From Ypsolopha sequella (lineage: Eukaryota > Arthropoda > Insecta > Lepidoptera > Ypsolophidae): 64,000 nt of DNA. A program made the translations under genes and the position numbers. Under the pieces are notes generated by a model. That model had not been told where the DNA came from. It saw nothing but the letters and a program-made list of their open reading frames with translations, and searched no databases. Each line of letters opens with the position of its first letter. The first letter of the stretch is position 1. The stretch covers positions 24,431,221 to 24,495,220 of the forward strand of contig OW203986.1 of the NCBI GenBank assembly GCA_934047225.1, in the 5' to 3' direction. Of the stretch, positions 1 through 64,000 are shown piece after piece.

Positions 1-2833
1 AATGTTTGTTTCTATACGAATTCTATTGCACAATAAAGCAACATTCAAATCGAAATAAAATTACCGAAAGAAGTAGTACATCACTATCAACAATGAAGTA
101 TTATATTTTTTAATTCCACTTGCTTATAAATAATTACGATACTTTGTAGGCATTTAAACGTCATAGGCGCCATCACTCGATGGCTCTACTGTAGTAACCA
201 TTTGTTAATAAACAGCGGTCCAACCATATCTCAACCATAACTCTCTATACTATAATTGTAATGTTGGAATTTATGGCATTGTTTTGTTACGAAGAAATGT
301 AGATTTCTCTACAGTTTTATAGGAAATCGTGCATGATAATATGTTATATCAGAAATTATAGGTAATAATGTATATACTTATAGGTATTTTATAGCCAATT
401 GAGCCCATTTATTTCAAGATACATACATTGTAGACGTGTACATAATCACAATGTTAATTTGTAAATTCTATCTAAAGTGTGTAAATTTCATTATTTTCGT
501 ATATAAATTAACCAATATTTTTTCATGATTTTTTGAAGCATGGTCCGATATGACGTCACTTGAGAATTTTAGACATTATACTGACATATTTGTCTGTTAA
601 TTATTATAAATAATAAATTATTGATTTGATAGAAAATTTAAAAATACGGGTACTATGTTTCACTAATATATTTAAGCACGATTACGCTACCGGTTTCATC
701 GATTTAATCGACATCTTCAGGCGAAAACAGTCACAATCACACACACCTTAACATAATTTAATCTAAGCGAATTATCATAGTTCCATCTTTATAACATTTT
801 GCAAAGAATATGTACCTTAGTATGTGAAATTGTGAAACTATTTTTATGGGTACATTATTTATAATCTACGTTTATTATTTTATTAAATACGTATATTTAT
901 TAACAGAAACATAAAAACTTAAATAACATGAAATAAAACTAAAATTAAACCTTACAAATTTACCTTTAAAACTAAAATGTCTCCTAAAGTAAAATTAAAC
1001 TAAATAGAAAATGTTTGCCATTTATAATCTTATTGTAAACGGATTAATATATATTTACGATGAAAATTATACATTTATATTTACATTGAACAAAAAATAG
1101 ATTGCTATTTGTAAAATTTTTATCGATATTAACCTATAAATAGGTACAAATTAACGTGTACATGTGAATATTAATCAAAACTGTACAACCAGAAGCTCAT
1201 ATTTTATTGGCAAAGAAAAATTATTAAGGTTTCTTCCTACGCCAACAACCTTGAACAGAGTAACTTTGTAACCATTTATACGGTAAGTAGCATTTTTAAT
1301 AGAAGAAAAATACATAGTAATAATCTACATGATGTGGTTTTTGCTTGAATTTTATTTTAATATTTATAGAAGCGAAGAAAAATAATCTAAATTTCCTATT
1401 ATTTCTCGGCTTTTTGACCACTTGTAACAATTATTTTACTGCTGCAGTTTTTTGATTAAAACAGTACAAAATTTATTAAACTTCCAGACAAAATGATGTA
1501 GCTTTCACTTCTTAGAATTTTATTTTATTATAATATATATAATACATAAAAAACAAACTATTTTGCACTTATCAGCCGCAGCGACTTACATAACAGCCAT
1601 GTTTGCAGTGCGAGCTGATTTGAACTTTATTTTAATATGGTGTTGTTCGAAGTTTCAACCACGGCGAATCGACTTGCTAATTTTTCCGACGGAGTCACCT
1701 TAAGGGTCCGTATAAGGTGAGATGCGCAACTTTAAATGACCGTTTCACATTGTGTAACTTGGTCAATCAGTTTAATAAAAATAATATAGATAGTAGACTA
1801 TAGGGCTGATCTATTCATCTTGGAAAAAACGCAAAAGCTTTAAGTTCGCTCGATGGAAAAAAATTACGAAGTTACCTCTAAATTTCATGTTTTTCGAGTT
1901 TTAAGGGCCTTCCTTAAATCATACAGCCTTGAAATTTGTATTAAAAATAAGTGAACAATAATCGTGTCTTAACAATAATCTTAGAATATTTTAATAATGT
2001 TATCTAGAAGCCGAGTTATTAAATAAAACTCGGGTATTTTTGGGCGCATGTTTCTTGGGGGCCGTAACGGCCATGGCTGAGAGTGCCCTATCTTAAACTA
2101 AAAGGAAACGTCGTCGTAGAGTTCAGTTCTGATTGACGCAAAATGAGATTCTCAATCTGACTTTATATGTAGCCTTAAGTTGACAATACCGCAAAAATAA
2201 CTTAGGCTTGTCGAATGGGCCAGATATATTTTCGGTGCAGTAAAACAAGATTAGGAGAGTGAAAAAATAGGAATAAAATATCGTAATATAACATAAAAGT
2301 TAAACGGTAACCTTATTGATTTAATTTACAGGTCAAGTCACAATGACACGTAATAAAATTAAGTAACGGATTAATCCTCGTAAATATTTATAATCCTTTG
2401 ACCGCCCGTTAAATAAATACATAAACCCAACTCCTTTATAGATGGCCATTAAAGTTCTAACAAACAGCTCTTTCTTTTAGAAAACGTAGTGAAAACTGGC
2501 CCTCAAGAATGAAATGTGAAGAAATACTATGAATTCATAAAGTTCATATCGTTGTTCCGGATGGTATCGTGTTGGAGCCATCAATGTGCCATATTCCGAT
2601 TTCTAATAGCTACATTACCATACCGTCTGAAGATGATGAGGCTTGCCTTCTTCGGTGTTGATTGGATAACTCACGCGCACCGCGGCGCACCACGCGCACC
2701 GTATACCTACGCATGTTAATTTTGTTTTTCGCTCCAAATTCGATATCTGATATGTCACTAAACTGTATCAGATTGAACCTTCTCTTTTTATGCAACTTAT
2801 CTAGGCCTTAATCACGTAAGAAATGTTAGAAAA
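1..2833. other. Gene-free AT-rich stretch
   Basis: I see no convincing exon here. The open frames are short, low in complexity and lack splice context. The only structured item recognised is the hammerhead-like motif at 685-723. A GC-richer patch near 2040-2110 has no coding signal. Confidence 0.6.
685..723 (-). ncRNA. Hammerhead-like motif, partly decayed
   Basis: Read on the minus strand this has core CTGAAGA, one extra base, stem II formed by GTCGAT and ATCGAT (one G-T pair) around a three-base loop, then GAA, the self-complementary word ACCGGT, and an A. Outer helix GCG/CGC is only 3 bp. The order of parts is that of a type I hammerhead with a loopless stem III. The extra base before stem II and the A at the cleavage position make activity uncertain. 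Confidence 0.4.
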
Positions 2834-3670
2834 AAACCGGCCATGTGCGAGTCAGACTCGCGTACATACCTAGGGTTCCGTATTGTGGATGATAAATTAA
2901 ATTTTGTCATTTTTTTTCGTGAATTTCTCAACCGCTTTATTTTTCCTGTAATCTTTACGTAAACACATATTACCATGATATTTTTCATATTTTTTGGCCC
3001 ACCCGTTTTGGTGGTAAGGGGGGACATGCAATTTTTTATGGTTTTTCAAGAATTTCTCGAAATAGATGCAATAAAATATAGCCAAACTATATATTTTTAC
3101 AATCAGCTTTTTAATACTTACCTACAATTTGATACCCATATTGTGTTTTTATAAAAAAAATATTATTAATTTTACTTCTTTTTTTATAATTATCATTTGT
3201 GCTCAATTTTTTTTAATCGCTATAGTTTTTTTGTAATTGGCCAGTTATGATCTATAATCGTCATTTTTTTCATATTTTTCGGTCTACCAGTGTCGGAGAT
3301 AAGGGGAGGGGACATACATATTTTTGTGGTTTTTAAATATCTCTCGAAACCAGTGCCAGTAAATATAGTAAAAGTATATATTTTTACAATCAACTTTTTC
3401 ATATCTACAATTTTATATCCATATTGTATATTTAGAATAATATTTTTTATTTTTCTCATATTTGTTTTAGTAATATTTTGACCAATTTAAAAATTTTCGT
3501 GTTTTTTTTACACCGTGATATGTGGGCAAATTAACGCTAGGTTTGTGCCAAATTTCATGCCTTTATCTTTAACGGTGCTAAAGTTATGAGGATGTGACAC
3601 ACGGACGGACGGACAACGGGGTCTCACCATAAAGGTTCCTTTTGTACCTTTTAGGTACGGAACCCTAAAA
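2834..3670 (+). repeat. Dispersed lepidopteran repeat, copy 1 (full-looking)
   Basis: Starts with AAACCGGCCATGTGCGAGTC and ends with TTTAGGTACGGAACCCTAAA. Similar ends occur at 28290-28866 in the same orientation, at 39178-39452 and 18640-19150 in reverse, and in part near 22238. No protein is encoded. The ends are ones I know as very common in moth and butterfly genomes. The short open frames inside are shadows. Confidence 0.75.
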
Positions 3671-3994
3671 AATACCTATTAGTATTCTAAATACAAGCTG
3701 TTTAAATTTCAGAGATAAAGCACAAGTTTACATACTTTTACCTCTAAAAAATTCGGTCAAAGGACACTTCATCAAACCGAATGTTTGTATAGTACAGGTA
3801 AACATCAAAGGTATGTTTATACACAATGGAGCCAAGAAGCCTAAGGCATCCACCTTTGGCCCGAGGAGCTTCATTAAGGGGGTATATCGTCAAAATAGAC
3901 ACTTTTTGAAGTTATTTATCTGCTTTTCAAAAGACATCTGAAGTTAAATAAATTAGTGTAACAATTTTGGAACCTTCTTCTAGATTTTGGACTA

Positions 3995-4262
3995 TCAGAA
4001 ACGCGATTGAAGGAATTTCACTCGATAGAAATAATTATTGAAATGAGATCTAAATTTACACTTTTTTTGATATTCTGACAAATTGGGATATCATACAGAC
4101 TTGAAAAATATTTATTTAGATGGTTTTAACAATATCTAAATTACTGGATATGGAAATTTTCATAACTATTTTATTTAATTTTGTATTCATTTAAAACCGA
4201 CTTTTTGTAAATTTTCCTCGATTCCGTCCCTCTTGCACTGCGGGTCTTTCCGCCTTAATATC
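3995..4262 (-). repeat. Repeat family R, diverged copy
   Basis: Shares with 51985-52250 the run TCGATAGAAATAATT at one end and a C-rich block reading CCCTC, GCACTGCG near the other. The reverse-oriented relative is at 13735-14030. Coding potential is absent. Confidence 0.5.
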
Positions 4263-4862
4263 TATTTTGGATACATATTATACATTATGGATATTATACA
4301 TTCAAAGTTACCTTACTTTGCCTGCCCCCGATTGGAGCACTAATCGATTGTGGGTAGTGAGTGTTACTTATAATAAGCTACAAGTCTTGCAAGCAAAGAA
4401 ACATGAAGTTTTAAATCAAAGGAATTTACTTGCAAACGTAAATAATCATATTGAATAACTACCGAAAATGCGCCAGAAATACATAGACCAACGGAGGACG
4501 AAGTGCGGCTAGAGGTTCAATCTTGGTCTGCAGGCTACAATTTGCTCGTACCTAGCAACTTGACGCTGATGTCTAGAACCACTTGATGATTCATTGCAAT
4601 TTTATGATAAAATTAATAATAATGTATTTATTAAAACAAAACCACAAACGCTGTTACGTTACCTACATTCGGTTATCCTCAATTAGTTGTGAATTGAGAA
4701 ACGGTCAGTGTTGCGAATATTACAATTTGAACAGTTAAAAATGTACTATAGTTTCAAACTTCATGTACAGCAGAGTGGCAGTGTTGTTATTTTCCCAAAA
4801 TAATTCATAGAGTGATATAATTTTGATCCCAAATACACATTCCATGTTGTGTTTATACTGAA

Positions 4863-5128
4863 TACAAGGTGACTTTTTGATCATCGTCCAAATTCATACT
4901 AGTGGCTTGGTAAGTGATCAGTAGCATTTATCAATACCAGTTTTTGCAAAATTCGTAAAATGAAATTTCGACTTCCCATAGTGATTTACTCGTAACTGGA
5001 AGTGAATTTCTATGGGAAGCCGAAATTTCATTTTACAAATTTCACAAAAATTGTTATTGATCCAAGATACTGATCACTTATCAAGCCTCCAGTATGAATT
5101 TGGACGATGATCAAAAAGTCACCTTGTA
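4863..5128. mobile_element. Foldback MITE with TA flanks, copy 1
   Basis: Long terminal inverted repeats begin TACAAGGTGACTTTTTGATC and end with the complement. The arms run about 120 bases and meet near 4985. The element is bounded by TA, as expected for a Tc1/mariner-type insertion. A second copy of nearly the same length is at 38597-38860 inside the exchange-factor gene. No open reading frame. Confidence 0.8.
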
Positions 5129-5414
5129 TAGTGCTATCGTGCATTATCAAAATTCAATATAAAACTGTACACACGGATTCAAGTGCATCGCACTTATTAC
5201 TGTTTCAGCGCATACGTGCAAATTAGCATACATGTAATTGGACTAAAATTTGTTGCTGTAGCGAATGAAGTGTAAAAAAATTTCGAAAATATGCATAAAT
5301 AATTACCATAATGTGCATAAATAATCTGCTCATTTCCAACGCTGAACAATCTAGCCATACGTAATATCTCTGATGTATTAGTAAGACTTAAATTTTATAT
5401 CACTTAAAATACAA

Positions 5415-5987
5415 AGTGGCGTGCACAGAACTTTTTGCTGGGAAAGCAAGCAATTGGTCAAGAATAACAATTTAAAAAATATGAAAAATTTTTAATATCA
5501 CTTTGAAAAAAAAAATTGTATGACGCCAGGGTAGACAATGGTATCGGTTCGGCATAACACGTCTTAACTTATTTTGACAGGACTAACCTTATTTTAAGCG
5601 TCCTGTCTTTGGGGGCGGTATAAAATAAAATTGTTACTATACGTTTGATGGTTAAGAATGTAATGTGTATTGATGAAAGATGAATCCTTATTTATACTTA
5701 ATTATACGTGATCATTCATAACTAAAAGGAATGCGGCAAACGTGTGGACGTGCCGCCATACTGTCTTTTTCTTTCTTTATAGAAAAGACAAGGACAGAAC
5801 GCTTAAACTTAGTTTAGTCCTGTCAAATAAGTTAAAATGTGCTTCACCGAATCGGTACCACTGTCTACCCTAGAGTGAAAATTTCCAATACAAACTTTTT
5901 TTTTTCAAAGTGATATTTAATTTTTTTTTATTGTTATTCTTGACCAATTGCTTGCTTTTCCTGCAAAAAGTTCTGTGGACGCCACTG
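5415..5987. mobile_element. Foldback element with GTGGCGT ends
   Basis: Left end AGTGGCGTGCACAGAACTTT pairs with the right end AAAGTTCTGTGGACGCCACT. The arms extend inward about 180 bases with small gaps and include a shared GGTAGACA block. The termini resemble those of the hAT element at 23210-24042, but I find no 8-bp duplication, so the superfamily is uncertain. Confidence 0.65.
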
Positions 5988-6054
5988 GTGTCCGTCATAA
6001 GAATAAGTAATCATAACGAAATAGTCCTTGCAAGGGTATTGCACGTGGCGGCAA

Positions 6055-6205
6055 TACCCCAGAGCCTGATGAAGGTCACTATTAAGAGGATAGGTTCCGC
6101 TTGCATACTACCCTGTTACTCCGTGCGGAAAGACCCGCAGTGCGAGAGGGACAGATTCTGGAAAAAAGTCAAAATGACAACTTTTTTAACTAATTTTATT
6201 ATTTA
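6055..6205 (+). repeat. Repeat family R fragment
   Basis: Contains GCCTGATGAAGGTCACT followed by TTAAGAGG and later GCAGTGCGAGAGGGAC, shared with 13735-14030 and, in reverse, with 3995-4262 and 51985-52250. The first part resembles the front half of the hammerhead-like motif at 38929, but the GAA half is missing. Confidence 0.4.
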
Positions 6206-6639
6206 AAAAAAAGCAAAGTTGCTAAAAAATATCTGTCACGTTAAGAGTTTAATAAAGTTTATACAGAATTTAATCCATAAATAATATGAACGGGTTTTTA
6301 CTTAAATAAATTTAAACCTCGACATGAAAGCTTTTTTTAGAGCCATCTTTGGCACTTTATTTCTCAATATTGAAATGACTTCTGAGGATTCTGTTTCGAT
6401 ATGAGTGTGTATTATATTCCCGAAAGAAATACATATTTTTTCATTTTTATGTAGTATTGCTAGATTCTTCAAACCAGGAAGAATAAATTATGGTTTTGCG
6501 GAAACTATCCTCTTAAGGCCCAGTATCAAGCTAAACTTCCGTCCTAAACCAGCGCTTTTTTTATTTGTCTATCCTGCTCTAATATACTGTTGCACACGCA
6601 AAACTACAGTTATTTAGAATTTGCGGCTACTAATAGAGA

Positions 6640-6866
6640 GATGAATAGTAGAGATGATGAATGAAAGAAGAGTGATGAAAGAAACGACCGGACCGCCCTG
6701 GAAGGTCATGCTGAAGAACAGTCAAAAGTACCCGCGGAATAGAAGAGCTTGTATGACTAGATTGATGGATATAGAAGAAGTGAAAGAGGTGGGTCAAGAT
6801 CGTAGCAGAAAGAAATCTATAGTCTCTGCCTACCCCTCTGGGAGACAGGCGTGGGTATATGTATAA
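6640..6866 (+). pseudogene. Non-LTR retrotransposon ORF tail fragment
   Basis: The frame from 6654 reads RNRRACMTRLMDIEEV, then SAYPSGR, the same C-terminal tail seen at 35062-35345 (plus strand) and 30750-30990 (minus strand). I know this tail from the 3' end of reverse-transcriptase ORFs of non-LTR elements in Lepidoptera. No polymerase domain is present, so this is a 5'-truncated dead copy. Confidence 0.55.
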
Positions 6867-7000
6867 GTATATATGTTTAAATCTGGCTTGTAACTGACGC
6901 GGAAAGTGTTTTTAGCCTTTTTTTTCTCGAACTTTTATTTGTTTTATAGGCAGGTTTAGGCTTGAAATAAGACGGATTTCTGAATATTTCAGATTGCAGA

Positions 7001-7160
7001 GGCCCAACCACGTAATTCTAATTTGTATCAACTTCAAGCAAATACATGCGAAATTCAACGCGTGCAAAAGAGATGGCATGTTAGGCGGGCGTCGTCGCAC
7101 GCAAGTCAAATTTCAATCTCAAGTTGATGTTGATGAAAATCAGAATTACGTAGTAGACAC
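7001..7160. mobile_element. Small foldback MITE B, diverged copy 1
   Basis: Same element as at 54367-54538 and 58313-58476. It has inverted ends around CGTAATTCTAATTTGTATC, then CAACTTCAAGC and its complement, with a middle reading AAAGAGATGGCATGTTAGGC. About 160-170 bp, no coding capacity. This copy has lost the outer GGGGCTCTAC bases. Confidence 0.7.
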
Positions 7161-7337
7161 GCAGGTCTAACCATAAATGTGCGATTTTTACCAGTGACCT
7201 CTAGATTTAGGTCTCGTGAACCGTCTTCAAACAAAGAGATGTTTATCGCCCGTCGGGTGCTAACTCGATGTTTGCTCCCCGCAAACAACTATTGACGTTA
7301 GCACTCCGCTATTGCTACCGGTCGGTAATGTGATTAG

Positions 7338-8220
7338 TAGAGATGAAACGGATAGTGATTTGGCCGGATACCGGATACCGGATATCCGGCGAGGCACTTG
7401 GCTGGATAGCCGGATATCCGGCGGCCGAATATCCGGCTCAAGATATGCGTTTCGCACTAATTGAACAAGTCTAAACATTACGAACCAAGGTGCGTGCGGG
7501 TGAAACTGGGCGAGATTATTTGTGCATTTTCTAAATAGCGATCATTTTTAAATGTAAATTTCGTACCACAATCATAAAAATGCTGATCTGCAAACGCGAA
7601 ACCATTTTCCGATCTTAACGAAATTCGTAAATTTGTATATTTTGTCTCCTTGCAGCGGTGTATACTGTATATAAATGGACAGGTATCTAGAAAACCACGT
7701 AATCTACTGTTCATACTGAACAAATTTCCCAAGGTAACATATTGAAAAAAAATGGAACCTGCCCGCCCAGTACCCTTTCAAAATTCACAATATGTTTTCA
7801 AAATGAATAAAGAAACATGAAAATATTTTTTCATTTCCACAAGTTTGTTTCTTTGGAAAACTTGTTCAGTATGATTCTTAGACCATGTGTTTTTATGACC
7901 TGTTGAGTTACATTCGGTATATTGTGAGAGCAAAAGAAGCTGGTGTAATGTATGAAGAAAAGCACAAACGTTTATTCCCAAAAATTGCTGTAAAGCTTGT
8001 CTTTATCTTTATCTCAACTCTTATTCACTTAATGTGAATTTGGATTATTCAATCATTGATACAATCAATTTATTTTGTGATTTAAACGACTTTTTTATGC
8101 TGATTCAAGTATCCGGTATCCGGCCGGATACTGGCTACTATCCGGCCGGATACCGGATACCAAAAATATGGCCGGATAGGCCGGATACCGGATAGTGACC
8201 GGATATCCGTTTCATCTCTA
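7338..8220. mobile_element. Non-autonomous hAT element with CCGGATA subterminal repeats
   Basis: The inverted ends are TAGAGATGAAACGGATA and its exact complement. The element is flanked by a perfect 8-bp duplication GTGATTAG at 7330-7337 and 8221-8228, the hallmark of hAT transposons. Just inside each end is a cluster of CCGGATA/TATCCGG words in both orientations (7360-7440 and 8108-8200), probably transposase binding sites. The interior has only short frames and no transposase. Confidence 0.9.
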
Positions 8221-8378
8221 GTGATTAGTGCAAACATGTGCTTGCTATTTTTATTTTATTATTATTTCGGTATGTACACAATAAAGGCGTTTTACTATTA
8301 TAGAATTAAATGAGACTTGAGGATAATTCATGATTTATATAAAAACGGCTCACCTCAATACGTGTTATGATCGGGAAA

Positions 8379-8421
8379 GCCGACCAGTTTCAGCAGATTT
8401 AAACTGCCTTCATCTGAGCGA
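8379..8421 (-). ncRNA. Hammerhead-like motif, variant core
   Basis: On the minus strand the core reads CAGATGA instead of CTGATGA, then an A, stem II GGCAG/CTGCT around a seven-base loop, GAA, the near-palindrome ACTGGT, and C. The last bases give the classical GTC cleavage triplet. The outer helix is weak and the core is altered, so this is probably a decayed copy. Confidence 0.35.
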
Positions 8422-8621
8422 TTGAAGACGTTTACGCGACGACGTTACGCCTTACTGCTGTGCTATATAAATCGCTTTTTACCATATTTATATTTGTTCC
8501 TAGAGTGTAAATAATAATAAAGTCAATGTTTTTTTATTTTTTCCAATATGTAGTATATGTTATCATTATCAGTTGCAATTACTTGTTAGTTAGTATGTAT
8601 GTATATTGTATGTATGTTAAT

Positions 8622-9080
8622 TCTTTATTGCACAAAAATAAACATTGCACAAAGGCGAACTTAATGCTAATTAGCATTCTCTACCAGTTAACCTTTGGTA
8701 ATGTGGAGATGACAAGGGTAGTGCTAAATAAGTTAATTGATTTATTTATTAATAAATATTAACTTTTAATATTATCTACTAAAATTAAGAAACATATTAT
8801 AATTATTAATAAATACATATTATATACAATACAATACATATTATAAATTTCCATATGGATCGCTTCTAATTAACTATCACTCTGCAGGACGGTCTTGCAG
8901 GCCAGGTACAACAATAATTTATTAGTGTTAATAGGATAGTAGGTATTATTAAGCTCATATTAGTTAGTTATTTTATTTCTATAGAACTTACTACTATTGT
9001 TATATTTTCATATTAAATTCAAATGTATTTTTTTAAACCAAATAAATAATTTGTATTTGTATTTGTATATATCTACATGA
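8622..9080. repeat. AT-rich retroelement-like tail region
   Basis: Contains TTTATTGCACAAA and AATGCTAATTAGCATTCTCT, resembling 3' parts of dispersed elements I know from Lepidoptera. A related block is at 20590-20740. It ends in a short run of TTTGTA units near 9050. No gene seen. Confidence 0.35.
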
Positions 9081-9335
9081 GATACTCAGAAAATTTTGCG
9101 AAAGTAAAAATAATGTTTTTATAGTGTATAGTTTTATTATTAAATCATCTATACAAAGTTTCATGCGTCTAATAGTATATTACGATACGAGAGCGATGAA
9201 ACGTTTTCTGACGAGTGTGAGTTTGCGGCACGAGCCGAAAAAAGTTTCTCGCACGAGTTTCGTATAATTTTTTATAGCACAAGTGCGGAAAATGCCGACT
9301 TTACGCACGACGCACGCGTGCGTAAAGCGGTCATT

Positions 9336-10329
9336 TTACGCACAGTGTGCTATAAACCAATTTTCGAAACACTTTTTCCAGTCCGCCTCAGACACCTCTT
9401 CTACGGCCTTCTCAAACGCTATTAGTGCATCTTCTGGCGATGAAAACTGTATCGCTTTGAGTTGATTTTTTATTTTAGGGAATAAAAAGAAGCCACACGA
9501 TGCTAAATCAGGGCTGTAAGGAGGGTCACCCAAAAGTTTAACAAGTGTGCTGTCCAGGAAGTCCCTCGTTTTGAGCGCTGAGTGCGCTGGCGCGTTGTTA
9601 TAGTGATGCAGTAGCCTGCGAAGCCCCGTGTTCGGTCGCTTGTTGCACACAGCAGTGAAAACTTCTGGCAAGAATTTGGAAGTATACTATTCGGCATTGA
9701 TGCTACTTTGGTTTCGTAAAGGAATTGACAACAAATACCCGGTAAAGTAGTAAAAGCTAGCGCTTCACTTTGGTAGGCGTTGTTTCGTTTTCAAACAGCC
9801 AAACTGTCGATTGGAGCTTCGTTTCTGGATCGTATTGATAAATCCAAGATTCATCGCCTGTAATAATGTCGTAAACACGCAGAGACGCGCCTGCTTCAAA
9901 TTTAACAACCACGTCACTGCACCATTCCACGAGGGCCTGCTTCTGAGCAGCGGTGAGGTTGTGTGGCACCCAGCGCGAAACTATCCTTCTCACGCGAAGG
10001 TGCTCGTGTAGAATCTCGTGAATACTTCCATGAATTAATGATTCAATCCACAATATGTGCTGAATCTCTTCATACATAATTCGCCTATTGTCTTGAATTA
10101 AATTTTTCAGTGCTAGTACGTTTCCTTCTGTAACAACCGTCAAAGGGCGACCACTTCTTTCTTCATCTCTCAAAGTTAGTCGAACGCGCTTAATTTCGTT
10201 TAAGTACAAAGTACCCGCGGAATACCAGCGGTACACGGTTTTGAGGTCTATTTTACGATTCGTCTGGCTTTAGGCGACATTTGAAATCGTAAAAATCATC
10301 GCACGAAAATGTTCCCGACGCAAATCCAT
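9336..10329 (-). pseudogene. Mariner transposase pseudogene
   Basis: Translating the minus strand from an ATG at 10329 gives a mariner N-terminus (MDLRREHFRAMIF). After frame breaks it continues in the frame of 10236-9757, which holds HNLTAAQKQALVEWC and TGDESWIYQYDPETK, then in the frame of 9671-9336, which holds APAHSA, YSPDLASC and FLFPKIKNQL. Of the DD34D triad only the first Asp (GDESW) remains. The expected HHDNAPAH reads HHYNNAPAH, and the final Asp after the SPDLA motif is Gly. With frameshifts and two catalytic residues gone, this copy cannot be an active transposase. Confidence 0.88.
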
Positions 10330-11365
10330 TTTTTAATAAGACGCGATAGTTCAATTTAGCTCGTAAAAAATGTGTAGTGAAATTTTGAAGTCGGAACGTT
10401 CGTATTTTTACAAATTTTTATTTTTTTGTTTTTGGCTTCTGATAAATGTGTCTAACACTATGTTTACTTTTAAATAATTGTATAGGTATTTTCAAAATAA
10501 ATCATAACTGGCCAGTATATCATACATAAAAAACTTTTTATCGCAAATCAAATTGCGTGGTCTGGTATTAGTATATACATAAATAAACATATAATAATAT
10601 ATTGGAATTTCAGTAATAAAAGTTTAGCGATCTAAATTTAAGTTTAATATTCAATTTATTAATGTGCATTGCACGCGCAGCTTAGGGAGCAGTAAAAATT
10701 CAAATATCCGAAGGATTTTAGTCAAGTGGTTGTAGAGGGCTCGGCTCATTCAGAAAAACTAATAAAATATTGTATTGTATTGTATTGGAATTATATACAT
10801 TTCTTTTTCTATATTCCAACAATTATTAATCCAAAAAATTGCGTTAGTTAAGATTTTCTTTGCCTTATTCATGTTGGAATTAACTCGAAGACTTGTGTTT
10901 TATATGTAAAGGTCAATAGCCCTCGCACGATAGAAGTGCTCCACAAGGCAGCTGTCGACTTCCCATCAGTTTAATGTGGTTGAACTTGTTTCATGTGAGC
11001 CTGCAAGCTTCGTGTGGTTTGAGACGCACATTCTTCGATCAGCCATTACACTCTTTTACGGCTTTCTGACATATCGCCTCTGGTTCCTTCAATATCAGTT
11101 TTCTACTACCGTTACGTAAAACTTGTCTAGATCTGACTTTGCGTACGCTAAAAGCTGTTTTATTTTGAATTTACTTAATTTTATCTGATGTAATGCAAAT
11201 AACTAAAGTTTCGTAGTTCAGACCGCCTATATGACGTCGGTTAGGACTTTAACCTTACTTAAGTACTATAAAATATGATCGACATTAACATAAAATTTAC
11301 GCATGACTAAAATGTTACTATTTGCTTGAGTCATGTAAATCACAATGGTTATGTGTCATTTACCT
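10330..11365. other. Gene-free stretch
   Basis: AT-rich sequence without a recognisable gene. A TATTGTATTG microsatellite-like tail near 10770-10790 suggests the 3' end of a retroelement. Confidence 0.5.
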
Positions 11366-11683
11366 CTAACTCTTGTATTTAGACAACATCGTTGCCGTTT
11401 CTATGACTTCCGTCTTTCTTTGATACCTGTTGTTGTATATGTCATACAGTAAGTAACATAATAAGACCCACTTGCAATCTTGCACACAAAAGAGACATGT
11501 ATTTCTAGGTAAATATTTAACAGACTGACAATGACAAAATATCGCTGTCAATGTAAAAAATTTTGAGCAAGCGTTCTCAAGTTCAAGAAGAACTCTTGAT
11601 TGTTTTACACAACAAACTTCTCTTATGCAGATATCACATCTATTACACTCTTCGTGCGAAAGCTCATCATCATGAGCACTCTT
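11366..11683 (-). CDS. Cysteine-rich open frame, unassigned
   Basis: The frame is open for about 105 codons from the in-frame TGA at 11684-11686 to 11366. It reads EECNRCDICIREVCCV, then ENACSKFF, FCHCQS and NTCLFCVQDCKW. The cysteine spacing is not one I can assign to a known fold. There is no obvious start codon context, so if real it would be an internal exon or a transposon fragment. I give no function. Confidence 0.15.
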   Translation of the reverse strand, partial: KSAHDDELSHEECNRCDICIREVCCVKQSRVLLELENACSKFFTLTAIFCHCQSVKYLPRNTCLFCVQDCKWVLLCYLLYDIYNNRYQRKTEVIETATMLSKYKS

Positions 11684-12051
11684 TCAACCATAGATAAACT
11701 GAAAATAATTACATATGTGGTATCTTAGTAGATATTAATTACTACATCGATTTCCCGCGTCGACACGACCAGAATGTGTAGCCGGTGGATTAGACCTGCT
11801 GATCTCATAGTGAAAGTGAATCTTAGAGACAGTTTACTTCACGTGATATGACGACGAAGGCTGTATGCTGGGTTTATAAATGCGAGGTCGAAGGTTTAAT
11901 TACTGATGACGGTTTGGTATGGTAGCTTCGTGTTAGTTACGGCTCTTTTGCTTTCGAATGAATTATCTGACCTGTTATAAAATTAGACACCTGTCTGAGA
12001 AATAATTTTTTATTACTATCATCTGTTTTCCAGAAGGGTAGATGTCTATAC

Positions 12052-12378
12052 CTACAATCTTTTCCTACAATTCTGACGCATCCTTTTATTTCCTTTTTTT
12101 AATTTAATGTTCTTCTTAGAGCTTGACTTTTTTTCCGGTATGACATCAATTTCGTCTAAACCAACTACGTCTTTAGCCTTTGGCAGATAACTTGGTCGAG
12201 CTATGCCTTCTACTTTTGCTCTATCTATTTGGCAAACATGAACAAAACTTATACTAAGTATTTTCTTCTTGAGTAAACAATTTTCTAGTCTTGCTCCTTG
12301 CATCCATGGCGCCGATCGGCTTACCCTAATTGTTACTCCAAACCAGTTTTCCAATTTCTCCGGCAGATTAAGTACTGC
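12052..12378 (-). CDS. Unassigned open frame with basic C-terminus
   Basis: The frame is open from the in-frame TAA at 12379-12381 to 12052. It reads LPEKLENWFGV, then SAPWMQGARLENCLLKKK and LPKAKDVVGLDEIDVI, and ends in a lysine/arginine-rich tail. Composition is more protein-like than neighbouring frames, but I recognise no family and see no good splice sites or ATG near the beginning. It could be an exon remnant or transposon ORF fragment. Confidence 0.15.
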   Translation of the reverse strand, partial: AVLNLPEKLENWFGVTIRVSRSAPWMQGARLENCLLKKKILSISFVHVCQIDRAKVEGIARPSYLPKAKDVVGLDEIDVIPEKKSSSKKNIKLKKGNKRMRQNCRKRL

Positions 12379-12729
12379 TTAAGAAGATTTAAGTGCGCGT
12401 AAATATGTTTTTACCGTGGTAACTGCTTCTGAAATAGCACCGCTATTGAAGCATCGAGCACACTTGAGAATAAATCAATTTGTTCTCAACTATTCAAAAC
12501 AATGGATAGCGGTGCAACTGCCATATACGACGCGCAATATGGGTCGTTCTTCGACGCCTTGTTCCAGTTTTGCTGTATTATTTTCTTCTTACACGAATAC
12601 ACAAGTGATAGCTGCAGAGAACACACTGTTACATCGTTTTCTTGTTCACATACTCGTCAAGGGTCAAATGTTAATTCTATGCATGAGCAATTGAGCAACA
12701 ATGGTCGTCTACGTGAGCATTTGTTCTAA

Positions 12730-13734
12730 GGCTTTGGGTGGATATATTCTGCTAATGTAAACTTTCACTCTCGAAAATATACAAACTGGTCGTTTTTATG
12801 GGATGCGAACACTTTTTTTCAATTCTAACTTTCATTCTCAAAGACTGCCGTGTTTAGGTGATTTATTGTCGAATGATTGATTTAAATGCCAATTAGGCAC
12901 CATCATTAATGTTTGATTTGGTAACGTAATGGAAGATAGAGGAACTTGTAACGGCTTTTTGAGATAACAATCTTATATTGTGCCGCAATCGGAAATACGG
13001 ACAATTTTCAAATGCTTCTTTCGTGCTTCCTTTTCATTAGCAGCCGTGTTTATATGGAAAACCAAAGCAAAATTACCAAACTTGACCGCGTGATTGGTTA
13101 ATTGGGCTAGAAGAACGCAGAAAATAAATACCACAATACTGAATTTTCCCTCATTTGTTAAATTACATAACCGGGAAAGAATCGAGAAAACAAGTTTAAA
13201 AAGTTACTGAATCGGTATTACGTACTTATTTCACATTAAATTGTAGCCATTTATATGTATATCAAATATCTACAGGTAAATTGCCTTTAAACGAGTAAAA
13301 TTATTCTAGACAACTCCGAGATACAGCGCTTTCATAATCAGGTTTGAAATAAGCGCCGTAAACGAGTACGTAATTATTTTAAAGAGACGGCAAACCGTTT
13401 CTGCTTAGACAAGAGAAATCGCAAGGATGTAGCATTGAAAATGACATTTGAATAGAAAAAGTAAATACGAGGTAGCCTTTCCCGTAGACAAATAATATAC
13501 TTATTTAAAATTTACGATTAATTTGACTGGACAGACACTAACTTCTGTCACGCTACTTGGATTCGTGACTGCGATTATGAATTGATTACGTTACCTACGT
13601 AACGTTTGCACGTTTGTTTACCCGCCTTGGGACCGGTTTCCGAAAAGGAATTTGAAATAAGCATTTCCCATAGATATCATAATTACTCTAATACACATTT
13701 CATATCAGTGGCATTTCCCCAGACCCTATTTGAA
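12730..13734. other. Gene-free stretch
   Basis: No exon, repeat pair or structured motif recognised in this interval. Confidence 0.5.
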
Positions 13735-14030
13735 GCCCTTTTTTAAGAGGCTATGCGAATTTTATTTTTGTCACTGTCACTCCAAGCGAAAAATCGCGCA
13801 GTGCGAGAGGGGCGGATTCAGGGCGAAAGCGAAACATGTTAGTTTTATATTTTTTATAAAAAAACTAAAATAGCTAGCAAAATTTCAAATATTCAATCTC
13901 TAGGTATTGTTGAAACACACCTAATAAAATATGTTTGAGTTCTTTATATGGTTCCTATTCGTCAAACGAGGAGAATAAGTGTGTTCGAAGACCTCATTTC
14001 AACAATTATTTCTATCGATGAAAATGTATC
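13735..14030 (+). repeat. Repeat family R, copy
   Basis: Reads TTAAGAGGCTATGCGAATTT, a GC-rich block (GCGCAGTGCGAGAGGGGCGG) and, at the far end, ATTTCAACAATTATTTC. The same sequence in reverse complement is at 51985-52250. Two more diverged copies are at 3995-4262 and 6055-6205. No ORF. Confidence 0.7.
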
Positions 14031-14243
14031 CAAACATGTGTTCCAATTTCAAAACCCTAGATTATATAGTCAATATGCATATACCAGAAACTGATTATAA
14101 TTTTCCGTGTATTTCATGAAATACACAGAAAAGAAACACCCGTATTTTTTTCGCATATCGCCCTAAAAATGGTAACATGGTTTTTATTAGATGAAAACAA
14201 ACACTTTTGTACTGTTTCACAATTTACTTGATAACACAATTAA

Positions 14244-14278
14244 CCCAACTAGTTTCGCCTTATCGGCATTCTCAAGGG
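14244..14278 (-). ncRNA. Hammerhead-like motif with short stem II
   Basis: On the minus strand: outer CCC, core variant TTGAGAA, one base, stem II GCC/GGC with a five-base loop, GAA, perfect palindrome ACTAGT, T, then GGG pairing with the outer CCC. The core departs from CTGANGA at two positions, so it is probably inactive, but the layout matches the other sites. Confidence 0.4.
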
Positions 14279-14289
14279 ATTTTACATAA

Positions 14290-15541
14290 TAATTAAGTTC
14301 TTAACACTAATTATCTATCACACAAGCATTGTCTAAGAATGACAACAAACCACTTTATGGTTACAACAAATTAACTTTATGGTTTTTGTTGTCTGAATTT
14401 ATTTATTTTATTCTCATAGAAAATTGTGTGCTGAATCCGAATCTGTACACAGATTTTTTCTCTATCCGCCCTCAATTTTCGTGAAACCAATGTACCTATA
14501 AGTATTTTTTTTTACTTTTGTCGAGATTTTGCACTTAATAAAGATTTATTTTTTGTCATTACAAACATAACAGAATTTGTGATTGCTTGTTGCGCCTAAT
14601 ATTATTTAAAAAAGAAATCAGAGGGGACGCTTGTTGCTTGCATCCGCAAGAGATACCCAAAAGTCCCTGCACGGGTCCTGAGGTTGTTGGGGAAAAGCAC
14701 AGGCTCTTTGGCTTCTTTCCAGCACAATAGAATAGACATACGATAAATAATATAATTATAAAATAACTACTTCACAATTATTATTCAAAAAAATCAACAT
14801 GTTTCTATGGAACTGTTCAAGTTGTAGTAAGTACTTGTAATTTTATTACTATCTATTTATTTACTTCTTTCGGTAATTACTTAGCAAGCAAGATAAGTGG
14901 TCTGTAATAATATAGTTTGGTTTCCACACGATTACACATAATGATGCGTCGCGAAGATTTCGTCGTTGTTCCAACTACAATAAAGTGCGCAAAGATACAA
15001 AAATGGGCAGTACAAGTAAAATAAAAAATATTTTAATAAATATAAGGAACTTTTTTTTTCAAGAAACGTGCTTATAGTTATTTAAGATACACATGCGGAA
15101 AGTAAGGTAATATAAACCTTTTACGCTCAAGTATCTTACAACATTTTTCAATGCATTTTGCGAGGAAATACAAAAAAAAATAGTATAATAAAGAAAGTAA
15201 TTTTATTTCACCAAAGCCTATTTACAACAAAATGGCGTGCTTTCTTTGCAGAGCGCGCGTTTCATACAGTTTTTTCTTTCTTGAGGCAAAGGTACAGTAT
15301 ACATACAGCCAATAATGTGAAAAATATTTTTGTTTGCGGAAACAAAACACGTATTTTTAAATGAGATAATCAAGAATCTTATGTGTTATGGTGTTTATCA
15401 TCATTCAATTATTGCTAGAGCGCGCATACTTATAAATAATTGTTTTTTTTTTGGACAGCAAAACCTCCTTGCATCTTTGTAATTTTTTAAATTTTATGAC
15501 TCACACCATGCACCACAGAGTCAAAAACTTAAAAAAATTAC
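14290..15541. other. Gene-free stretch
   Basis: AT-rich, without a convincing exon. Confidence 0.5.
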
Positions 15542-15600
15542 TTTATTTCACGCGTGAAATAAAGGATTTCAGTACTGTTTTATTTCACGCGTGAAATAAA
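15542..15600. repeat. Twin 22-bp palindromes
   Basis: Two identical perfect palindromes, each TTTATTTCACG followed by its complement (centre ACGCGT), occupy 15542-15563 and 15579-15600, separated by 15 bases. Confidence 0.85.
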
Positions 15601-15725
15601 GAGTCGGTTTCCGTATAATTTTTTTACACAAATAAGAAAACTTTACGAGCAACTGCATTGAAAAAGTATTTATCAGTTTATGTTTATTTTTGCGAAATCC
15701 ATAGTTATGAATACTCTAAATATTA

Positions 15726-15905
15726 TTAGAGTGCATTACAAACCAGAAAAGATCAGTCAGAAAGAAACCCAAAGACTTGAAAAAACTTGATTTGAAAAAA
15801 CGAACCTCGGTGGCGCTATTGGTAGCGCGCTTGTTTTGATTTTTTCAATTTCTTGTCTTTGGGTTTGTTTCTGATTGATCTTTTCTAGTTTGTAATGCAC
15901 TCTAA
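15726..15905. mobile_element. 180-bp foldback MITE
   Basis: The ends TTAGAGTGCATTACAAAC pair with GTTTGTAATGCACTCTAA, and the arms continue for some 60 bases. The centre is a hairpin GCGCTA-TTGG-TAGCGC that also resembles a tRNA A box. One arm alone recurs near 24400-24440. Confidence 0.8.
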
Positions 15906-17954
15906 CAATATTTATCAGTTGTAATAATTTAGCGTAGGTAGGTACTTATTTTACACCAAGAAATGCATTTTTACTTAAGTACATATTATTAATCCGTAGG
16001 ATATGTTTTTCTTCTTTATACATATTAGCGGACGCCCCGTAGCGTCGCCCGCATGGATCCCATTTCTCCCAATTCCGTGGGAATTTCCTAAAATCCCTTC
16101 TTAACTAATGTCTACGTCATACTTGGAGCTCATTGTCCAAATTATATGTTCTTAGTCTTAGGTCTTTCGGTATTCGTTTATATAGAAGATAGTAGATAGA
16201 TAGATAAATGGATCGCGGAACACAAAATTATATTATTCTCCTAGTAGGTTTGATTAAGCTTGATTATTTGATGAAGAGTTTCTTCATTGTTCACTTACAC
16301 TTATACTTATCACTTTATACTACAACTTATACGTTTGTAGTAAAGTTAGTCCTAAGGCAGAGTAAAAAATGGTTGCCGAAATTTCCAAATATGAGTGAAG
16401 GACTGAAGTAATAATAAATATAATTAAGTAAGTAAGTAATAAATTACTCAGTGACATGATTCATGAACGAGAGAGTAAAAACTTCTCATATTACCAATTC
16501 TGGTTTTTGGTTATGTTTTCTTGTAAATTTTATAAAAATTCGGTGTCATTGGCTCAAGAATATTAATTATTGCCGTCTTTCATATTATTTAATACTATAC
16601 ATATGAAATAATAGTGAAAGTAATGCAGATAATGTATGAGAACCACCTACCTGCATCGGAGGTCGCAGTTCGCTCTCGTGGGGAGCGACATCGACCGACA
16701 CAGTTCACTAATGCAGCCTCTTCTGATGTAACTCTTTCCCAATACTTCCGTGCTGATGGACTATACTCGAGTCATCAATAACTCATCATAATTTATGCGG
16801 ACAATTTTAGGAAGATCGTTTGCTTAATCTTTTGCCCCTCCTCTGTTTTTATCCGTTTGGGTGGCCCTTCAGTCATGCGTGAGTTCTCAATGTAAATCGA
16901 TAACGTAACGTTTAGTTTTTGGATCATTGTTGCGTCAGTTTTCTATAGTTTTTTGAACGGGTATGTTTAAATAATGGGAGCATTGGTGCATTATATTGCA
17001 GCGGCAGCAGCATCATTTTATTTTTACTAAAACATAACATCCCTTGAATATAATTTCATGGAAGATCAAAAACATAAACGATGTTTCGCAAGAGATAACT
17101 CTATCTATATTGTTGAACTATCACGACTTGAAAAGACATTCATTTAAAATTGATCTACGCGTTCGTTACTACGTTTGCAAACTCGGCCAAAGAGATACTG
17201 CATTCAGCATACCAAGGTCGTTGATAAAACGACGCCCATCCAATGAATATGCACACATGTAGTTTCTTTTCGATGGCATACTTCCCCGCTGGAACTGCTT
17301 TCGGTAAACCAGTTATTCTGATTACCTTGTGATTTCATCGCAAAACGGTACGTGTGCATACTATCATCCAGGTCAATATGATTAATGTTCCATGCTTGTC
17401 CAAATTACTCTTTATCCGAATTAGTTTTTATTGCCGCATTTCCAAAAGCATCTGTGCAAATATTTTGGCTTCAGTGTTGCCGTTTCAATTTTTTTCTTGT
17501 CGTTAGATTTTTATATAAAAGTCACCAGATTAACTAAAATTTTAACAAAATGTCAAAAAATTTATGGAATACCAGTTTGAAAAAAGTCGCTAAAATGTAG
17601 TATGAAACGTCTGTTTTATCAAGTCGCTAAATCGACAACACTATTTGGCTTTTTCCTGTCGTAAATGGATATTTGGTTTTACTATGGTTATATATAGGTG
17701 TCGTAATAATTGCATGTTATAAACACGTAAACAATAAATATTATTATCATCATTATCACCAAATGTTGCCGGAAGCGCTGCGTCGTTCCAATTTATATAA
17801 TATTTGAACTGCAACCAACCATAATGTTCTGTCATGCACTTTTATAACGAAATAAGTTTAGTGACTCAGTAAAGTGATAATAAAAAAACAAAGATTCCTA
17901 AAGTGAACATGAAGACCTGTTTTTTTGCTTAAGAAAATTCCGTTATGTCGAAAA
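15906..17954. other. Gene-free stretch
   Basis: No gene recognised. Near 16026-16100 there is a GC-richer patch (GGACGCCCCGTAGCGTCGCC) resembling the end of a dispersed non-LTR element. Confidence 0.45.
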
Positions 17955-18236
17955 ATGCCTAGGGATTCCAAAAGGTCTTCATCGGAGCGTTCCAGCTCTG
18001 AATATGATAGTCTTTTTAGTGACCAGTCAGATGAGACATTGTCTGGAAGTGTATTCAGTATGGTCACGATTATGAATACTATCGAACGCCCAAAAAAAAG
18101 ACCGAAGTCTTTGAACTTTGCAAGGATTGAACCGAAACCGCCCTTGAAAATTAAGAAGAAAATGAAGCAGACTCCGACGAACCTGAACACAATGTGGGGA
18201 GAAGTTGTGCAGGAGTTGAGTAGAAAATTGAGAAAT
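17955..18236 (+). CDS. Candidate 5' coding exon, serine-rich then basic
   Basis: From ATG at 17955 the frame gives 94 codons and ends at a good donor (AAT|GTGAGT) in phase 0. The peptide begins MPRDSKRSSSERSSSEYDSL and has an acidic-serine patch (SDQSDETLSGSVF). It then turns strongly basic (RPKKRPK, KIKKKMK) and ends in a short amphipathic stretch. Low complexity is limited and codon use looks coding. It lies upstream of the DBS-like exchange factor on the same strand, and its phase allows splicing to the exon at 29609, so an alternative N-terminus of that gene is the simplest reading. It could instead belong to an independent gene. Confidence 0.45.
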
Positions 18237-18639
18237 GTGAGTTGTTTGATACACTTACTTTGTTCCTAAAAGACTAAGTATGTAACATTTTGTCACTAAC
18301 GTATATAGGAAATATTAAAATCATAACTGCAGCTTATTCTAAATCGATCAATGTTTTACTTTCATTCCAATTTTCTGAGAAACCAAGAGTTGTGTGATTG
18401 TGACCACATTGTGCGTCACGATTGGCAACTGGAAGTATACTACCTATGTATTTCACACTTTTTATTACTTTTCTAACTTTCGCTTTTCTATTAACTTATA
18501 ATGCTTTGACTGTTCTCCATTTTCCGCAGATGTTAAATGTCTTTTTCTCAATCGTTTCTATAATTAACATTTTCTAAAGTATCTGTTTAGATGAAATATC
18601 GTTGACTGCATTATTAATTTTATTTTATATTTACACTCT

Positions 18640-19150
18640 CGTGTCTGTCTGTCTGTCACAGAGGTTTTTCTCTAAAACGATGTAACGAATAAATTTGAAA
18701 GGTATGGTGTTACTTATGTGAGTGATGACGCGCACATTACATCAACAGACAACGAAAAAAATTTTTTTTTATTAAATAAATTAAATTTATAAATTGTGCG
18801 AGATATCTTTTGAAAGAGCTACTCCTAAGGATTCCAAAAATAAATATTTTACAATTTTTGGTTCAGTCCAAATTTGATAGAAATTACCCCTTACCCGATC
18901 TCCTAGATTTCTAAATCTTAAATTTAGATTTTTATTGGCTGAGATATTGAGTCATAGATTACCGGAAAATTGCGTTTTTTTGGCAATTTAATACTTAATC
19001 AATATTATGCATTTTTCAAGTTATTTATCACAAGCAAATAAGATGTACCTAAATATACATAAATAAATAATTAATTTAGTAAATTAACTGCCCACTGCAG
19101 TACGGAACCATAATTGTGATAGCCCGACTCACTCTTAGCCGGTTTTTTAT
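18640..19150 (-). repeat. Dispersed lepidopteran repeat, diverged copy
   Basis: Contains CTGTCTGTCTGTCACAGA, then later AGTACGGAACCATAA and CGACTCACTCTTAGCCGG, the reversed and decayed ends of the repeat at 2834-3670. Noncoding. Confidence 0.5.
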
Positions 19151-19929
19151 TGCTATCTTGGTGTTAGTCATAGATGGTGTTAATTTAGTCCTGAACTGAA
19201 GTCACCTGAGATGTTTGTATACTTACTATTTCAAAAGTAATTACAGTAATCATTTGAAATAATCTACGAAAACAATAAAATAAGGCAAAATCCATCACCA
19301 TTGTCTTAAGACTGTACCTGAGCCTAGAGCATGACCAACTCGAGTCTATCTAGGATTCGTTTGAAGAAATTCGGACTCTCCTTGTATTGAAAAAAATATA
19401 TTTGGTTTATTAATCTTTTCTCTAGGGATCTTACGTATAAACAATGTACTAAGATTTATACTTTTGTCAAAAAAAAAATGTTTTGCACCCTCTTTTTTTT
19501 GGTTTTCAAACGTTCACTTGAAGAACGCGGTTAAGAGATCAACTTGATTTTTTTTTCATGAAATAGGTAATAGAAATATGAAGGTATATCACCTAAATTC
19601 AATATTTTTTTCCCTACAAAATATTTCAGTATTAGCTAAAAACACACCAATTTGTTGTTTCGCTGCGTAATCACTAGTATTACGCGTCTAAAAAAAAGAG
19701 GCCAAAGAGCCAACATATAATCGCCTCTATGAAAAGCGAATAAAGTCTTTGCCATTAGACTTATTGTGCTGGACGGGTAATAAAAAAAGTTGCTAGAGTA
19801 TGCCATCTTCTTAAGAAAATTTCTTCACACAATTTACTAGCATCATATAGTAATGAAAGTTGCAAACAAGAAATTTTAAGCAAGCATACTCATTTATGTT
19901 ATACATATTAAATGCTTGTCCCGATTTCC

Positions 19930-20362
19930 TTTAAGGCGCTCTTATCCCAGAAGAGTGACTCTCTGTCTTTTTCTTTACGTGTAAGGAGTAAAGAAAATAA
20001 CCACATTTTTGTACTTTTTTGTTGTTTTTATCGGTTTTTAAATTGTTTAAAAATAAGGGATATGTTTATTAAAACCCACTTACGTGGTCGACCTAGAAAA
20101 TTTAAAGAGCAATATTACCAGATATGTGTCGTTAATAAAAGAGTGGAATTATGGAAATGGCATGCTTTGAAAGGTCTTATTACATGCTGTGCTCGTGAAT
20201 TATTTCTATCGAGCAAAGTTTATCTGATCGTGTAACACATGCGTGGAAAACCTAGATAAAGGTTCGAACTATATTGCGTATTTTTTTTTTCAAGTTTTAG
20301 ACGATATTTGAAAGTTCTATTTGACTTTGAAATTACTGATTTTGGGATAAGAGCGCCTTAAA
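19930..20362. mobile_element. MITE with TTAA-type termini
   Basis: Left end TTTAAGGCGCTCTTATCCCA matches the complement of the right end TGGGATAAGAGCGCCTTAAA. Both ends abut TTAA, the target of piggyBac transposons, so a piggyBac-type MITE is likely. The internal 107-codon frame shows no transposase similarity. Confidence 0.7.
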
Positions 20363-20589
20363 CACAATTTTAAAACTACAATAAAATTAGAACCCATAAA
20401 TAAAGCCAGCTAATGAAAACAAGATCCGACCAATTCCGATCCAATTTGTTGCAGTATCGATTCAAATTTCGGACCTCCAGATCAGTAATTACTATAATTT
20501 ATTTCTAGCCTTGTTGTTTAAGGGGCATACACACCCTAAATTAGCAACTCGATGTTTATCGGTACAAATATCGCCGGAAACGACAGTGA

Positions 20590-20740
20590 AATAACGTTGA
20601 ATGAATGAATGAATTGACACTTTATTGTACACAAAAGACATATCAAAGAAAACAGAGTATTGAAAACATAATTTTGTACAAAGGCACTTGAAGCGATTTC
20701 TTCCAGCCAACCTTTGGGTGGTGAAGAAATTGTCACTAGA
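20590..20740. repeat. Retroelement-like insertion
   Basis: A GAATGAATGAATGAATT run is followed by ACACTTTATTGTACACAAA and an AACCTTTGGGTGG block, similar in layout to 8622-8720. It interrupts the repeat shared with 22690-22790 and 23500-23665. Confidence 0.4.
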
Positions 20741-20819
20741 AAAGCAAAAAAAGGGGATAGACGTAATAGATAGAGTAAATAAAATGAAAATCAATAAAGT
20801 GTAAATACAAATAACCTAC

Positions 20820-21160
20820 CAAATTAAACTTAACGTTTATATCAGCACATATTGCAAAGTGGCTGTTTTGATGAACGTTGCGTCTCCTCCGGATGGCGCA
20901 AAGTAGGAGAAAATAATACTTTTAACATGGATTTTTTTTTAGTTCTAAACGAACATGTTTAATCAATCGGATGAAATCGCTTCAGGCGGTCGGAATTCTT
21001 CATCATTTAAAAAAACAGAAAATATATAATAAAACTTAAAATTTATGTTTCACTTTGTTATACCTAGCATGTATTTTTAATAAAGTTTTTGGACCACCCG
21101 TGTAGGCCTTCAAAGACAGGTCCAAATTGCATTGGTCGCGTATGTATTCGCCTTAAGCCT
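20820..21160 (+). repeat. Left arm of large inverted duplication
   Basis: Includes CAAAGTGGCTGTT, GTCTCCTCCGGATGGCGCAAA, TAGGAGAAAATAATAC and CCTTCAAAGACAGGTCCAAA. The same blocks occur in reverse order and complement at 22290-22790. A third, partial, direct copy is at 23500-23665. Confidence 0.7.
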
Positions 21161-21204
21161 TTGTTTGGTCCAATCTTCCCCATTACCCTGGAACCGTTAT
21201 CATC

Positions 21205-21780
21205 TCACCAGGTGCGCATGCGCACACCATCAGTGATTAGTCTAACAGCTCTGGTAACGGGAGGGCGCCCCGGTTTGTTCACTGAATAGAGGCAGTATGC
21301 AACTGTAGTGCCTGTTCTTAAGGAGGCTATAGCTGCGTTGTTGCTTGCTGGGTCACTATTGTCATTAAGATCATGAGCTGCGATTGAAGTGTTATGATTG
21401 CAGTTTTTTTTGACTTTACGTTTGATGAAACGTTGTAATTTATTGTTCAAACCCTCGTAATCCTTAGGGATTCCCCACAACATGTTTTTGTTTGAAAACC
21501 CACAAAAGTTCTTTCCAAGGTAAGTCAAAGTATTTTATTTTGGCATTAAATAAAAAAGATGACTGCTTTTGTGTAAAGAACTCTATCAAAGATTTTATCA
21601 CTAAATTAGGGTGAGTGTCCATCAACGAAATAGATATTATAGGCTGAGTCATAGCTGTAATATCTATTTTATTTCAGATTTTTACAAAGATATCGTGCAA
21701 ATATGCATTTGGATCATAGATTAGAGCTCTACCTATTATCGATCTTACACGAGAAGCAAACGAATATGAAAATGGAAATT
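21205..21780 (-). pseudogene. Coding-like but broken block, unassigned
   Basis: Three minus-strand frames follow one another: a segment ending SYSFASRVRSIIGRALIYD before a stop, a segment with SLMDTHPNLVIKSLIEFF, and after a frameshift a segment with GIPKDYEGLNNKLQRFIKR. Composition looks protein-like across the breaks. I recognise no family. It lies between the two arms of the inverted duplication, so it may be a dead transposon ORF or captured gene fragment. Confidence 0.25.
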
Positions 21781-21862
21781 CTTCTGTTACGAGAGTAGTA
21801 AATACGTTTATATATTGGTAACTATAAACTATATGTGATTTAGTTTTTTTATATGTATAGAG

Positions 21863-22186
21863 CAGGGGTGGGCAAACGGTCGATCGCGATCGACCGGTCG
21901 ATCGCAAGGGAATCTATGGTCGATCGCACGCATTCCTAAAAATGTACTGACGTGTTTGGCTAATTCCAATAACAGTGGTCTTTTCACCAGTCAAAATACC
22001 AGTATTTAAAGTGCGTTCATAAAAAACATTTTATTTTACACGCGCGTAACTTTAAGAAAATAATATGTGCGCAATACCTACAATAAACGATTTAACATAA
22101 AAAAATATTGTCTTATTGCAAGTCGATCGCTTGTCGTCTCAATTTATTGATATAGATCGCCATTAGTGAAAGTCTGCCCACCCCTG
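21863..22186. mobile_element. Short non-autonomous hAT element
   Basis: Terminal inverted repeats CAGGGGTGGGCAAAC and (complement) CAGGGGTGGGCAGAC. Flanked by the exact 8-bp duplication GTATAGAG at 21855-21862 and 22187-22194. Just inside the left end is a cluster of GGTCGATCG words; one GTCGATCG is near the right end. No ORF. Its ends match those of the element at 58246-58788, so the two belong to one hAT family. Confidence 0.9.
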
Positions 22187-22289
22187 GTATAGAGGAACAA
22201 CCATCCTAAAGAAACATGCCTTTGCAAATGCAATGAAACCGGTCAAGTGCGAGTAGAACTCGGGCCCTAAGGATTCCGTATATATCGTT

Positions 22290-22790
22290 TAAGGCGAATG
22301 GATACGCTAACTGCAATTTGGACCTGTCTTTGAAGGCCTACTCCTCCCACACCGGTGGTCCAAAAACTTTCATAAAAATATATGATAGGCATTATAAAGT
22401 CAAAAATAAATTTTAAGTTTCATAAACTGTTTTTCTTTTGTAAGATTTGACAAAAAAAATCAAAATTCATCGAAAGTTTAATCGAACATGATTAACACAA
22501 GAATTCTCTTACTCCTTCCAAACGCCTAAAGCGATTTTAATTATTATTTCACCAAATTATAGGATATTTTTAGATCTAAAAAATTTAAGTTCAAATTTTT
22601 TTTTTATCATGGCGTCCATATGAAGAGTATTATTTTCTCCTATTTTGCGCTAGCCGGAGACGCAGCAGTTGTCGTAACAGCCACTTTTCAAGGCACGCTG
22701 AAATGAACATTATTTCAATGTCGTTTCCGTTGATATTAGTACCGACACACATCGAGTTGCTTATTTAGCGTGGTCATATGCCTTAAAAGA
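22290..22790 (-). repeat. Right arm of large inverted duplication
   Basis: Reverse complement of 20820-21160 and of the block near 20530-20590 (ATATCGCCGGAAACGACAG against TGTCGTTTCCGTTGATAT). The 1.1-kb spacer holds the broken coding-like block and the hAT insertion at 21863-22186. Confidence 0.7.
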
Positions 22791-23209
22791 CAAACTTATT
22801 CCACTTCAACGACATCAACCAATATACATTATCGCTGTTCCACTTGCAGTTATTATATTAATGACCAACTTAACTTGACTCTTACGATCTATTCAACTCC
22901 TTGTATCTAAAGGGCCTAATTAAGTTGGCCAAACCATACATAACTACTTAAAGAATTACTCATATTCAAAATCATTGAATAAGTCGAAGTGGTCGCCATG
23001 ACCGAAAACAGTCGGAGCCAATCATGAGTAGCTGATGCTTCAGAAAGCCTTGAACGCTTTATGTGAGGTTGTCTCCAACTGGCTACCAAATAGATGCATC
23101 AGAAACTGAATTGCAAGTTATTGTGTCCATTTTATTGCAGTGTACTGAATGAAAAGACCTTGCCAACATCTGTTCAGGGTGATTGGCAAGCCCAAGCTTC
23201 AATCAGAAC

Positions 23210-24042
23210 CAGCGGCGTATTTTAAGATTTAGCGCCCTGGTCCTGTAAGGCTTGCAGCCCGATAAAATAACGAGAAAAAAGCAAAAATACTTAAATTATA
23301 AAATGAAATGAAATCCAACAGTGTGTTGATGTGGGCTAAGAATGGTGATAATGAATTAAAAAACTAAAAAAGCCATGCAAACACCATTTATTCAATATTT
23401 ACATTTTTTCTAATGACCAAATTAGTTACAAAATTCTCATAATTAACGGATTTTGTCAAGTTAGCCTCTATAGGGTATTAAGAATAGCTAATTCTTAAGG
23501 TGATTACCATCGCCAAATTAGCAGCTCGATATTTGTCACTACAAATATCAACGGAAACGACATTGAAATAACGTTCATATCAGCGCGCAATGCATAGTGG
23601 CTGTTACGACGCTCGCTGCGTCCTTGAGAGGGCGAAATAGGAGAAAATTATACTTTTCACTTGGACGTGATTACTCGATTGAATAATCTTATGTTATGTT
23701 TATAGCTATAAAGTTCATCTATTTATCAAAGCATAAATGAATTCAATCGGCCAAGCAACTCAGGAGCAGTAGGGAATTTGAGGTCAAAAAACACCATTCA
23801 GTAAAAGAAAAAATTCATGTAGAAGTTTTGGTGGTATGAAAAAGAAAACTGTTGCATATGTTGTCTAAGAGTTGATTATTCATAATACATTTTTTCATTA
23901 TTTTTGGTTTGGCCATAAACGAGGAGTAGGCTTTAGAAAGTACCCATTTGGCAATAGTAAGGGCCTTAATTGCTTGTGCCGCCCCTCGCAGCCTGCCGCC
24001 CCGGGCCATGGCACTTTTGGCCCTAGGGTAAATACGCCACTG
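23210..24042. mobile_element. Non-autonomous hAT element, 833 bp
   Basis: Ends CAGCGGCGTATTT and AAATACGCCACTG. The exact 8-bp target duplication ATCAGAAC is at 23202-23209 and 24043-24050. GCCCTGG, GCCCCTCGC and GGGCC blocks lie just inside the ends. It contains at 23500-23665 a copy of the repeat found in the 20.8/22.3-kb inverted arms. No transposase frame. Confidence 0.9.
23500..23665 (+). repeat. Third copy of the 20.8-kb repeat, nested in hAT
   Basis: Reads AAATTAGCAGCTCGATATTT, AACGGAAACGACATTGAAAT and TAGTGGCTGTTACGACGC, matching 20530-20930. It lies inside the hAT element at 23210-24042. Confidence 0.65.
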
Positions 24043-24399
24043 ATCAGAACTGTTACCGACGGGTGTCAGTGTAATCCAAGAGTACCTTTGATAATTTCAG
24101 GATATACGAGTCTGTCTGACTCATTTTATAAACCCAACTGTACAATTGGTCTTGAAAACCTTAGTACTAAGAATATAAGAGTTATAATTGCTTGATAAAG
24201 AGATATAACTCGGTCGGGAATAATAAATCGCGGCAATGAATCAAATGCGCGGGCGTAATATGGTCAATTAGTTCAAGTGCACATAGGGTCAGAGATTTAT
24301 TGTTTTAAGCTTTTTCATATATCTGGTCGTAGCTTATTGTTACAACATTTTGATATGCCAAAGAAAACAACTATAAGTTAGTCAAAATATTATTAGAGT

Positions 24400-24440
24400 G
24401 CATTACAAACTAGAAAAGATCAATCAGAAACAAATTTAAT
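24400..24440. repeat. Single arm of the 15.7-kb MITE
   Basis: ATTAGAGTGCATTACAAACT followed by AGAAAAGATCAATCAGAAAC equals one arm of 15726-15905. The other arm is absent, so this is a truncated copy. Confidence 0.6.
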
Positions 24441-24534
24441 TGATGTCGCTATAAAAACATATAAACTAAATAATCCATACGAATATTGATTTATCAAAGA
24501 GGTACTTTTTTACGTGTTGTTTTACGACTATAAA

Positions 24535-24975
24535 TTCCAATCCCGCAAATGCGGGATCCGCGGGTTTGAAAAAATAATTGAATTCGAAGAAAAATGGGTG
24601 AAAATATGCAGTCTTTAAAAGAATGCACACCGCGACTTTCATCGATAAATACTTGTGTACATTTTTGTATACTCGATACTTTTGTTACGATACCGCGTAT
24701 TTTCGTACTCTTCTCGATACTTTTCGATTAAATAAATTTCAATATAATTCACCTTATTAAAAAACAACATTATGTTTGACTAATTATGAATAAATTAACT
24801 AGTTATGAATAAAAGAGTACAATTTTTGAATATAATTGTCTTTTATTTATATAACTCTTCATAAATTTATGAACATAACTACTTACAACAAAAAGTATGA
24901 TTTTTTTTGCAGTCCCGCAAATCCCGCTTGCGCAGGCTTGCGGGATTGAGATTTTGATGCGGGATTGGATTCCCT
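24535..24975. mobile_element. Possible element with GCGGGAT subterminal repeats
   Basis: Left end TTCCAATCCCGC and right end GCGGGATTGGATT are inverted repeats, and several GCGGGAT/ATCCCGC words cluster inside each end, an arrangement like that of the hAT element at 7338-8220. I could not define a clean target duplication. Confidence 0.45.
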
Positions 24976-26862
24976 ACGAAAGATTTAGAAAAATAAAGCA
25001 AAAGTTCTAGTAAGAAAATTAAATACGTAACCGACCGACATAAAACCATTTTAAACTCCCATAACGTCGGTTAGTAAACACGGCACGTGCTCCCACGCCA
25101 CAACCCTTATCTTCTTTAAAGCAAAACAAAAGACGGCCACAAATGTTTCCGAGAAAAAAAAAGAAAAAACCAAACAATGAACCTCAGACGTGGACTTTAA
25201 TCCCTACATTGAATTCTGGAGATCAATACACCTCGAGAAACTAAATAAAACTCAAATGCCAAGGGAAAATATACTTTAAAACAATAAGATAGTGTCTAGC
25301 AAATACTTCTAAGGACTTACCAGAAGCCGATGTAGGGAATAAAATATAAGCACGAAGGCAAAGTTTAAAGTCCTCCAAAAAGTCTTGACAGGTGTGCTGC
25401 CCTACTACCACATGGAACACGAAGGTGAAGACCTCGTAAAGATACACGCGCACATAGAAACTATAAGAAACAACAAGCTTGCTCGGTGTAGTTGAGTGAG
25501 ACCCGGCGCACATAACTGCACGTTCGCCCTTTATTACTGGTGCAATTGCATTGTCGCTAAACTTGCTCTACCAGCAGTGCCAGGAAAGTTCTGTAAACAT
25601 AAAATGCTCGCCAATATCTACGTATATAATCACTTGTTCTTAAATCGCTTTTTTCACCTAAGTTAAGCAGATAGAGTTTTTTTTTTCATGTATAATTATG
25701 GAAACAGCAAAGACATGCTTCATTAAATAAATAATTCCACTAATATTTGCTCTAAGTATTTAATTTATAAATAAGTACTTTAGGAGTTTTATTTATTATC
25801 ATCAAAGAGAACAGAATTACAGGTTTCAACTTTCAACGATATCAATAAACTTTGCAAGGTTTGTCTAGATATCGGGTGATTTGTAGGTACTTTTTAATAT
25901 TTCTAACTTAAGCCTAGTTAGGTATATGAACCTACTACAATAAAGCGGGCGGGTTTGTATCCAAAAAACGCACACGTATAGTGTTTTCATTATTAGTAAC
26001 AATATAGTATTTACTTACCTTGTCTGTAGAATTTTTAAAGTCGAAGTCATAAAATTAAGTACTTACTCTATTAATAAAATAAAAATAAAATAGGTACATG
26101 AACTGTGAAATGCAAGTCACACTCCATACTCGGTACACTTGCGTTTTACCGACAATTATTACGTTCCAACGTGATGGATGAGTGGTGAGCCCTATCGCCG
26201 TACTTTGGGCACAAATACATGCTTTTTAGGACATCCAGGTTTCCCTCACGATGTTTTCCTTCACCGTTTAGCAAGTGGTAAGTAAAAACAAATACTATGC
26301 ACATAAATTCCGAAAAACTCATTCGTGCATGCCCAAACGGTGCCCAACCTGGATCTCAAGATCTCTACTATCTCGGTACAAGTGTCAATACACTGATTTA
26401 TATTGTGACTGTTTTATTTTTTCACTTAAACTATGGTGGTTTGAAAACATGGATTGCTTAAATAAACTAATATATAATCAAGAAGTAAGAAACATTATGT
26501 TAAAGCCAAAATTATGTTGCTAAACTCTTGATAAATAAAGCTAACGGAGCTACATTCATGTCAGAACACTGCACCGCACTGAAGGCAACAACTTTTTTTA
26601 TCGCCCCAACGTATTCCCTGTCCCTTCGCATCCCGAGTCCTTCCTTCCTTATTCTTTCTTACACATTCACAGTTTTGGGTTCGAGCTTCGAGGAACATGT
26701 GGTTCAATTTATTTTTAAATGCTGCAGCTCTGGTCGCTCTCAATGGCTTTTTAATAATTTTTGTGAGGAGCGATTTGTCGGACGCCAGTTTTGATGAGAG
26801 TGTGTTCAATTAAAACAGTGATTGTGTGTAATTAAGTGCTCATGTGAAAAGTAGGGATAAGT
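24976..26862. other. Gene-free stretch before candidate exon
   Basis: No exon with good splice context seen. The frames near 26275-26809 look like sequence shadows rather than coding. Confidence 0.45.
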
Positions 26863-26934
26863 ATGGAAACAATAAACGTGGTATTGAAGACCGGATATAA
26901 AATTTTTAAGGAGATATCTGAACAGCATAAACCT
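26863..26934 (+). CDS. Candidate 24-codon first coding exon
   Basis: ATG at 26863 opens METINVVLKTGYKIFKEISE and, four codons later, meets a strong donor (CCT|GTAAGT) in phase 0. The exon would join in frame to the exon at 29609. The peptide is a short amphipathic segment with no domain. It is a plausible alternative N-terminus of the DBS-like exchange factor, but a 24-codon frame alone is weak evidence. Confidence 0.35.
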
Positions 26935-28289
26935 GTAAGTTTTAATGTATTTTAACGGGTTCCACGGTTTTTTTTTTTTTTCGATGAGCTCCTGATTGCT
27001 GATGAAGCCTTAGAGACTAAAAGACACGGCATTAGAACGCAAGTAATTAGGTCTACTGACTTCCAAACTTCATTTGAAGATACCTTAAATTATGATAATC
27101 TCCCGATAGTTTCGGAACCTCATTATCAAACGTTTGGGAGATTATCAAATAAATTAAACCCCTTATGATAAAAATAAATTTGTATGTTTGAATACTTGAC
27201 GATTTCTCCACCGTAATCGTCCAAGATCGTAATATAATGATAATGTTAATTTAAGTTAAATAAAACCTTAGTAAGAACCCGTTAAAATTCATTAAATAGC
27301 TTTAGTTACACAATTTTAGTATGTAAGATAAAGTAAAATTCTCAAATCAAGCGTAATAAAATGCATGCAAACGAAGACCGTTATATACCTCATGACTTGA
27401 AGTTTGAAAGGAAACGTATATTTAAAGGAGCAACCAGACTTTAAGACCATAGTGATCCTAAAGAACATGGTTCCCAGATAAATTCGAAACTAACGCATTT
27501 AAAACATATTCGAACATTTGGCAATTAATCCAGCAACAAAACCTATAAACATTTATAAGGGAACGATATTTTTACATTTATTTAAATTTCTGAAATAACC
27601 TATTCTCACAAGGTTTTTAGTAACAGCTAGAGAATGTGTTCTCTGGAAAGAGCAAGCATCCATTGACCGTAATTACAAGTTACTCAGTAGATTGCATTAG
27701 GTTTATAGTGAAATCAGAAACTCAAGAGAGGAATCATCCTAAGGATTAAAGGCCATTAAAACTCAAATTGCCGCAATGGAAATAGGATCTCTTACTGACA
27801 CTTTACACAGAAACGATGATAGGTGATAACTTGATAAGATGAGCATCGGTGAATATGATTTTAAAATATCCATTCAAACTTCCGCACCTTTACAGTGGGA
27901 ATCTTGGAAAAAATAACGGTTTTATTCAGCATACCATTTTCAGTTGAGAGCAGACGTTGGCCCTCTCCCACCCTAATGGATGGTAGATATATGTATGTAG
28001 CTTGTATACCTCTATGCTTTATGAAGGGGTTGGCAGGTATAAGACGGTTCATACGCATAGCATCAGAAATATCAGCTTCCACGAGTGAGTCACAAAAAAT
28101 GTCTGTTGGAGTTTACGTGTAGGTATCTACTAACTGAAACAATGTAATAGATTATTTCATAATTTATAATTATAAATCAAAGAACTAGGTAAATGACGTC
28201 AGTAATATTAGGTACTCTTACAAACCGATGGAAGTAAACCAATGTATGATATATGACACCTATATCTAAAGATAACAATAAATAGATAA
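26935..28289. other. Gene-free stretch
   Basis: Sequence downstream of the candidate exon, with poly-T near 26968 and no other feature seen. Confidence 0.45.
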
Positions 28290-28866
28290 AACCGGCTAAG
28301 TGCGAGTCAGACTCGCGTACCGTATTCGTATACCGGTTCCGTATTGTGAATGATAAATTTAATTTTGTCATTTTTTTTCTTGAATGTCTCAACCGCTTTT
28401 TTTTCCTGTAATCTTTACGTAAACACATATTACTACGATTTTTTTTTCATATTTTTCGGTCTACCAGTTTTGGAGATAAGGGGGGACATACATTTTTTAT
28501 GGTTTTTCAAGTATTTCTCGAAATAGAGACATTTAAATAAAGCCAAACTATATACATTTACAATCTGCTTCTTAATACCTACAATTTGATATCCATATTG
28601 TATTTTTAGGATAATATTTTTTATTTTTCTTACTTTTGTTTTGGAAATATTTTGAACAATTAAATTTTTTTCTATTTTATTTTTACACAGTAATATGTGG
28701 GCAAATTAATGCTATGTTTGTGCCCACGGATATGTGCCAAATTTCATGTCTTTATCTTTATTGGTGCTAAAGTTATGAGGCTGTGACATACGGACGGACG
28801 GATGGACAGCGGAGTCTCTCCATAAAGGTTCCTTTTGTACCTTTTAGGTACTACGGAACCCTAAAA
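28290..28866 (+). repeat. Dispersed lepidopteran repeat, copy 2
   Basis: Starts AAACCGGCTAAGTGCGAGTC and ends CTACGGAACCCTAAAAA. Closely similar to 2834-3670 along its length but missing part of the middle, about 580 bp. Noncoding. Confidence 0.75.
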
Positions 28867-29175
28867 AGGGAGATAAATTGCAATAAATTATTCAAAATGG
28901 GGAAAAGGGGATTCGGTATGCGACTTTTGGTCGTGCATGATAGATCTCATACGATATCCTTATTCCATGGCCTTCCCTTGTTTGAAATTATCAAAACATT
29001 ATCTACCATTTTTGTATTGTTTACATACGTTGCGTTGCACTTGCCTCACGCATATTTGCATTTGGACTACGGGGCGTAGCGGATCTACAAAGCGTGGGGT
29101 CGTAGCACTTGCTACGCCGATCACACGTTGACCCGAATGTTTTTGGCTTTAGAATAACAATGAATTGTCTCATAA

Positions 29176-29577
29176 TAGGTCTTTACATATGAAATTGCCG
29201 AAATTTTCTTACAGATTCATGAGTTCATAATTCCAGTAATTCAATAGCTATTTCCATTATTTGTTTTTTGTTTGAAAGTTGATTTCAAGGTTTTACATCT
29301 ACGTATTAAATTTTGTTTAATAAATCAGTTTGATAACGAAAATTAAAATATCAAAAACAGTTCGGCCTAAATGCCATAAGATTCGTACTAATTTTGTACA
29401 GCTTTTCAAAAATTAAGTTAATGTTGCTGTTAGCTTAATGTAGTCTCATTGATACACAAAAGAAATTACATAATTTGGATTTGTCATTCCTAAAAAAAAT
29501 GCAAAAATGTTAGTACTGAAAATTGAGTTTTCTTTAAATTCTCTATAGAAAACGGAAATTTCATATGTAAAGACCTA
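29176..29577. mobile_element. MITE C, ending 31 bp before a coding exon
   Basis: Inverted ends TAGGTCTTTACATATGAAAT and the complement ATTTCATATGTAAAGACCTA. A partial copy in opposite orientation is at 36025-36178, also inside the exchange-factor gene. The right end lies 31 bases before the start of the exon at 29609, so the element probably supplies the branch-point region of that splice acceptor. Confidence 0.75.
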
Positions 29578-29608
29578 ATATTAAAGACGGCTATGCTGTT
29601 GTCCCCAG

Positions 29609-29743
29609 ATGGAAACATCGGCCGGCTCGGAGAGCTCTGGCGGTGAAGACGCGGACGCGCGGCGGTCGCGGCGAGGTCACGTGCTAGCTGAGCTTCTGCA
29701 GACTGAACGAGCTTATGTACAGGAACTGGGCTCCATCATCACT
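29609..29743 (+). CDS. MCF2L: Exchange factor exon: N-terminus and DH CR1
   Basis: Acceptor CCCCAG directly precedes the ATG; donor ACT|GTTAGT; phase 0 at both ends. Codes METSAGSESSGGEDADARR and then the first DH helix with TERAYVQEL, whose Glu is the Rho switch-contacting residue of the family. Because the acceptor sits right before the ATG, a 5' UTR exon or an upstream coding exon in phase 0 (such as 26863-26934 or 17955-18236) can join here. Confidence 0.85.
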
Positions 29744-32700
29744 GTTAGTATCGTGTTTATGACCACCTTTGTGGTAAAGTCGTTTGAGCGTCTCGTCTAC
29801 TAGGGCCATATTTGTATTCGTACTGCGTGCTTCGGAAAGCACGTTACTATTGGTCCATATTTGTGCCGTACGACGATACGTAAGTACGACGATTGGTCTT
29901 GTAAATAAAACACATTCTTGGTAACTGTTCCACTTTTATATATATATCACACTAGCGACCGGTTTCGTTATAATAACATCGTCAGATACTGTGTCGTCAG
30001 GCTTTTAGATATGGATACGAATCATGAGATGGAATATTGTCTTTGTTTACATTTGTGATGTACATCATCACAAATGTAAACAAAGACAATATTCCATCTC
30101 ATGTACATCATCACAAATGTCAACAAAGACGAAATATTCCATCTCATGATTCGTAGCCATATCTAAAAACCTGACGATGTTATTATAACGAAACCGGTCG
30201 CTAGTGTAATATACATATTATAAAAGTGGAACAGTTACCAAGAATGTGTTTTATTTACAAGATGTTTCAAATGTTCCATCAAGAACCAACAACGACAAGT
30301 ATCAATTTCTTTAAGACGATTGGGTTTACCATGGGTCTTGCTGGAACGTATTAACCATTGGTGAAAAGTTGGTATACAATACACGGCTTCGCAGTCCATA
30401 CTCGGGAAAACCTCTGACTTTCTTTCCCCTTGCTCAGGAATCACAGGATCCGACAGGTATAACGTGCTCTGAAAATTTACACACTGCTTGTAATTGCAAA
30501 TACATACATAGGTGCATAAAGCCTGACCAAGAAAATAAAAAACCTCGCCTTATTGCGGAATTAATTTTTTTACAATTTTTTTCTACTGGCAACTTCAACT
30601 TTAAAACGTCATTATATCGATTGCTGTCAAAGTGTGGTGTTCTTTTTTCGTGTGTGCTGTCAGAGTGTTGCAATCATAAAATAAAAATCATAAAAGCAAA
30701 TGAGCAGGTTTTTTATTTTCCTGGTCAGGCTTTATATATACTCACACCTGTCGCCCAGAAGGGTAGGCAGAGATTACAGATTTCCATTTGTTACGATCCA
30801 GACACACCTCTCACATCCATCAATCTAGTCATACAAGCTCTTCTATTCCGAGTACTTTTGACATTGCCCTTCTTCAGTATGTCACCAATTTGGTCAGCAT
30901 ACGTCCTTGTAGGATAGCCTGGTCGAGCTGTACCTTGTACTTGCGCACCATAAACTTCTTTCGTCACTATAATTTGAAATACGTGCAATAAGTATATGTT
31001 TTTTTTTGCATTTACATAGAAAATATGATGGTAGGTATTTTTTTACGAAGAACTGAATTTTATTATTCGCGTTGTTGCAATGTTTTTCTATGGAAGCGGT
31101 TCATTATAATCAGTAGAGCATATGGGTTAATTTTTTGAGCACGTCATTAATGCACCCATTAAAATATATATGTATATATATCGAGGGCATCAAGCTGAAA
31201 GGGCGTATCTACAAAAATAAAAAGCATCGACTAGTTATAAAAAAATATTTTTTCTTTAATTGTAAAAACGCGTTTTCAAGTTGTAGCCTTAGGCATAATA
31301 GTACCTATAACCAGTGGAGCAACCGTTACTTTTTCAGTACATCATAGAGCTAATAAACATAGAGGTTCGCACAAAAAAGTCGGAATTTTCGGAATTCAAA
31401 AAATTTGTAGATACACCTTTTCAGTTTGATGCCCTCTATTATTACTAAGATTACAAAACATTTAGATCTAACTTTGAATGACTAGCTGTGATAGCTAGAA
31501 TTCGTATACCTTCAACCATCGTATATTCTGTAAGTGGCTTTTATTAGAGGTAGAATTCCGCAAATTATTTGAAAATTTAAAAGTGCTATAATTAGTTTAT
31601 TACCAAGGATAGTATATCTGTCTGATCACTTTGGTTGCTTCACTATCGGCCTTGCCTTCTCAAAACTCTTTCACCTTCTAAATAGAGCCGCCGAAGCTTT
31701 TAGTAAATGTTACCGCAAAACTTACGATACATCAACGTAACGCTTGCGGTTCCTGATTGCTTATTGCATTTAAAACAGACAGAGGTCGTACGTGATTGAC
31801 CGCAATGAATTTCATATATTTATTTAAGGTCTAAATATTTTGTGAGTTTGTGACTCGAGGTCAGAGCACGATGCTGCTCACGCCGCAAACGAGGCCGGAA
31901 AGTGAAAATGGTAAACGGCAATCAATTTTGAATCGAGCCGCTACTCTAAGATCAGATAGACTCAGCTATTTACATAATTGTCTCGTAATATACCACATAG
32001 CATCGCCAACATCCTCATCTTTCTATTTGATTAGACACACAAGGCATGATATCTCCGATCCGATCCATTGTCCGCTCTGAAAAATAAATGGGCCAGTGTT
32101 ATGTATGTGGCGAGTGCGTGCGGTGCATGAACGGTCCCGCTGCGCCGCAGTCACGGCGAAGCGGTGGTGCTGTGCGCGCCAACCGTAACGCATGGCATGT
32201 ACCACACTCGCCAACTGCAGTTCGGTGCAGTCTCTCGGCCGCGCGTTGCTCACCGCTCTCTGCACCATGAGACATGGGAAATACGACCTACATAAATCGT
32301 CCGCGAACGTCAGCGTGGGCACCTCCTACTCCTGGTACTACAGGAAGAACGACAACCCCCCGCCGGTCAAAGCCGCCACGCGCAAGAAGAAGACCCGCCT
32401 GACCCGCGCCGCCTCTGACTCTACCCTCTTCAGTGACTATGCTAACCAAATCATCATGTTTGATAAAGAGAAATCCGCTAACAAAAAGTGCAAGAAATCT
32501 GCGAGCGATGTAAGCAAACGGACTCGAGTCAAGTGCAGTTTGATCAACGCCAAACCGGTACATATGGAACCGTTCGTTGGAAACTTTTATTACGGTAAAC
32601 CGCTTCCAGGATATAAGTTTGGTGAAAAAAGTGATGCGAAAATTGAATACTTGCCCGATTCGGTAGCCGCGACACCTTCAGAGGACACAACTGCAGAATC

Positions 32701-35700
32701 TCTCACGACAGCGCCAACAGTGGTCGATATCCCAGAATTTGTGAGGAACCCTCTTTATGGTTGTCTTGAAGCACAAATTCCAACACCAGAATTAACAGGG
32801 TCAACGATGTCAAAAGATTCACAACTTAAATCGTCCAGTTGTACTGAACTACGCAAGACGATGTGCAGCAGTAAAAATTCCCATGACGTTTTGGAAAACA
32901 TAAAGAAAGACTACAAAAGGATAATGAAGGAATGGAACAACACCATCCAGGATCATTACACAACCATATCTCACAACAAAAGAGGTTCAACAATGTGCAG
33001 GCGCAGTAATACAGACAGTTACGTGAGAAGTTTGCACTCAACTTTGTCGTGTAGAAAAGCTCCTAGTAGATGTAACAAGTCTTTTGGAAACAACCATTAC
33101 GATTACGCCTACAGTCAAGCTTCACGAAACTGTAGAAAAAGAAGCACACTCACGAGTAAAAATAAGAAAAGCAAAGGTCTACTCAGATCTAACACATTCA
33201 CGAACAACTGGACAGCGACTCTACAGAATCTCAAGAAAAAGGCAAACTTCTGGAAGATTCACAAGAGTCTTACCCCTTCGGAGTGCGAATGTTTGGAGGC
33301 CATTTACGAGGATTACGACAGACGACTTCAAGATTGGTGTGACACCATCAGCCAGTGTTCCTCATTTCTTAATTCGGTACTTTACCCTTTTCTTCTTTAC
33401 CGATCAATATAAATAAGTATGTAGGTATGGGCGTTGAAAATGATCATACATCGTTGTGATGTGAAGGATTATTATCTGTGAGACACCTCTATAGGTAAAT
33501 AAGATTAGGTTGTTTGAATAAAGTAAGTTACTCGTAAATATCTCGCAACAAATATATCGGTGCCGATGCCGCTAGAAATTTCAGCGCTCGCTTTTATTTA
33601 CATCCCAGTTTTATTTGTCAAACTAAATCCAATGTTTTCCCCTAGGGTTACAAAGAAGAGATCGATAAACCAGAAAACCAACACCTCCTGCCTGCAGCCC
33701 TCGTCGGTCAATCCGAGGTGCTGTTCGGAAACCTTCACGAACTGTTCACATTCCACCAGGACATCTTCCTCAAGGACCTGGAACGATCGATATCGGCCAC
33801 AGAACTCGTTGCGCTTTGTTTTGTTGAAAAGGTAAGTTCTCTTGGCTAATCAAGACATTCTTATCTACATTAAGAACACCAAGTGTTGCTTTCTATATCA
33901 TCAAAATTCGCAGTGCTAATAATGAATTATGGTTTTTAAAATACGTAAAATACCTGTAAAGAATGACATCGTCTCCTCAGTAAAACACATGTACTAACGT
34001 CAGAATCAGATTAGAAGATTAAACAAGTTTTCTCGATCCACAGAGAGAAACCTTCTTCCGGTTATACAGCTACTACTGCCAGAACATTCCCCGTTCAGAG
34101 CGACTCCGAGAGACTTTAGTGGATACGCATCTGTTCCTCCAAGCCTGCCAGCAAAGACTCGGACATAAGTTGCCGTTAGCTGCCTACCTACTAAAGCCGG
34201 TGCAACGCATCACTAAATACCAGCTTTTACTGAAGGTATCTATATCAGAACTAGAACACTGTGAGATGGATGTATTAATAGATATAATCTATATACTCTT
34301 GTTTTTACTGAAATTAATAAATGTAAGTTTATGTTTTTGTTGAACTCGGTCAGATTTAGTGTTTGATGGATAGAGTTTGCTTGAAAATATTTTTGAAATT
34401 TGATTTTTACTGCTAGCAATTTGATGGATAAAGTCGGTTGAACTGAGAACATAATTTTGAAAATGTACTGCTAGTAATTTGATGAATAAAGTCAGTTGAA
34501 CTGAGAACATAATTTTGAAAATGTAGCGCTCGCAACTTGATGAATATGGGACGAAAGTCAAAAGTTCAGATCATTTACGCTGTGAATGAGATAACATAAC
34601 ATCTACTGTTGTACTAGAAAATAAATAAAATCAACTACTTACATTACATTAAAATTAAAATCAATTGATAAGTATTGGAAAGTCGAATTACATATTCTAA
34701 TGCAATAAAAAAATAGGAATTTGATATTACACAGTTCGGTAAATAAACCCATTGGTTTACGCACGATTGCTTATAGTAATGACTGCGTGTAGGCTGTTCG
34801 TTGTGTTAAACAGTTCAAAATTTATTATCTGTTTTATAGGTAGCTTGATCCAAGAAAAGTTAATTAATTTTGGAATTAATCCAATCCAACCTTAATAGCT
34901 TGTCATGTCTATTCTCTCAATTGTCTAATTACTAAGATTTAAATTACATTACATAATAACTTTCTGTATGATAATAGTATTTTGTGCAACTGTAACATAA
35001 CATTGAATGACAGAGTAGAAAATATCGACGTACGAGTACCAATTTTTCTTCTGTGGTACGGGATCGTTGCAGCCTGAAAGAAGATGTAGTGACTAGAATA
35101 GAAAAAGGAATGCTTCGGTTGTTGGGACATGTAGAGAGGATGAATGAAAGTAGAGTGACGAAAGAAATTTATGGTGCGCAAGTGGAAGGTACAGCTCGAC
35201 GAGGGTGTCCTAGAAGGACATATGCTGACCAAATTGCCGACATACTGAAGAAGGGCCATGTCAATAGTACCCGGAATAGAAGAGCTTGTATGATTAGATT
35301 GATGGATGTGGAAGAGGTGTGTCTGGATCGTAGCAAATGGAAATCGACAGGCGTGACGAGTGTCCTAATGTGTAATTATGTTCTGTTGCACACAATACTT
35401 TATCTGCGACCATCAAAAATATCGTCTTTATTTATAAGTATTTTCAACTAACAATTTCACGATAAATTAGATTCGTTCATGAACCACAGGTGCGTCGTTC
35501 GGGTAAAGCTGCCTTGAAGGCCAATCAGGATAAAGGGGGCGTGGCTTAATAAATAAGGTCGAGAATTATTTCTCATCTCTGTTGTTGATTGGAGTCTACC
35601 GGATTTATAATAATTTGAGCCAATCGCAGCTAAGAATCGCGATGTTATAGTTTAATATTATAACATCGGATAAACAATCTAGGTAGTACTTATAAAACTA

Positions 35701-38700
35701 TTGATGATGTTGCAAATCCACAGACTCACTTTTCACCCGCTTTCTTAGCTAATGGAATATGTGCCATGTTTGCAGGACTTGCTCCGGTACGGGGAGTGCG
35801 GATCGATGACCTCTGGCTTGCAGCAGGCATTGGACTGCATGCTCGTGGTGCTCAAGTGCGTCAACGACTCCATGCACCAGATAGCCATCACCGGCGTACC
35901 TGTGAGTACCTACCGCTATTACTTACAGCTCTTTTGCTCTTTATTAAGTACGTATCTTATCATGGAAATGGATGGCATTTAGGACGAACTTACTTTAAAG
36001 ATTTTATTTTTATTTTCAGTTTGAAAATAAATACAAAATTTAATACGTAGATGTAAAACGTTGAAATCAACTTTCAAACAAAAACAAATAATTGAAATAG
36101 CTATTGAATCACAGGAATTATAAACTCATGAATCTGTAAGAAATTTCGGCAATTTCATATGTAAAGACCTATTATATAATGTTAATTTGTATCCCTACTT
36201 GTAACTTCTCTACTTACTACTACTTTACTTTGCAATTATTAATCTGAACTTGTTCATGTAAATATATTGTAATGCTATGGTAGAGCGAGGTCTCTTAATA
36301 CAGGTAATTCCTTACTTAAATGGAGTCCCCAAACACTGAAAATTTTTGTATAACTAAGTTTTGAAAATAAAGTACCTATTTTTCATTTTAATTTTCTTTT
36401 TCATCTCCTTGCGATGTATAAATCGCAAAGTTTTTAAAAATATAAAAGTACACAGTGCTTTAAATCCGGGGGAGTGAGGGAGTGTAATCTAAATGATCTA
36501 TACTCTATTCCAATATGGAAAATAATGTTTGTAAACAACTTTATAACCTAAAAGTGATGAAATATATGTTCAACTGCAATTTTGCTGCACAATAATGTAC
36601 GTGAGTTCACTTTTATCAGTTTTAATCAAAATGTTTATATTCATAGATATAAAATTGCTTTCTTACATCATATTTCATCGCTTATCTAGGTTATAAAGTT
36701 GTTTACAGGTTATAAAGTTGTTTACAAATATTATTTCCCATATTGGAATAGAGTATAGATCATTTAGATTACACTCCCTCACTCCCCCGGATTTAAAGCA
36801 CTGTGTATTTCTATATTCTATAGTCTCATAATAATCACTAAAATCTGAAAATCCCCGGCCGATCCCCAGGTAGACTTGAGCCAGCAAGGCGAGCTGCTGA
36901 TGCAGGGCTCATTCCTCGTCGCGAGCGAGAACAAGCGAGACCTGCGGCTGCGGATACGGCCGAGGCGGCGGCATATATTCCTCTACGAGAAGGCCATGCT
37001 GTTCTGCAAGCCTGCAGCCAAGAACAGCCATAACAAGGCCACCTATCACTTCAAACACGAGTTGCAGGTGAGACGGGAACATCAACGCCATCTATAGGCG
37101 TGGATGATTCCACCATATATTATAGGTTATAAATAAATAGGGAATCAAACATTCACAAAACAATCGTCTGACGAAAGGACAGATATATAAATACATTGTA
37201 GGTAGAGTTAGACACATAAATACAGTATGGTAGACACGGGTTGTTCGTTCAAATCCCACTCGACTCATTCATCACAAATCGGCTCTTACAATATAAGAGA
37301 TGAAAGAATCTGGTTATGCCCAATAATGAGGATTTATTTACTAAGTATTTTGCTTACCCACATGATGCATACCTACCAAGAGTTTCTAACATAGCAGCGT
37401 CATATTGCGGATTATTTAGATAGTGAGGCTTGGAATCAGTTTCAATGTAGTCATTAACCAGAAAATGGTTACTGTTTTGAGACTAAAAATAAGACCTATA
37501 AGTTAGTTTGATTCAGTATTTATTTACATATGCTCTTAAATATTTAGAAATAAACTAATGAAAATATCGCAATAGCAACAACAAACGAAAACGCCAAAAA
37601 CTTTCAAAAGAGTAAATGTATTTTTATGATTTGTGACTTAATTTATGATAACCTACGATGCTGCCCTCTATCGTTCAACACAGTTTATATACTGACAACC
37701 AATATGCCCATAAATGAGCAAAATTCCTATAAATCAAAAACGAATCCTATTTCTCGTTTCCAGATGTCACAAATCGGGCTAACAGAGTCCGTAAAAGGCG
37801 ACGCGCGGAAGTTCGAAGTGTGGCGGCAAGGCAGGGCAGAGGTGCATACGATTACAGCGCCCACTATAGAAGTGAAGCGAGCTTGGGTCGACAGGATAAA
37901 GAGGGTTTTGTTAGATCAACTCAAGGAGCTAAAGGGAGAGCGAGTCAGACAGTACACTGCACAGCACAGGTTAGTCACTGTTTTAGGGTTCAAAGGAAAT
38001 TCGATTAATGTAGTTCCTTTACGTGTCAAAAACGACTGACTTTCAAACAATATAAAAATATGTATATAGATAGAGGGCGTTACTTGACGTAGACATTAAC
38101 GCCCCCTAGCGCCTTAGGACTACACAACTAACACAGTAACGCCACCTATCCTCTAGAACACTAATCAGCACGACGTCTTGCGAGGTGGTGAACGGCACGA
38201 CGGCTCCGCGCGCGGCCCCGCACCCCCGCGCCGCCTCCTGCGACGCCCACGACGAGCCCTGCTGGTCCACCGACCCCAGTGAGGACGAGGAGGATGATCA
38301 GGAGCACGCACCGGTATGTACCCTGATGGGAGCTTCGCTTTGGGATTTACTACCATGTTTATCAACTTTGACTAGTAACCGGAGATCAATAAGATACGGA
38401 AGTCGATGGACTTTATTGGCCGTTTCAATGAAGTAGCCATTTATTTTATGGTCATTAAAAATACAGCAATAAATAGTGAAAGTCAAGTCTCTTTAACTTT
38501 TTGATTCAAGTTAACTCAGAAACGACCAATTTTTATTTACTAGGGTCATAATCAATTATAATGTAATGGTTATAATCCATCATAACGAAATACATATACA
38601 AGGTGACTTTTTGATCATCGTCCAAATTCATACTGGTGGCTTGGTAAGTGATCAGTATCATGCATAAATAAAAATTTTGGTGAAATACGTAAAATTAAAT

Positions 38701-41700
38701 TTCGACTCCCCATAGTGATTCACTCGGGACTGGAACTAACTTTCTATGGGAAGCCGAAATTTCATTATACGAATTTCACAAAAATTTTTACTGATCCAAG
38801 ATTCTGATCACTTATCAAGCCTCCAGTATGAATTTGAACGATGATCAAAAAGTCACCTTGTATATTACAGCTAATATGACGGGAAGTGAGGACAATTGGT
38901 CCTCGCGACGATATTTCACCCCGCGGAGCCTGATGAAGTTCACTCTTAAGGTGACCGAAACGTTGATTTTTTTCCTCAAAAAAACTAATTAAAATTTACT
39001 ACCCAATACTAGATTAGAATATTTAGAATACTAGAGCATAAAAGCTCCAAAATACAATAATACACACATATATCCGTACTATTCGTGCGTAAACCAAGGA
39101 TCAAGCTTAAATATAAATTTCCCAATAAGTTATAGTTTAGAAACGTTACAGGAGCTTGGCCGTCATTTATTTTTTAGGGTTCTGTACTCAAAGGGTAACC
39201 AACGGGACCCTATTACTAAGACTCCGCTGTCCGTCTGTCACCAGACTGTATCTCATAAACCGTGATAGTTAAGACAGTTAAAATTTTCACAGATGATGTA
39301 TTTCTGTTGCCGCTATAACAACAAATACTAAAAAACAGAATAAATAAATATTTAAGGGGTCTCCCATACAACACACATGTTTTTTTGTCGTTTTTATAGA
39401 TAATAATACGGAACCCTTCGTGCGCGAGTCCGACTCGCACTTAGCCAGTTTTTATTTTTGCATAGGTTCATAAGAGAGACCAGTAAAGACAGATAATATT
39501 TATAACAGTGTTGAAACTACTTCAAACCCAACTCGTAATATTTGTTTTCAGGGTTTGTCAAAGTTGATAAACATTTTCGGTGTTACTACAAAACGGGTTT
39601 AACTTTAGACAGTGTTTAAATCTGTTGCTGTCACTTTTTTACGATATGAAAGAAAAGGCGACAACATCAGATTTAAACACTGTCTAAAGTTAAACACCGT
39701 TTTGTAGTAATACATTTTATATTCAGTTGTGTTTGATTTTGTAACCGGGGAGGGGAGTTGACGAAATATCAGATCACAATGGAACAAATCTATGTGAGCA
39801 AAAAAAATAATGTTTAAAAGCCTTTTTCGGTGAGTTAAAAATACTAACAGAGGGCAGAAAAGTGCTTTTTCTAGGGGTAGCTTAGCTTAACTAAATGTAG
39901 GCTCCTAAATTAATGGTAAACTAATTTTTTACAGTGTTGAATGAAGTGAAATCCACACTGTTTAAGTAAGTGTAAAGTGTAAATATTCAGGAATGTGGGT
40001 AGCGCATGTAATAGGCTGGCAACCCGACGCACTTAATGCTTTCCCAAATAACAATAAACAGGGAAATTATTAGAAACGATGAAATTATGGTGAAAATATT
40101 AAAACTAGCACTGCAAAGTGTGTTATCGAGAAAGTATACTGTAACACAACCCTAAAATTCATTTTAGTTGTAGTTATCGTACCTATAGGTAGGTTTAATT
40201 TAGTACCACCTAGTTACATTAGTGAAAAAGTTGCAATACCAAAATGACTTCAATTCGTCACTACATAATTAGGTTTGCCGACCACCCATCATCGCTTTTA
40301 TTTTCTTTACAACAAGAATTTTTTTTGGAAACACCAGCACTGAAGGTTCTTTGAATGTAATTTTTGCACGTACCACCATGGCACTCACGAAAACGAAATT
40401 CTGACGTACGATTTAAATAAAATAATTTGAAATGTTATATATAATATAATTATATGTATATAAATATAATGCGGCGCCATTTCATCGAAAATGTGTTTTC
40501 AAGATGGCCGCCATTTTCCAAGTTGTATTGTTCGACAGGTGACGGACGCCGGTCGCAACGGTACCATGGTACACAGAGTGGTACAATTCTTTTCTGTATC
40601 GGGCTCGAATCAAGCCACTTCCACGTTTTATGTATCCCAGTTGTGATAAAACAAATATCTGCAATAGGACGCCTTGTAAATACAATGCAGAGACTGAATC
40701 AATCATATCCAAAGTTGAAAGTACCAAAGAAATACGAAGTAATTGAACAGATTGCGACGTTTTTGAACATGTGGATATTTCTCTTTGCTGAACATTAACT
40801 ATCGTGTAAGTCATGTTTTTGTTATGTCACTCATTGTCAGTGTGCTTTTGATTCAGTTAATAATATTCGCTTGCTTTGTTGATCTGTTTGTGTAAATTCT
40901 TCGTGTATTTCACAAAGCATCTTACATTATGTAGAAAATTACTTGAAAATTAATCATTATTATATACTACGTTACAACGCTATTGACTTATGAATATTTA
41001 GATGTAATAAAAGTATATATTTATAAAAGTACTTTGTACCTAAAATAATCTCATATTTTTTCTGATATCTACCGTGTTTTTGCGATATATGGTACCTAGC
41101 TAAATATTAATTACCTATTCAATACATAACGCACTGGATGGAAATGAAATGTAAAATTTATCGCGCACGCAGACTGCACTAATCAAGCTTCTCTTCATAG
41201 CACAACTATCTGTAAAAGTGCAACGCAACGATAAAGCTTTCGATGTACATATGTATTTTATTTAAAACATCTGGATGTCAATTTTTATCTGTACACTTAC
41301 GAATATAATGTTATAGACCACTCGAACTTATTTTTAACTTCCACTTACTCGGTTAGTGTATCTACGTAAATTTGCACACGAACGAATACCTGCTACGTTT
41401 CGTCAATCATCAGGCAATAAATCAGTAAAAGCTAACACAGTGGAAAATCATCAACCATCGATTCATAAATTGCTAGATGTCGCTACTAAGAAACGGCTTT
41501 TTTTGACAATAATGGAGCTCCTTCAGTATCAGCTTCAGTATTCATGGTCATCTTTATGGTTCTTATGAAAGTACAGTTTGGGTCAGTACAGAAGGCGTGA
41601 AGTTAGTTGCAGATGGCGTCGCCTCGGAACTTCGAAGTGGGACAGGAGGTGCGCAGGTGACATCTAACTTCACGGCTTTACGCACACATTATTTTCTGGC

Positions 41701-44700
41701 CCGAACTTAATAAATTAGACCGAAATTAGTGACACTGGCAACACTAAAATTCATTGTTGTAAGTAGGTACTTCTATGTCAAAATTGCAGTTTCTTGCCAC
41801 CGCTCTCTAGCAATCTACAATAGTAGTTTATGCTACAAGGGCGAAAAGGAATAAGTTACGAGGACGATTTAAAACACGAGCGTAGCGAGTGTTTTAAACG
41901 TAACCGAGTAATTTATTGCTCTTACGCCCGTGTATCATACTACGTTTTTCAATGCATAGTGTGAGGAAATAAAACAAATATAATCTTATGAACTTTAAAT
42001 TATGATTGGCTCAAAAGGACTGTATCCAGAGCCGTTAAACAGTGGAAAAAAAAATGATAAAATTTGGAAAGGTTGCAGGTTAGCCAACCATTGTAACTTA
42101 ATTTAAAAAAATAATAATAATAAAGCCCTAGGGCAAAATAATCGACTTTCTGTTCGGTTTTGATGCATACAAAGTGGGCCTTTACGAGCACTTGCAAAAT
42201 ATCTTTGAATCTTTTTCAGCAGATATTTTTATAATATTAAAGGTAAAACATTTTACAAGAATATTATAAACGCCCTATGTACGCACTAAAAGAGAAAGAA
42301 GTAATTAGGCCCGGCAGGGCCACTGATTCTAAGAGCCTACTGACGAACGATAGATAGTAAATACAATCAGTGAGTATTGACCAAGTATAAATTCCTCAAT
42401 AAATTATACGCAAATTCCTATACTTTTATTCCACAAATATTTGTGTATAATAATCCAGTGCAATCCCTTGGGAATCCCGCAATACTAAGTATCCCAGTTT
42501 TTAAATTGGATAATATGTTATCGAGCAGTGATCTCCATTCCTTCTTTCTTTGTAATCTATGTCACACTGCTGAGAATCGTACAGTGGTAACCCCATCAAA
42601 ATCCGTTAAGTAGTTTTTGCGTGATGCATGAAATACCGACCAAAAATCAGATTTTATTTGTGTCGGTATCCTACACCGCAATTTTTTTTTAATATCGTCA
42701 ATGTACAGGCAGACAGTCCTTTTCTTTTACAGTTTTAAATAGTATTTAATATATTAGCTCTACAATTTTCGCTTATTATAGTATCTAGCCCGTTTCATCA
42801 AAGAAGGAATCACCATCTGTTATACAATTGCTGCCACTAATTTCGCATTAAAACTTATTATTTACCAAAGTAGATGACGCTATTTGAACGAAATAATTAA
42901 ATATTTATTTATGCGCGTTCTAATAATGAACTACACCACCTGTTGATTTTTTATGTACTAAAATTTTATACTGTATATTATATAAATCTAACCAAAGTTT
43001 TCTTGTTTTTTTTCTTTTAAACAATCTATCGTGACGTCTATGTTACTATGTAACATAACATAACTAAGTTACTATGTAACTGCTAACAGTAGAAAAGTAA
43101 ATTCCAAAAATCTTTAAATAACGATAACTTTTTTCCGACACAAAGCCTATATTCTAATCCAAATAAAGCTCTGTAAATAATAAATATTGTAAATGTGAAA
43201 ACCACACGAAAATCCGTTCAGTCATTTTAGAGATGTGCGTAAACAAACAGACAGACAGAAAAGAATTCTACAAATCGCTGATTTGTATTCTATTAATCTT
43301 CTTTAGTCACCCCTTTTCTATTTTCATTACTTTTCTTCTATGTACAGACACATGGGGTTCTACTCTTTTATTATGTTTATTGATTAGTGTATAATTTATT
43401 GAAGATTATCTTCTACCAAGAACCATCAACCGAATCCATCGAATATATAAATTCCTCATCTCATCTATCTCGAAAATATAGTCTGTGGGTCATTGGATCC
43501 AAACCTTATCTCTTTTGGAGACTTACGTGTATTTTTAATAGTAGTTTATGCTACTAGGGCACAAAGGAATAAATTACGAGGACGATTATTGCTCTTACGC
43601 CCGTGTATCATACTACGTTTTTCAATGCATAGTGTGAGGAAATAAAACAAATATAATTTTGTGAACTTTAAATTGTAATTGGCTCAAAAGGACTAGGTAT
43701 CCAGAACCGTTAAACAGTGGAAAAAAAGTATGACATTTATGGTACACAAGAAAGGCTGCAGGTTAGCCAACCATTGTAAATAAATAAATAAAAAATAATA
43801 ATAATAAAGCCCTAGGGCAAAATAATCGACTTTCTGTTCGGTTTTGATGCATAAAAAGTGGGCCTTTACGAGCACATGCATTGAAAAGTATTTTATAAGT
43901 AATAATGATAAGTAGCACAAGTACTCACATAATTGGTGAAAGGTGCCGATAAAGACCCTGATCAATGAAAATTATCCCATACCAGATCGTAACACGCATG
44001 GTTAATTACCCACTCTAGCCATACCTGTTAATTATACAATAGATAGAAGCAAATATATGCGACTCATTTACTAACATGCTTCATCTATGCAGCTTTCCGT
44101 GTCTTCTTTTTACAAACAAACACAAAGCATGCATGTCTTTATATTGGTTATTTATGAATGGACGCATGATAAACGGAAATATTGTAAGGTTTGACAAGCA
44201 CGCATTTGTATACGTATTTCCTCTATTGAGGAGTTATGCTGAATGATGTGGCTATATCACGAATTGAAAGGAAATCTAACTTGGAATGCACAGGTTGTTT
44301 CTACTTGTTTTAATTATAAATGAAAAATTAATTAATGGAGCCGAGATTTGTAACAAAAAAACAGGGTGCTTTTGCATCGAGAAAAATGTTTTATAGAAAA
44401 AAAATATGATAATGAAATGTATAAATAGTTTTTAAATGGAAATTGTTTGCTTATGAATGATACATAAAAATAATTCATCCATTGCTAGAATGAAAAGCAT
44501 TGTACCATTTAATAATAATAGAAACACAATTATTTCTAGACTTTGAACATTTTAAACAAAGTCCTGGAGCAGTTTATGTTGCAAGTGGCGCCCTCGTCGC
44601 GAAACTAGAATCACTAGTTCCATTTGTGACCGTAGCGAGGCGCCACTTACCACACAGAAGCGGTAAAGGGACTTAGCAACGCGTGCTGAAAGTCTAGAAT

Positions 44701-46411
44701 CGTCTGCCAGTTCCTACTGGCACTAATAGACGCGTGTGATGCAGGCGGTGGGATGTGCTCTGGCCGCGTTGTCGGACTACACGGCGGTGGGCGCCAGCGA
44801 GGTGTCGCTTCGAGAGGGGCAGCATGCTGAGCTACTCAAGGTGGGCTGCGCCGGCTGGTGGTACGTGAGACTGGCAGGTTTGTACAACACTAACTGAAGG
44901 TCTTGAATCGGTCTTGCTCTTAGCCCAGATTAGCTGGACTTTAGAGCCCAGGAGGCCAATTCCGGTGGTATGGAAATGATCTCCCCGTGGTCTAAATATC
45001 AGGCGAGGAACTGCTTATTAGAAACTGTCGAAACAAAAAAAAAATTCTAACGACCTCCATTCATAGATGTTTGGTCGCAAATCAGCGAGATATTTCGACT
45101 GGTCGTTAGGTATGGAGATAAAATCTCCATTCATGTTAATTTTTTTATTTGGGGCCGCAACAGCTTATGATTAAGTTAATATTATATTAATAAATAATAG
45201 ATACAGTAAGTGAAGCCAATAATAGTTGTCCACCAGTGATACAATGAATGCGTTCCTAGTACAAATTAGATAGATTTAAATAAAACATTTAAATTATTAG
45301 ATTTTATTATTTTCAATTAACAATAATATTATTGTTTTTTGTTTTAATAAAGATAGGTACTGATATATATGATAATTTAAATATAAATACTGTTATCTCA
45401 AGATATATTTCGGGTCCGACCTGGATCCGGCATCAGTTGAGTATATTAATTTATTATTATTATTATTTAAATTCAGATACTTAACTGATGCCGGGTCCAG
45501 GTCGGACCTGAAATATATCTTTAGATAACATGTATTTATATTTAAATTATCATATATATCAGTACCTATTTATATTACATTAGGTGAAGATTTTTTATCG
45601 ACATTTAGTTATTTATTCTAAATTTTTACTGTACCTATTTGTCTGTTAATCTTCCTACGAGTAAATAAATAAATTAAAACAAAAAACCTTAAAAGCTTTT
45701 ACAGTGTATTTAATTTTAAAACAATAATATTATTATGATTTAGAGTTTACAAATGAAGATGGGAGATTTATCTCCATGGTCGTGATATTTGGCTCGAGCC
45801 CGGAATTGAGGTCCGGGAAAGAAATTCTGTAATATGTATTTCTGGATGGACATAGTGGTTGGCTTAGCAGAGATCCATCATTGTTACGCAAGAAAATATG
45901 CGAGGGGAGATCCAAGGTGGGATGAAAGAGGTGCGCGGTGAGAAGGGAAAGTCAGTGGCAGAGTAAATATATTATTTATAGAGTAGTGAATCTCACAGAT
46001 GCGTGCTCTACACGCCGTCTAAGCAAAGTTCGGGGGAGTTTCCATACAAATCGCGGCGCGGCGACGCACGTGTAGAGCACGCGTCTGCATGTGTGAGTTC
46101 GAATCTGAGCGCTTGTACTAAGATTCACTATATATTTTTACTCGGTTAGTAGCAAGCTATATGATAACTATAACTTAAATTAACTATTATGAAATCAGTA
46201 TTAACTAATTACCACCCCACCATAATTAAATTAGCCTCAATTTTGTTTACCTACTTTAATTCTTTATCATTTTAATATCATAAAATATATTCACAAACAT
46301 AATATATTTTCAGGCGGTGCGGGCGAGGGCTGGGCGCCGGCTGCGTATCTCGACCAGCGCAAGACCTCGCGCTCCTCCAGCCGCTCGCATGACCGACTGC
46401 AGGAGCACTAG
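29609..46411 (+). CDS. MCF2L: DBS/MCF2L-type Rho guanine-nucleotide exchange factor (DH-PH-SH3)
   Basis: Spliced from 29609-29743, 33646-33831, 34044-34235, 35776-35901, 36870-37067, 37764-37969, 38169-38313, 44745-44877 and 46314-46411; all junctions keep frame with GT-AG ends. A 36-nt exon at 41613-41648 may be added. From the ATG at 29609 the product is about 472 residues. DH domain, residues 22-200: CR1 LAELLQTERAYVQEL, then VLFGNLHELF, YYCQNIPRSE, the CR3 signature LLKPVQRITKYQLLLK and VNDSMHQIA. PH domain, about 215-335: RRRHIFLYEKAMLFC and ESVKGDARKFEVW. An acidic linker (DPSEDEEDDQEH) and a C-terminal SH3 (ALSDYTAVGASEVSLREGQ, GWWYVRLAG, WAPAAYL) follow. This order and the wording of the DH and PH motifs fit DBS/MCF2L, which loads GTP onto RhoA/Cdc42 at membranes. 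The Sec14 and spectrin parts usual in full-length DBS are not seen, so this is either a short isoform or the 5' exons lie elsewhere. Trio/Kalirin and PLEKHG4 are less likely given the single DH-PH and terminal SH3. Confidence 0.88.
29952..29985 (-). ncRNA. Hammerhead-like motif, left arm
   Basis: Minus strand: core CTGACGA, one extra base, stem II GTTAT/ATAAC with a very small loop, GAA, palindrome ACCGGT, C, then GCTAG. Core and GTC triplet are canonical. The outer helix (stem I) does not form with the immediate upstream bases, which argues against full activity of this copy. Confidence 0.5.
30171..30204 (+). ncRNA. Hammerhead-like motif, right arm
   Basis: Same core as the left-arm copy in opposite orientation: CTGACGA, stem II GTTAT/ATAAC, GAA, ACCGGT, C. 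Only one base pair of stem I can form. Together the two copies would be transcribed in opposite senses of the same palindrome. Confidence 0.5.
30518..30733. mobile_element. MITE inserted beside retroelement tail
   Basis: Ends AAAGCCTGACCAAGAAAATA and its near-complement TATTTTCCTGGTCAGGCTTT, followed in both arms by a run of A/T and AGGT/ACCT. Flanked by TA-rich bases consistent with a TA target. It lies next to the retroelement tail 30750-30990. No coding function. Confidence 0.65.
30750..30990 (-). pseudogene. Non-LTR retrotransposon ORF tail fragment, reverse copy
   Basis: Minus strand frame 30988-30791 reads VTKEVYGAQVQGTARPGYP, RTYADQIGDILKKGNV and STRNRRACMTRLMD, the same tail as 35062-35345. 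There is no reverse-transcriptase core, so a 5'-truncated copy. Confidence 0.65.
31180..31439. mobile_element. 260-bp MITE
   Basis: Ends GAGGGCATCAAGCTGAAAGG (then GCGTATCTACAAA) and, on the other side, TTTGTAGATACACC (then TTTTCAGTTTGATGCCCTC) are inverted repeats. The interior is AT-rich without an ORF. Confidence 0.7.
31440..32191 (+). other. Stretch ahead of the 406-codon frame
   Basis: Mostly noncoding. From an ATG at 31871 a short frame reads MLLTPQTRPESENG and continues to QSILNRAATLRSDRLSYL; it could be an exon but has no supporting context. GC content rises sharply after 32080, which may mark a promoter for the frame that follows. Confidence 0.3.
32192..33412 (+). CDS. 406-codon open frame inside the exchange-factor intron
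   Basis: The longest frame of the window, on the same strand as the host gene. The likely start is the ATG at 32267 (TGCACCATG), giving 381 residues beginning MRHGKYDLHKSSANVSVGTS; an upstream ATG is at 32192. The protein is basic, rich in Ser, Lys and Cys, with no signal peptide or membrane segment. A segment is repeated: LENIKKDYKRIMKEWNNTI and, near the end, LEAIYEDYDRRLQDWCDTI. Two readings fit. It could be an alternative first exon spliced from TCG|GTACTT at 33375 (phase 0) to the DH exon at 33646, replacing CR1. Or it could be a nested intronless gene ending at 33412 with AATAAA at 33517. The weak donor favours the second; strand and phase favour the first. I do not recognise the family. 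Confidence 0.7.
   Translation: MACTTLANCSSVQSLGRALLTALCTMRHGKYDLHKSSANVSVGTSYSWYYRKNDNPPPVKAATRKKKTRLTRAASDSTLFSDYANQIIMFDKEKSANKKCKKSASDVSKRTRVKCSLINAKPVHMEPFVGNFYYGKPLPGYKFGEKSDAKIEYLPDSVAATPSEDTTAESLTTAPTVVDIPEFVRNPLYGCLEAQIPTPELTGSTMSKDSQLKSSSCTELRKTMCSSKNSHDVLENIKKDYKRIMKEWNNTIQDHYTTISHNKRGSTMCRRSNTDSYVRSLHSTLSCRKAPSRCNKSFGNNHYDYAYSQASRNCRKRSTLTSKNKKSKGLLRSNTFTNNWTATLQNLKKKANFWKIHKSLTPSECECLEAIYEDYDRRLQDWCDTISQCSSFLNSVLYPFLLYRSI
33517..33522 (+). terminator. Possible polyadenylation signal
   Basis: AATAAA lies 105 bases after the stop codon of the 406-codon frame. It would fit a nested gene that ends within the intron, but such hexamers are frequent in AT-rich introns. Confidence 0.3.
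33646..33831 (+). CDS. MCF2L: Exchange factor exon: DH middle helices
   Basis: Acceptor CCCCTAG, donor AAG|GTAAGT, 62 codons, phase 0. Codes GYKEEIDKPENQHLLPAAL, then SEVLFGNLHELFTFHQDIF and ALCFVEK. These match DH helices 2-4 of the DBS family. Confidence 0.92.
34044..34235 (+). CDS. MCF2L: Exchange factor exon: DH CR2-CR3
   Basis: Acceptor ATCCACAG, donor AAG|GTATCT, 64 codons, phase 0. Holds FRLYSYYCQNIPRSERL and the DH signature LLKPVQRITKYQLLLK, the most conserved part of the exchange domain. Confidence 0.95.
34420..34545. repeat. Short tandem repeat, period about 58 bp
   Basis: Two and a half units sharing AATTTGATGRATAAAGTC, GGTTGAACTGAGAACATAAT and TTTGAAAATGTA. A more diverged unit precedes at about 34340-34420. 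Lies in an intron. Confidence 0.75.
35062..35345 (+). pseudogene. Non-LTR retrotransposon ORF tail fragment
   Basis: Frame 35053-35451 reads MLRLLGHVERMNESRVTKEI, ARRGCPRRTYADQIADILKK and STRNRRACMIRLMDVEEV. This is the C-terminal tail of a lepidopteran reverse-transcriptase ORF. Sister fragments are at 6640-6866 and 30750-30990. Inserted in the intron between DH exons. Confidence 0.7.
35776..35901 (+). CDS. MCF2L: Exchange factor exon: last DH helix
   Basis: Acceptor TTTGCAG, donor CCT|GTGAGT, 42 codons, phase 0. Codes DLLRYGECGSMTSGLQQALD and then CVNDSMHQIAITGVP, the long final DH helix running into the PH domain. Confidence 0.93.
36025..36178. repeat. Partial MITE C, reverse orientation
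   Basis: Carries the complement of the left third of 29176-29577: TACGTAGATGTAAAACGTTG to ATTTCATATGTAAAGACCTA. Lies in the intron before the PH exon. Confidence 0.65.
36449..36808. mobile_element. 360-bp foldback MITE before the PH exon
   Basis: Arms of about 120 bases begin TACACAGTGCTTTAAATCCG and end with the complement, with TA at both boundaries (Tc1/mariner-type). The inner block GGTTATAAAGTTGTTTACA is duplicated in the right arm. The right end is 61 bases before the PH exon. Confidence 0.8.
36870..37067 (+). CDS. MCF2L: Exchange factor exon: PH first half
   Basis: Acceptor GATCCCCAG, donor CAG|GTGAGA, 66 codons, phase 0. Codes LSQQGELLMQGSFLVA, an arginine-rich loop RLRIRPRRRHIFLYEKAMLF and the strand ending FKHELQ, as in DBS PH domains. 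Confidence 0.93.
37068..37763. other. Intron without recognised feature
   Basis: AT-rich intron between the two PH exons, with no repeat pair seen. Confidence 0.5.
37764..37969 (+). CDS. MCF2L: Exchange factor exon: PH second half
   Basis: Acceptor CGTTTCCAG, donor CACAG|GTTAGT, 68 codons plus two bases. Codes SQIGLTESVKGDARKFEVW, then the PH C-terminal helix AWVDRIKRVLLDQLKEL and a basic tail. Confidence 0.93.
38169..38313 (+). CDS. MCF2L: Exchange factor exon: acidic linker
   Basis: Acceptor CTAATCAG, donor CCG|GTATGT, enters in phase 2 and leaves in phase 0. Very GC-rich. Codes a flexible Ala/Pro stretch (TTAPRAAPHPRAAS) followed by DPSEDEEDDQEH, a disordered link between PH and SH3. Confidence 0.82.
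38597..38860. mobile_element. Foldback MITE with TA flanks, copy 2
   Basis: Same element as 4863-5128, beginning TACAAGGTGACTTTTTGATC. 264 bp against 266 bp with scattered substitutions. In the intron between the acidic-linker and SH3 exons. Confidence 0.8.
38929..38966 (+). ncRNA. Hammerhead-like motif
   Basis: CTGATGA, extra A, stem II GTTCAC/GTGACC (one mismatch) with a seven-base loop, GAA, palindrome ACGT, T. Only one pair of stem I is visible. The change C for G at one stem II position suggests a decaying copy. Confidence 0.45.
39178..39452 (-). repeat. Dispersed lepidopteran repeat, short reverse copy
   Basis: Begins TAGGGTTCTGTACTCAAAGG and ends CGAGTCCGACTCGCACTTAG, the reversed ends of the element at 2834-3670, with most of the middle deleted. 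Confidence 0.7.
39583..39710. mobile_element. 128-bp foldback
   Basis: Arms TTACTACAAAACGGGTTTAA and, after GACAGTGTTTAAATCTG, the complementary CAGATTTAAACACTGTC and GTTTTGTAGTAA. Noncoding small MITE. Confidence 0.7.
39711..41612. other. Intron without recognised gene
   Basis: The 114-codon frame near 40454 has no splice support or family match. No other structure seen. Confidence 0.45.
41613..41648 (+). CDS. MCF2L: Candidate 36-nt microexon between linker and SH3
   Basis: Preceded by acceptor GTTGCAG and followed by donor GAG|GTGCGC, phase 0 at both ends, coding MASPRNFEVGQE. It is an isolated GC-rich island in an AT-rich 6.4-kb intron and would insert 12 residues just before the SH3 domain without disturbing the frame. 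A stronger-looking donor 8 bases later (CAG|GTGACA) would break the frame into the SH3 exon. Real use is unproven. Confidence 0.4.
41815..42205. repeat. Dispersed repeat D, copy 1
   Basis: Contains AGTAGTTTATGCTAC, TACGTTTTTCAATGCATAGT and GTTCGGTTTTGATGCATA. Repeated at 43540-43890. This copy has an extra 38-base piece reading ACACGAGCGTAGCGAGTG. Confidence 0.75.
42206..43539. other. Intron stretch with retroelement-like scraps
   Basis: Around 42590-42620 and 43195-43265 are AAATCCGTTMAGT-type and AAACAGACAGACAGA-type words, typical of dispersed retroelement 3' ends in Lepidoptera. No exon seen. Confidence 0.4.
43540..43890. repeat. Dispersed repeat D, copy 2
   Basis: Same as 41815-42205 with few differences, in direct orientation about 1.7 kb downstream, both in the intron before the SH3 exon. 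Confidence 0.75.
44745..44877 (+). CDS. MCF2L: Exchange factor exon: SH3 first part
   Basis: Acceptor TGATGCAG, donor CAG|GTTTGT, 44 codons plus one base. Codes ALAALSDYTAVGASEVSLRE, then AELLKVG and CAGWWYVRLA. The ALSDY and WW motifs are SH3 ligand-groove hallmarks. Confidence 0.92.
45397..45441 (-). ncRNA. Hammerhead-like motif with closed stem I
   Basis: Minus strand: stem I CTCAA/TTGAG (5 bp), core CTGATG with C where the family has A, one extra C, stem II GGATCC/GGACCC (one mismatch) with loop AGGTC, GAA, palindrome ATATAT, C. All three helices are present; the core change may reduce activity. Confidence 0.55.
45480..45524 (+). ncRNA. Hammerhead-like motif, opposite arm
   Basis: Plus strand partner of 45397-45441: stem I CTTAA/TTTAG (one mismatch), CTGATGCC, stem II GGGTCC/GGACCT (one G-T pair) with loop AGGTC, GAA, ATATAT, C. 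Confidence 0.5.
46314..46411 (+). CDS. MCF2L: Exchange factor last exon: SH3 end and stop
   Basis: Acceptor ATTTTCAG, enters in phase 1. Codes GAGEGWAPAAYLDQRKTS and a short Ser/Arg tail ending RLQEH, then TAG at 46409-46411. The stop lies in CACTAGTCT, which is also part of the 38-bp repeat unit that follows. Confidence 0.92.
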
Positions 46412-48400
46412 TCTCCAATAGTGGTCTGTGTGACGCGCAACTACTAGTCTACATCCTAGAGTGGTTTGTGTGACGCGTAGCCACTAGTCTATATTCTTGT
46501 GGTCTGTGTGACGCGCAACCACTAGTCTATATTCTTCTGGTCTGTGTGACGCGCAACCACTAGTTTACATTCTTGTGGTCTGTGTGACGCGCAACCACTA
46601 CTCTACATTCTTGTGGTCTGTGTGACGCGCAGCCACTAGTCTATATTCTTATGGTCTGTGTGACGCGCAACCACTAGTCTATATTCTTCTGGTCTGTGTG
46701 ACGCGCAACCACTAGTCTATATTCTTGTGGTCTGTGTGACGCGCAACCACTAGTCTATATTCTTCTGGTCTGTGTGACGCGCAACCACTAGTTTACATTC
46801 TTGTGGTCTGTGTGACGCGCAACCACTACTCTACATTCTTGTGGTCTGTGTGACGCGCAGCCACTAGTCTATATTCTTATGGTCTGTGTGACGCGCAACC
46901 ACTAGTCTATATTCTTCTGGTCTGTGTGACGCGCAACCACTAGTCTATATTCTTGTGGTCTGTGTGACGCGCAACCACTAGTCTATATTCTTCTGGTCTG
47001 TGTGACGCGCAACCACTAGTTTACATTCTTGTGGTCTGTGTGACGCGCAACCACTACTCTACATTCTTGTGGTCTGTGTGACGCGCAGCCACTAGTCTAT
47101 ATTCTTATGGTCTGTGTGACGCGCAACCACTAGTCTATATTCTTATGGTCTGTGTGACGCGCAACCACTAGTCTATATTCTTCTGGTCTGTGTGACGCGC
47201 AACCACTAGTCTATATTCTTCTGGTCTGTGTGACGCGCAACCACTAGTTTACATTCTTGTGGTCTGTGTGACGCGCAACCACTACTCTACATTCTTGTGG
47301 TCTGTGTGACGCGCAACCACTAGTCTATATTCTTCTGGTCTGTGTGACGCGCAACCACTAGTTTACATTCTTGTGGTCTGTGTGACGCGCAACCACTACT
47401 CTACATTCTTGTGGTCTGTGTGACGCGCAGCCACTAGTCTATATTCTTATGGTCTGTGTGACGCGCAACCACTAGTCTATATTCTTCTGGTCTGTGTGAC
47501 GCGCAACCACTAGTCTATATTCTTGTGGTCTGTGTGACGCGCAACCACTAGTCTATATTCTTCTGGTCTGTGTGACGCGCAACCACTAGTTTACATTCTT
47601 GTGGTCTGTGTGACGCGCAACCACTACTCTACATTCTTGTGGTCTGTGTGACGCGCAGCCACTAGTCTATATTCTTATGGTCTGTGTGACGCGCAACCAC
47701 TAGTCTATATTCTTATGGTCTGTGTGACGCGCAACCACTAGTCTATATTCTTCTGGTCTGTGTGACGCGCAACCACTAGTCTATATTCTTCTGGTCTGTG
47801 TGACGCGCAACCACTAGTTTACATTCTTGTGGTCTGTGTGACGCGCAACCACTACTCTACATTCTTGTGGTCTGTGTGACGCGCAGCCACTAGTCTATAT
47901 TCTTATGGTCTGTGTGACGCGCAACCACTAGTCTATATTCTTCTGGTCTGTGTGACGCGCAACCACTAGTCTATATTCTTGTGGTCTGTGTGACGCGCAA
48001 CCACTAGTCTATATTCTTCTGGTCTGTGTGACGCGCAACCACTAGTCTACATTCTTGTGGTCTGTGTGACGCGCAGCCACTAGTCTACATCCTAGTGGTC
48101 TGTGTGACGCGCAACTACTAGTCTACATGCTAGTGGTTTGTGTGACGCGTAGCCACTAGTCTAAATTCTTGTGGTCTGTGTGATGCGCAGCCACTAGTCT
48201 ATATTCTTCTGGTCTGTGTGACGCGCAACTACTAGTCTACATGCTAGTGGTTTGTGTGACGCGCAGCCACTAGTCTATATTCTTCTGGTCTGTGTGACGC
48301 GCAGCCACTAGTCTACATCCTAGTGGTCTGTGTGACGCGCAGCCACTAGTCTACACTAGTGGTTTGTGTAACGCGCAACCACTAGCTAGTGTAGTGGTCG
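46405..48400. repeat. 38-bp minisatellite with 228-bp higher-order repeat
   Basis: About 52 units, typically GTGGTCTGTGTGACGCGCAA then CCACTAGTCTATATTCTT. Unit variants come in a fixed order of six, giving a 228-bp period: the marker variant AGTTTACATTC recurs at 46563, 46791, 47019, 47247, 47361, 47589 and 47817, with one half-step of 114. The blocks at 46791-47360 and 47361-47930 look like a duplicated 570-bp segment, at least for their first two blocks. Single-base drift increases toward the 3' end. The unit length is not a multiple of three and each unit has in-frame stops, so it is not coding. Confidence 0.97.
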
Positions 48401-48930
48401 CTGTTATAACACCACCACTAGTAGACGTGTTAGTGGCCAGAGCGGTCGGCATTAGGAGGGATACGTCGACAAGGTCGAGAGGAGTAGACAACGGTGCTGT
48501 ACCACTGATAACGATGTAAAAAGCACGTTAATCAATCGGTTTTCTACTTGAAAGTACTGGTCCCATCTATGTTAGAGACGAATCATTCGGGCGATAAATA
48601 ATCCCCGGTACGATTTATCTCGAATGACGGACCAGATATTGTCGAGCGGCAAGCTTTGGGTCAACAAGCACCCTACGCGTTCATTAATGTCCAACAAGTT
48701 TTGTTAATCTGAATGTTGTTCTAAAAGAAAGCTTTATTTGTAAATTAGTCTTAGCTATAGATCCCGTGTTATCGTATATTAACGATTATCCAAAGCTGTC
48801 TGTCTATAGTGGCGTAGAGTTGTATAATGACTGTTTCATAATGGTTTCTGTACATAGTATCATTGTTTAATTTTAGTTATTTATTACGATGCTAGTTGAG
48901 CCTTGTTGCGAATAAATTCGTATTAGTTTG
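46412..48930 (+). other. Probable 3' UTR of the exchange factor
   Basis: Everything from the stop to a candidate AATAAA at 48911-48916. Most of it is the minisatellite. The true poly(A) site cannot be told from sequence alone. Confidence 0.45.
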
Positions 48931-49035
48931 TGAATTCCATGACAGGTAAAATGTTAAACGATCAAATTGTGTAACTATACATGTTCGATTATTGATAATA
49001 CTATTGTGGTAAGCTTCAATCAGCCCCTCTATTCT

Positions 49036-49242
49036 GTATCTTTAGTTGCCAATTGGACTAGGTGCCTATCATCAAAAACATAGATAAAAACGGAACTTTC
49101 AAAATTGCTATTAATGGTTATTAAACTATTTACGAACTGTGTCGTCACTTCAAGTGCGAACATATCCTTAGACAATTGGAATTCGATAGTATATCTATGT
49201 TTTTGATGATAGACACCCAGTTCAAACGGCAACTAAAGATAC
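49036..49242. mobile_element. 207-bp foldback MITE
   Basis: Ends GTATCTTTAGTTGCC and GGCAACTAAAGATAC, with inner inverted blocks CTATCATCAAAAACATAGAT. No ORF. Confidence 0.8.
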
Positions 49243-49709
49243 GTAATAGGCCCTCTGGACGAGTTTTGTCAAAATATCACTGACATATTAATTAGAATGT
49301 TCAAAACAAAATACATATATTACAAAAAATATGTTTCTATAGGCAACAGTTGCTAATGCCTCCGTTAATTCTCAATTGTATAGCGTTAAAAATGTAAGTA
49401 AACTTAGGAATTCTAGGTTGTATGTTGTTGCTAGTCGGCATGTTTTTTAATGAAGTAATTTGAAAACCAAGTCATGAACTCATTAATTTTCATTACGTAT
49501 CATTTCACACACGTCTGTAGTTTTCGTAGTTCATCATTCACTATCGAGCCATAGTACCTGCTTTTTGGTCTGTGTAAAAATTATATACTTAATTTATTGT
49601 AAAATTATGTAAACACATATTTTCGTGCTGATCATCATAATACACAGAATTTGACCATTTTATTTTGCGTTTTATTATATTTTCGTCATCCACATCTCAT
49701 TTAAATTAA

Positions 49710-50026
49710 GAGCGGTTTCCCGCCTTTTTCTAATTAATCGAAACAGAACACTTAAATTCAAAATTCACTCAATAATTATTCAACAAAACCCTTACTACCT
49801 ATGTATTGTGTATGTTGCCATTCCAAAGTTTCCATTGGCTTCTGTTTTTTAAATTCAAAATTTTTTAATTTCTTATTTACAGAAACCAATGGGCACTCTG
49901 CGATGGCAGCATACACAAATACATAGGTTTTGTTGAATAACTATTGAGTGAATTTTGAATGTAAGTGTTCTTTTTCGATTAATTAGGAAAAAGCGGGGTT
50001 TTCACAATCCGACTGCGAAACCGCTC
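49710..50026. mobile_element. 317-bp foldback MITE
   Basis: Ends GAGCGGTTTC and GAAACCGCTC with inner inverted blocks AATTCAAAATTCACTCAATA and AACAAAACC. Boundaries abut TTAA/CTAA, so the target type is unclear. Confidence 0.75.
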
Positions 50027-51872
50027 CTAATAACTTCATAAATCAGGTGTCAATTTTTAAAATAATTAGTTTGACAACCTGTAAATGCTTTAAGTAAGGT
50101 ACCACTTCAAGTAGTGGAAGCAAGAAAGCATCGCGCGATTCATTGACGAATCCCCTCAATGATGATGGAATAAACCAAGTGATTTGGTTCGTGTATACCT
50201 TGTTTTCTTTGACTACAGAGCGAGCGATCAGGGAAGTGCTAGCTATTGGTACCTTATTCAAAGTTTCCCTAGTAGATAAATAAATAAAGTACTTAACTCA
50301 GCTTTAACTTTTTCAGTATTTCTCAACACTAGGGTCGCACGGATTGCTACAGTTCGGACCAGTACAGACGCGCGTAAATTAGCTGTCATTTTAACAGCTG
50401 AAACTCCGTTGCACTTGCAACGCTTTCTCTGTCTTACTTCACGCAAGTCCGCCTTTTGCGCTGGCCCGAATTAAGGTCATCGCTCATTACAACGGATCGA
50501 CACCAGACCACCTCAAAGTAAAGCATTGAAATATGAGCTTTAAATCGTTTAACGTACGTGATATTTTTGAAGAATGAGACGGCCCGCGCGTCGTATACTT
50601 GCAAAATGTAACGTACGCAACACGATTTAAAGCTCAAGTTTTCACATTTCAACCAACTATTAGGTGGTCAGGTGCCGAGGCGTTATTATTTGCAACGGCC
50701 TTAATGAGGTTATGTTCCAGGCTTGTACGAAAAAGCTGGTCGAAGTTATACCTTCATCTAATTTGAAGTCAATAAGAGAAGGACGTCTGTAATGTTGAGA
50801 AATGCAATAATTAACCTTAACCTTTCAAACAATTTTACCTTAAAGTGCAAAATAATATAAACGGCTGTGAGAATCTAAGTGATGAATTTGTAACATTTTT
50901 AATATCCTACCGTTTACCTTCAAAATGTAATGCAATCTTCCTCGTTTTTAAAATTTGTATGTATATTAAGTATACAATCTACCTATACTAACTGTAACAT
51001 TCTATAATGGTTCTCACTTATCTACACGTAGTATCTAGTATTAATCCTCAACTTTTAAATATCTATAAAAAGCTTAATATTCACTGTTAATTAGAAGCAG
51101 AAGTAGCAGAATTTGTAGAATCGATACCCTTACTTTGGGTTGTGTGTTTTGAACTCAAAAAGTAGATTGTTTCGTAAAGTCTATTTCTAGAGTAGCTGGA
51201 AAGTCGGTCAATGAGCTTTACGCATTTTATACTAGGTTTTCCTCTATGTGGACCACATACCACTTAACGCAGTGATTTGTGTCAATTGATAAAGATTGTA
51301 TGGCAAGATTGACGCATCGTTTTTTTTTGACGTGTACAGTTTTTCCAGCTGACCTAGAAACAGAGTTTATCATTTTATAAAGTAATATAATTATATGAAC
51401 AAAGTCAATAGAAGTTGTTGAAAGTTTGGAATCTAGGAACACAGGTAGAAATTACAAGATTAAAATGTATAATACCCTTGATATTTATGTTTCAAAATAT
51501 AAAAGTCCGCAAAATTCGAAATCTGGATAAAATAAATGCTTTAATTTTGTAGGGATGAAAAATCTTTATGAAAATTTACTTTTATTTGGCGTGAAACGTG
51601 TATGTCTATGCCTTATTCGAGCTTAAAGTGATTGTTGAGAACAATTTAAAATCTAGAAATTCTTGTAATCTGTACGAAATGAATCACAATCCGCAATGTT
51701 AATGGAAATAAATGCAGCAAATTAATATTGGGCTTTTATTAAACCTTTCTAAATTACTATTTCCTAAATTTATAAATTACATTTGTTTAAAAATATACAC
51801 TATAACAGCTTTTAAAGTTTTTTAAAAATATATAAATATACTGATAAATAAGATAAACAAATACAAGGAAAT
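50027..51872. other. Intergenic stretch
   Basis: Contains a smaller inverted pair at 50528-50640 (TGAGCTTTAAATCG and CGATTTAAAGCTCA). No gene recognised. Confidence 0.45.
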
Positions 51873-51917
51873 CTCAAGATATATTTCGGGTCCGACCTGG
51901 ACCCGGCATCAGTTGAG
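51873..51917 (-). ncRNA. Hammerhead-like motif, complete helices
   Basis: Minus strand: stem I CTCAA/TTGAG, CTGATG then CC, perfect 6-bp stem II GGGTCC/GGACCC with loop AGGTC, GAA, palindrome ATATAT, C. Nearly identical to 45397-45441 but without the palindromic partner, so a solo copy of the same element family. Confidence 0.55.
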
Positions 51918-51984
51918 TATCTTAATTAAAATTTTAAGTATCTTAATTAGGGTTTTGACATAGGAAAATATGGTTGAATAAATT

Positions 51985-52250
51985 TTCCTCGATAGAAATA
52001 ATTGTTGAAATGAGGTCTTCAAACACACTTTTTCTCCTCGTTTACCATAAACAGAACTCAAACATATTTTATAAGGTGTGTTTCTAATAAAATTAGAACT
52101 TTTTCTAGCTATATTTTAGTTTCTTTAATAAATATACAAAACCAACTTTTTTCCCTTTTGCCCTGAATCCGCCCCTCTCGCACTGCGCGATTTTTCACTT
52201 GGAGTGACAGCGACAAAAATAAAATTCGCATAGCCTCTTAATATGGTAAT
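51985..52250 (-). repeat. Repeat family R, reverse copy
   Basis: Reverse complement of 13735-14030: CTCGATAGAAATAATTGTTG to CGCATAGCCTCTTAA, with the GC-rich CGCCCCTCTCGCACTGCGCG in between. Confidence 0.7.
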
Positions 52251-52845
52251 ATTAGCGTTTTTTTATTATAAAAAAAACCAATGATCGAGTAAACATTTTA
52301 ATTTGAACTTTTCTGTTGTTTTTGCGTCACTGCCACGTAGATTACCATAAAACTGTATTTCCTTAGTTTGTATCAAATACTGTATTAGCTTTATAGTTCC
52401 TTGCTTGATTGATAACAGCCTGAAGTATGTTTCTTGAAAATTAAGTCATCGAAAAAGGTGTTAAGAAATGGGAGCTTTTTCGATGAATACATTTTTCAAC
52501 TTGCAGTTTCAATATAAAATGTGATAAATGTGCCGTTTTTCATGACAACCTAAGCTGGACCAACAAACAAATAATAAAAAATTTAAAAACCGTTTTCCTC
52601 AAACATGTTGATTGGGCCCCTTTTCGAATCACCTCTTCATATATTTCGGGTTTATAACTTCTGTATGTCTAAATGACATGCGTAATCTCTGACACTATGG
52701 AATTAATTGCTATGAAATTAAAATTTACAAAAATTAGAGACAACTCGCCATTTTGTTTTATTGCAATATCTCAAATGAATAAATAATATTTTTAAGCCTT
52801 TTTTTGTTTTAAATAGATTATAATATATAAATAAAAAGTATTAAA

Positions 52846-52995
52846 TTAACATTATATAATTGCAGTATAGAAACGCAGAAAGAAAGGTAAATCACGATGT
52901 GAGGAGCTCTGAACCAGGAGATTTACTTTCATCCAGGATCACATCCAGATTTACTTTTCTTTCTGCGTTTCTATACTGCAATGATATAATGTTAA
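52846..52995. mobile_element. 150-bp foldback
   Basis: Arms contain TTGCAGTATAGAAACGCAGA and the complement TCTGCGTTTCTATACTGCAA, extended by TAACATTATAT/ATATAATGTTA. Noncoding. Confidence 0.75.
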
Positions 52996-53078
52996 TTTGT
53001 ATCTCCGTGCGATGGATAAATTGCCAAGTGTTCAAACATAGACATTTATTTCTATCATAGTAAAAAGTATTAATTTGT

Positions 53079-53121
53079 TTCGAAATATATTTCGGCCAAC
53101 TTGTGGCCGTCTTCAGTCGAA
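53079..53121 (-). ncRNA. Hammerhead-like motif, canonical core
   Basis: Minus strand: stem I TTCGA/TCGAA (5 bp), canonical core CTGAAGA, one extra C, stem II GGCC/GGCC with loop ACAAGTT, GAA, palindrome ATATAT, T. This is the best-preserved copy of the window. Against it: the extra base before stem II. Confidence 0.55.
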
Positions 53122-54366
53122 TAAGTAAATAAAAAAGATATTTGACATGTACATATAGATGTTGACATTGACACATAATTCTAAACTGGCGAGAAATTTA
53201 GCGAGGAATCAGAGAAAAAGGATAGAATAACCACTGACCTACACATTCCGTACTTGAGAATAACAAGGTAAATTTAATTAAACCGGAGGACAGATGGGAA
53301 AGCAGGAAATGGCAAGACGTGGGAGAAATGTGGCAAGAGGTATTTGTCAAAAGTTGTGCACTTTAAGCTAAGACACAGCCTTCCTGTGAGGGCAAGAAAT
53401 GGGTGAAGGGCCTAGGAATTTTAAGTACGGGAAAAAGAAGGGTGAGGTCTCTGTACAGCGGTAAATGCAAGAGGAAAAGATATAGAAAGTGGTGGACTGA
53501 TGGTTAGTGGTCTGATTAGGTCAAAGAAATGTCAAATGTTTCTGTGTTAAGCAGAAGGGGACGGAGATAGTATTAGTTGGTAAAAATGTAAAGAAAAGGA
53601 GGGAGAGAAAGGAAGGAGTTAGAGGCCACAGCTAAGGCAAGATGATGATAGGTGAGAGTGGGAAGTCGGCATATATTTTGAGTGGAGACGCTTTCGTAGG
53701 CCAGAAGCAACATAATAAATCACAAAAACCAATGTGTTCAGCAGACTTGTCGCCTAACATTGTATTCACCACATAGGGTCGGTGCCATTTTAGACAAAAC
53801 CAAATAAAATTATTGAGAATGAGCACGCACGATAGTAAATTATAAATAAAATAAATAGTAACCATAAACAAGGAGCGATTTATTTGTTAAAGTACAAACA
53901 ATGACAAGATAACAATGCGTTATTTACCCAGACTTATCTGTGTATTTACCAAAATATCAACATATGTGCTTTTGTGAGTAGGTATGGTTATCTTAAGAGC
54001 AGACATCATGACGTGACCAACTCAGTTGTGGGCGCGGCCAGATGTCATGCTGTTTCATTTGGCAATAATATGCATCCTCCACGAAACTTGCGAAGACAAT
54101 ACAATCGTGCCGATTACGTCGCGGACCCAAAATTTAATACTTGTTTCAGGAGAAACATGATTTTGGCAAGATTGTGGACGTTTTCAAAATTTTTTTGATT
54201 ATTATTAATCTAGATAACATTTTCGATGTTTGACTCATACTTATTCATTTAACATAAAAGCGGTCACGACGAGCTCCAACTTCCCTTCGAAATCGAACTA
54301 GCTAAAAAGCAAAAAGCTGGAATGGGACTTTTTTTTTTTTGCTTGGTCTGGTTACCTTCTTAATCC
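53122..54366. other. Intergenic stretch
   Basis: A purine-rich part (53280-53660) resembles decayed retroelement sequence but I cannot assign it. No exon. Confidence 0.4.
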
Positions 54367-54538
54367 GGGGCTCTACCGCGTAATTCTCATTTGTATCAAC
54401 TTCAAGCAAATGCATGCGAAATTCAACGCGTGCAAAAGAGATGGCATGTTAGGCATGTCGTCGCACGCACGCCAAATTTCAATCTCAAGTTGATGGTGAT
54501 ATAAATGAGAATTGCGCGGTAGACCCACCGCTCCGAAT
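54367..54538. mobile_element. Small foldback MITE B, copy 2
   Basis: GGGGCTCTACCGCGTAATTC at the left, ATTGCGCGGTAGACCC at the right. Same element as 58313-58476. About 170 bp. Confidence 0.75.
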
Positions 54539-55319
54539 CGTACTTCATACATACCATAATAACTCGCGAAAGTGGAACAATTCAATCAAATAAATTTTAG
54601 GCTTTCATTTAGACGGTCAATATGAAGTGGTGTATGTCCCTGATTTTTTCACAAACATCTTAAAGACCAGAAAAATATTTAAAATAATGAGTTTTCGCCC
54701 TAAACTAGATTACTTTTACAAGGTTTCGTTAAGTGACTTATGAACATTTAACAAGCAAAGTAAGCACATACACCACTTGGAAGTATCATCAATATTCTAA
54801 TTACCTAATTAAAACAGAATAAAAGATAACAAGTAATCAAGGCACAATTAAGGTATTCGGAAATTATTATTATTTCCAACGCAAAGGGCGAGACTCGCTC
54901 AGCACAGTTCGAACGGCGTGGGGCAAAGTGTGAGGCGCTTGTTTAGATCAGCCAGCCAAATATGCGCTTTATTGTCGCGATACGTTTCGCTTCGCATCGG
55001 AGTTGCCGTCGTCGTCCTGCACCGGGTTCTTAAGTTTAGTTGCTTTCTGCTTTTCAAATTTCTAACTGAGCTAGTATTATATCTGTGTGCCGAGTGTCAA
55101 ATGATAGTTCTTTTAAAGCAGATCACCAGTAACTAACAATCTATTATCTATTTAGGTAAAAAGCACAAAAAAACTAAATACTCCATGATTCCATTCCACT
55201 GTATTTTTCCAAAAAATTAGTCTCTAAAATAGTCTCACTAATGTTTTTCAAATATAGCAAAACAAACAACAGACTAAACCAATCACACATAAAAATCAAC
55301 AATTGTACAAAAATTGCGC
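54539..55319. other. AK2 downstream region
   Basis: Probably holds the AK2 3' UTR. A minus-strand AATAAA is at 54968-54973, some 350 bases after the stop. No other gene. Confidence 0.35.
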
Positions 55320-55709
55320 TTACTTGGGCATGTAGCCCCGAGAATAAATACGGCTCTTGAAGATGTTGTCAATCCGACTAAAGACCTCCTCAGCTGATTT
55401 AGCAGCATCGACTCTGTAGTGCAGACCTTTCCTCAGGTAGTAATCAATTAGAGGAACAGTTTGGGTGTGGTAAGTGGCCAAACGCTTTTTAAGTGCCTCT
55501 ACATTGTCATCAGAACGTTTCACAAGGGGCTCACCAGTCAAATCATCAGTCATTGGTTTCCTCGGTGGGTGGAATTCTTCATGATAGCTGCGACCACTGG
55601 AAGGGTGGATCAGACGGCCTGTGATTCTCCTTACAAGCAAGCTATCACTTATTCCAAACTCAATAACAGCATCTAAAGCAGATTTCCTTTTTGCTAATAG
55701 TTCATCTAG
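55320..55709 (-). CDS. Adk2: AK2 exon 3
   Basis: Acceptor TTTTTTCAG|CTA; 129 codons plus TAA at 55320-55322. Covers LDELLAKRK through the LID to the end [11 protein letters not shown]. Confidence 0.95.
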
Positions 55710-56638
55710 CTGAAAAAAGAAAACAAAACATTTTATTATCAATAAGTCATTTATTATGTCAGATGTTTTATAACCTTGCTTGAAGTTTATTAATTAATTC
55801 TTGTTATAATATATTTTAAACGTTTCACTATTAAAACAGCTTGAGAGTGTAAAATAAATAAAAAATATATTGAATGAATAATTACCTTTTCAGCTTGTGG
55901 GACAGTTCTGGGAAAGCCGTCAAGCAAGAATCCGTTCTTGCACTCAGGCTTATCCAAGTTCTGGTCAATCATGTCAACAACCATTTCATCAGACACCAGT
56001 TTGCCCTCATCCATGGTTTTCTTGAGGCGATGGCCCAATTCCGATCCTGAGGACACTTCAGCACGAAGCATATCCCCAGTAGATAAGTGGCATACACAGT
56101 ACTTTGCTTTGAGAAGAGGGGCCTAAAAAGTCAAAAAGTTATTTGTGAATACATTATCTTTCAAATGACTTACCTATGGCTATTTATAAACTACTAGCCT
56201 TTTGGCCACAGTTTCACCTGCACAAATGTAATTTAAGACTATGTCCCTGGGAAATTGCCCCCCCCTCCAGGTAAGAAACTATAGCCTATGTCCAAGTGGA
56301 GAGTCTAACCATTACATTTTTATGAATTGGTTCAGTAATTTCACAGATTACCACCCCACATACAAACAAACAAATTTTTCCTCTCTGTAAAGTACATAAA
56401 AAAGACAAGAGTGCAACGATACATTGTTTGAGTCGAAAATAGCCAAACAGTACAAAAGACGATGCAAACGCCCCCTTATCTACACTCCGACCGTAAAATC
56501 AAGTATGTAATCAGAGGTCAAAGTTTATCCACATACCTGAGTTCCTTTGCCCGATCCTGGCGGTCCCAGTAGCACGGCATTGATGCCGGTGGGTTCATTA
56601 ACCGCCCAAGGCTTAGTGGCTGTGGCTGCTGGAGCCAT
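55320..56638 (-). CDS. Adk2: Adenylate kinase 2
   Basis: Catalyses ATP + AMP to 2 ADP; AK2 is the isoform of the mitochondrial intermembrane space. Complete in three exons (56537-56638, 55886-56122, 55320-55709), all phase 0, GT-AG, 242 residues, close to the 239-241 usual for AK2. Residues 25-34 [10 protein letters not shown] are the P-loop. The AMP site includes [10 protein letters not shown] (48-57) and [10 protein letters not shown] (98-107). The LID starts near [20 protein letters not shown] (140-159), and the following RSDDN (178-182) is the conserved Arg/Asp motif. The LID has the long form and lacks the zinc cysteines of bacterial enzymes. The N-terminus [16 protein letters not shown] lacks a strong presequence, as is usual for AK2. 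AK1 and AK3 are excluded by the long LID with this wording. The gene is head to head with Nup188. Confidence 0.97.
55886..56122 (-). CDS. Adk2: AK2 exon 2
   Basis: Acceptor TTTTTAG|GCC, donor AAG|GTAAT; 79 codons. Codes the AMP-binding domain, with DGFPRT near the end. Confidence 0.95.
56160..56420. repeat. Retroelement-like sequence in AK2 intron 1
   Basis: Contains ATGTCCCTGGGAA, CCTATGTCCAAGTGGAGAG and CATACAAACAAACAAA, words common in dispersed retroelements of Lepidoptera. Similar ATGTCCCTAGGGA words are near 61165 and 61770. Confidence 0.4.
56537..56638 (-). CDS. Adk2: AK2 exon 1
   Basis: ATG at 56636-56638 (plus-strand CAT), donor CAG|GTATGT. Codes [16 protein letters not shown] and the P-loop. 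The donor cuts directly after GKGTQ. Confidence 0.95.
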
Positions 56639-57906
56639 GTTGCTGCTCTTGAGGATCTGAAGTAAACAATATCATCAAGGGTGAGGTTATAATTAGGGCC
56701 GGCGCCACCGAAGGCAAACTGAGCAGCAAGTCCTTTGAAAGTAAGTCACGTGCTGTCTATGTTATCAATTAATGATTAATTAAACTCACCGAGTAATTCG
56801 GACAAAACTAAGATTACGTTACGTTCACGAAATAGAAGCAAGACAGAAGCGCGACAGGTAGTGACGTCGGTCGATAAATGTCAAAAAGTTATACTTTGCC
56901 AAAGATCATGAGCACCGCGTTCCGAATGACAATATAATCGATTTTATCGCGTCAACGGCCATTCCGAGTCGATGTTAGCGCGATAACGATAGCCCTACAA
57001 TGGTCGCTATGACGTCATAGATGACATCATGAACGACGCCATGTTGTGCTATCATCGTCCATGCTTTATAGCGTTTGCACTGTGGGCGATCTATGAAAAG
57101 TGACAGCCGGCTGGCGGCAATTTTAAAAATAATTTATTAGGTGTTAAGAGTTTATTATTAAACCATAACTCAAAGATTGAAGTTAGAGTAAATCACTTCT
57201 TGGACCTAGTAAAGTAGTATGCCATTTGTATTTACGTAACGTAAAACAAATTCCTAAAAATTCTGTCACTTTCAAGTGTCAACGTCCATGTCGCGTTCAA
57301 AAGCGTTCCGAATGGATCATAAGTTTAAGCAGTGATGGACGCCATTGTCCATTCGGAATAACTTGATGGGCGTGAGAAGTTTGATGGTAGTGTTGGCACT
57401 ATTAGCGTCATGCGGAACGCTCTGGAGATGAGACCACTTATTTTCCACCAAAATCTTTCCCGATTCGGTCACGAACACCAACAAACGTAAACGATTGAAC
57501 TTATTTGACAGGACTAAGTAGCGTTCCGAAACACCTTAGGTTGTCCGATGAAGTAGAAGCATGGAATTATTAGTATGTACTACGTAGTACATACTAATTC
57601 CATGAGTAGAAGCATTGACTTAGATACTAATTCCATGAATAGAAGATATTATTATCTGTCAGATAAAAGTAGCTCAATGCTGGTTCCAAAACCTCAGAAT
57701 ATTTCGAGTGTTTCGCACGACGATCACAAGTTTCGAAACGGAACCTAAACAGTTACAAATTTTGTAATACAAAATAAAATAACCTCAAATGTTTATGGCG
57801 GAAGAAGCGAATAAATGACCATTTAATTGTTTTTTCTACAATATTATAAAATTTCATGTAATGACGTATCATTTTCCATGTTACTGATTTCGTTCGTGAG
57901 TCGACA
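56639..57906. promoter_or_regulatory. Shared intergenic region of AK2 and Nup188
   Basis: The two start codons are 1.27 kb apart and point away from each other, so both promoters must lie here. The AK2 side has ACTTCAG|ATCC that could be a 5' UTR splice acceptor. The middle has many ATCGAT and CGATAA words. No TATA box is obvious, in line with housekeeping promoters. A 45-bp palindrome sits at 57560-57604. Confidence 0.55.
57560..57604. repeat. 45-bp palindrome in the shared promoter region
   Basis: CATGGAATTATTAGTATGTA on the left and its complement (one base shorter) on the right, centred on CTACGTAG. A further copy of TACTAATTCCATG follows near 57627-57639. Confidence 0.8.
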
Positions 57907-57926
57907 ATGAGTGCTAATACTACTAG
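57907..57926 (+). CDS. Nup188: Nup188 exon 1
   Basis: ATG at 57907, six codons plus AG, donor AG|GTAGGC. The shift to exon 2 makes codon 7 AGT (Ser). A short first exon like this rests on the good ATG context GTCGACAATG and the in-frame join. Confidence 0.75.
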
Positions 57927-60900
57927 GTAGGCATATATTTTATCTTGGCTTCTTTCTCATCTCAGTGGTAAACACGAACGTAAAAATCTCATTTATTTCC
58001 AGTTACTGGAAGCGGCTATGGCGTTGGACTTCATCAGGAAGCCTTACGCCCGATGATTTGTTCAAAGTTCTGGATAACAAAGATGTGAAGGAGCAACTAC
58101 GCCAGGGGATAACAGGCTTTAGACCACAAAATACAAATAGTTTCTCGCAACTACAGTCCAAATATCCTGAACAGACCAAATTACTAAATGTCGTACAGAC
58201 ACTATTACATTACATAGTAAGTACGGTAGAGGTGAAAATCTAAACCAGGGATGGGCAAACATTTTCCTATGCGGGCCAATATTAATTTACGAACAGTATT
58301 ATTGGGGGACCAGGGGCTCTACCGCGTAATTCTCATTTGTATCAACTTCAAGCAAATGCATGCGAAATTCAACGCGTGCAAAAGAGATGGCATGTTAGGC
58401 GGGCGTCGTCGCACGCACGTCAAATTTCAATCTCAAGTTGATGGTGATGAAAATGAGAATTACGCGGTAGACCCCCAGGTTTTTGAATTTTTGGCCATAA
58501 TATAATTCTGTATTAAAATGTAAATATTTATATTTTCTGAAATAAAGTTATTTATTGACTCGTATAAGTTTCAACAACATTAAAAGATTTCTTATTTATG
58601 CAAAATTAAAAGATATGAACTATAGACATTTAAACCAGGTACACTATGAAATAGAGAAATTGCAGGTAATCTATAAAATAGAAACAAATATTTATTCATG
58701 TAAGCAAGCGCACAATTTAAGTGGTGGTCTGGATTGCAACCGATTGCGAGCCGGAGATGGCCTGCAGGACCTAGTTTGCCCATCCCTGATCTAAACCATT
58801 CCATTAGACCATTCCATTCCAGTTTGCTATGTAATTAATATTTTTATGGTATTTTTGCTTAGTTTACACAGGTAGAGTAGGAATTTGAGTGCAATGGTTA
58901 TAAAGTACCATTACATTACTAGCCAAATTTAAAAGATAAAAGAAAACCAGTTTAATAAATAGTTATGCAAGTTACTCTACTAAACTAGCCTTAATGTAAA
59001 CCTGCCTTTATCGTTACTAATTTGACTATTTACTTAAAAAAAACAGGTCTTCGCAATGAGGGTAGTACCTTTGGATATGGGACCCCTTCCTCCCCCTTGT
59101 GAAACAACTTTTTGATATATGAACCTCTTTGTCTCTAGGATATAGACTGCTTCCAACTGTGGGAAATTGTGAAGCACTACCTCTGTGATATTTCCTATGG
59201 AACTCCGGCAAATGCACTGAAAAATGTAGCATTTGTTGATACCAGGCCATCATTTCTACTTCCAAATGTGTGGAAGTTCTATTATGGAGAAAGGCTGTTT
59301 CTGCTTAAACTTGTCCAACACATCACTGAATTCAAAGATGATCCTTGTCACAAGTACAGAGAACAGTTTACTAAAATTATCTCCGAAATTGGACTTGAAA
59401 GCATTAGGGCATCATTGTTGGATCAGTTTGAAAAGGTAAACATATTTTGTAACTATATCCAATTTTTCGAAATTAAAAGATGGAAGGGATAACATATACC
59501 CATGTACAATTTATGTCATGATATGCAACATATTTCAACTTTAGGATATACGAAAAAAATATGTAACTTTTTGTATATCTCAGGTATGAGTAAATTTTAT
59601 CTGTTAAATCTTTTAATTCTGAATTACACTTAAATCTAATTTGGTTGTCTTGTGAAACAAACTTTACAACCTTTTTCTGTTATTTATAGGTCATATCAAC
59701 AGCACCACCTTCCAGAAAAATCCAAAATGACTTCTCAAGTGACACAGTCAGAGTGGAATGGGCTGAAAGTAATCTTAGAGAACAGCTGGCCATCTTACAG
59801 ACACTTTTACTAATAGCTAACGAACAGCCGTTTACGGCAGATGAATTCACCAAGCTCTTTGAGTTGTTCAGAAAACACAGTTTTGGTAAAAGACCGGGGT
59901 TCAGTGACTTGTTGGAAGAGAGACATAGGGAGCTGTGTTTGAGAGTTATGTATATGGAGGTCTGTCTGTTCATGGTTATTATGGATGGCCAAAAGATGTA
60001 AGTATTTGTATTAACCCTTAACCACGCCTTGTTGTTTTAAAACAACACATTTTTAAAATTTTAAATAAAATATACCAATTAAAAATTGGTAATATTGTAA
60101 TGGAAACATGATGCAACACAAATTTATTTATAAAAACTAAATATAATTATAATATTTCATCCCTATGAATTTTCAGTTTTTTTTTTTTTTTCTTTTAAAA
60201 AATACCCAAGCCTTATAAAGAGAGGTTATAGAAAATTCATTACATTTTTTTTTATATTTTTTTGAATATACTTATAGCAAAAAGTTGCTTTGTTAATGCA
60301 ATAAAAATTTAGGAAAATGTTTAAAAAAATAAATTAATAATTTAAAATAGAAAAACACATTAAGATTATTTATTTATCATTAAAACCCCCTTAGTAATAA
60401 ATATGTATTTTTTTTTTCTCATATTGTGCAATTGTTTGGCCATCACATGTATCATTTTCTTAAAAAAGGAATAATTGGGCATTTAAGGGTTAAATCAGTG
60501 AAGCATCTATTGGATTTTCAGTAAAGCTATAAAATCATGGTTGTTACAGAAATAATGTGAGCCGATGGATAGAAAATACAAAACAAATAGTAGAAAGTGA
60601 ACTGACAATGCTACAGGTAAATGAGGAACACAGTGCCATGCTGATGACCTGGATGATGCTGACTCTGCAGGTGAGAATACACAATATAGGTATTCCTGTT
60701 TTTTTTTTTTTTTTTTTTTTTTTATTTAAAGATTTACATGTTTGCATTCTGATATAAAGTAAGTAATTATGGATGTTGCTACGTAACCATAGACGAATAC
60801 AACATAATGTAATAATAACATAAAACATATTACATAGTTTAACTAGAACAAATTAAATAACTATGTATGTTTGTATCGTAACATAAGATTTTTTAATGTA

Positions 60901-62283
60901 GCAAGAACGCAATTTCAATTTGTGAGCTTCAGATTTAAAGAGGCCTATAGCCCATAAATAAATCTTCCTATCGCCTAGCTAAGTAAATCGCCTAGCTAAG
61001 AGAAAGTATAAAATAACAAATATAAGAAAGATAATGTTGTTATTCAACTACACAAATAAGAGGAAGTGTGAGTTTGTTGGATCCGATTCTTGTTTTTTTT
61101 TTCTAATACGAAGCTACATTTTTACTGAGTGCTAAAGGCTATAGCTTGTTCCCTTGGAACGGGCAGTTCCCTAGGGACATAACCATTAATTACATTTACG
61201 TGGGTATCTCTCACTACAAATTATTATGGTAATTATTTTGCTGTTAAAGCTGTCATATTGTGCCATAACTTGCCTATCGCTATTAAGCGTGCTCCCTCAG
61301 CGCCTGTCTTCAAAAGATTACTTAAGGATCTTTTCTTTCTTCATAAATGTTTGTTAAATCCCTACTTCTGCTACTTATATTTATTTACCTTTGGTTTATG
61401 TATTATATTATTTATTTTTGTTATATATTTGTGTATATATTTATCATATTCTAAATATTTGTGTGTAAAATGTTTTACTTGTGTATTTATTTCAGGTATT
61501 TGCTATCCATTTAATAACTATTGTTTATTTTGTGCACCACCTTCGCATTATTTTTTCCAACAATTAGTTTCCACCCAAAGGTGGAAGAGATCGCTATAAG
61601 TGATAAGGCCGCCAATTTTTACCTTCTTTCATAAGTTTGTTCTTTTAACTGATTTATTTATTTTGGTCTACAATAAAGACTATTTGTCTTGTCTTGTAAT
61701 CTCTGGTATAAATGATTCGATTTTAAAATTCTTTCTCTATTGTAATGGTTAGACACTTGACTTGGACATTTCCCTAGGGACATAGACATGGGTCAGAAAA
61801 ATAAAATAATTTTCATAATAACCAAAAGTCAGAGTCACATTCTATAAAATTAAAAGATTCGATAGGACTACTAAAAATTAAACCAACGTGGGGGAAACCG
61901 CAGGCGAAAAATAGTTTCAAATTAATAGATTTAAAAAATATTTTAGCCAAATCACAAGCAAATCATCAACATGTCTCTGAGAATTCAGTCTTCAAATCTT
62001 TTACTGTACATAATTATCTTACCTCTCCTGCTCGTTAATCAATCTAGTTTACCTTGGGTGTTTTTGACTTAAGAGACATTCAGAGCAGTTTTCATAATCT
62101 TTAATTTTCAGAGTGACCAACACGCCAGAATGTTTGAAAACCACTACCAACATTTTGGTGCCACAGCATTGAAACTGCACGTCTTCGAATTTCTACATCT
62201 TTTGTTGAATACCACTACTTTCTCTGTAAGTACTATTTATCATTTTCTTTTCATCATCGTCATTGTCAACGTCATCGTCATCG

Positions 62284-62342
<59 letters not shown>

Positions 62343-63949
62343 GGCAGTTTGTTTCCACCAACTTCTGGGTATAAGCCTCGTCTTTTACGCCACTAATTTC
62401 TGTCTTGCACCATTTTATTTTTATAAAAACAAAATTTATCACTATTTTAAAAATTATTTTCTTTTTAGGACAAATCAAAATGTGCTCTAATAGCAAGGCA
62501 ACGGGTCTTCCGTTTGCTAAATGCTCTTTGCGATAAGTTTGATAGTGATGGTACATTGAGCCATCAGCCGGGCATCATGCAACTATGTTCAGAACTTTTA
62601 CAAAGTCCAAAGATAGCTGAGGAGTTCTGGAGTCTTCACAGTAGAGAGCAAGGGTTTGGAGTAGTCTCCTTGTGGAATACAGCATTGGAATTCTTCCCAT
62701 TTAACTTTGATGCTCTGTCTATTTTGGCTGGCGGTTTAGCGCAAGCTGGGAAATGCAGTGTGAGAAATGTAAGTATTATTACCTTTTTTCGTACTTTTAT
62801 TGAGTTCCGTTAGAACTACGCCCTGAAATCATCCAAAAAATAAATCTTCCGATGTCGTCAAAGTCCTCATTTGGAAATTTATATGAGGTTGTCAAATAAA
62901 ACATGTATTAAATTTGTATATTGTCTACAAAATACTCCATTTTTTTTTAGTAACTAGTATGAAATTTTTTTTTACTGTTTGCATGTGGTTTTATTTTTCA
63001 TGCCATGATTATAGTATTACAATAATTAAAACTATATTAAACTACAAACTCATGGCCATTTTTTTTTTAAATTTGTTTATTTACTTTAATTAAAACGGAC
63101 AAACCAATTACAATAATTAAAGATAGTAACACAAACACAAAACGGTACAATAAACTACAATAAATAAGAATAACACATAAAGTCAGAAACAGTCCTTCTC
63201 ACAAAAACACAAACACTACAATATTTTCTGGTTATGGTTATGCCATAGGTTATGCAATCACTTTAATATATTGACCCAATGTATTGAAGAGTAGAGATTA
63301 CATAATACAAATTTAAAATGCTACAAAGATATATTTTCCTAGTGATCCCCCAGACAGCCGAAGCACAGGCCATTGCGCGTAAATTTCCTAAATATTATTA
63401 GCATGCAGGTAAAATAATGGTAATACGATATTTCTTCCAGCTGATAGCCGAACTGAAGAGCCTCCCAGTATACACAGAAATATACAACCCAAACTTAGTC
63501 CCTGTAGTGTCCCTAGTATCGGACGACGCCATCATCGGCCGAGACTACTTCCCTTTCGGCGCCCCCTCATATCGCATCGACGCCGGCTCACGCGCCACCA
63601 TCATGGAGAGAAGAGAGGCCACTTTAATCCACTTCAGAACACCCTATTCTTACTGGACCGTCTTCAACAATGAGATTGAAAAAGCGCTAGACAGAAAAGG
63701 TCACCACCAACAAAATCTAAATGAGACTTTGCAACGGGTTTACGAAGGAACTAAAGTGCTAAAAGGAGTGCTAAAGGCGTTGGTGGATGAAACAGAGATA
63801 CCCAAAGCCCTTGTGGCGCCAAGTGAAGGGGTTTTCGATATTTTGGTAAGATTTATGAAGACTGATGCAACCCCCCTGCCGCTGTTGGTGGATTGTCTTG
63901 AAACGTGCTCGGCTTTGATACCGATATTTCCAAAAGAGATTCATTTACG
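57907..63949 (+). CDS. Nup188: Nucleoporin Nup188, N-terminal part (continues past window)
   Basis: Scaffold of the nuclear pore inner ring, an alpha-solenoid that binds Nup93. Eight exons: 57907-57926, 58003-58216, 59139-59435, 59690-59997, 60550-60670, 62112-62225, 62469-62768 and 63441-63949. All junctions are GT-AG and keep frame, giving 627 residues plus two bases; the family is about 1750 long, so roughly the first third is here. Matching landmarks: SYWKRLWRWTSSGS at the start, FYYGERLFLLKLVQHITEF (human YYYEERTCILRCVLHLL), CHKYREQFTKII, RVEWAESNLREQLAILQTLL, the SDQHARMFENHYQHFGATA helix pair, QGFGVVSLWNTALEFFPF and PYSYWTVFNNEIEKAL. No membrane segment or FG repeat, as expected for a scaffold. 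The last codon is split at the donor CG|GTAAGC, so the gene runs on. Nup205 is the nearest alternative, but the early YYGER and PFNFDAL wording fits Nup188 better. Confidence 0.93.
58003..58216 (+). CDS. Nup188: Nup188 exon 2
   Basis: Acceptor ATTTCCAG, donor ATA|GTAAGT. Residues 7-78: SYWKRLWRWTSSGSLTPDDL to VVQTLLHYI. Confidence 0.92.
58246..58788. mobile_element. Non-autonomous hAT element in Nup188 intron 2
   Basis: Perfect 15-bp terminal inverted repeats CAGGGATGGGCAAAC. Perfect 8-bp target duplication ATCTAAAC at 58238-58245 and 58789-58796. 543 bp, with the MITE B copy at 58313-58476 inserted inside. Same family as 21863-22186 by its ends. Only 30 bases from exon 2's donor. The exact ends and duplication suggest a fairly recent insertion. 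Confidence 0.95.
58313..58476. mobile_element. Small foldback MITE B, copy 3, nested
   Basis: GGGGCTCTACCGCGTAATTC on the left, complement GAATTACGCGGTAGACCCCC on the right. Best preserved of the three copies. Lies wholly inside the hAT element 58246-58788, so it inserted later or was carried along. Confidence 0.85.
59139..59435 (+). CDS. Nup188: Nup188 exon 3
   Basis: Acceptor GTCTCTAG, donor AAG|GTAAAC, 99 codons, residues 79-177. Holds FYYGERLFLLKLVQHIT. Confidence 0.95.
59690..59997 (+). CDS. Nup188: Nup188 exon 4
   Basis: Acceptor TTTATAG, donor AT|GTAAGT, residues 178-279 plus two bases. Holds RVEWAESNLREQLAILQTLL and the helix LCLRVMYMEVCLFMVIMDGQ. Confidence 0.93.
60550..60670 (+). 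CDS. Nup188: Nup188 exon 5
   Basis: Acceptor TGTTACAG, donor CAG|GTGAGA, completes codon 280 and runs to 320. Codes NNVSRWIENTKQIVESEL to LMTWMMLTLQ. Confidence 0.92.
60699..60723. repeat. Run of 25 T
   Basis: Homopolymer close to exon 5. On the minus strand it would be the poly(A) tail of a retroelement, but the adjoining sequence is not recognised. Confidence 0.6.
61255..61690 (+). pseudogene. Non-LTR retrotransposon 3' end
   Basis: The frame reads NLPIAIKRAPSAPVFKRLLK, the end of a reverse-transcriptase ORF as in CR1/Jockey-like elements. It is followed by AGTGATAAGGCCGCCAATTT and ACAATAAAGACTATTTGTC, a 3' tail common in Lepidoptera. Strongly 5'-truncated, in Nup188 intron 5. Confidence 0.6.
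62112..62225 (+). CDS. Nup188: Nup188 exon 6
   Basis: Acceptor AATTTTCAG, donor TCT|GTAAGT, 38 codons, residues 321-358: SDQHARMFENHYQHFGATAL and HVFEFLHLLLNT. Confidence 0.94.
62270..62343. repeat. (TCA)n microsatellite
   Basis: About 24 TCA units, the first few interrupted by TCG. Lies 45 bases after the exon 6 donor. It is not translated despite giving long poly-Ser and poly-Ile frames. Confidence 0.95.
62469..62768 (+). CDS. Nup188: Nup188 exon 7
   Basis: Acceptor CTTTTTAG, donor AAT|GTAAGT, 100 codons, residues 359-458. Holds GIMQLCSELLQSPKIAEEFW and WNTALEFFPFNFDALSILAG. Confidence 0.95.
62769..63440. other. Nup188 intron 7
   Basis: AT-rich intron with no recognised insertion. Confidence 0.5.
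63441..63949 (+). CDS. Nup188: Nup188 exon 8, last in window
   Basis: Acceptor TTCTTCCAG, donor CG|GTAAGC, residues 459-627 plus two bases. Holds LKSLPVYTEIYNPNLVPV, DYFPFGAPSYRIDAG and TPYSYWTVFNNEIEKAL. The next exon lies beyond 64000. Confidence 0.95.
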
Positions 63950-64000
63950 GTAAGCGCACTAATGTTTTCTTTTTTAAATTTTAATGTTAGGTTTCTTAAT

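Follow-up and report, generated by a model that had tools for sequence, protein, structure and literature searches.

The window analysed here, a stretch of 64,000 nucleotides from the genome of the moth Ypsolopha sequella, contains on its minus strand a whole minimal type I hammerhead-like motif (Table 1), whose letters from 53121 to 53079 read TTCGA-CTGAAGA-C-GGCCA/TGGCC-GAA-ATATAT-T-TCGAA. In a type I hammerhead CUGANGA and GAA flank stem II, an A15.1-U16.1 pair begins stem III and base 17 is not G. All of these features are present in the motif at 53116(-), where base 17 is U, as is the nearly loopless, self-complementary stem III (ATATAT) of the dimeric hammerheads of Penelope-like elements (PLEs); the usual abutment of stem II on A9 is absent, one base intervening. 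The anatomy given in the original prediction, made from the letters alone, matches the minus strand base for base, and the hammerhead-like layout, with its very short self-complementary stem III, appears to be of the dimer type. We take the cleavage step to lie between U17 (53084) and 53083 on the minus strand, as hammerhead anatomy would place it.

Table 1. Parts of the hammerhead-like motif, its surroundings and related sites in the window
Feature	Position	Strand	Basis or remark
Whole minimal type I hammerhead-like motif	53079..53121	-	sequence and descriptor searches
Stem I 5' strand, TTCGA	53117..53121	-	partner TCGAA 53079-53083; sequence and folding
Core C3-A9, CTGAAGA	53110..53116	-	sequence
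Extra C, A9/stem II junction	53109	-	descriptor; predicted partner G12
Stem II hairpin, GGCCA-CAAGT-TGGCC	53094..53108	-	sequence and folding
Stem II strands and loop	GGCCA 53108-53104, TGGCC 53098-53094; loop CAAGT 53103-53099	-	
Core GAA (G12-A14)	53091..53093	-	sequence
Stem III, ATATAT, self-complementary	53085..53090	-	sequence; two-copy pairing presumed
Base 17, T	53084	-	sequence
Pseudo-LTR remnant adjoining motif	53062..53131	-	alignment to genome copies
Pseudo-LTR remnant, distal part	52750..52847 (start approximate)	-	alignment; contiguous with first part in L264
Stretch with foldback interrupting pseudo-LTR	52848..53060	.	boundaries inferred
ACCGGT-group hammerhead-like site with extra T and A at base 17	682..726	-	descriptor
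ACCGGT-group hammerhead-like site lacking stem I; first half of inverted pair 29897-30262	29951..29991	-	descriptor
ACCGGT-group hammerhead-like site lacking stem I; second half of inverted pair 29897-30262	30165..30205	+	descriptor
ATATAT-group hammerhead-like site with C9, within foldback 45345-45577	45479..45525	+	descriptor
ATATAT-group hammerhead-like site with C9	51872..51918	-	descriptor
PLE family B-like motif with CAGATGA core, extra A and ACTGGT	8376..8422	-	descriptor (match 8416)

A loose descriptor permitting one core mismatch found eight candidates in the window, in each of which a single base separates the core from stem II, compared to a mean of 0.83 matches and a maximum of 5 (none at 8) in 400 first-order Markov shuffles, where insert lengths of 0, 1, 2 and 3 were evenly spread (88/80/87/78 matches). 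With an exact core, a stem II of at least 4 and four of six stem I pairs, two sites remained (53116 and 720), against a total of two in the 400 shuffles. A strict descriptor (exact core, stem II at least 4, a self-pairing A....T six-mer, base 17 other than G and stem I at least 5) had 53116(-) as its sole match in the window, and 2,812 first-order Markov shuffles gave none. That 53116(-) is the best-preserved site stands, since among the other loose matches stem I is absent from 29985 and 30171, the core reads CAGATGA at 8416 and CTGATGC at 45485 and 51912, and a weak match at 13692-13722 (minus strand, CTGGGGA) is probably due to chance. The site at 51872..51918 lies approximately 1.2 kb from the main motif on the same strand.

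Several other features of the window were noted in passing. One listed genome copy reads CTGATGATGCC where the ATATAT-group sites at 45479-45525 and 51872-51918 have CTGATGC, relative to which an ATG triplet may be missing from both window sites through loss. The foldbacks at 29897-30262 and 45345-45577, which contain head-to-head motifs, gave Rfam microRNA-precursor scores below gathering and are likely false leads. At 46421-48385 a 38-bp unit is repeated in tandem approximately 52 times (92% matches), and a dispersed repeat is present in inverse orientation at 13743-14076 and 51931-52241 (83–91% alike), its copy near 52 kb adjoining a hammerhead-like motif and that at 13743-14076 being without one. 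An adenylate kinase exon (55320-55790, minus strand) is best matched by Manduca sexta (90% over 80% of the query), and among 120 listed of 2,137 matches the named ones are mostly from Lepidoptera.

Related motifs were counted in the window's own genome (866,838,800 bases), with reversed patterns as controls. A pattern with the stem II of the site plus ATAT matched 11 times and its reverse not at all. Broader patterns, which required exact CTGANGA and GAA and left the number of bases after A9 free, gave 6,694 matches versus 29 reversed for CTGANGA..GAAATATAT (ATATAT as stem III) and 2,526 versus 13 for CTGANGA..GAAACCGGT (ACCGGT as stem III). The motif could in principle be a chance resemblance or an ordinary palindromic repeat, which would suit both its overlap with a 14-nt palindrome and the lack of an Rfam hammerhead match (below), but the 2,812 shuffled windows yielded no equivalent and the genome counts are some 200 times those of the reversed patterns, and we regard this explanation as so improbable as to be negligible.

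The listed places referred to here and below are about the first 100 each of the 6,694 ATATAT matches, the 2,526 ACCGGT matches and the 2,834 and 550 matches of the family A and anchor searches described later. When stem II is placed in its best register, a single base follows A9 in 98 of 100 listed ATATAT copies (at least three pairs in 91) and in 93 of 100 listed ACCGGT copies (at least three pairs in 86), seven rows in each list having a winning one-base register with fewer than three pairs. The single extra base remarked on in the original prediction, and found in all eight loose matches of the window, is therefore the rule among listed copies in the genome (191/200). The first base after A9 is C in 96, T in 3 and G in 1 of the 100 listed ATATAT copies, and T in 99 and C in 1 of the 100 listed ACCGGT copies. 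A fuller descriptor run over 236 stretches (1.89 Mb) revealed no relative among the viral contig stretches listed, of which one scan supplied at most 120, and one of 96 stretches from other genome contigs (L180) passed it; L180 is no test of the extra base, as its search pattern required one base after A9. This stretch (L180:1-1600) is the start of a contig filed as a Campylobacteraceae MAG, with animal-like DNA followed by bacterial-looking DNA, and carries a PLE-type hammerhead with an extra T and, by eye, SINE-like boxes.

Alignment to genome copies places the motif in a pseudo-LTR. Positions 53062..53131 (minus strand) are 98.6% identical over 70 nt to L247, 98.5% over 65 nt to L245 and 91% over 69 nt to L264, and the flank from 53141 is 78% identical over 82 nt to L277. 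The foldback-containing stretch that interrupts the pseudo-LTR has edges alike at 15 of 16 bases (52832-52847 and 53061-53076). No PLE open reading frame was seen in the window (Pfam search of 10 of 13 long frames, and a motif scan), and 53079..53121 itself is, on its alignment to L277, a solo remnant with no open reading frame nearby.

Relatives elsewhere in the genome (L265, L277, L285 and L286) carry their motifs in PLE pseudo-LTRs. In L265 and L277, which are near-identical also beyond the element and perhaps represent a segmental duplicate, an exact-core ATATAT motif follows a PLE-like open reading frame by 340–350 nt on the same strand. Reverse transcriptase (RVT_1) matches fell below the cut-off in this frame (18.7 bits) and in L289; a GIY-YIG motif was recognised by eye in the translations of L249 and L265/L277, with no GIY-YIG match from Pfam. 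The frame of a second set of elements, family A, matched RVT_1 above the cut-off (42.9 bits), with a GIY-YIG-like end by eye, and a search with its protein gave at least 57 genome matches (55 of 3,648 candidates scored), at least 11 of them belonging to family B, which is 67% identical to family A. Four near-identical PLE copies, one with an in-frame stop, lie head to tail 2,715 bp apart at C14:2975357-2985958. The motif between family A frames is TCGCC-TTGATAA-T-GCCGA..TCGGT-GAA-ACGGT-T-GGC, and that between family B frames, TCGCC-CAGATGA-A-GGCAG..CTGCT-GAA-ACTGGT-C-GGC, resembles window site 8416. The PLE origin put forward for the motif is supported by relatives that adjoin PLE reverse-transcriptase frames.

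Retrozymes had been named beside PLEs as possible carriers. A metazoan non-LTR retrozyme is built of short repeats in direct tandem and gives rise, through its hammerheads, to small circular RNAs, and a type I-like motif within short repeats would agree with this. However, of 39 pairs of close neighbours among the listed places, 37 have a head-to-head order (100 ATATAT places and the 98 of 100 ACCGGT places on C1), no tandem array was found at the site, direct tandem repeats of 150–450 bp, a retrozyme feature, were absent both at the site and among the listed places, and relatives adjoin PLE-like frames. The retrozyme is therefore a poor fit, and we consider it very improbable. Among inverted PLE copies of a rotifer, head to head is given as the most frequent order in the passage concerned of PMC3846280.

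The original prediction expected related copies to keep the helices by compensatory change, and such change was sought among copies in the same genome. The 88 sites collapsed to 53 distinct motifs, one of which was too short and was dropped, leaving 52 for base 17; pairing was assessed in 34 distinct strings with a six-base and 7 with a four-base stem III, a set to which neither the C9 sites nor family A or B contributed. Stem II occurs as GGCCC/GGGCC, GATCC/GGGTC, GACCC/GGGTC, GACTCC/GGAGTC, GGCCTCA/TGAGGCC, GTTA/TAAC and GTCGT/ACGAC, and stem I as TTCGA/TCGAA, TTCAA/TTGAA, ACTTGA/TCAAGT, CCC/GGG, AGC/GCT, CGC/GCG and TGC/GCA. In the 34 motifs with a six-base stem III, 0.76 of stem I cells and 0.98 of stem II cells were paired, compared to 0.54 and 0.69 with shuffled partners, and none of 2,000 partner shuffles, which ignore relatedness of the copies, reached the observed value for either stem. 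The expectation of compensatory change was thus upheld for stems I and II in this group; the 7 motifs with a four-base stem III displayed no covariation (stem I 0.75 versus 0.77, stem II 0.95 versus 0.93). Self-pairing of stem III is no independent evidence because the search patterns imposed it, and the same applies to the choice between four and six bases, which was partly made on stem I fit. Of the 52 distinct motifs, 27 have A at base 17, 15 have T and 10 have C, and none has G.

The hammerhead covariance-model check proposed originally came out negative. Rfam gave no hammerhead in the window at the gathering threshold or at E up to 10, none in the 121 bases around 53079..53121, none in 20 exact-core ACCGGT loci (E up to 5), and none in one ATATAT locus or in L180. 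Since loci of relatives are likewise without a hammerhead match, this silence seems to be a property of the variant rather than of a single copy, and points to a blind spot, as every stretch scanned was without a reported Rfam hammerhead model.

Folded alone, the 66 nt around the site are more stable than most shuffles (z = -2.59; 3 of 200 equally stable), and in the predicted monomer fold the extra C is paired with G12 (P 0.98). The predicted probability of this pairing depends on the extra base at the site (C 0.98, U 0.72, A 0, G 0), and freeing G12 is predicted to cost about 2.5 kcal/mol. The predicted fold of two copies is a long plain duplex without a double hammerhead, because CGAAATATATTTCG forms one 14-nt palindrome at the site.

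G12 is the general base of the hammerhead. Its pairing with the extra pyrimidine would fit poor activity without protein, and the lizard PLE hammerhead is described in part of PMC11167929 as cleaved only after protein was added. A viroid hammerhead with an unpaired A after A9 indicates that one base at this position is compatible with activity, and the extra base may be a harmless bulge retained by shared ancestry. We dropped the idea, suggested by the lizard element PAc, that the base is there because A9-U-G is the start codon of the open reading frame: in the ACCGGT motifs inspected by eye an ATG so formed soon reaches a stop, and the ATG taken as start lies 94 nt (family A) or 85 nt (family B) after position 3.

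Alternatively, the motif may be a hammerhead-descended fold in which G12 is held in a stem II pair by the extra pyrimidine and cleavage has become irrelevant; if retained at all, the fold would now be a structured end of the PLE, in RNA or DNA form, with a role in protein binding, as a reverse-transcription stop or in self-priming into head-to-head copies. The near-fixed C and T of the listed copies (96/100 and 99/100), both able to pair with G12, favour this, but such uniformity may reflect ancestry since many copies may descend from few masters, and the extra base of family B is A, predicted not to pair with G12.

Altered cores in both open-frame PLE families examined (16 regions of family A, 4 of family B) point the same way. 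The family A motif has 2,834 genome matches compared to none for the reversed pattern, and although this pattern also permitted C3 and G8, U3 and A8 (C3U and G8A) occur in every one of the 100 listed copies and in 15 of 16 family A pseudo-LTRs, the sixteenth lacking the anchor; A4 (U4A) is present in all four family B regions. Positions 3 and 8 of the hammerhead pair with each other, and the U3-A8 double change could preserve this pair, which would count against loss of the ribozyme. According to a section of PMC11167929, C3G or G8C kills cleavage by the lizard PLE hammerhead and the double change restores part of it. As stem III of family A is also one base shorter than ACCGGT, loss of function in this family is as likely as a retained 3-8 pair.

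The insertion boundaries of copies bear on the same alternative. Boundaries estimated from copies selected for their core are biased. An anchor starting exactly at the predicted cleavage step was used in one family with a four-base stem III, giving 550 genome matches, from which places 11–30 of the list were sampled (L344 and L345 overlap, so that 21 rows represent 20 places). Fifteen of these 20 anchor-chosen copies are preserved as far back as stem I or the first base of the core, nine of the 15 matching from the first base of stem I, and the remaining five are broken inside the motif. The proposal that insertions start at the cleavage site was not borne out for this family, as none of the 20 copies did so. 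This agrees with the portion of PMC11167929 on insertion, in which hammerhead mutants of the lizard PLE still insert and no reads end at the presumed cut. Set against a fold that has given up cleavage are the thousands of copies with exact CTGANGA and GAA, though the patterns required these, and the consistent avoidance of G at base 17, and we regard it as possible but rather unlikely.

We consider it likely that 53079..53121 is a solo PLE pseudo-LTR remnant carrying the minimal type I hammerhead of the element, a reading that overlaps with the foregoing alternative on identity and mechanism. It has to accommodate the silence of Rfam at the site and in the relatives scanned, the predicted C-G12 pair and two-copy duplex, the altered cores of both open-frame families, the failure of any anchor-chosen copy to start at the cleavage site, the lack of a PLE frame in the window and the seven motifs without covariation. 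Under this reading a double hammerhead with a bulged extra base would arise when stem III, being self-complementary, pairs between separate transcripts or between neighbouring copies of a tandem transcript. The ground state would instead have the extra pyrimidine paired with G12, and such pairing would make cleavage weak or dependent on help, for example from a PLE protein. The solo copy probably has no role for its host now. It is a tentative and less probable proposition that the PLE hammerhead of this moth lineage has been gated or retired, a fixed pyrimidine-G12 pair shutting the core, the core itself being altered in the two open-frame families examined, and copies being inserted uncut; if true, the part played by the fold in PLE replication would be that of a structural end or of a switch opened by protein, and cleavage would be optional.

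The motif is of a kind already known, the minimal hammerheads of PLEs, which were reportedly treated by Cervera and de la Pena in 2014 and by Lunse, Weinberg and Breaker in 2017. Parts of PMC6155905, PMC7761336 and PMC7229834 describe such hammerheads, and the primary papers are cited in passages of PMC10085705 and PMC8490949. The literature searched contained no lepidopteran account of Penelope hammerheads, which does not imply absence elsewhere, and the role of the hammerhead for Penelope elements is called a mystery in a passage of PMC7761336. The moth genome provides a natural test set: its copies number in the thousands and fall into two groups by stem III, their extra base is almost fixed and occupies the position of that of the viroid, and altered-core PLE families exist beside exact-core ones.

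The PLE minimal hammerheads share with the moth motif a very short stem III, type I order, location in PLE pseudo-LTRs, thousands of dispersed copies and proposed action as dimers, as far as sections of PMC6155905 and PMC7761336 describe them. Newt and axolotl type I hammerheads likewise have a weak stem III and are more efficient as dimers, but differ in their direct tandem repeats of approximately 330–350 bp and their loop-loop contacts (parts of PMC6155905 and PMC7229834). Anolis Poseidon (PAc), to judge from the relevant passages of PMC11167929, carries its hammerhead at the junction of pseudo-LTR and open reading frame of a tandem PLE, and cleavage is dispensable for its insertion in vitro, but its reading frame starts at stem II. 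In moth families A and B the ATG taken as start is 94 and 85 nt past position 3. The plus-strand hammerhead of CChMVd, as described in part of PMC3705267, resembles the moth motif in having one unpaired base after A9, although it belongs to a plant viroid and the base is A.
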